DNA from: Planctomycetaceae bacterium
Lineage (GTDB): Bacteria > Planctomycetota > Planctomycetia > Planctomycetales > Planctomycetaceae
Direction of reading: 5' to 3'
Assembly (NCBI GenBank): GCA_900299185.1
Contig: OMIV01000268.1
Location: 1-32,741 of the forward strand
Length of the DNA stretch: 32,741 nt
Shown here: one piece after another, positions 1-32,741 of the stretch
How the letters are laid out: every line of letters begins with the position of its first letter
Numbering within the stretch: position 1 is the stretch's first letter
Translations under genes and position numbers: made by a program
Notes under the pieces: generated by a model
Databases searched by the model: none
What the model was told of the DNA's origin: nothing
What the model saw: the letters and a program-made list of their open reading frames with translations, nothing else

Positions 1-1622
1 AGTTCTCCGAGCCATCCCCAGAACTGCCCGTTGAGCAAGACTTCGGCTCCTCGCCCCTCGACGAAGCCGACGGCCTCGCTGGAGCGGACGCTGATCGTAG
101 ATGTGGGGTTAACTCGCTGAGCGATTGCCAGCAGCAGTCCCTTGACTTCCGCGAACGATTGACCGGTCACGAAGCCAACTGACTTCGGCTCAGTTTCAGG
201 ATTACCGGGGTCGGCACCGAGGAAGACGGAAGCGATCTCGAACAACTTCGCGTTGAAGGAACCTTGGCGTTCGTTGTGGCGACGTGCATTGAGCAAGCTG
301 GGGATCAAGCTTTGTCGCAGTGACTTCAATTGCGAGAACTTGTCATGGTCGATGTGCAGCATCTTGCCGATGGGACGTGGGTTGAAGAGCGTCGCCAATT
401 TGTCGTCGACCAACGACAGTGTGATGGTTTCAAAGAATCCATTGCCGGTCAGGACTTCGGTGACGCGATCAATGACGCGGTCTCGTAGCGACTTCTGGCT
501 GACGGTCAGCGGCACGATCGCGTCTTCGGGGATCTTGTCGTAGCCGTAGATGCGAGCCACTTCTTCGATCAGATCGATCTCGCGCGTGACGTCGCGACGT
601 CGCCAACTGGGCACGGCGAATGATGCCGAGTCTGCGATCTCGGCGACTTTCTTGCAGCCGAGTTCAGTCAGGATGCGAATGACTTCGGCTTTCGGAACTT
701 CAATGCCGAGGATGCGCGGAAGTTGGTTGAACCTCAGAACGACTGGATCTGCCTCGGGAGGAACTGCGGCCCCGACATCGACCGATCCGGCCAACAGTTC
801 GCCACCAGCGACTTGCAAGATCAACTCACAACAGCGGCGGCTGGCCCAATCCATTTGGTAGGGATCGACGCCACGCTCGAAGCGATAGGACGAATCGCTA
901 TGCAGCTTTAGCTCCCGCGCCGTTGCTCGAATTGAACGCGGTGCAAAGTCTGCCACTTCGATGAGGACGTTGCTTGTCGAAGAACTGATTTCTGTCGAGG
1001 CCCCGCCCATTACTCCGGCGATTGCCACTGGACGTTGCGCATCAGCGATGACGCACATGTCGGGAGTCAGCTTGTATTCCTTATGGTCGATCGCCTGGAT
1101 CGTTTCATTGGCTCGACCACGACGGACGACGATGCGCTTCTCGGCGAGCTTGTCGAAGTCGAAAGCATGCAAAGGCTGACCGCACTCCATCAGCACGTAG
1201 TTCGTGACGTCGACGACGTTATTAATAGAAGCGATGCCGACGGTCTCCAGTCGGTCGCGCAGCCAAGCGGGGCTAGGGCCAACCTTCACACCTTTGATGA
1301 CTCGCGCGATGTAGCGCGGACATTGGTCAGGGTTTTCGATCGTGACGCTGGTCACGGTTGATGTCGCAGTGGCCGACGTCGCGGGCTCGGCAGCGGGGAT
1401 GCTCAGCGGAACGTCAAAGCAGACGGCCGCTTCGCGAGCGACACCAATGTGCCCCAAGCAGTCGACTCGATTGCTGGTGACTTCCAGATCGACGGCGACA
1501 TCGGCTCCCTTGGGTTCGACAGACTCCAAATTCAGACCGGCCATCATGACGCGCTCGCCGAACTCATCGGCGGAAACAGGGAGCTTCACATACTGCTGGA
1601 GCCAGTCCCAACTGACGATCAT
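1..1622 (-). CDS. pheT: Phenylalanyl-tRNA synthetase beta subunit, 3' end outside window
   Basis: This is the beta chain of the alpha2-beta2 enzyme that charges tRNA-Phe; the beta chain carries the editing site and structural domains. About 540 residues are visible and the gene runs off the left edge. It starts MIVSWDWLQQYV, then shows the family blocks MAGLNLESVEP, VTSNRVDCLGHIGVARE, CPRYIARVIKGVKVGP, VVDVTNYVLMECGQPLHAFD, SSYRFERGVDP and EEVARIYGYDKIP in the usual order. The start at 1622 is ATG with an AAAGGA Shine-Dalgarno about 9 bases before it. What is odd is the step from residue 36 straight to the segment beginning DVAVDLEVTSNRVD: the OB-fold (EMAP-like) tRNA-binding insert of about 110 residues in the E. 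coli protein is absent. The upstream neighbour is a divergent small gene, so pheS is not directly in front. The identification is secure. Confidence 0.95.
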   Translation of the reverse strand, partial: MIVSWDWLQQYVKLPVSADEFGERVMMAGLNLESVEPKGADVAVDLEVTSNRVDCLGHIGVAREAAVCFDVPLSIPAAEPATSATATSTVTSVTIENPDQCPRYIARVIKGVKVGPSPAWLRDRLETVGIASINNVVDVTNYVLMECGQPLHAFDFDKLAEKRIVVRRGRANETIQAIDHKEYKLTPDMCVIADAQRPVAIAGVMGGASTEISSSTSNVLIEVADFAPRSIRATARELKLHSDSSYRFERGVDPYQMDWASRRCCELILQVAGGELLAGSVDVGAAVPPEADPVVLRFNQLPRILGIEVPKAEVIRILTELGCKKVAEIADSASFAVPSWRRRDVTREIDLIEEVARIYGYDKIPEDAIVPLTVSQKSLRDRVIDRVTEVLTGNGFFETITLSLVDDKLATLFNPRPIGKMLHIDHDKFSQLKSLRQSLIPSLLNARRHNERQGSFNAKLFEIASVFLGADPGNPETEPKSVGFVTGQSFAEVKGLLLAIAQRVNPTSTISVRSSEAVGFVEGRGAEVLLNGQFWGWLGE

Positions 1623-1762
1623 TGAGGCAATCCTTTTGGAGTCACGAAGCGTGTTGATTACGTTGCGGAGATGAGGAACGAAACTTGAGCGGCGGTAATC
1701 TATTGGTCGACTCGGTTTGCTCAAACGCAGGACCTCGAAATCTCTGACGGAGCTTTACTCCC

Positions 1763-2044
1763 ATGCCGGAACCTCTCGAACCGCAACTCACCGTCGAAAA
1801 GACTGTGCCCGAGCCGCCACGGACCAAGCAGCAACGTCGAGTCGCGTTGGCCTTGTCGGGGTTGGCCGCTCTGACGATTTACATCGCTCTGTCTGGGCCG
1901 ATGGCGGCCCTTCACAAGAATGCGAAGTTCAAGCCGCTGCAAAGCACGATAGAAGTTGTGTTCGCACCGGTAGTGTGGCTGGCGAAGCATCGCGTTGAGC
2001 CGCTGTCTTCATGGTTGCGAGCTTATGTTGACCTCTTTCGGTGA
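1763..2044 (+). CDS. Small single-pass membrane protein, hypothetical
   Basis: This is a 93-residue protein that I do not recognise. It has a charged, proline-rich N-terminus of about 27 residues, one hydrophobic segment at about residues 28-46 (core ALALSGLAALTIYIALSG), and a basic and hydrophobic tail ending YVDLFR. A GGAG sequence lies about 12 bases before the ATG, a workable but long spacing. It is divergent from pheT. Other reading frames also stay open here, but none of them gives a membrane segment or a convincing start. A small inner-membrane protein is the best reading. Whether it is expressed is uncertain. Confidence 0.5.
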   Translation: MPEPLEPQLTVEKTVPEPPRTKQQRRVALALSGLAALTIYIALSGPMAALHKNAKFKPLQSTIEVVFAPVVWLAKHRVEPLSSWLRAYVDLFR

Positions 2045-2128
2045 CATTAAGCCGGTGACATTCAAGCGGGGTGAATCGGGCAAGCTTTGTGACTGTCAAG
2101 CACCGCCGACCCACTCTCCTCAAACATC

Positions 2129-2137
2129 TTTTGCACA
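2129..2137 (+). promoter_or_regulatory. Single DnaA-box match
   Basis: TTTTGCACA fits the consensus TTWTNCACA at every position and lies about 450 bases upstream of the dnaA start. A single box could serve autoregulation of dnaA or be chance. No second good match was found in this gap. Confidence 0.35.
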
Positions 2138-2242
2138 ACGCTGATCGAGTTCGGGATGGATCGGTGAGCGAGTCTCGTTCGTCTGGTCCTATCGCAATAG
2201 GGACTTCAAAAAAGCTCCAGAAGACGATGCCTCAATCGCTGG

Positions 2243-2263
2243 TCGATCCGTTTGACGGATCGA
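2243..2263. repeat. Hairpin upstream of dnaA
   Basis: TCGATCCG and CGGATCGA form a perfect 8-bp stem around the loop TTTGA. Two further GG/CC pairs are possible with a bulge. No T-run follows on either strand, so it is not a classic intrinsic terminator. It may end the small upstream gene or bind a regulator. Confidence 0.35.
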
Positions 2264-2589
2264 GAGACCGGGCTAGTATCGCCGCCCTTGAGTGAGTGAC
2301 TGGAGTCGGCTGATGGTGGTGCATTGACCGACTCTCTTTGGCTTTCCTTCTACGCTTCGTCGTTCTCTTTTACGCAAGACTCAACACCGGTAACGGATTG
2401 CCTCACGCGTCCGCCGAGTGTGTCGATGTCCTTGAAGACTGGTGGGTTTTCGAGGACTTCGTGCGCTAGGCACAAGGTGTTGAATCGCCAGAACGGACAT
2501 TGTTCGAGTGGTTGTATCGGCATTTGCCGACCGGCTCTTCGTCCAACAATCTGGCCTGCACGGAAGAGAGCGCGAACAAGGGGCGCAAG

Positions 2590-4077
2590 ATGCTACCCGG
2601 GACATTGGCGGTGGTGCGGCCAGTCTCTAGCGTCGATCAGCGGCAACTCTTGTTGAACGAACTGCAGCTCGCCGTTGGCGAACGCAGTTTTCAGCAATGG
2701 TTTGTCGGCAAGACGGACGTTGAAGTGACTGCTGATGGCGTGCTGGTGCGCGTCGGCAGTCAGTTTCAGTTGGCCTGGATGCAACGCCGCTTCGGTGCGG
2801 AAATCAATCGCTGCGTTCGCGAGTTCATCGGAAAAGTTCACATCGAATGGTCGATCGACACGACGATGGGCGCGAACTCCGATGGCGCTGCGACGGCAGA
2901 GGTCTTGTCGGCTCCGGCCGTTGAGCCCGACGCATCGGCAGTTTCGGTTTCGGCAGCGAGCGCCGCGCCGATTCAGATGCCGAGCCTCGCAGCAGTGCTG
3001 AATCCGAACGATGCGAAGACGGCGGTCTCTCGCGACGGACGGAAGTACCTCGGCTTTGAGGGATTCGTTGTCGGGCGATGTAACGAGCTGGCATTCACGG
3101 CCGCTCGGCACGCTGCCGAGCAGCCCGGCACGCATTGCAACCCACTCTATCTGCATGGACCTGTGGGGACCGGCAAGACGCATCTGGCCGAAGCGATCTT
3201 CAAGGCGATTCGACGATTGCATCCCAACTTGCGGTTGCTGTTCATGACGGCGGAAGCATTCGCCAATCAATTTACGCACGCGTTGCGGACGCACTCGTTG
3301 CCGAGCTTTCGACAACGCTTCCGCAATGTTGACGTGCTCTTCATTGATGACGCGCACTTCCTCAACGGGAAACGCGGGATTCAAGAAGAATTCTTACACA
3401 CGTTTCAACAGCTCGTCAGTCACGGCAAGCAAGTGGTGCTGACATCCGATTCGCATCCGCGATTGCTGTCTCAAACGAGCGACGAGTTGGTCAGCCGCTT
3501 CCTGAGCGGATTGGTGTGCCGCGTTGAAGCTCCTGATCACGAAACACGTCGCAAGATTGCTCATTCGAAGTCCATGTCGCTGGGCGGAGCGATCGCTGAT
3601 GACGTGCTCGACCTCGTCGCTCGACGCTTCGTCAACAACGTGCGCGAGATCGAAGGCGCGATCAACACGTTGCAGACTTGGTTCCGCATGACCGGCAAAC
3701 GGATCACGTTACCGATCGCCAAGCAGGTCTTATCGGACCTCGAACGCGACTGTGTGCGAGTCGTTAAGCTGGCCGACATCGAGTCCGTCGTTTGCAACTT
3801 GTTCGGCATGAACTCCGAAGACTTGAGATCCGACAGTCGCACTCGTTCGGTAAGCCAACCTCGCATGCTGGCGATGTATCTGGCTCGCAAGCACACGCAA
3901 GCGGCTTACAAGGAGATCGGCGAATTCTTTGGCGGTCGCAATCACAGCACAGTGATGGCAGCCGAACGCAAGATCGACGGTTGGCTGCGTTCCAACGACG
4001 ACATCTCGATCGGCAGTCAAAGCTGGAGGTTGAGCGAACTCGTTGAACGCCTCGAACAACAATTGCTGGCGAGCTGA
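2590..4077 (+). CDS. dnaA: Chromosomal replication initiator DnaA
   Basis: This is a 495-residue initiator ATPase that binds DnaA boxes and opens the origin. It has an N-terminal domain I (about residues 15-85), an Ala/Ser/Pro-rich linker (about 100-140), and an AAA+ core with Walker A GPVGTGKTH (190-198), Walker B VDVLFIDDAHF (D253, D254) and the arginine-finger region LVSRFLSGL (R303). A C-terminal DNA-binding domain IV carries RSVSQPR and GGRNHSTV (448-455). The ATG at 2590 is preferred over an upstream in-frame TTG at 2500 because AAGGGG lies 6-7 bases before it and the extra residues look unconserved. In the helix-turn-helix signature most bacteria have GGRDH; here the Asp is Asn (N451). 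Neighbours are a small membrane gene and an envelope gene group, not dnaN/recF. It converges on the next gene. Confidence 0.96.
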   Translation: MLPGTLAVVRPVSSVDQRQLLLNELQLAVGERSFQQWFVGKTDVEVTADGVLVRVGSQFQLAWMQRRFGAEINRCVREFIGKVHIEWSIDTTMGANSDGAATAEVLSAPAVEPDASAVSVSAASAAPIQMPSLAAVLNPNDAKTAVSRDGRKYLGFEGFVVGRCNELAFTAARHAAEQPGTHCNPLYLHGPVGTGKTHLAEAIFKAIRRLHPNLRLLFMTAEAFANQFTHALRTHSLPSFRQRFRNVDVLFIDDAHFLNGKRGIQEEFLHTFQQLVSHGKQVVLTSDSHPRLLSQTSDELVSRFLSGLVCRVEAPDHETRRKIAHSKSMSLGGAIADDVLDLVARRFVNNVREIEGAINTLQTWFRMTGKRITLPIAKQVLSDLERDCVRVVKLADIESVVCNLFGMNSEDLRSDSRTRSVSQPRMLAMYLARKHTQAAYKEIGEFFGGRNHSTVMAAERKIDGWLRSNDDISIGSQSWRLSELVERLEQQLLAS

Positions 4078-4112
4078 GTTCGACGATTCTCTCTCTTGTC
4101 TCCGTGAACTCC

Positions 4113-4174
4113 GTGCCTCTGTGTTTCAGGCATTCCGGTTCTGGCTGGAAGAAGAGTTGAAACACAGAGGCACT
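4113..4174. repeat. 16-bp inverted repeat between convergent genes
   Basis: The arms at 4113-4128 and 4159-4174 are perfectly complementary (left arm GTGCCTCTGTGTTTCA) with a 30-base loop. They sit between the ends of dnaA and the HAD-UbiA gene, so they could act as a bidirectional terminator. The wording of the arms resembles a short dispersed repeat that I recall from several bacterial genomes; that part is memory, not shown here. Confidence 0.6.
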
Positions 4175-4286
4175 GAGGGCACAGAGTCATCGATGCGAGT
4201 GATCGCAGCATGGGGACCGGGATTGCGTCTCTTTCTAATCACGCTCGCGTATTGGTCACGGCGCAGTTGGCCTTTCGTGCGGCGAT

Positions 4287-5462
4287 TCAATCTCCACGTG
4301 GCCATGCCACATGAAGTGCGATGGCGGAGAGCAGGGCAGCTAACAGCACCCAACCGGCAAGTGGAGTTGGCGACGCCAGACTTCCTGCTAGCAATCGTGA
4401 CGTTGATAGGCTCGCGAGACAGACGAGGTTCACGATCGGCACGGTCTTCAGCCATGCTGAATACAACGTCGAGACGACGACATATCCCGCGAGCGTTGCT
4501 GCAATGCTCGTTGAGCCCGCACATGCTGCGAGCATGCCAGCGAGGCTCAGCAAACAGACTGCGAGCTTCAGTCCTTGAGGAAGGTTCATCAGACCGGTGG
4601 CGAGAGGTCGATGTTGCTTCGTCGGATGACGGCGATCGGAATCAAGATCGAAGGCGTCGTTGATGACGTAGCCGGCGGATGCCACAGCGCAGAACGCGAA
4701 GTAAGTGATGGTCGCTGTGAGCCAATGGCTGGCGGTTGATGCGGTCAGCCAGAGCGGCACGAAGACGATGAGATTCTTCACCCAACGCCAGGGACGCTCG
4801 GCTCGCCAGATCGTGGCTGGGCTGGCGATGGTTGTGGCGAACTCTGTGCAGGCAATGCCCCGCATCGTCAGCTCGGAGCGGAATCGTGTTCCTCTTCCGA
4901 CCAGCACGGCTACTTTGCTGGTGGCCCATAAGACTCGGTCGGCGGATGAGTCGCCGCAGTAGTCGAAGTCGCGATGTCCGCGTTGCTCGCACCACTTGCG
5001 GATGGCGGCCAGCTTCGCGGTGCTCTTACGGTTGTGAGTCGTGTCGCTCGCGATGATGTCATCAAAGCAGCCGAGGTACTCGGCGACGGGCCTGGCCCAT
5101 TGTTCGGGAGAGGCGGTAGCCAAAATGATTGGCCGTCCGCGAGCTCGTTCGGCCATCAGATGTGCGACGAAGTGATTTCGATAAGGCAGAGTCTCAGCAT
5201 TCACCGGCGCGAGTTCAGCAATCTGCTGCTTGAACATCGCCAGTCCTTGTCGCAGCCAGTGCGGCATCAGCAACAGCACGAGCGGTTGTTGGCGGATTGC
5301 TCGGAGAAAGCCTTCGTGGAGCAAGTCAGTCGCAATGAGCGTCCCGTCCAAATCGACGAACAGCGGTCGCTCGGTTGTGGCACATGGCTGCCCTACGGAA
5401 TGCGTCGGAGCGGCTGATCCTTCAGATGATGGCTGTGTTTGATCGAGGGCGTGAGATTCCAT
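4287..5462 (-). CDS. HAD phosphatase-UbiA prenyltransferase fusion, C-terminally short
   Basis: This is a 391-residue two-domain protein. Residues 33-215 form a HAD-type phosphatase with VDLDGTL (D37, D39), the ATAS motif, K147 and DYCGDSS (D171). Residues from about 223 form a UbiA-type membrane prenyltransferase with PWRWVKNLIVFVPL and the Asp motif NDAFDLDSDRRHPTK (268-282). Such fusions resemble decaprenyl-phosphate phosphoribosyltransferases, which put a sugar phosphate on a polyprenyl phosphate. The protein stops after about six or seven helices where family members normally have about nine. The second motif reads YSAWLKTVPIVN, with Asn345 where I expect Asp. The other frames downstream do not restore the missing part. 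The ATG at 5462 has AGGA 7 bases upstream; an in-frame TTG at 5558 is less likely. It may be a degraded or specialised form. Confidence 0.8.
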   Translation of the reverse strand: MESHALDQTQPSSEGSAAPTHSVGQPCATTERPLFVDLDGTLIATDLLHEGFLRAIRQQPLVLLLMPHWLRQGLAMFKQQIAELAPVNAETLPYRNHFVAHLMAERARGRPIILATASPEQWARPVAEYLGCFDDIIASDTTHNRKSTAKLAAIRKWCEQRGHRDFDYCGDSSADRVLWATSKVAVLVGRGTRFRSELTMRGIACTEFATTIASPATIWRAERPWRWVKNLIVFVPLWLTASTASHWLTATITYFAFCAVASAGYVINDAFDLDSDRRHPTKQHRPLATGLMNLPQGLKLAVCLLSLAGMLAACAGSTSIAATLAGYVVVSTLYSAWLKTVPIVNLVCLASLSTSRLLAGSLASPTPLAGWVLLAALLSAIALHVAWPRGD

Positions 5463-5617
5463 TCTCGGTCCTGTGAGTCGTCCCGGCGGGCGCGTCTCCG
5501 AGAACAGGAACGGGACGCAGCGTTCACAACTGCCGGATATACGGCGACTCGAGAGCAAATCGGAAGACCACTTCGGCCACGCCGGTGAGAGAACACTGAA
5601 GTGCCTGAGCCCGCCCG

Positions 5618-7081
5618 CTACGGCTCGTCACTGGCTGATGGTGACGTCTTCTTTTGCTCCAAGTTCTTTTGCAGCGGACCAAGGGCGATGCCGAGGTCGT
5701 TGTCACTTCGATTCCAGGCTTGAGTGAACGCGCCACCGTCATCGGTTTCATTCTCGCCAACGCTCCAGAGCTTGGCCGAGTCTCCTTCACGCGAGTACTT
5801 CAGTGGCGTCTTCGTGGCGGCGAGCGCGTCGTCGGGAATGGTTGGCAAAAGGTTCGGAACCAATTCGTCGAGTCGATCGGGATAGTGGCCGTATTCCCGC
5901 TGATGAATCTCAAGAGCGATGGCGACGATGGTCATGTCTCGCCGCGCTGCATAGCTGTCATAGGCCCGAATGATGTGCTCGATCGAGCTTCCGAATGTGC
6001 GAGCCAAGTGGGTGGCATCGACGAATTCCGAGATCTCATCCGCGGACCACTGATGACCAGAACGAGTTGGATCGGCTTCGAAGACATGGAATCCCGCCTT
6101 GCCTCGGAGCTTGGTGCGTTGATGTCGCGGCTTATCGATCTGTTCGAGAGTCCGACCATGCAGATGGCCGGTCGCCTTGCGAGTGTTGTCGGGTTCTCCG
6201 CGAAAGTAGAGCAACGGAAGGAACAGATCCTCTGGGCTGCCAGAGCCGATCATTTCCGACATTTCGTAGAGCGACTTCTGTGTGGTGAATCCGTGAATCC
6301 ACAAGTACTCGACCTTGATGGCATGTGAGTGCGCCGGGCGGGTTCGTTCGAGATCCTGAAGCTCACGCAGCAAGTACTTGAGATCGTCGCTTGTTGTTAG
6401 CGGGCTGGCTGCGTGCTTAACCAACTGACTGCCGACATCGGCGCGAGCGACTTCCGCAATGAGAGTATCCAAGATCGAACCGCGTCGCGCGATGTGATCG
6501 GCAACTCGATGGCCATCCAGGAGAAGCTCATACGCTTCTCGCTGTTTTTTGCCGATACGCAGTCGATCGGCTTCAAGAATTAGCAAGTGAGTGATGTGTC
6601 GAGTCGAACTCATGTCGTTCGAAGACGGATCGACTTGGAACTCGCCTGGTTTGAAGAGTTGCATGTCCGGCATGCGTGCTGCCTTGAGCCACGCGTCCAA
6701 TGCAGGACGGTTATTGGTGCACCATTTTCGGACATCCTCGCTGGCTGCTTCCCAGCCTTGATGGATGGCATCGTCGAAGTTCGCGTTCAAAGCAGCAGGG
6801 ACGGGTACAAAGAGTTTTGTGGCCTCGATCAACAAGCTAGCTGCGTTCGAATCATCTGGGACGATGTCGGCTTTGAAGGCGGCGATATCGAAGGGTTCGG
6901 GCGGCTCTGGAATCAGGCTCAGTCGCATGCCGCGATACGCGAACGGTCCAACAATTAGAGCCACGAAAACGCAAAGCGGAATGTCGATCTTCGGTTGCAA
7001 TAGCCACAGCAGCAGCCGAACGGCTCGACTGGGTTGGTCTTGGTCGTCGCTGGTCGCGTGCGGGGAAACTTTGTTGGTCAT
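5618..7081 (-). CDS. Membrane-anchored protein with GspG-like C-terminal module
   Basis: This is a 487-residue protein of no assigned function. A single hydrophobic segment near residues 31-49 (core IPLCVFVALIVGPFAY) anchors a long, mostly helical soluble region. The last 90 residues contain EIHQREYGHYPDRLDELVP, then LPTIPDDAL, LKYSREGD and LWSVGENETDDGG. This follows the pattern of the C-terminal globular part of type II secretion major pseudopilins, without the prepilin N-terminus. Tails of this kind are, as I recall, frequent in large planctomycete proteins. The ATG at 7081 (AGGA about 9 bases before) is preferred; an in-frame GTG at 7177 would add 32 residues but has no ribosome site and would read through a hairpin at 7149-7169. 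It lies between two membrane glycolipid-type genes on the same strand. Confidence 0.75.
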   Translation of the reverse strand: MTNKVSPHATSDDQDQPSRAVRLLLWLLQPKIDIPLCVFVALIVGPFAYRGMRLSLIPEPPEPFDIAAFKADIVPDDSNAASLLIEATKLFVPVPAALNANFDDAIHQGWEAASEDVRKWCTNNRPALDAWLKAARMPDMQLFKPGEFQVDPSSNDMSSTRHITHLLILEADRLRIGKKQREAYELLLDGHRVADHIARRGSILDTLIAEVARADVGSQLVKHAASPLTTSDDLKYLLRELQDLERTRPAHSHAIKVEYLWIHGFTTQKSLYEMSEMIGSGSPEDLFLPLLYFRGEPDNTRKATGHLHGRTLEQIDKPRHQRTKLRGKAGFHVFEADPTRSGHQWSADEISEFVDATHLARTFGSSIEHIIRAYDSYAARRDMTIVAIALEIHQREYGHYPDRLDELVPNLLPTIPDDALAATKTPLKYSREGDSAKLWSVGENETDDGGAFTQAWNRSDNDLGIALGPLQKNLEQKKTSPSASDEP

Positions 7082-7148
7082 GAAGCGGCGTCCTGCGATG
7101 AAATCTTCGAATGTGAAATTGAGGCTGGCGTTTCTGACCGACTCGTGG

Positions 7149-7169
7149 AGCACGTTTTTTTGACGTGCT
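7149..7169. repeat. Hairpin in the leader of the GspG-tail gene
   Basis: AGCACGT (7149-7155) and ACGTGCT (7163-7169) form a perfect 7-bp stem with a 7-base T-rich loop (A-rich on the minus strand). It lies about 70 bases upstream of the preferred ATG at 7081. It could be a regulatory hairpin. An additional direct repeat, ACGTCGGAAA, occurs at 7190-7199 and 7224-7233. Confidence 0.4.
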
Positions 7170-7247
7170 TGTTTCACTTGATTTGAGCCACGTCGGAAAG
7201 GTGCCCCACGTGATTCTGACGCTACGTCGGAAACGCCGGGGCTGTGG

Positions 7248-8984
7248 TTACTTTACGAGAATGACTTTCTCGCGCTTCCACAATGTCCCCAGCGGCACGC
7301 CTTGTCTTTGGATGTGCTCGATTGGCTGAAAGCCGACGGCTCTTAATTCGGCATCCGTTTGTCGGTCCGCTCGACGTTCATAAGTCAGCAGGAACAAAGC
7401 TCGAGCGAAGCGCGGATCGAAGGGCTCGATGCGCCAGCCGTGTTGTTGCACGGGGATGTTCTGATTCACGATCTCGCGCAGATGGAATTGATGTAGCACG
7501 GGCGCGACGGCGATAGCTTCATGATCGGGTACATGAGCTGCGACTCGTTCCCACATCGAACGCGAGAAGGAGTCGCCCCAATAATTGATTTCGAGACCCA
7601 GACTTGATGCTCCACGCAATCCCCCAACGAGGCCGCCGTAATAGCTCAACCAATACGGACCAACTGAGAACAAGCCGGAAAGCATCATCAGCAATGCGGC
7701 GGCGAGGCCAATTGCCGGACGTCGCACATGGGCGTGTAGCAATTCATACAATCGCGTTCCGCCGATGCCGGCAAAGATGGCCCAACTGATGAAGCTCGGT
7801 AGGAAAAGTCGTTCTCCGTCGTAAACGGCAACGCTGGTGCTGAAGAGGCAGAGCGGGGCCAACATGGTGAGCACTAGAAGTGCGATTCGGGGATCGGTCA
7901 GCAACTGCTTTCGCTGGGACACGAAGCCCCATGCTCCCAGTAACACCAAGGCCAATGGCAGCGTCGCCAAGAACATGACCCAGGGGTAATGCCAAGGGAC
8001 GTCTCGATCGGCGTAGATGGTTCCGAAGTAGTAGCACTTCAGAGCGACGCGATCGGTGCTACGACCCAGGAACGCCAGCAAATTGTCGGGAATCTTGAGC
8101 CATAGCCACGGCCATCCCAACCAGAACACGGCGAAGCCAGTTGTTCCCCAAATGGCGATCGGGCGAACGGCTTTCGCGCGCCAGAACCACAACGCCCACA
8201 CGATGACTACCGGTGGCAAGAGCACGAATTGAATCTTCGTCAGCGCGACGAGTCCTAGCAGTACTCCAGTGAGAACGGCTGCCAATGCTGTGGGTGTCGC
8301 CGATGCTACATCGGAGAGATTGCTTGGCTGGTCGGACAAGTGCGATGCATGGCTCTGAGTCACAGGCTTGGGCCAAGTCTGTGCGATGCCTAGCACGGCC
8401 AAGGTCCACATCAGATTCAAGACCGTTTCGAGCGAGGCCAGATGAGCGTGACCAAAGAGTCTCGGCATACAGACCAATGCGAGTGCTGCGATCATCCCGG
8501 CCCGTCGCCCGAAGTGCTTGCTCGTGAAAAGGCCAATCACGAAGACCGTCAGTGCAAAAGCAACTGCGGAACCGGTCCGAGCTAGCAGTGTGATGAATGC
8601 TCCCGTCAGACCCGTTGCAGGGAGTGACTTGGCGGCTAGTTCTTGAAAGATCCCCAACCAGATTCGGCCTAATGGCGGATGGTCTGGGTTGTAGCCGTCA
8701 GTTGTGAAGACCTCGCGAGCGATCTCGGGATCGAAGATGAATCCGCCATAAGCCGACAGGGCTTGGACATAGAACGCTCCCATTTGCACGTTGAAGGATT
8801 CGTCTAATGTGATGCCCGGTCCTTCAAAGCCGCGCGGCCAACTGGTGCTGGGGTCCAGAGTCAGCAAGATTGCGATCAACGTTACGACGGCGATCAGAAA
8901 TGGTCCCAGCCAGATCCGTTGATGGTCGCTGTCTGGATGAAGATGTTGAGTCATCAACGGGGCCTGGATGTTGGGGATGGGCAT
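7248..8984 (-). CDS. GT39/ArnT-like integral membrane glycosyltransferase
   Basis: This is a 578-residue polytopic membrane protein of the GT-C fold class, which transfers a sugar from a polyprenyl-phosphate donor to a lipid, protein or glycan on the outer face of the membrane. The first periplasmic loop has ITLDESFNVQ (D61-E62, the usual catalytic acidic pair), followed by GYNPDHPPLGRIW (about 98-110), a hallmark of this family. About nine hydrophobic segments follow, then a soluble C-terminal part of about 100 residues. ATG codons at 8984 and 8954 are both possible; neither has a strong ribosome site. The same-strand HAD-UbiA gene could make a polyprenyl-phosphate sugar donor for it, but donor and acceptor are not shown by the sequence. 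Confidence 0.82.
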   Translation of the reverse strand: MPIPNIQAPLMTQHLHPDSDHQRIWLGPFLIAVVTLIAILLTLDPSTSWPRGFEGPGITLDESFNVQMGAFYVQALSAYGGFIFDPEIAREVFTTDGYNPDHPPLGRIWLGIFQELAAKSLPATGLTGAFITLLARTGSAVAFALTVFVIGLFTSKHFGRRAGMIAALALVCMPRLFGHAHLASLETVLNLMWTLAVLGIAQTWPKPVTQSHASHLSDQPSNLSDVASATPTALAAVLTGVLLGLVALTKIQFVLLPPVVIVWALWFWRAKAVRPIAIWGTTGFAVFWLGWPWLWLKIPDNLLAFLGRSTDRVALKCYYFGTIYADRDVPWHYPWVMFLATLPLALVLLGAWGFVSQRKQLLTDPRIALLVLTMLAPLCLFSTSVAVYDGERLFLPSFISWAIFAGIGGTRLYELLHAHVRRPAIGLAAALLMMLSGLFSVGPYWLSYYGGLVGGLRGASSLGLEINYWGDSFSRSMWERVAAHVPDHEAIAVAPVLHQFHLREIVNQNIPVQQHGWRIEPFDPRFARALFLLTYERRADRQTDAELRAVGFQPIEHIQRQGVPLGTLWKREKVILVK

Positions 8985-9130
8985 CAACGTGCGGGGTAGT
9001 CAGTCCTCGCTGTCGCTAGGAGCAACAAGAACTGAGCCCTGGACGAGGTTCGGAAAACCCATGCTAAGACTCGTCGAGCAGACTCCAAGTGACCTCGGTG
9101 GCGAGTGTTCGATGGGGCCTTCAGAATGCC

Positions 9131-9150
9131 GCCGTCAGTTTAATGACGGC
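9131..9150. repeat. Hairpin between divergent genes
   Basis: GCCGTCA and TGACGGC form a perfect 7-bp stem around GTTTAA. It lies about 50 bases upstream of the prenyltransferase start, in the 218-base gap between the divergent glycosyltransferase and prenyltransferase genes. It may be an operator or a 5' UTR hairpin; nothing else recognisable lies in this gap. Confidence 0.3.
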
Positions 9151-9202
9151 CTCGTCTTCGTCGCCTAAATCATCTCGCTTCTGGCCTATTTGAGACCAAC
9201 CT

Positions 9203-10117
9203 GTGACCACAGCCCCGTCACCTATCGAGTCGCTGCCATCACCGAATTTGCTGGCTCGGATCAAGCATGTGCTCGAACTCATCCGCTTCAGTCACACGAT
9301 CTTCGCGCTGCCGTTCGCGCTGCTCGCGGCGGTGCTTGCATGGCAGCGTGAGGGCACCGAGTTTCGTTGGCAGGATCTCGTCGGGATCTTGGTGTGTATG
9401 GTCTTTGCTCGGTCGGCGGCGATGGCATTCAATCGCGTCGCCGATCACAAGTTCGATGGCGACAACCCGCGCACCGAGAAGCGGCATATCCCGGCGGGTC
9501 TTTTGCCGATCGGTTTCGTAAAAGCCTTCACGATCGTGTGCTCGCTGGCGTTTATCGTTTCGACGCTGATCTTCTTGCCGAAGCAACTGCCGATCATCCT
9601 GTCGGTGCCGGTGTTACTTTTTTTACTCGGGTACTCGTATGCCAAACGCTTTACGCAGTGGTGCCACTATTGGTTGTCGTTGGCGCTGATGCTCTCGCCG
9701 ATCGCTGCTTGGATCGCGGTGCGAGATGAGATCGCTGTCGAACCCGCTTTGCTCGGAGCGGTGATTTTCTTCTGGGTCGGCGGCTTCGACATCATCTATG
9801 CGTGTCAGGACGCGGACTTCGATCGCGAACGCCGCTTGCACAGCGTGCCCGCTCGCTGGGGCATTCGAGGAGCACTTCGCATCGCGCTGGTCAGCCACTT
9901 GCTGACGATCGCCGCTCTGTTTGTGTTTTGGCACTTCGCGGGACTGGGCTATGTGTTCTTGGCCGGAGTGATCGCGGTCTCGCTGCTGCTGATCTACGAG
10001 CACACGCTCGTCCGGCCGGACGATCTCACGCGAGTCAACATCGCGTTCTTCAACGTCAACGCGGTTGTGAGCATCGGCTTGTTCGCAGTCGGGGGGCTGG
10101 ATCTTTGGCTGAGGTAG
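9203..10117 (+). CDS. mqnP: UbiA-family aromatic prenyltransferase, MqnP type
   Basis: This is a 304-residue membrane prenyltransferase. Both metal-binding Asp motifs are complete: NRVADHKFDGDNPRTEKR (N77, D81, D85) and DIIYACQDADFDRERRLHS (D196, D203, D207). About eight to nine hydrophobic helices fill the rest. The NPRT and LHSVPARWG wording fits the UbiA-like subfamily that prenylates the aromatic intermediate of menaquinone made by the futalosine route (MqnP); 4-hydroxybenzoate prenyltransferase UbiA is the alternative. The start is GTG, with only a weak purine stretch before it and no better in-frame codon downstream before the conserved part. Unlike the HAD-UbiA protein nearby, nothing is missing. 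A repeat element separates it from the following dehydrogenase. Confidence 0.85.
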   Translation: MTTAPSPIESLPSPNLLARIKHVLELIRFSHTIFALPFALLAAVLAWQREGTEFRWQDLVGILVCMVFARSAAMAFNRVADHKFDGDNPRTEKRHIPAGLLPIGFVKAFTIVCSLAFIVSTLIFLPKQLPIILSVPVLLFLLGYSYAKRFTQWCHYWLSLALMLSPIAAWIAVRDEIAVEPALLGAVIFFWVGGFDIIYACQDADFDRERRLHSVPARWGIRGALRIALVSHLLTIAALFVFWHFAGLGYVFLAGVIAVSLLLIYEHTLVRPDDLTRVNIAFFNVNAVVSIGLFAVGGLDLWLR

Positions 10118-10131
10118 CGATGCAGGTGCCT

Positions 10132-10222
10132 GATGGGAGATGGGACGATTGGGACCGATGAGACGGATGTGTTGAAGGCGGTAGTAAGTCCAATTCGTCG
10201 CATGCGTCCTATACGTATCATT
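10132..10222. repeat. Nonamer inverted-repeat element, intergenic copy
   Basis: The left part (10132-10165) is a run of degenerate 9-base units of the type TGGGACGAT. The right part (about 10196-10222) holds units of the opposite sense, such as GTCCTATAC. A 21-base stretch at 10140-10160 is the exact reverse complement of 11629-11649 inside the next gene. The element lies just upstream of the ribosome site of the dehydrogenase gene. Confidence 0.7.
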
Positions 10223-10270
10223 GATTCTGCAACGCGGTTCGGTCGCGCAACTCATGAGGAGTCTTTTCCA

Positions 10271-13200
10271 ATGCGTGCTTTGCTGTCGAGCATCTGTGTC
10301 GTTTTTCTGACAGCCGCTTGCGTCGCGGCGGATCGTACTCCCGCGCCGTTGTCTCCCGAGCAAGCTGTGAAGAACATGATCGTGCCGGAAGGCTTCAAGG
10401 TGTCGCTCGTGGCGAGCGAGCCGGACATCGTGCAGCCGGTCTCGTTTTGCTTTGACGATCGAGGCCGCATTATCGCTCTGGAAGTCTTCAACTACGGCGA
10501 GTGGCAGCCGACGGGCAAGGACCGCGTTGTCATTCTCGAAGACAAAGATGGCGACGGACGGCATGAGACTCGGACGGTCTTTTTTGAGGGGCTCAATTAC
10601 GCGACCGGCATCGAGTATGGCTTTGGCGGCTATTGGGTGATGTCGGTCCCGAACCTCTATTTCATTCCCGACAGGAACGGCGACGACAAACCCGATGGCC
10701 CGCCCGAAGTGCTGTTTGATGGCTTTGGCTACAAGGAGAGTCGGCACAATCTCGCGAACGGCTTTACGTGGGGGCCTGATGGCTGGCTCTATTTCGGGCA
10801 CGGTCGCACGAGCCCGTCAGATGTCGGTCGGCCCGGCACTCCGGGCGAGAAGCGAACGCACTCCGATGGCGGAGTTTGTCGCATTCATCCGACGAAGCTC
10901 GTGTTCGAGAACTTCGCCGATGGAACAACTAATCCATGGGGCGTCGACTTCGATGACTATGGGCAATGCTTCGTCTCGAACTGCGTCAATCCGCATCTGT
11001 TTCATGTGATTCAGGGGGCTCATTACGAGCCGTGGCGCAATCGTCCGTCGAGCCTCTATGCCTACGAGCGGATCCCGACGATCGCCGACCACTTGCACTA
11101 CCCGGTCAATCAACCGAAGGCGATGCGCGGCGAGACTCCCGAGACGCTCGCGATGGGTGGCGGGCATGCTCACTGCGGGACGTTGATCTATCTAGGCGGT
11201 GCGTTTCCCGAGCGGTACCGCAACAGCGTCTTCATGTGCAACGTGCATGGTCGGCGGATCAACAACGACATCCTGAAGAGGTCGGGCTCGGGCTATGTGG
11301 CCTCGCACGGACCGGACTTCATGATCTCGGGCGATCCGTGGTTCATGGGAGTCACTCTGAGGACCGGTCCCGACGGAGCGATCTATGTCAGCGATTGGTC
11401 CGATACCGGCGAGTGTCACACCTATAAGCCAGACCGCAGCAGCGGGCGAATTTATCGGATCAGCTATGAGGGCGGGGCGGTTGGTTCTGCTGGGACGAAG
11501 GGGGCCAATGGGAATGGGACGCAGGCGACCGATGCGACGAATGCGAATGGGAAGAGCAATGAGACGGGCGCTGCCGGGCCCGTTGCTGGAGCTGATGTCT
11601 CAGTCGCTGCCGACAAGTCCATACGTCCCATCGGTCCCAATCGTCCCATTCCCAGCACTCCCATAGATCCCAAAACAGCCGCTGCCGCAAAGCTTCCCTT
11701 GAGCGACCGCACCGACGCCGAACTGGTGCAGTTGCAATTACATCCCAACGACTGGTTTGTGCGACACGCGCGGCGGTTGTTGCAGGAGCGTCGACGCAAT
11801 GGCCAAATCGCGAAGGCAACAACCGCGACACTCATTCGATGGTCAAAGCCAGACAGTGGACTGCCCACTGATCGCCGCTTGCGAGCGTTGTGGGCGCGAT
11901 ATGCAATCGCCGAGCTGTTCGTTCCTGAGATGGAAGAGTTGCTTGCCGATCGTGACGAACACATCCGTGCGTGGGGCGTGAGGTTTCTCGCGATGACAGT
12001 TCCTCCGAGTGGAGCGACTTCGTTCCGGGTGCGGATCAAAGAACCGGCGTTTTCACCGGTTGGCTCAAAGCCGCATGAGCAGCTTGATTCTTTACTTAGA
12101 GTCATCGAGCGCGACGCGGAAGATGAGCGACGGTCAAAGACTCCGAGTTTGTTTCAGCTCGCACAGGATGATCCATCCCCCGTCGTTCGACTGGCGTTGG
12201 CATCAGCGTTGCAGCCGGTCGCCTTTCCAAAATTTCGCCCGAGGTTGAGGCAGTACATGGCGTTGTTGAGTCACGCCGAAGACGCAACCGATTCGAATTT
12301 GCCGCTGATGTATTGGTATGGCGTTGAGCCGCTCGTAAAGAACGACGCCAATGCCTTTATCGCACTCATCGCGAATTCTGCCATTCCTAAGATCCGAGAG
12401 TTTGGAGCACGTCGTTTCGTCGATCATGCGCTGACGCTGAAGGAAGAAGCCTCGTATGAGCCACTTGTCGCTGAGCTCGGGACTGCGAAGGACGAAGCCG
12501 CGCGCGACTTGCTCAATGGGACGCGAGAGGCACTGCGAGGTCGGAAGCGGATCGCGATGCCGAGCAACTGGCCGGCGACTTATGCGAAGCTCAAGGCGAG
12601 TTCTGACCCTGAGGTACGAAAACTTACAGCCTCGCTCGCTGTGACGTTCGGAGATCCGGCGGTTATCGCTGACTTACGGACGACGGCTTCTTCAAAGGAT
12701 GCCAAAAGCAATGAGCGAGTCGCGGCGATCGAGTTGCTGCGGGATCAAGCTCAAGCGGATCTCGGCGCGTTCTTGCTGACGCTGCTCGATGACAAAGACG
12801 TCCGCCGCGCGACGGTGCGAGCACTGGCTTCAACTCCGCATGCGCAGACTCCGAGTCAGCTTGTCTCGCGTTACTCGGGCTTCTCGACGGAAGAGAAACA
12901 AGACGCGGTAGCAACTCTTACCTCGCGCAAAGATTGGTCGCTCGCGCTGCTGGATGCCGTCGAGAAGAAGTCGGTGCCGAGAAACGATGTCTCGGCTTAT
13001 GCCGCTCGGCAGATGCACGCGTTTGGGGATGACGCTCTCACAAAGAAGCTTCGAACGGTGTGGGGCGAGATCCGCGACTCAGCGCCCGAGAAACAGCAGC
13101 AGATTGCGAAGCTGAAATCACAACTCTCACCGGCCAGCTTGAAGAACGCAGACCTCGCGATGGGCAAAGTGCTCTTCAAGAAAACGTGCCAGCAATGCCA

Positions 13201-13546
13201 TCGGCTGTTCGGAGAAGGCGGCACGATCGGGCCGGACATCACGGGCTCGAATCGCACAAACCTCGATTACTTGCTGGGCAACATCATCGACCCCAGTGCC
13301 GAGATCGGTCGCGACTACCGCATGTCGATCGTCACGACTCAGCAAGGCCGAGTCGTCACTGGCTTGCAGGTCGAGAGCACACCAACGCGACTCACACTCC
13401 AAACGGCGACCGAGAAGATCGTACTCGATCGCAACGACATCGAAGAGATCAAAGAGTCGCCGCTGTCGATCATGCCCGAAGGCCAATTGAACTCGTTGTC
13501 GAAGGACGACATCCGCGATCTGATCGGCTTCTTAAGCACGCCGTGA
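10271..13546 (+). CDS. PVC-type membrane-bound dehydrogenase with HEAT repeats and haem domain
   Basis: This is a 1091-residue exported protein. A signal peptide (core ALLSSICVVFLTAACVAA) precedes a beta-propeller dehydrogenase domain (about residues 30-395; blocks GFKVSLVASEPD, LANGFTWGPDGWLYFGHG, GPDGAIYVSDWSD). A low-complexity linker (about 398-475), a helical HEAT-like region (about 480-930) and a C-terminal haem-binding domain with CQQCH (973-977) follow. Such proteins are typical of planctomycetes and are thought to oxidise sugars or alcohols in the periplasm; the substrate is unknown. The ATG at 10271 is chosen because GAGGAG lies about 9 bases before it and the signal peptide starts there; the frame is open further upstream through a repeat element. 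The linker is itself built from that repeat. A DUF1501 gene follows, probably co-transcribed. Confidence 0.92.
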   Translation: MRALLSSICVVFLTAACVAADRTPAPLSPEQAVKNMIVPEGFKVSLVASEPDIVQPVSFCFDDRGRIIALEVFNYGEWQPTGKDRVVILEDKDGDGRHETRTVFFEGLNYATGIEYGFGGYWVMSVPNLYFIPDRNGDDKPDGPPEVLFDGFGYKESRHNLANGFTWGPDGWLYFGHGRTSPSDVGRPGTPGEKRTHSDGGVCRIHPTKLVFENFADGTTNPWGVDFDDYGQCFVSNCVNPHLFHVIQGAHYEPWRNRPSSLYAYERIPTIADHLHYPVNQPKAMRGETPETLAMGGGHAHCGTLIYLGGAFPERYRNSVFMCNVHGRRINNDILKRSGSGYVASHGPDFMISGDPWFMGVTLRTGPDGAIYVSDWSDTGECHTYKPDRSSGRIYRISYEGGAVGSAGTKGANGNGTQATDATNANGKSNETGAAGPVAGADVSVAADKSIRPIGPNRPIPSTPIDPKTAAAAKLPLSDRTDAELVQLQLHPNDWFVRHARRLLQERRRNGQIAKATTATLIRWSKPDSGLPTDRRLRALWARYAIAELFVPEMEELLADRDEHIRAWGVRFLAMTVPPSGATSFRVRIKEPAFSPVGSKPHEQLDSLLRVIERDAEDERRSKTPSLFQLAQDDPSPVVRLALASALQPVAFPKFRPRLRQYMALLSHAEDATDSNLPLMYWYGVEPLVKNDANAFIALIANSAIPKIREFGARRFVDHALTLKEEASYEPLVAELGTAKDEAARDLLNGTREALRGRKRIAMPSNWPATYAKLKASSDPEVRKLTASLAVTFGDPAVIADLRTTASSKDAKSNERVAAIELLRDQAQADLGAFLLTLLDDKDVRRATVRALASTPHAQTPSQLVSRYSGFSTEEKQDAVATLTSRKDWSLALLDAVEKKSVPRNDVSAYAARQMHAFGDDALTKKLRTVWGEIRDSAPEKQQQIAKLKSQLSPASLKNADLAMGKVLFKKTCQQCHRLFGEGGTIGPDITGSNRTNLDYLLGNIIDPSAEIGRDYRMSIVTTQQGRVVTGLQVESTPTRLTLQTATEKIVLDRNDIEEIKESPLSIMPEGQLNSLSKDDIRDLIGFLSTP
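11484..11675. repeat. Nonamer inverted-repeat element inside the dehydrogenase gene
   Basis: The left arm (about 11487-11575) has units like TGGGACGAA and the right arm (11622-11675) has units like GTCCCATCG. TGGGAATGGGACG at 11509-11521 is the exact reverse complement of 11642-11654. The 9-base period keeps the reading frame, and the protein shows a three-residue periodicity such as RPIGPNRPI. It encodes the linker between the propeller and HEAT-like domains. Confidence 0.75.
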
Positions 13547-13678
13547 TTTGCTCGGTCGAGTGCCTTCGTTTGATAACCTCAGATTTGAGTACCACTCATT
13601 GACGGTCGATGAATCTCTCAGCTATTCGATCCGCAGAATCTTTGCCGTCGAACACTTTCACTCTTAGGGACCGTCTCC

Positions 13679-15058
13679 ATGTTGCAGCTCAACACCGGCA
13701 GCGTTGGCACCAATTGCTCGGGACATTCGCGCCGCACGGCTCTCAAGGCGGGGTTTCTCGGACTGTCCGGGTTGACGATGGGCGACCTGTTGCGACTCCG
13801 AGCGGAAGGCGCGGCGGCGGACACGGGCAAATCAATCGTGCTTGTGTGGCTAGACGGAGGGCCATCTCAGTTGGAGTCGTACGATCCAAAAACTGAGGCT
13901 CCGATCGAGTACCGAGGCCCCTTCAAAGCCATTGAGACCAACGTGCCCGGCATCTTCGTTTCCGAGCTGTTGGCGCGTGAGGCTCGGCATGCGGACAAGA
14001 TGGCTTTGATCCGCTCGGTGCGACACGGCAATGGCGACCACTTTGCCGGAGCCCATTGGATGCTGACGGGTCGCTTCGGTTCGACGTCGGTCGATCTGCC
14101 GCAGAAGTTTCCATCGCTCGGCTCGTACATCGCCAAAGTCAAAGGCCCGCGCAAGGCCGGCATGCCCGCTTATGTCGGTCTGCCCGCTGCCGAGAGCGTC
14201 TATCTCTTCCCCGGCTATCAGGGAGCTGCGTATCTGGGAGCGGCTTACAACCCCTTCGATGTCGACCGCGCGAATAGCTATCTCTCGCATGCTTCGACTC
14301 ACATCAAGGTCGGGAAGCCTGCTTGCCTCGACAGCCTCACGACCAAGGAGACCGAACGAACTGGCGACCGAGCGAGCTTGCTGACGTCGCTCGATAAGTT
14401 CGAACGCAAGGCTGACTCAACGCGTTTGATGGACTCGATGGACAAGTACCAGCAATCGGCGATGTCGATGATTCTTAGCGGCAAAGCCAAAGAGGCGTTC
14501 AATCTGGAACTCGAAGATCCGCGACTGATCGACAAGTACGGCGACAATCCGTGGGGCCGCTACACCTTGATGGCTCGCCGTGCGGTCGAGGCAGGTGTCA
14601 CATTTGTGACAGTGGATATGCCGCACTGGGATCATCACTCCGACTTAGAGAAAGGGCACGCCAATAACTTCCGCGCAATGGATACCGCCGTTGGAGCGTT
14701 GATTGATGATCTCGACCTGCGCGGCCTGCTCGATTCGACGATGGTCGTCGTGATGGGAGAATTTGGACGTACGCCGAGGATCAACAGCGGTCAGCCGGGT
14801 ACTCCGATTCCCGGTCGCGATCACTGGGGCGATGCGATCTCGGTGATGATCGCTGGCGGCGGCATCAAAGGCGGGCAAGTCATCGGTGCCACGAACAGCA
14901 AAGCCGAGTTCCCGGTCGATCGCCCACTCAAGCCCGCCGATGTCCTCGCGACGATCTACTACCAACTCGGCATCGACCACACGCAGACCTTCAACGACTT
15001 CGCCGGCCGCCCCATCCCAATCCTGCCCGAAGGCGAGCCGATTCGCGAGTTGGTCTAA
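13679..15058 (+). CDS. DUF1501 protein with twin-arginine signal
   Basis: This is a 459-residue protein of the DUF1501 family, which has an alkaline phosphatase/sulfatase-like fold and is very abundant in planctomycetes; the reaction is not established. The N-terminus has HSRRTALKAGFLGLSGLTMG, a Tat-type signal. Family blocks are LVWLDGGPSQLESYDPK, HGNGDHFAGAHWMLTG, VDMPHWDHHS, VVMGEFGRTPRIN and GRDHWGDAISVMIAGGGIKGG. The length is normal. The ATG has AGGGA about 9 bases upstream. It follows the PVC dehydrogenase after 132 bases in the same orientation, so a shared transcript and a joint role in processing a polymer or sugar outside the cytoplasm is a reasonable inference. Confidence 0.92.
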   Translation: MLQLNTGSVGTNCSGHSRRTALKAGFLGLSGLTMGDLLRLRAEGAAADTGKSIVLVWLDGGPSQLESYDPKTEAPIEYRGPFKAIETNVPGIFVSELLAREARHADKMALIRSVRHGNGDHFAGAHWMLTGRFGSTSVDLPQKFPSLGSYIAKVKGPRKAGMPAYVGLPAAESVYLFPGYQGAAYLGAAYNPFDVDRANSYLSHASTHIKVGKPACLDSLTTKETERTGDRASLLTSLDKFERKADSTRLMDSMDKYQQSAMSMILSGKAKEAFNLELEDPRLIDKYGDNPWGRYTLMARRAVEAGVTFVTVDMPHWDHHSDLEKGHANNFRAMDTAVGALIDDLDLRGLLDSTMVVVMGEFGRTPRINSGQPGTPIPGRDHWGDAISVMIAGGGIKGGQVIGATNSKAEFPVDRPLKPADVLATIYYQLGIDHTQTFNDFAGRPIPILPEGEPIRELV

Positions 15059-15397
15059 GCTCGACTTGCGCTGCCGCTGTGAACTTCGACGAATGACTGC
15101 AAGCCAAGCGGCAATTGTCGAGCGACGGAAAGGTGCCGAGATTTACTCTCGGAATGGCGTCGTCTCTGCTGGTAGTCCGATCGCGACTACGAAATATGGC
15201 AGACTGACTTAGGCGTCTCTGAAACGAGGTCGGTCCGTAACACTCGCTCCCAATGTCTACTCGTCTTATCTGTGTGAGGTACATCCGTGGGAGTGAGAAT
15301 GGGCAGATCGAGCATCTCTCAGCCAATCCTCACTCACTCGGATATACCCCACACGGACGACGCGATCTGATGAATCGGGTCACTACGAACGACGGAC
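15059..15397. other. 339-base gap between convergent genes
   Basis: No gene is visible. The gap separates the ends of the DUF1501 gene and valS. Its only clear structure is the imperfect inverted repeat at 15269-15357. Confidence 0.6.
15269..15357. repeat. Imperfect 29-bp inverted repeat
   Basis: The arms at 15269-15297 and 15329-15357 match at 24 of 29 positions with a 31-base spacer. No T-run follows. It sits between convergent genes and may end transcription from both sides, or be the remnant of a small mobile repeat. Confidence 0.55.
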
Positions 15398-18300
15398 TTA
15401 CTTTGGTCCCAACTGCGTGATGATCAATTCGACCGACTCTAGTTGCTTCTTCAAGCCGGCGAGTGCTTCTTTCGTTTGAGTGACCACTGCTTCGGGGGCT
15501 CGCGCGACGAAGCTTTCGTTGGAGAGTTTGGCTTCGTGACCTCGGATGAAGTTGCGGATCTTCTCGGCTTCTTTGAGCTGTCGTTCGTACTCGGCCTTCA
15601 CGTCGATCAAGCCTTCGAGCGGCACGTAGCCGTCGGCGTCGGTCAGCGTGAAACTCGCGGAAGCTGTCGGACGTTCGACTTCGGCTCCGGCAGCGGCGAG
15701 CACGGCTTTCGCGAGGTTGTCGAATTGGTCCGCGCAGTCAGTCATCTCTGAGGCAACTCCCGAAGCGCACTTCAAGTGCAGCTTGATCGGCTCGACGGGA
15801 CTGATGTTGTAGACCGCGCGGATGTTGCGCACGGCGATCACCGTCTCTTGCAGACGACTGAAGCGCGCCTCGAGTTTTTCATCGTGTAACGACGATGACA
15901 GGCTCGGCCACGATGCGATCATCACGCTCTTCGCTGCGGCGGTCGGTTCGAAGAGGCCGCGTGTTGGCGCAATCTCGTTGAGTCGTTGCCAAAGTTCTTC
16001 GCAGATGAACGGCGCGAACGGCTGCAACATGCGGATCAAGTTGTCGAGCACTGCAACGAGCACGCGCTGCGCGATCTGCTTTGTCGTAGCTGTGTCGCTC
16101 TGCGACACAGAATGCGAGTCGCGGAGCGACTCGCCTACGTCAGACGCTGCTGCTTGCGATCGCAAACGCGGCTTGATCATTTCGAGATACCAGTCGCAGA
16201 ACTCGTTCCAGGTGAAGTCGCGCAACGCGCGCGTTGCTTGATCGAACTGGTAGCGATCGAGCAGCGCGGTCACTTCAGCGACTGTCTTCGACAAGCGGCT
16301 CAAGACCCAACGATCTTCCATCCGCAAGTCGGCTTCGGTGACGGTGCCCGGCGTAAAACCTTCGAGGTTCATGATCGCGAACCGCGCGGCGTTCCAGAAC
16401 TTGTTGCAGAAGTTGCGACCGTACTCGAAGCGTTCGCTGACCATCTTGGCGACGGGCTCGCCGGTATCGGGTTCGTACTGCGGCGTCGAGAACTGCGACG
16501 TCTTCTTGCACTTCGCATTGGGGCACGTCAGTCGCGGCTTGTCCGACGGACCGCGCAGCTTCGTCTTGAGCGTCGCGGGTTTGACCATCACGCCATCGTC
16601 ATCAAGCGCTTGCGGCACGAGCGTCTGACAGTGCGGGCATTCGTAAGCCATCGGCAAACGCACGTCCTGAGTCTCGCCCGCGAACGACGCGATCGTGAAG
16701 CGAATGGCGTCGGTGCCATAGCGGTCAATGAGATCAACCGGGTCGCAGCCATTGCCCTTCGACTTTGACATCGTCTGCCCGAAGCCGTCGAGAATTTTCG
16801 GATGCACATGCACGTGTTGAAACGGCACATCGCCCATGTTGTAGAGCCCGGTGAGAACCATCCTCGCGACCCACAACGTGATGATGTCGCGCGACGTGAT
16901 GAGCACGTTGCCGGGATAGAAGTAGGGGAGGACTTCGTTCTTGGTCCCTTGTCCTTGGTCATTGGTCATTGGTTGAGAAGAGCTTGACGCTCCTGATCCA
17001 ACCATCGGCGGGTTGTGTTCGCGATCGGGCCAACCGAGCGTTGCATGCGGCCACAACGCCGAGCTGAACCATGTATCGAGCACGTCTTCGTCTTGCTCCA
17101 GGGAAAGGATCGTCTGAATGAGATGCCACCCAATGCCAGATTTAGCGCCGTAGGCTTCATCGCCTTCACGGCTGGGCGAATACAAGGTGTCTCGCAGCTC
17201 GGTCAGTAGTTGATCGGCGCGATCGGAAAGAGTGCAAATTAGGATTGCTTCGTTTGCAGTGTCCGAGCGGACTTCGACTTCGTCAGAGATTCCAGCTTCC
17301 GAGATCCATGCAGTGAGCAAGTGAAGTACCTCTCGCTCGCTCCATATGCAATTGCCATCGCTCCCTCTAACTCCGTGTGTCAACTGCCACACCGGAATGC
17401 GATGCCCCCACCACAACTGCCGGCTGATGCACCAGTCGCGCTTCTCGCCGAGCCAGTCCATGTAGGTGCTCGTGTAACGCGACGGAAAGAATCGCACCTT
17501 CTTCTCCGTGACCGCGTTCATCGCCATCTGAGCGAGCCCCGGTCGTCCGCTTTCGTGATCGGACATCTTCACGAACCATTGAGCTGACAAATACGGCTCG
17601 ACGGCAGTCTTCGAACGGTCGCTGTGCGCGAGCTCGATCTTGCGATCTTCGACCTTCAAGAAGTGACCGAGCGAAGTCATGTCCTCGACAACTTGCTTGC
17701 GGGCGTCGAAACGATCGAGTCCTTCGTACTTGCCGCCGTTGTCGTTGATCGAGCCATTGGGGTTGAGAATGTTGATCATCGGCAGCCCGTTGCGCAGGCC
17801 GCACGCATAGTCGTTCGGGTCATGCGCCGGAGTGACCTTCACGCAGCCCGTGCCGAGTTCTTTCTTCGCCAAGAGCGCGTCGGCAATGATCGGAATCAAC
17901 CGCCCGTTGAGCGGGATCTGCACCTGCTTGCCGATGAGATGCTGATATCGCTCGTCGGTCGGATGCACGCACACGGCGGTATCACCAAGCATCGTTTCGG
18001 GACGCGTCGTTGAGAATTGGATAAACTCGCCGGTTGGCTGATCGCCGTTCATGACCGGATAGCGAAACGTCCAAAAGTGGCCGTCGACTTCCTCGTGAAA
18101 GACTTCGTCGTCAGCCACAGCGGTCTGCAAGAACGTGTCCCAATTCACGAGCCGCTTGCCGCGATAGATCAAGCCGTCCTTAAAGAATTGAAAGAACGTC
18201 CGACGCACGGCCTTCGAACAGACCTCATCGAGCGTGAAGCGCACTCGCCGCCAATCGCAGCTTGCTCCAATGCCTTTGAGCTGATTGAGAATGCGTTGCT

Positions 18301-18676
18301 CGTAAGTGTCCTTCCAACGCCAGATGCGGCGGACGAGCGCGTCGCGGCCAACGTCATGTCGAGTCAGCCCTTCCTCTTCGAACATGCGTCGCTCAACAAC
18401 CGCCTGAGTCGCGATGCCAGCGTGATCGGTGCCTGGCATCCACAGAGCCTCATAGCCCTGCATGCGGCGATAGCGTGTGATGAGATCCTGCAACGTCCCA
18501 TTGAGAGCATGCCCCATATGCAATGCCCCGGTGACATTGGGCAGCGGGATCATGATGGTGTGCGGCTTCTTGTTGGGATTGGGATCGGCATTGAAGAAGC
18601 CGTTGTCTTCCCAAAACTTGAACCATCGGGCTTGAGCTTCCTTCGGCTGATACTGCTTCGCGAGTTCGGTCGTCAT
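15398..18676 (-). CDS. valS: Valyl-tRNA synthetase
   Basis: This is a 1092-residue class I synthetase that charges tRNA-Val. The ATP-binding HIGH region reads PNVTGALHMGHA (46-57), the KMSKS loop reads TMSKSKGN (635-642), the editing domain has FSTTRPETMLGDTAV, and a C-terminal coiled-coil ends the protein. It is longer than the usual 880-950 residues. Visible extras are a heptamer-repeat insert at about 567-580, a Cys-rich insert with CPHC (680-683) and CPNAKC (718-723) resembling a zinc ribbon, and a twin-hairpin insert at about 846-865. AAGGA lies 5-6 bases before the ATG. It follows cimA by 90 bases with no clear terminator, so it probably belongs to the same transcript and falls under the attenuator upstream of cimA. 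Confidence 0.95.
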   Translation of the reverse strand: MTTELAKQYQPKEAQARWFKFWEDNGFFNADPNPNKKPHTIMIPLPNVTGALHMGHALNGTLQDLITRYRRMQGYEALWMPGTDHAGIATQAVVERRMFEEEGLTRHDVGRDALVRRIWRWKDTYEQRILNQLKGIGASCDWRRVRFTLDEVCSKAVRRTFFQFFKDGLIYRGKRLVNWDTFLQTAVADDEVFHEEVDGHFWTFRYPVMNGDQPTGEFIQFSTTRPETMLGDTAVCVHPTDERYQHLIGKQVQIPLNGRLIPIIADALLAKKELGTGCVKVTPAHDPNDYACGLRNGLPMINILNPNGSINDNGGKYEGLDRFDARKQVVEDMTSLGHFLKVEDRKIELAHSDRSKTAVEPYLSAQWFVKMSDHESGRPGLAQMAMNAVTEKKVRFFPSRYTSTYMDWLGEKRDWCISRQLWWGHRIPVWQLTHGVRGSDGNCIWSEREVLHLLTAWISEAGISDEVEVRSDTANEAILICTLSDRADQLLTELRDTLYSPSREGDEAYGAKSGIGWHLIQTILSLEQDEDVLDTWFSSALWPHATLGWPDREHNPPMVGSGASSSSQPMTNDQGQGTKNEVLPYFYPGNVLITSRDIITLWVARMVLTGLYNMGDVPFQHVHVHPKILDGFGQTMSKSKGNGCDPVDLIDRYGTDAIRFTIASFAGETQDVRLPMAYECPHCQTLVPQALDDDGVMVKPATLKTKLRGPSDKPRLTCPNAKCKKTSQFSTPQYEPDTGEPVAKMVSERFEYGRNFCNKFWNAARFAIMNLEGFTPGTVTEADLRMEDRWVLSRLSKTVAEVTALLDRYQFDQATRALRDFTWNEFCDWYLEMIKPRLRSQAAASDVGESLRDSHSVSQSDTATTKQIAQRVLVAVLDNLIRMLQPFAPFICEELWQRLNEIAPTRGLFEPTAAAKSVMIASWPSLSSSLHDEKLEARFSRLQETVIAVRNIRAVYNISPVEPIKLHLKCASGVASEMTDCADQFDNLAKAVLAAAGAEVERPTASASFTLTDADGYVPLEGLIDVKAEYERQLKEAEKIRNFIRGHEAKLSNESFVARAPEAVVTQTKEALAGLKKQLESVELIITQLGPK
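16085..16139. repeat. Twin-hairpin element inserted in frame in valS
   Basis: There are two perfect 9-bp stems with 3-base loops: CTGTGTCGC/GCGACACAG (16090-16110) and GCGAGTCGC/GCGACTCGC (16114-16134). The whole 55-base unit is bounded by CGTAG (16085-16089) and CTACG (16135-16139). It encodes about 19 residues of a hydrophilic loop in the anticodon-binding part of ValRS. Confidence 0.75.
16941..16975. repeat. Heptamer tandem repeat inside valS
   Basis: Five 7-base units of consensus TTGGTCA start at 16941, 16948, 16955, 16962 and 16969; units three and four are exact. They encode a Gln/Thr/Asn/Gly-rich insert (about residues 567-580) on the minus strand. The consensus equals, to my memory, a short tandem repeat class first described in cyanobacteria (STRR2). 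Confidence 0.8.
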
Positions 18677-18766
18677 GGTGTCCTTGAATGATGAAGTGGC
18701 GGCGAAGCCAACTTGAGAGTTGTGGTTCGAGTGAGTGAAGAATCGTTGGTTGGATAGATGACGAAG

Positions 18767-20365
18767 TTAGTCTCGTCGTCCGTTGCCAATCACGATGCCG
18801 GCATCCTTGAGGAGCTTGTACTCAACGCTGTCAACCAGCGCGAGCCAACTGGCTTCGATGACATTTTCGCTGACGCCGACAGTGTTGATGACTTCGCCGT
18901 CGTTGTCGTCGCGGCTTTCAATGACAACCCGTACTCGGGCAGCGGTGCCTTCGGTGGAGTTGATAACTCGTACCTTGTAATCCACGAGCCGCAGTTGAGC
19001 TAAGTTCGGGAAGACCTGCACCAGTGCCTGACGCAAGGCATTGTCGAGAGCGTTGACTGGTCCATCGCCTTCGCCGGCCACCAAAACATCTCGGTCACTA
19101 ACGCTGAGCTTCAAGACGGCCGTCGTGATGGCGGGTGAGTCGCCGTCAGTCTGCACATGCACGTGATAGCTCTTACGGCGGAAGCTCGACGAATAGTTGC
19201 CGGCCACCTTCTGGATGAGCAGGTCGAACGACGCTTCCGCTGCTTCGAATTGATAGCCCTCGTTTTCGAGATCTTGCACTCGATCGAGGATCTTCTTCAT
19301 CAGCTCGTTGTCGTTGTCGAGTTTGTACTTGGTCGCCTTGGCCACAATGTTCGAGCGACCGGACAACTCGCTGACCAGCACGCGACGTTCGTTGCCAATG
19401 AGTGACGGGTCAATGTGCTCGTAGCTATGAGCGATGCGATTAACGGCGTGCACGTGCATGCCGCCTTTGTGAGCGAAGGCACTCCGGCCAACCCAAGCTT
19501 GGTTGTTGCGATGATTGAGATTCGCCAACTCGTAGACGTAGTGCGAGAGATCGCACAGACGTTGGACCGAACCCTCGCGAAGCATTTCGTAGCCGCGTTT
19601 CTTAAACGTCATATTGGCCACAACGCTGATGAGATCGACGTTGCCACATCGCTCGCCGATGCCGTTGATCGTGCCTTGAACTTGCAAAGCACCTGCATCG
19701 AGCGCTGCCAACGAATTGGCGACAGCGAGGTCGCCGTCGTTGTGGCAGTGAATGCCGACTGGGACTTTCAAAGCTGCTCGCACGGCGGTCACGGCAGCAG
19801 CGACTTCTTCAGGCAGCCGACCACCATTGGTGTCGCACAAGCAGACCATTGAAGCACCGGCTTCTTCGGCTGCTTTAACTGTCTTTAACGCGAACTCTGG
19901 GTTTGCTCGCCAGCCGTCAAAGAAGTGTTCGGCGTCATAGATCAGTTCGCGACCAAGGCCGGCGAGATACCCAACCGAGTCTCGAATCATGGCCAAGTTC
20001 TCGGACTCATCGACTCGCAGAACTTCGAAGACATGCAAATCCCAGGTCTTGCCCACAACCGTGCAAACCGAGGCTTTCGAATCACGCAAGGCTTGCATGC
20101 CGATGTCGTCTTCCGGCTTGCAGTCGCGACGACGAGTCATACCGAAGGCACAGATCTTGGCGTGCTTCCAAGTCATCTCGGCCGCACGCTGAAAGAATTC
20201 GAAGTCCTTGGGGTTGGAGAGTGGATAACCACCTTCGATGTAGTCGAAGCCGAGTTCGTCGAGCTTTTGCGCGATCAGCAGTTTGTCCTGAAGCGAGAAG
20301 TTGACGCCTTCACCCTGCGAACCATCACGCAGGGTTGTGTCGTAGATTTGGATGCGTTGCGTCAT
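18767..20365 (-). CDS. cimA: (R)-citramalate synthase
   Basis: This 532-residue enzyme condenses pyruvate and acetyl-CoA to citramalate, the entry to the threonine-independent route to isoleucine. It starts MTQRIQIYDTTLRDGSQGEG, with the metal-site HxH in GIHCHNDGDLAVANS, the block NGIGERCGNVDL and the motif AFAHKGGMHVHAV. A LeuA-type allosteric dimer domain fills about residues 390-525. The set fits citramalate rather than 2-isopropylmalate synthase. The ATG at 20365 is the start: the frame is open further upstream, but that extension would translate a transcription terminator. No strong ribosome site is visible. A leader peptide and attenuator precede it, and valS follows 90 bases downstream. 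Confidence 0.93.
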   Translation of the reverse strand: MTQRIQIYDTTLRDGSQGEGVNFSLQDKLLIAQKLDELGFDYIEGGYPLSNPKDFEFFQRAAEMTWKHAKICAFGMTRRRDCKPEDDIGMQALRDSKASVCTVVGKTWDLHVFEVLRVDESENLAMIRDSVGYLAGLGRELIYDAEHFFDGWRANPEFALKTVKAAEEAGASMVCLCDTNGGRLPEEVAAAVTAVRAALKVPVGIHCHNDGDLAVANSLAALDAGALQVQGTINGIGERCGNVDLISVVANMTFKKRGYEMLREGSVQRLCDLSHYVYELANLNHRNNQAWVGRSAFAHKGGMHVHAVNRIAHSYEHIDPSLIGNERRVLVSELSGRSNIVAKATKYKLDNDNELMKKILDRVQDLENEGYQFEAAEASFDLLIQKVAGNYSSSFRRKSYHVHVQTDGDSPAITTAVLKLSVSDRDVLVAGEGDGPVNALDNALRQALVQVFPNLAQLRLVDYKVRVINSTEGTAARVRVVIESRDDNDGEVINTVGVSENVIEASWLALVDSVEYKLLKDAGIVIGNGRRD

Positions 20366-20393
20366 GAGAAGCCGTGATCGTGAAAGTCGTGAC

Positions 20394-20436
20394 GGGAAAA
20401 AGAAAAAGCCCTCAGGTTCGGCAACCTGAGGGCTTT
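20394..20436 (-). terminator. Intrinsic terminator in the cimA leader (attenuator)
   Basis: On the minus strand AAAGCCCTCAGGTT (20436-20423) and AACCTGAGGGCTTT (20418-20405) form a perfect 14-bp stem with loop GCCG, followed by a U-rich tract ending near 20396. The cimA ATG is only about 30 bases further on. That leaves no room for a separate cimA promoter, so the terminator lies inside the cimA leader RNA. Confidence 0.88.
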
Positions 20437-20476
20437 GACATACTCGTTTCGCGAGAACCACTCAAAGTCGCCTCAG
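20426..20476 (-). promoter_or_regulatory. Antiterminator pairing that competes with the terminator
   Basis: CTGAGG (20476-20471) can pair with CCTCAG (20431-20426), and CTTTGA (20467-20462) with TCAAAG (20438-20433). The two 6-bp helices are separated by a small internal loop. They use the 5' arm of the terminator, so the two structures exclude each other. The first segment overlaps the leader ORF stop codon (20475-20473), so a ribosome finishing the leader would block the antiterminator. Confidence 0.7.
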
Positions 20477-20556
20477 TGCCTGTTAATAATTCGAATGACT
20501 ACCACTCGTCCGAGGACGGCAGCGGCGGTCATCAAATTATCGGCGATCAGCGACAT
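20473..20556 (-). CDS. Branched-chain amino acid leader peptide (27 aa)
   Basis: This is a short ORF of 27 codons plus TGA, beginning MSLIADN and containing the run VVVIRII at codons 18-24 (codons GTG GTA GTC ATT CGA ATT ATT), then NRH and the stop. GGAG at 20570-20567 lies 10 bases before the ATG. Its role would be to sense charged tRNA-Val and tRNA-Ile: a ribosome stalled at codons 18-24 leaves the antiterminator segment free, and one reaching the stop covers it. A similar arrangement is known for ilv leader peptides of enterobacteria. It sits between the enolase-superfamily gene and cimA. The peptide itself need have no function. Confidence 0.82.
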   Translation of the reverse strand: MSLIADNLMTAAAVLGRVVVIRIINRH

Positions 20557-20589
20557 TCTTATCGTGCTCCATTGGCGATTGCGGGCGGG

Positions 20590-20617
20590 ATCTTAGTCCC
20601 GAGGTTAGGTAGGTCAA
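20590..20617 (-). promoter_or_regulatory. Sigma70-like promoter for the cimA leader
   Basis: TTGACC (20617-20612) and TAAGAT (20595-20590) are separated by 16 bases, starting about 14 bases after the stop of the upstream enolase-superfamily gene. The predicted start near 20583 would give a leader of about 215 bases that contains the leader ORF and the attenuator. Confidence 0.55.
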
Positions 20618-20630
20618 TGCCGGTCTAAGG

Positions 20631-21983
20631 CTAGAAACCCAAACCGACGTCGGACAACGCGCCGGTGCCAACGGTTCCATCCGTAATCTGGAACATGGAA
20701 GGCAGAAGTTTCGAGTACTGCTTGTTCGGACCGGGGCAGTACTGGCGACCGTTCCCTTCGATGGCCGCAACGGTCGGAATCCGAGCGGCCATGCTGGCCG
20801 AATGCAGGAATGAGAACCCAGTGCAAGTCAGGTCTTGAACGCACAGAAACATTCCAAATTTCTGGGCCGCTGCTGACAAGCAAAGTGATTCTGAATGTCC
20901 TTTGCAGGTCTTCAGTGCGACCCCCGTGTAGCCTTGGTCGCGAGCCATCAACAACGCTTCGTAGTCGACCAGCGCTTCATCAACGACGATCGGCTTCAGC
21001 TTCGCAGCTTCATGCAGCTTGATCTCGGGATGGGCCTTGAGATTTCGACTCGTCGGCTGCTCGATGTATTGAATTCGATCGTAGGCAGCGGGGGCTTGTT
21101 CTTGGACCTTCTTCAAAAACGCCAAGACATATTCGACGTTCTCGCACTTTTCATTGAAGTCGAGTGAATACCACCATTGCTTACAGCCTCGCGCGGTCTG
21201 CGCTTCGACGGCCACTTTCTCAATCTTTACGACTCGCTCAATGTCCCATTCGAGGTTGTCACCAGCCAGCTTGATCTTGAGATGAGTCAGGCCGTCTTGC
21301 TTAAGCCATTCACCGAGTGTTACCGGCAAGTTGTCTTTGGGACGACTCGTTACGTCCGCGGCCGTGAGTGGATCGAGTGCGCCAATCAAGTGGTACAGCG
21401 GCATGCGATCTTTGGGAGTTCGCGTCGTGTACTGGTCGAGATACTCGCCTTTAAATTGGTCGTCCAGATAGGTCGTCAAGTCGTCGTTCATGAACTCCTT
21501 GGAGAGGGTGTTGTAGGAATTCACGTTATGGAGCCGACCAAAGGCGTCGTGAACAGCAGCGTCCAACGGACTGGCGGCGACAAGATGAGCTAACTTCGGA
21601 AACTCTTCGCCGAGGTGCTGCTGGTCGGCAATGGTGCGACCCAAGTGGCCGAACTCTTCGGCAAGGTCGTACATCAGCTCTAACGGGTGGCCATAGTGCG
21701 GGATACCCAGAGCGACTGTGGTGATCTCTTCCGCAAAGTGCTTCATCGCAGCTTCGGTCTTATCTCCCGAGAGCTGCATCGAGGGCCAAGCCCAGATATT
21801 GCCGATCGGCATACTGCCGAAGCCGGTTTCGTGCTTTCCTCTTTGGTTCTCGACGGTGACCTCGACGTTGATCAAGAAGGTCTTGTCGATGACTCGGCCG
21901 CCGAACTTCAGCGGGGCTCGAAAGGTGACGGGTTCAAAGGAGCAAACAGCATCTCGAATCTTGACGTCAGTTGTCTTGGGCAT
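20631..21983 (-). CDS. Enolase-superfamily (MR/MLE-like) enzyme
   Basis: This is a 450-residue enzyme of the enolase superfamily, which abstracts a proton next to a carboxylate with help of Mg2+. Visible catalytic elements of the barrel are HLKIKLAG (KxK, K236 and K238), SLDFNE (D275), YIEQP (E308), VVDEAL (D335, E336) and ALKTCKGHS (K358), so both general bases and the three metal ligands are present. The N-terminal capping domain is large. The exact substrate cannot be told: epimerase, racemase and dehydratase remain possible. The ATG at 21983 has a weak ribosome site. It precedes cimA on the same strand with no terminator of its own before the cimA leader, so read-through would also pass the attenuator. 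Confidence 0.85.
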   Translation of the reverse strand: MPKTTDVKIRDAVCSFEPVTFRAPLKFGGRVIDKTFLINVEVTVENQRGKHETGFGSMPIGNIWAWPSMQLSGDKTEAAMKHFAEEITTVALGIPHYGHPLELMYDLAEEFGHLGRTIADQQHLGEEFPKLAHLVAASPLDAAVHDAFGRLHNVNSYNTLSKEFMNDDLTTYLDDQFKGEYLDQYTTRTPKDRMPLYHLIGALDPLTAADVTSRPKDNLPVTLGEWLKQDGLTHLKIKLAGDNLEWDIERVVKIEKVAVEAQTARGCKQWWYSLDFNEKCENVEYVLAFLKKVQEQAPAAYDRIQYIEQPTSRNLKAHPEIKLHEAAKLKPIVVDEALVDYEALLMARDQGYTGVALKTCKGHSESLCLSAAAQKFGMFLCVQDLTCTGFSFLHSASMAARIPTVAAIEGNGRQYCPGPNKQYSKLLPSMFQITDGTVGTGALSDVGLGF

Positions 21984-22116
21984 GACGGCTTAGGCTCTTG
22001 GGGCTCTCTTTTAAGGAGGAAAAAACACAGGACCGGATACTATTCACGACCTGTCAAGCCAGCAAATCATTCTGGCACTGGGATCAAATTCAAGTCGAGC
22101 TACAATCCTCGACACT

Positions 22117-23244
22117 ATGGCAGGAAACTCTTTCGGACAACTTTTTCGAATCACCACTGCTGGTGAAAGTCACGGTCCCGGTAACGTCGTCATCATCGAC
22201 GGTGTTCCGCCCGGCATCGCTCTTTCGGTCGACGACTTGCTCGTTGACATGAATCGCAGGCGTCCGGGTCAAAGTAAGATCGTTACGCAACGCGACGAAT
22301 CGGATACTCCTGAGATTCTCTCGGGAGTTTTCGACGGTCGGACGACGGGGACGAGCTTGGCGATCCTGGTTCGCAACGAAGACCAGCGAAGTCGCGACTA
22401 CTCGGAGATCAAGGACAAGTATCGCCCTGGTCACGCGGACTTCGGCTTTGATGCCAAGTACGGATTTCGTGATTACAGAGGCGGTGGGCGGTCCAGCGCT
22501 CGCGAAACAACTGTTCGAGTTGCGGCTGGAGTAGTTGCCAAGAAGCTCATTGAGCAGGCCTTTGGCGGGCGAGTCCTGGCTTACGTGACTCAAGTTGGTG
22601 ACGTCCGCATGGGGCCGTTGGATCCGGCTTCGATCACGATGGACCAAGTGGAAAAGCTGCCGAATGGCGAGCCCAATATCGTTCGCTGCCCAGATGCTGA
22701 TGCAGCCGCTCGAATGGTTGCTTTGATCGACGAAATGCGATTGGCCGGAGATTCAATCGGCGGGGTTTCTGAGATCGTGGCTACTGGGATTCCAGCCGGC
22801 TTGGGCGAGCCTGTGTTTGACAAGATCAAGGCCGATCTCGCAAAGGCTTTGTTTAGCTTGCCGGCAGTTATGGGTGTGGAATACGGCGTTGGTTTTGGCT
22901 GTGCGACCTTAAGGGGCAGTCAGAACAATGACATCTTTTCCCCGACTGAACCGCGACCTGATGGAATTGGCAAATCAGGAATCGGCACTGAGAGCAATCG
23001 ACATGGCGGGATGCTCGGCGGGATTACGTCGGGGCAGCCGATCGTTCTGCGAGCTGCTATCAAACCAACCAGCAGCTTACCGACAGAGCAACGAACGGTG
23101 ACTACCACGGGCGAGCCAACGACGATTCGGACGAAGGGGCGTCACGATCCGTGTCTCTTGCCGCGGTTTATTCCGATCGCCGAAGCGATGGTCGCGATTG
23201 TGATTGCTGATCACTGGTTGCGCTGGAAGGCGCAGTGCCGCTAA
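22117..23244 (+). CDS. aroC: Chorismate synthase
   Basis: This 375-residue enzyme makes chorismate from 5-enolpyruvylshikimate-3-phosphate with reduced FMN, the last common step to aromatic amino acids. The signatures GESHGPGNVVIIDGVPPG, RRRPGQSKIVTQRDESD, DFRYRGGGRSS-type block DYRGGGRSSARET, and GGMLGGITSGQPI are all present and the length is normal. The ATG at 22117 starts directly before the conserved NSFGQLFRITTAGESHG. An isolated AAGGAGG at 22012 has no start codon near it. It is divergent from the enolase-superfamily gene. A hairpin at 23442-23463 lies about 200 bases downstream. Confidence 0.97.
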   Translation: MAGNSFGQLFRITTAGESHGPGNVVIIDGVPPGIALSVDDLLVDMNRRRPGQSKIVTQRDESDTPEILSGVFDGRTTGTSLAILVRNEDQRSRDYSEIKDKYRPGHADFGFDAKYGFRDYRGGGRSSARETTVRVAAGVVAKKLIEQAFGGRVLAYVTQVGDVRMGPLDPASITMDQVEKLPNGEPNIVRCPDADAAARMVALIDEMRLAGDSIGGVSEIVATGIPAGLGEPVFDKIKADLAKALFSLPAVMGVEYGVGFGCATLRGSQNNDIFSPTEPRPDGIGKSGIGTESNRHGGMLGGITSGQPIVLRAAIKPTSSLPTEQRTVTTTGEPTTIRTKGRHDPCLLPRFIPIAEAMVAIVIADHWLRWKAQCR

Positions 23245-23441
23245 GTAATTGTCACAGCAAGGGCTTATGCACCACCTGGGGGCTTGAGCGGCTGGACTAG
23301 ATACGTTGGGTATGGCACCGTGGCCGTGAGGTTGAACTTGGAATCTCTGGCATCAGGCTCACGACCGGCATAATCGGCTTAAGTTATCAATTGCTGGCAG
23401 TCGAATGATTTCGACGACTCCCCGAATAGGGCGTCTCTGCG

Positions 23442-23463
23442 CGGACTGATTGGAGTCAGTCCG
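23442..23463. repeat. Hairpin upstream of the membrane-anchored protein gene
   Basis: CGGACTGA and TCAGTCCG form a perfect 8-bp stem with loop TTGGAG, about 40 bases before the ATG at 23504. There is no T-run. It may be a 5' UTR element or mark the end of the aroC transcript. Confidence 0.35.
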
Positions 23464-23503
23464 GTATCGAGCAACTCTTACGGGTTCGAACGGAATCGCG
23501 TCT

Positions 23504-25105
23504 ATGTCTCAGCAACGTGAATGCGGCAGCAAGTGCGGCCATCCTGCACGCCGACTGGGTTGGATTTCTGGAGCCGGTTTTGTGATTGCGCTAAGCCTGA
23601 GTCATCCGAGCTTCGCGGAAGAAAGCCGTCTGCTCAAGTTGCCGTCCATGTTCCGGAAGTCGGAGCAGCCTGCAGTTCAGCCACAGACGAAGAAGGAAGT
23701 TCGAGACGCCGCAGACGATCGAGTTCTTGCTCGGGCTCGCCAGTTGATGGCTGATGCACGCAAGGAAGAGTTGCAGGGGCGCTTAGAGAACGCCTTGGAT
23801 TTGGCGGCACGAGCGGACGGAGTTTATCGCGCGGCGCAACGCACAACCGACGCTCGCTGGCCAGCGAATGAGGCCTCACCGAGTGAGTACGTGCGGCACT
23901 TGGAATCCAAGTTGTTGCAACGCGCGGCCCAGCAACAAGCTGCGAATACTCCGCCAGCATCGGTCTCTGTCGGAGTACTTCCAGGTAATTCAAATTCCAC
24001 AGGGCGACAGAATGCCGGAGCGAACGTCGCTGCGAATGCGACGACTTTGATGAGCGAATTCGGCAAGGCTCAACGTCCGGTAGAGAATGACGCGGCACCT
24101 TCTGCCGAGGCGTTGGCGACAGGCTTGCTACCGTCTCCAAGCAAAGCTTTGGAAGGGCTGACGAAGCGAGGCGGACAGGCCTTGGAAACGGCGACAGCCA
24201 TTAAGGACATCGCCGATGCTGTGCTGGAAACACCTGGCGACAAAGAAGTCGCAGAAGGGACTCCAACGCCCGCCGAGCCGTCGAAAGTCGAGAAGTCTCT
24301 GCAAACAGCTCGGACTGTTCTGGATCGACTCGATCAAATGCAGCATTGGCAACCGGTCTCTGGTGAGAAGCCTGTCAGCGATAAGACCTCAGACAGCGCT
24401 GAACCGCCGCTGCCGCATGGCGACGAGTCTGCGGCCAAGGGGCATAACCCGTTGGGCACTCCGGTTTTGATCGGGACTCCGAGCGGTATTGAGGACGACC
24501 AGGTCAATCCGATCCCCACTCACTTCCACGGCGATGTGGCGAACCCTGATGGTCCCGCTTCGATTGAGATTCGACTTCCAAGCGATCCTGCGGCTGCACC
24601 TGGCAAGCTGATGCACGAACTGCCGGGGTTGCCGTTGGGGGCGAAGTCCTCTGATTCGGCGAGTCGTCCTGATCCGTGGCTCATGCCCCCGGTCACCGGG
24701 GAGAGCAAGGACGCGAGCGAGCCCGTGGCAAAGGCGAGTGCAACTCCGCTTTGGCTCATCGGAACTGTGCAAGCCGTGGCAACGTTTGTGGGAGCATTAG
24801 GAGCGTTGCTGGTCGTGATCGCTCTGCGTCCGAAGGCCAAGGCTGCTGTTGCAACTCAACCTGTTGCTCAACCGGCGTCGGTCGAAATACCCGCTGCTGA
24901 TGTCTCCGAGCCAGTTTCCGAACATGCCAGTGCCGTTCATGAACCCTCAACGATTCCATTCCGCCGGGTTGAAGCTCCGGTCGAAAAGGAAGCTTCAAAG
25001 TTCGCTGCATCGGCAACGCAAGACGCTGCTGCGAAGTCCGTGTTTGAACAGAATCTCCAGTTGCTCGATGAACTCAATCACTTGGCGGAAAAGAAGGCCG
25101 CCTAA
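23504..25105 (+). CDS. Exported protein with C-terminal membrane anchor, unknown function
   Basis: This 533-residue protein has no family I can name. An N-terminal signal or anchor segment (core GWISGAGFVIALSLSHPSFA, residues about 18-37) is followed by a helical, charged stretch (LARARQLMADARKEE to AARADGVYRAA) that resembles a TPR-like helical pair. A long low-complexity Ala/Pro/Ser-rich middle follows, then a second membrane segment near residues 425-450 (LIGTVQAVATFVGALGALLVV), and a cytoplasmic-looking tail ending LLDELNHLAEKKAA. The ATG at 23504 is preferred to an in-frame TTG at 23450, which would begin within a hairpin. The actin-like gene follows after 234 bases on the same strand, so a link to a cytoskeletal filament is possible but only inferred from position. 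Confidence 0.72.
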   Translation: MSQQRECGSKCGHPARRLGWISGAGFVIALSLSHPSFAEESRLLKLPSMFRKSEQPAVQPQTKKEVRDAADDRVLARARQLMADARKEELQGRLENALDLAARADGVYRAAQRTTDARWPANEASPSEYVRHLESKLLQRAAQQQAANTPPASVSVGVLPGNSNSTGRQNAGANVAANATTLMSEFGKAQRPVENDAAPSAEALATGLLPSPSKALEGLTKRGGQALETATAIKDIADAVLETPGDKEVAEGTPTPAEPSKVEKSLQTARTVLDRLDQMQHWQPVSGEKPVSDKTSDSAEPPLPHGDESAAKGHNPLGTPVLIGTPSGIEDDQVNPIPTHFHGDVANPDGPASIEIRLPSDPAAAPGKLMHELPGLPLGAKSSDSASRPDPWLMPPVTGESKDASEPVAKASATPLWLIGTVQAVATFVGALGALLVVIALRPKAKAAVATQPVAQPASVEIPAADVSEPVSEHASAVHEPSTIPFRRVEAPVEKEASKFAASATQDAAAKSVFEQNLQLLDELNHLAEKKAA

Positions 25106-25339
25106 GTTCGTCTTGGAAAGTTCATGACACCACCAATCGGTTTGAGCAACGCTCATTGACTCAGCCGCGATCGAGTTTCCTTTCGAATGCGAGTACTGGC
25201 TTTCTCGCAGCAGGGCACGCTTCGGTTTTGTTGCGTTCCCTGACGGGATGGTCGTCGTAGTTCATCTCGACCGAATTGGCTGAACTGCGTTACCAACCGC
25301 ATGGAAAATGGCGAGCCTGTACTTTGAGCAGCTCGAGCA

Positions 25340-26515
25340 ATGGGCTTCGGTCAAAGTGGTAAGCCGCGTCTCGCGATGGACTTTGAACGACAATCTGGTT
25401 GGAGCGATGCAGTGGACTCAACAGCGACTTTGATTGGCATTGATGTAGGCAGCTTTAAGACGGCCGTGACGTCGTCTAATGGTCGCCGAGCCGTCATTCC
25501 AAGCATCGTTGGATGGCCGAAGGATGAGACCGTCCGTCAGCAACTTGGCCGCGAGTACTTAGTCGGAAACGAAGTGGCTCGTAATCGCGTCCCGATGGAA
25601 ATCGTGTTTCCGTTTCGGCGCGGCGCGTTGGCACTGTGGGATACTGATTCGAATGGGGCGGATTCCAATGTCACTCGCAGATGTTATGAGGCTGCCGACA
25701 TTCTGTTAGCTCATGCCATTAGCCTCGTCGGACCGAATCCTGACCAGCCGGTCTATGCCGCGATAACGGTTCCTGCTGCGGCTTCTGCGAATCACAAGCA
25801 CGCGTTGTTGAAGTCGGCTCGTTCCGCATGCGATGCGGTCATGTTGTGCTCGGCTCCATTCTGCGTGGGGTATGGAGCAGGTCGTATTCAGCAGTCTTTG
25901 GTCATCGACATCGGGGCTAGCAGCACGAACTTGAGTGTGTTGCTCAACGCGCATCCGAGTGCCGATCAGCAGATCACACTGCCGATTGGCAGCGACTCGA
26001 TTGATCAAGAGTTGCTGCGAGGGATCTCAGCCTCGATGCCGGGAACTGAGCTGTCGTTGAATACGGCGCGACGGATCAAAGAAAAGTTTGGTTGTCTGCC
26101 TCGTCCTGAGCAGACCGCGATGGTTGCGACTGTTGCCGGTGGGCCAGAGATGGATGTCTCGGAACCGCTGCGTCAGGCGTGTCGGCAACTGCTGCCAGAC
26201 ATCATCGAAGCCGTTTCGGAATTAATCGCTACGGTTCCTGCCGATCGGCGTGCGGGGTTGTTGCAGAACGTGCTTTTGGCGGGCGGCGGTGGTCAACTGA
26301 AGGATCTCGCGACGTTGTTGAAGTCGGGGCTGGCTTTGATCGGTCCGGCAGAAGTCTCGGTGGTGGCGGATGGTGTTTTCGCTGCGTCTGCGGGTGCCTT
26401 GCGGTTAGCGACCAGTCTCAGTGTGGCTGATTGGAGCCGCCTGGAATCGTCGACCGCAGGCTTTGTGAAACCGGCAGCTCGAAAAGAGCCCAGCCCGATC
26501 GCGCGAGCGGCTTAG
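25340..26515 (+). CDS. MamK/MreB-like bacterial actin
   Basis: This is a 391-residue actin-fold ATPase. Phosphate loop 1 reads GIDVGSFKTAVTSS (33-46), phosphate loop 2 reads VIDIGASSTNLSVL (188-201), the connecting block LPIGSDSIDQELL and RRIKEKFGCLP follow MreB, and the adenosine motif is LLAGGGGQLKDL (312-323). The wording is closer to MamK-like proteins than to the rod-shape MreB, although family assignment needs a tree. There is no membrane-binding helix at the N-terminus, and the C-terminus has about 35 extra basic residues. ATG codons at 25340 and 25376 are possible; the first is used. No magnetosome genes are visible nearby, so a role in magnetosomes is not indicated. It may form filaments that position some cell component. 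Confidence 0.85.
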   Translation: MGFGQSGKPRLAMDFERQSGWSDAVDSTATLIGIDVGSFKTAVTSSNGRRAVIPSIVGWPKDETVRQQLGREYLVGNEVARNRVPMEIVFPFRRGALALWDTDSNGADSNVTRRCYEAADILLAHAISLVGPNPDQPVYAAITVPAAASANHKHALLKSARSACDAVMLCSAPFCVGYGAGRIQQSLVIDIGASSTNLSVLLNAHPSADQQITLPIGSDSIDQELLRGISASMPGTELSLNTARRIKEKFGCLPRPEQTAMVATVAGGPEMDVSEPLRQACRQLLPDIIEAVSELIATVPADRRAGLLQNVLLAGGGGQLKDLATLLKSGLALIGPAEVSVVADGVFAASAGALRLATSLSVADWSRLESSTAGFVKPAARKEPSPIARAA

Positions 26516-26626
26516 GTTCGATCTGTCGCTCAGTGCGTACTCTCGATCGGCTTCGCTATCGTTCCTCGACCGCAGCGTGATTGTTGCCGCGCGGTGCTAG
26601 CTGATGGTTATCGCGTTTGAGGAACG

Positions 26627-28072
26627 ATGATGCTGCCGTTGTCCTTGCTCGCTGACACATTGAATCGCCGCCACTTCTTGGGGCGATCGACTGCTGGTGT
26701 TGGGCTTGCTGCGCTTGCGAGCTTGATGTCCGACGATGCTCGCGCGGTAGATTCAACAGCGCGAGTTTTCGCGCCTCACTTTGCGCCGCGTGCCAAGCGG
26801 ATCGTCTACCTGTTTCAATCTGGTGGACCATCTCAGATCGACTTGCTGGATGAAAAAAGCAGTCTGCGCGAACGACATGGTCAAGAGTTGCCTGACTCGA
26901 TTCGTCAGGGCCAGCGTTTGACGGGGATGACGTCGGGGCAAAAGAGCTTCCCCGTCATTGCTTCGAAGTTTCAGTTTCGACGCTGTGGCGAGAGTGGCAT
27001 GTCGCTCAGCGAGTTATTGCCGCATACGGCTCGTGTCGCAGATGACATCTGCTTGCTGCGTTCCTTGCATACGGAAGCCATCAATCACGATCCCGCGATC
27101 ACTTACATCCAAACGGGATCTCAGCAACCTGGTCGACCATCGTTAGGAGCATGGGTTTCCTATGGCTTGGGTTCGGTGGCGAGTGATCTGCCATCGTTCG
27201 TGGTGATGATTTCGCATGGTTCGGGGGCTGATGCCAATCAAGGTCTGCTAGATCGGCTGTGGGGCAGTGGGTTTCTGCCTTCGAGTTTTCAAGGCGTGAA
27301 GTTTCGAAGTCAGGGAGATCCGGTGCTGTTTCTCTCGGATCCGCCGGGGATGAGTCGTGAGATGCGGCGAGATCTGCTCGACGGCATTTCGAGTCTCAAT
27401 CAACGTCGCCTCCAAGAGACGGGCGATCCCGAGATTGCTACGCGCATTGCTCAATACGAACTCGCCTTCCGCATGCAGGCTTCGGTGCCCGAGCTAACTG
27501 ACTTGCGCAGCGAGACTGAATCCACGTTCGATTTGTACGGTCCCGATGCGAAGAAACCGGGTTCGTTTGCGGCGAACTGTTTGCTGGCTCGACGCATGCT
27601 CGAACGCGGAGTCCGTTTCGTGCAGCTCTATCATCGAGGTTGGGATCAACACGGCGGCATCGTGTCGAACATGCCCAAGCAATGCCGAGACGTTGATCAG
27701 CCTCAGGCTGCGCTGATTCAAGATTTGAAGCAACGCGGACTGCTCGACGACACGTTGATCGTTTGGGGCGGCGAGTTTGGTCGAACGGTCTATGGGCAGG
27801 GTGGTTTGAAGGACGACTATGGTCGCGACCATCACGGTCGATGTTTCAGCGTGTGGCTAGCCGGTGGCGGCATTCGAGGCGGGCTGACTTACGGCCGCAC
27901 TGACGACTACAGCTACAACATCGTTGAGAACCCGGTCCACGCTCATGACCTGCAAGCCACGATTCTGCATTGCTTAGGTATGGATCACACCCGCCTGACG
28001 TACCGATTTCAAGGCCGCGACTTTCGCCTGACCGACGTCTATGGCGAAATCGTCAAAGACATCTTGGCATAG
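26627..28072 (+). CDS. DUF1501 protein, second copy
   Basis: This 481-residue DUF1501 protein has the N-terminal export motif [20 protein letters not shown]. Family blocks are [62 protein letters not shown] and [21 protein letters not shown]. It belongs to the subgroup usually found directly after a PSCyt1/DUF1549/DUF1553 protein gene, but none precedes it here; the gene in front is the actin homologue. GAGGAA lies 4 bases before the ATG at 26627 and 7 bases before a second ATG at 26630, which may be the true start. The sequence differs clearly from the copy at 13679. Confidence 0.92.
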
Positions 28073-28113
28073 CTTCGCGGCTGGTTAGGCGAGCGGTGGA
28101 TGAGACATTACCA

Positions 28114-28172
28114 GTACGACGGACTTGTAGTCCGTCACATCGTCGTAGCGACGGACTACCAGTCCGTCGTAC
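28114..28172. repeat. Intergenic twin-hairpin element
   Basis: Hairpin one is GACGGACT/AGTCCGTC (28118-28136, loop TGT); hairpin two is CGACGGACT/AGTCCGTCG (28149-28169, loop ACC). The outer arms GTACGACGGACT (28114-28125) and AGTCCGTCGTAC (28161-28172) also form a perfect 12-bp inverted repeat. The gap (28073-28343) between the ends of two convergent genes contains nothing else recognisable. Confidence 0.8.
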
Positions 28173-28343
28173 ATCCAGTTTGGCCGGTATCGACTCACCT
28201 GTCGCTCGCCTTGCTGGCTTCACTCGCGGAGCATCGCGATGCGGCTGCTTCGAATGTCGAGCCTCCATTCGGTCCGATTATCTCTGCAATAATTTTGACA
28301 GGCTGGAAACCTATCTCAGTGAGTTGGTTGTCCTGGGCTCACA

Positions 28344-31300
28344 TCACGAGTCAGCCGCTGGCCAATGCCAGCCGACATGCTCTGGCAAGACGGGGCGCTT
28401 CATGGTGACGGTCGCGTCCCATTGCTCGCTCCACACGGTCCACTCGAGTTGCGTCAGCGTGAAGAGCAGGTTCTCGGCGTTGACCGTCGGCAAGGCATAG
28501 GCCGTAGCGAGTTGTTTGGGGTAGGGCCGAACCCACGGTTGTTGTCTCAAACCGTAGGTGACTTCTTTCTCAAATTTGCCATCAGGCCAAACGATGAGTC
28601 CCGTTTCGGCAACGTCGTAGGGCAGAGTCTTTACTGAGAACGTCGCGGCAATCTGTTCGCGAACGAGGTCGACTCCCGCCAAACGGAACAACCCAACGAG
28701 TGCCGTTTGCAGCGTGCGTCGTTCGTCTTCACTGAGGCAACGCACCCAGCCGGCTTTGGCAGTCGATCCGACTAGCCACCCAGATTGTTCCTCGAACAAC
28801 AGAATCATGGGCTCTGTAGAAAGGCTTGGGCTGAGGATCTCGATTCGCATGTTGTTGCTGGCGAGCTGCAACTGCCCGATGCGCAGGTCGCGTCGCTCCC
28901 AACGACCACACAGATCAAGCAAGCCCAGCAGTTCGCGTTCGATGAAGTGCTTTACCGAAACTTGAACGTGATGGAGTTGGTCCAGATAGCGACTTCGCAG
29001 CAGGCTGTGTTCGTTGCCCGAGCGGTGACGATCAACGCGACGCAATCGTGCGAATAACTTCGGTAGCGTTCCAGAGTGGAAGCCGGGCTTCATCAAGCGA
29101 ATGACGGTCTCGCCATGCGATCCAACGAGTACGGGTTCCAAACACTCGGCGCGATTGGCGGCATACAACCGCCAGTTCGATTTCAGCTCCCACACCAAGA
29201 AGCCGAAGATGCCCGGTATGCCAAACACAACCGTCGCGGCGATTGTGTTCGCGGTTTCGATCGGCATGCTTTTGAAGACCATCAGCAACAGTCCGCCCAG
29301 TGGTGACGGAATCGATGCCTTGCTGGTGAAGGCCAGTGGCAACAGCAACTTGTGCGAGACGGTCACGACGGGGAAGTGCTTGATCGGATTGATCTGTGGT
29401 TCGATCAATAAGTTGACGCAGAACCTCAGCACGAAAGTAATCGCAGCCCAGAAGATGCCGAGCACGGCCTTCAGTCCGAGCGAGACGCTCGTTTCGCCGC
29501 TCTTGAATCGCAGCCACTCGTCGACGGCGTAAAGCACGCGCTCGAACCATTCGAGCATCTTCTTGAAGCTCTCCATCACGAGGTCGAACAACGCCACAAA
29601 GATGTGAGCTCGGATGCGATGCCAAGTGTGATGCAGCCATTCGGTCGCGACTTCTTCCACGTCTCGACCAACGCGCGAATTTAGCACGACGGCCATCGCC
29701 GCCCAAACAACGACCCAGTTCTGCAATGGCTGACGCGGCCATTCGTTGAACCACGGCAACGCTCCGCACAACACAAACGTGGCCAACATCGGCGCGACTA
29801 GCAGCTTGCGAGCAATGACGGCCGGCAGGCTCTTCATGAAGCGCTTGACGGCGGGCAGACGCAGGAATCGCGTGGGCCATTCGAAGCACAGTCTCCACAG
29901 GAACCTCAGCAACTTGCTGAGCAACTTACCGAGGAACTTTCGGAAGACTGGAATATGAATGACAAGCAGCAAGAACGTGCCAAGAGCTGACACCGTCGAC
30001 CAGGTGTTGCGGCGGTCGTGCAACCACTCCATCGCTGGCGAGTCTTCATCGAGGAACTTCTCAATAAGGTGAGCCAACGCCGAGTACGTCAGAAAGGCGA
30101 TGCCATAAGGGATCGCGGCGAAGCGAGTCAGGAAACGTCCCGTCAACGTACCGAACGCGGCCGCACTCAGACGTTGCAGCCAGCGGAGATGAATGTCGCC
30201 GCGCTGATAGACGCCATCGAGCGCTCGGTTGAGCTGTCGATCGGCTTTCAACAAGAGATCGCCAGAGAGGAACTCGATCGGTCCCGAGAGGTCTCTCAAT
30301 TTCAGATTGCAGCGCGAGATCGCGTCGCGCAGATCTCCCATCGTGATGAAGCCGCGCACGACGACGCCGTCGAGTAATTCTTCCGTCAGCTTGTTGAAGG
30401 CGACTCGTTCTGGGGCGTCTTTGGGAGTGAACCCGATCTCGGTTAAGGCTTGAGTGGCGAGTGGTCGTATGCGCGTTCGCATCTGACGTTCGGCAGACTC
30501 GTCGGCCTCATGGAGTAAATCTGACAGTCGTTGACGCTCTTCACCGGTCAGCCAAGCGGTGACCAGTCGGCGCGTCGCGCTGCGGAGATGCTTCGACATC
30601 AACACTTCGCGCTGATTGGGCAACGCTCGTTTGACGGGTCTGGCTCCGAAGGACGTTAGCCAGCCAAGTAAGTCGACGGTGTAGATTTCTCGCTCGTGAT
30701 CGACGCAGACTTTCTGCAGGTCATACAGCAACTTTTTATCGGCGTTCCAAAAGCCTTGCATGGCATGTAGCAGCAAACCGACCAGCGAGTCGAACCAGCT
30801 TCGCGCGGCATGGTTATCGAAGGCGAGCGCTGCTTGCAGTCGCTTCACCAGTCGCCAGATATCAGTCAACGCGCCGCTGACTGCTTCTTGGACGAGTTCC
30901 GGCGAGGCGTACTTCGCGGCCTTCATTTGCAGCAGGGCCGCACCAACCGAGTTACCGCCATCGAAGGCTTTGTCGGCTCGACGAGTGAGCTTTGAGTACG
31001 TGCGAAGATTCGGACGCGCGGCCAACTTTACTTCGCCAGCAACGTGGTTGATCAACTCGGCAGATGGACCTTCTGCTTCGCTGGTCGACTCGGGCGACTT
31101 CGGCAGTGCAGGGCAGGGGAGGTCGTGATGGCTCTGATCGAGCTCGGCAAACGTCAGCACTTGGTCGATGTCACCAGATGGATTTGGGCAACCCGGTAAT
31201 CGAGTCTGCTCGAACAACGCGTCGATATCGACATCGACATTCAGCACTGCATCAACATGTTGGAAGTCTTCGAACGACGGGAAGTACGTCGCCAAGCAGT

Positions 31301-31889
31301 GCGGCATGAAATGCTTCAACTCCGCATACACCGCTGCGAACTCGATGAATGTTTCTCCGAGCGAAGCTTCTGGTCGCAGGAAATGTTCGCGAGCGAGCAC
31401 CGACCGAATCTCATCGAACTCGACCTGGCCAATTTGGTCGACTCGTTGGCGGAAGTCATTCGAATTGAGATGCCCAGCATCGCGCAGACTTTCGAAGGCG
31501 ACATGAACTCTCGCGTGATAGAGCAGACGCCAGACGAGCAACTTCAACTCGCTGACGCTCATGGACTCCAAATGCTTCTCGTCGGGCCGCGCCAGCAAGA
31601 TGGCTTTGATGGGCAGATCACTATTGGGTTCGAGTCCCAGTTCATCCCAGTCAACGTGCTTGATGAGCTGATTGCGAGTGACGATCCAACTCTTGCGATG
31701 CGGGACTCGGACGGTCAGTGCGGGTAAGTCCCACTCGTGTTTGACGACTCGTCGCAGTACGCGCGGCAGAACCAGAAACGCTGTCGGCTCGACTTGCCGA
31801 AGAGCTTTCACGACCTCGGAGACCATCTCCTCAATCGGACTTGGTGCGCTGGTCTTTGAGTCGGTCGAAGGTCGTCGATCGTTAGCCAT
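28344..31889 (-). CDS. Large multi-pass membrane protein of unknown function
   Basis: This is a 1181-residue protein with no domain that I recognise. Residues 1 to about 590 are soluble and mostly helical, with acidic and basic patches and blocks such as EREIYTVDLLGWLTSFGARP and KHLRSATRRLVTAWLTGEE. About six or seven hydrophobic segments follow between residues 590 and 900 (for example VVVWAAMAVVLN and ATVVFGIPGIFGFLVW), interrupted by an amphipathic charged stretch. The last 280 residues are soluble, ending with a beta-rich section (ETGLIVWPDGKFEKEVTYGL). The ATG at 31889 has GGA about 9 bases before it and is preferred over an in-frame TTG at 31904. It has no same-strand neighbour within 5 kb, so context gives no role. 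No nuclease, ATPase or transport motif was found by eye. Confidence 0.85.
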   Translation of the reverse strand: MANDRRPSTDSKTSAPSPIEEMVSEVVKALRQVEPTAFLVLPRVLRRVVKHEWDLPALTVRVPHRKSWIVTRNQLIKHVDWDELGLEPNSDLPIKAILLARPDEKHLESMSVSELKLLVWRLLYHARVHVAFESLRDAGHLNSNDFRQRVDQIGQVEFDEIRSVLAREHFLRPEASLGETFIEFAAVYAELKHFMPHCLATYFPSFEDFQHVDAVLNVDVDIDALFEQTRLPGCPNPSGDIDQVLTFAELDQSHHDLPCPALPKSPESTSEAEGPSAELINHVAGEVKLAARPNLRTYSKLTRRADKAFDGGNSVGAALLQMKAAKYASPELVQEAVSGALTDIWRLVKRLQAALAFDNHAARSWFDSLVGLLLHAMQGFWNADKKLLYDLQKVCVDHEREIYTVDLLGWLTSFGARPVKRALPNQREVLMSKHLRSATRRLVTAWLTGEERQRLSDLLHEADESAERQMRTRIRPLATQALTEIGFTPKDAPERVAFNKLTEELLDGVVVRGFITMGDLRDAISRCNLKLRDLSGPIEFLSGDLLLKADRQLNRALDGVYQRGDIHLRWLQRLSAAAFGTLTGRFLTRFAAIPYGIAFLTYSALAHLIEKFLDEDSPAMEWLHDRRNTWSTVSALGTFLLLVIHIPVFRKFLGKLLSKLLRFLWRLCFEWPTRFLRLPAVKRFMKSLPAVIARKLLVAPMLATFVLCGALPWFNEWPRQPLQNWVVVWAAMAVVLNSRVGRDVEEVATEWLHHTWHRIRAHIFVALFDLVMESFKKMLEWFERVLYAVDEWLRFKSGETSVSLGLKAVLGIFWAAITFVLRFCVNLLIEPQINPIKHFPVVTVSHKLLLPLAFTSKASIPSPLGGLLLMVFKSMPIETANTIAATVVFGIPGIFGFLVWELKSNWRLYAANRAECLEPVLVGSHGETVIRLMKPGFHSGTLPKLFARLRRVDRHRSGNEHSLLRSRYLDQLHHVQVSVKHFIERELLGLLDLCGRWERRDLRIGQLQLASNNMRIEILSPSLSTEPMILLFEEQSGWLVGSTAKAGWVRCLSEDERRTLQTALVGLFRLAGVDLVREQIAATFSVKTLPYDVAETGLIVWPDGKFEKEVTYGLRQQPWVRPYPKQLATAYALPTVNAENLLFTLTQLEWTVWSEQWDATVTMKRPVLPEHVGWHWPAADS

Positions 31890-32397
31890 GCAGCGGAATT
31901 CCAAAGGTGAGTGAGAGGCACAAGCTCGATGAGTGCTGCCGTACTTGTCGTTGAAGTCGTTCGAGTCACGCTTACATCGCGAGGCTCGATTTCGACGCGT
32001 CGGAGTTCATCGGACATCGAGCCCGAATGGATCGTGCTCGCGATGATTTTCGTGTGCCGACATCTGATTGAGACGGCAGCGAAAACCACGGCTGCTGCGG
32101 TTGCCTCCGGGGTGAACGCTGAGTCGGCAACACACGGTAGCAAGATGGCTCTCCGCACGCAGACCGCAAGCGAAGACTGTCCAAGTTTCTGATCAATCAT
32201 GCGTGGCGGCTGATAACTCAACGTGATCGGCAAAGTTTCTCGTCGCTGCGAAGTTGGTCGCTGGAGTTGCTGAAGTCTTGCCGAACTTAAGCGGAGCGTC
32301 TCAAGCGTTTGAAGAGCTTAGCAATGTCCGGCTGACGTTGGCCGCTTGGCACTCGCTCCGATAACGTCGCGGCATTCCGAACTTTGAGGAGTCTTGA
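31890..32397. other. 508-base gap between divergent genes
   Basis: This gap probably holds the promoters of the two divergent genes; I could not pick a convincing -35/-10 pair. A minus-strand frame from about 32196 to 31808 stays open and overlaps the start of the large membrane protein, but it has no recognisable family and ends in an arginine-rich tail typical of chance frames. Confidence 0.5.
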
Positions 32398-32741
32398 ATG
32401 ACCAGTCGCGTGCTCGTTGTTGCGATGCTGTTGCTGCCGCTGGTTGCTGCGCGGGCCGATGACGCTCAGTGGTTCAAAGACCGTGTCGAACCCGTTCTTG
32501 TGAAGCATTGTTATGAATGCCATTCGCATCAGAGCGGCAAGTTGAAGGGCGGACTGACGCTGGACTCGAAGAGTGGCTGGAGCACCGGCGGTGATTCCGG
32601 CCCCGCAGTGGTGAGCGGCAAGCCTGACGAGAGCTTGCTCATCAAAGCTGTCAGGTATCTCGACAATGATTTGAAGATGCCGCCTGATGCGAAATTGTCA
32701 GACGCCGAAATCGAAGTGCTCGTGGAGTGGGTGAAACGCGG
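32398..32741 (+). CDS. PSCyt1-type cytochrome protein, 3' end outside window
   Basis: The first 114 residues are visible. A signal peptide (core LVVAMLLLPLVAARA) is followed by a planctomycete cytochrome domain with the haem motif CYECH (38-42), then LKGGLTLDSKSGW, VVSGKPDESLLIKAV and KMPPDAKLSDAEIEVLVEWV. This is the standard N-terminus of the large planctomycete proteins that carry PSCyt1, DUF1549 and DUF1553, usually paired with a DUF1501 protein. GAGGAG lies 8-9 bases before the ATG. A DUF1501 gene would be expected just beyond the right edge. The later domains cannot be seen. Confidence 0.92.
   Translation, partial: MTSRVLVVAMLLLPLVAARADDAQWFKDRVEPVLVKHCYECHSHQSGKLKGGLTLDSKSGWSTGGDSGPAVVSGKPDESLLIKAVRYLDNDLKMPPDAKLSDAEIEVLVEWVKR

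Follow-up and report, generated by a model that had tools for sequence, protein, structure and literature searches.

A putative ribosome-mediated transcription attenuator upstream of the planctomycete cimA-valS genes

A short open reading frame (ORF) with a run of valine and isoleucine codons, followed by a predicted intrinsic terminator, lies ahead of cimA in a Planctomycetaceae bacterium. What would such an element do, and do its codons bear any relation to the genes that it precedes? We examined the 32,741-nt stretch of DNA that carries it (hereafter, the window) together with the cimA loci of relatives. On sequence comparison, we consider it highly probable (about 0.9) that the element controls a cimA-valS operon by ribosome-mediated transcription attenuation.

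The gene downstream of the leader had been named cimA in a first-pass annotation of the window, and its product indeed scores well above the curated cut-off of the citramalate synthase model, and below the cut-offs of the 2-isopropylmalate synthase models; by these scores the gene is cimA (Table 1). Its mechanically called ORF is longer (564 aa), reading across the terminator to an in-frame GTG (20366-20461, minus strand). Homology starts only at the ATG, thus the upstream GTG is unlikely to be a real start. In the valS ORF, to which the first-pass annotation had not drawn attention, the TIGR00422 match at G000:C268:17381-18661 lies above the cut-off together with neighbouring matches in frame. 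No terminator was found in the gap between cimA and valS in the window, and just one of the 26 gaps examined in relatives contained one; the two genes are presumably co-transcribed. On the other side of the leader, a co-directional gene of the enolase superfamily ends at 20631. Matches to ilvA were obtained in 19 of 21 genomes, none above the TIGR01127 cut-off.

The whole leader lies on the minus strand, where it was both read directly in the sequence and scanned. The promoter-like pair, the Shine-Dalgarno-like motif, the ORF with its VVVIRII run and the terminator with its U tract are all where the first-pass annotation had placed them, the terminator and U tract ending some 30 nt 5' of the cimA start codon. 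The promoter-like pair matches 9 of the 12 consensus letters and is found once, versus 0.2 times expected in shuffled sequence, but it has no counterpart in the alignment with a same-genus relative (L002). For the terminator region, the predicted folding energy is about -33 kcal/mol (z -2.4 and -3.0). When the RNA is truncated at the terminator loop, an antiterminator fold is predicted (-25.9 kcal/mol), the CTGAGG..CTTTGA strand being complementary to TCAAAG-CCCTCAG. In the fold of the full leader, the start of the ORF pairs with a stretch 3' of the stop, which raises the question of an early pause or protector (1:2) hairpin. Known RNA families were also considered and rejected: a relaxed search returned six sub-threshold matches, the best being a trpB motif (24.1 bits versus 59) and His_leader (18.8 versus 49).

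Table 1. Features of the cimA leader, its downstream genes and the leuA leader of the same genome.
Feature	Position	Strand	Basis
Promoter-like pair: TTGACC (20617-20612), 16-nt spacer, TAAGAT (20595-20590)	20590-20617	minus	consensus match only
Shine-Dalgarno-like GGAG, 10 nt 5' of leader ATG	20567-20570	minus	sequence
Leader ORF, 27 codons, MSLIADNLMTAAAVLGRVVVIRIINRH; VVVIRII at codons 18-24	20473-20556	minus	sequence; Ile/Val enrichment in 122 loci
Predicted antiterminator 5' strand: CTGAGG (20476-20471, with the UGA leader stop at 20475-20473), then CTTTGA (20467-20462)	20462-20476	minus	folds and complementarity tests
Predicted antiterminator 3' strand TCAAAGCCCTCAG, overlapping terminator 5' arm	20426-20438	minus	folds, complementarity
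Predicted intrinsic terminator hairpin, 14 pairs	20405-20436	minus	folding and scan
U tract TTCTTTTT	20397-20404	minus	scan
cimA, citramalate synthase, 532 aa from ATG 20365	18767-20365	minus	TIGR00977, 658.1 bits (curated cut-off 450)
valS, valyl-tRNA synthetase, 3' of cimA, co-directional	15398-18676	minus	ORF; TIGR00422
leuA upstream of the same genome (L258), Leu-run leader NLLNLGLLLLLPYQ	G000:C312:14616-15216 (terminator C312:14781-14808)		

If the leader is functional, it would be expected to recur in relatives. We collected 214 cimA loci: 30 obtained by searching 40 relatives, 80 named ones kept out of a longer list, 24 added by scanning 258 genomes of the class (cimA was present in 242), and a further 80 upstream stretches picked from the matches listed by that scan that still lacked a locus. 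Ten identical upstreams were removed, leaving 204, and in 141 of these a terminator was found with at least 90 nt 5' of it. When both a terminator and a leader ORF containing 4 or more Val/Ile in 8 codons are required, 120 of the 176 upstreams from Planctomycetota carry the pair, and the remaining 56 lack it by the same criteria. By group, with assignments resting on labels of metagenome-assembled genomes (MAGs) that may be wrong, the counts are 89/125 for class-mates (window included), 16/28 for named Planctomycetia, 10/13 for named Planctomycetota without a class, 4/7 for Phycisphaerae and 1/3 for loci labelled Brocadiia. Outside the phylum, the pair was found in three of four loci that are Myxococcota by taxonomy (Deltaproteobacteria in their titles), and in none of 7 Omnitrophota, 10 Bacillota and 7 other loci. 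In the comparison of related planctomycetes that the annotation had proposed, the ORF, the codon run, the terminator and the antiterminator on the stop recur despite divergence of the DNA. The leader of L002 (GRVVVIIRITEG) illustrates this: its terminator core is the same as in the window, and in its run, VVVIIRI, each of the three valines has a different synonymous codon from its counterpart (GTA GTC GTG, versus GTG GTA GTC in the window).

Two observations concern loci from outside the phylum. L088, L106 and L107, titled Deltaproteobacteria, have Ile-rich leaders upstream of cimA, two of which also contain Leu and Val runs (NNIIVIISATGILLPLLLLVVV) and an antiterminator CCTGATAATG. In Omnitrophota, cimA adjoins valS in six of seven loci (L076, L081-L083, L098 and L100), and no attenuator was found there.

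The codon content of the leaders was analysed in 122 non-redundant loci whose terminator reaches -12 kcal/mol or lower, among ORFs ending at most 130 nt from it. At least 5 Val/Ile in 8 codons were present in 67 of the 122 loci, versus a mean of 1.2 and a maximum of 4 in 100 dinucleotide-shuffled sets. The first-pass annotation had called the element a Val/Ile leader. The enrichment of the run upholds this, but the two residues are not equal: isoleucine comes first (z 30.0) and valine second (z 12.3), followed by Ala (5.5), Met (5.4) and Leu (5.1). The last Val/Ile codon lies at a median of 5 codons ahead of the leader stop, and the stop at a median of 30 nt from the terminator arm (10-90% range, 21-41).

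The proposal that an antiterminator segment sits on the leader stop was borne out by the sequence, by the folds and by two tests over 104 loci. Complementarity between the stop region and the terminator 5' arm averaged 17.4, versus 13.0 in each locus's own shuffles (z 16), with just 52 of the 104 loci singly above 95% of their 40 shuffles. Moreover, the stop region matches its own arm (16.9) better than arms swapped between loci (13.7, z 11; the highest of 2000 permutations gave 14.7). When the ten nearest relatives supplied the arms for comparison, the own arm was better in 65 loci and worse in 34 (p=1e-5). Because many arms are alike, it ranked within the top tenth of the whole set in no more than 32 of 104 loci. 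The stop, be it UGA, UAG or UAA, often falls inside the strand, which is still able to pair (CCTGAGG, GGCCTTAGGGTT, GGCCTTAAGGC). Given the median 30-nt distance from stop to arm and the last Val/Ile codon at a median of 5 codons upstream, a stalled ribosome should leave this strand free, and one that has finished the leader, being positioned over the stop, should mask it.

Other readings of the same anatomy were weighed. The hairpin might be the ordinary 3' terminator of the enolase-superfamily gene, with an accidental leader ORF, since that gene is co-directional and the stretch scanned from there to cimA contained no second terminator. However, among the 134 loci scanned (some with short flanks), the gene precedes cimA only in the window, whereas leader and terminator recur with cimA, and both the codon specificity and the own-arm complementarity oppose an accidental ORF. 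We regard this reading as very improbable and set it aside, as leader and terminator travel with cimA rather than with that gene. Alternative folds 5' of a biosynthetic gene would also fit a metabolite-binding riboswitch or a T-box that uses the terminator, the ORF not being the sensor. Yet no Rfam family matched at its gathering score in the window or in 20 loci, a T-box core string occurred in one of the 204 upstreams, and the codon identity turns to Leu at leuA (see below), which makes such a sensor equally hard to credit. Least likely of all is that the leader works not by termination but by translational coupling or by reinitiation at cimA. Bacteria, including Planctomycetes, commonly have leader genes near structural genes, according to the accessible part of PMC4833913, but the distances reported there peak at 10-11 nt, whereas the leader stop is separated from the cimA ATG by 107 nt in the window and by 74 to more than 300 nt in relatives, with the terminator in between.

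A leader of like layout, but with Leu codons, lies ahead of leuA, the paralogue of cimA: 18 of 20 upstreams, from 20 genomes, have a terminator with Leu-rich ORFs 5' of it. In these 18 leaders Leu occupies on average 5.5 of 8 codons versus 2.06 in shuffles (z 14.8), the next residue reaching 2.1. The genome of the window has such a leader as well. In that 7.87-Mb genome the exact pattern CCCTSAGGN{2,14}CCTSAGGGNTTT (CCCTSAGG..CCTSAGGG.TTT) occurs at two places, the cimA leader (on both strands) and the leuA leader. In scans of ilvB, ilvC and leuA that counted Val/Ile in the best Val/Ile/Leu window of each locus, no comparable Val/Ile leader and no Val/Ile run of 5 was found upstream of ilvB (27 upstreams) or ilvC (28). 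Neither a comparable leader nor, in the best-scoring window, a run of 5 was found upstream of ilvD (25) or ileS (9), or in the 24 upstreams of stand-alone valS (one of just 80 nt), where a Val leader of its own had been expected. The trpE upstreams had a terminator in 3 of 20 cases and no Trp leader; for pheS, the query placed merely one of 20 loci. Together, the shuffles and the upstreams of other genes rule out a chance ORF as the origin of the cimA leader.

Two features of ileS were seen in passing. One upstream (L399) has an Ile/Leu/Val-rich ORF ahead of a weak hairpin (-10.8). The ileS model TIGR00392, at 1e-100, matched in none of 16 genomes of the window's family and in all nine of other families in the class; the family of the window may have a divergent isoleucyl-tRNA synthetase.

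Why would an isoleucine leader also contain valine codons? The number of Val codons follows the linkage of valS. This comparison used 104 leaders, 70 of 174 loci having been dropped (60 for redundancy or lack of a qualifying terminator, 6 for having fewer than 4 Val/Ile in 10 codons and 4 for short downstream DNA). In the class without valS, 14 loci were checked genome-wide and the other 17 were judged on at most 2500 nt of downstream DNA; five (L004, L112, L128, L178 and L201) were moved to the linked class when a whole-genome search placed valS about 1.5 kb downstream. At least two Val codons are found in 54 of 78 leaders with a linked valS versus 3 of 26 without, and the best 10-codon window contains on average 2.23 versus 0.58 Val (Mann-Whitney p=3.9e-8); Val is absent altogether from 8 of the 78 and from 15 of the 26. 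Before the five loci were reclassified, the p value was 3.5e-7 (2.2e-5 with phylogeny and GC content, and 2.2e-3 at lambda 1). Within the linked class, Val counts showed no difference according to whether valS lay near or farther off (p 0.27).

It could still be argued that the attenuator senses isoleucine alone, or the branched-chain pool, and that Val drifts or follows lineage, its association with valS being a coincidence of shared ancestry. The z score of Ile, well over that of Val, fits this reading, and so do the 8 linked leaders without any Val. Independent pairs were likewise not significant, with 3.8 in favour and 0.1 against of 6 (median p 0.125), or 4.9 versus 0.5 of 9 with the first linkage classes (p 0.125); these pairs are too few (6 supported, 10 on all branches) to decide. 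Against it, regression on the CimA tree retains the association, with p=3.3e-6 at the fitted lambda of 0.39 and 8.6e-4 when lambda is set to 1, and the association holds with GC as a covariate too. GC content itself was excluded as a cause, the covariate adding nothing. We find sensing of isoleucine alone unlikely, if worth keeping in mind. We lean instead towards a two-tRNA sensor whose codons track the content of the operon: Val and Ile where valS is linked, nearly pure Ile elsewhere and pure Leu at leuA, with attenuation placed on the two committed synthases and the shared ilv genes going without. The cimA leader seems tuned also to the adjoining valS.

In the mechanism that we propose, which upholds the stalling logic of the first-pass annotation, the transcript would begin near 20583 and a ribosome would trail the polymerase, translating the 27-codon leader. 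In cells short of charged tRNA-Ile or tRNA-Val, the ribosome would stall within VVVIRII, at least three codons ahead of the stop; the strand that spans the stop and continues 3' of it would then be free to pair with TCAAAGCCCTCAG, no terminator would form, and cimA (and valS) would be transcribed. With both tRNAs charged, the ribosome would reach the stop and cover the strand, the terminator would form, and transcription would halt 5' of cimA. If two tRNAs are indeed read, a single switch would cover isoleucine synthesis and the charging of tRNA-Val where valS is linked.

Such a switch offers a possible account of how isoleucine and leucine synthesis are controlled in planctomycetes. The cimA and leuA leaders form a natural pair for studying specificity set by codon identity, and the leader codons seem to follow a tRNA-synthetase gene into and out of an operon. 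Ribosome-mediated attenuation needs ribosomes close behind the RNA polymerase, and Planctomycetota are noted for unusual internal membranes; an attenuator spread through this phylum would imply that transcription and translation are coupled there.

Enterobacterial ilvGMEDA and ilvBN have leader attenuators. The planctomycete element resembles them in its short ORF of branched-chain codons, its antiterminator set against an intrinsic terminator and a choice that would be made by ribosome position. It differs in its target, cimA with valS, whereas ilvB, ilvC and ilvD are without such a leader here. The accessible part of PMC10272879 mentions the E. coli ilv case and, as does that of PMC8632094, uORF motifs of the ilvB-II, ilvB-OMG and Leptospira ilvB type. 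There too a uORF rich in branched-chain codons precedes a branched-chain gene, but cimA is another gene, and the string 'planctomycet' is absent from the main text of both papers. In Actinobacteria, the accessible text of PMC1262725 describes the LEU element of leuA, ilvB leaders and predicted attenuators of trpS and leuS. As in our case, the codons match the gene, and some of these leaders stand at tRNA synthetases; the LEU element is a pseudoknot, unlike the planctomycete leader, and neither 'citramalate' nor 'planctomycet' occurs in that text. PMC4833913, in its accessible part, deals with the leader genes of Planctomycetes through statistics of distance, and neither cimA nor isoleucine is named there. 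The first-pass annotation took such a leader for citramalate synthase in a planctomycete to be undescribed. Likewise, in an open-access library, outside which most subscription papers lie, we found neither an attenuator of cimA, nor attenuators of this kind from Planctomycetes, nor a link to valS. The mechanism of attenuation is known already; within the scope of that library, the cimA target, the phylum and the valS link are apparently new. A likeness on the side of the synthetase is uORFC-8-2, the cysS leader of Rhodobacterales described in the accessible part of PMC8632094, where ribosome-mediated attenuation also places a tRNA-synthetase gene under its cognate codons. That leader serves one amino acid and cysS, whereas the cimA leader precedes a biosynthetic gene and then a synthetase, with two kinds of codon.
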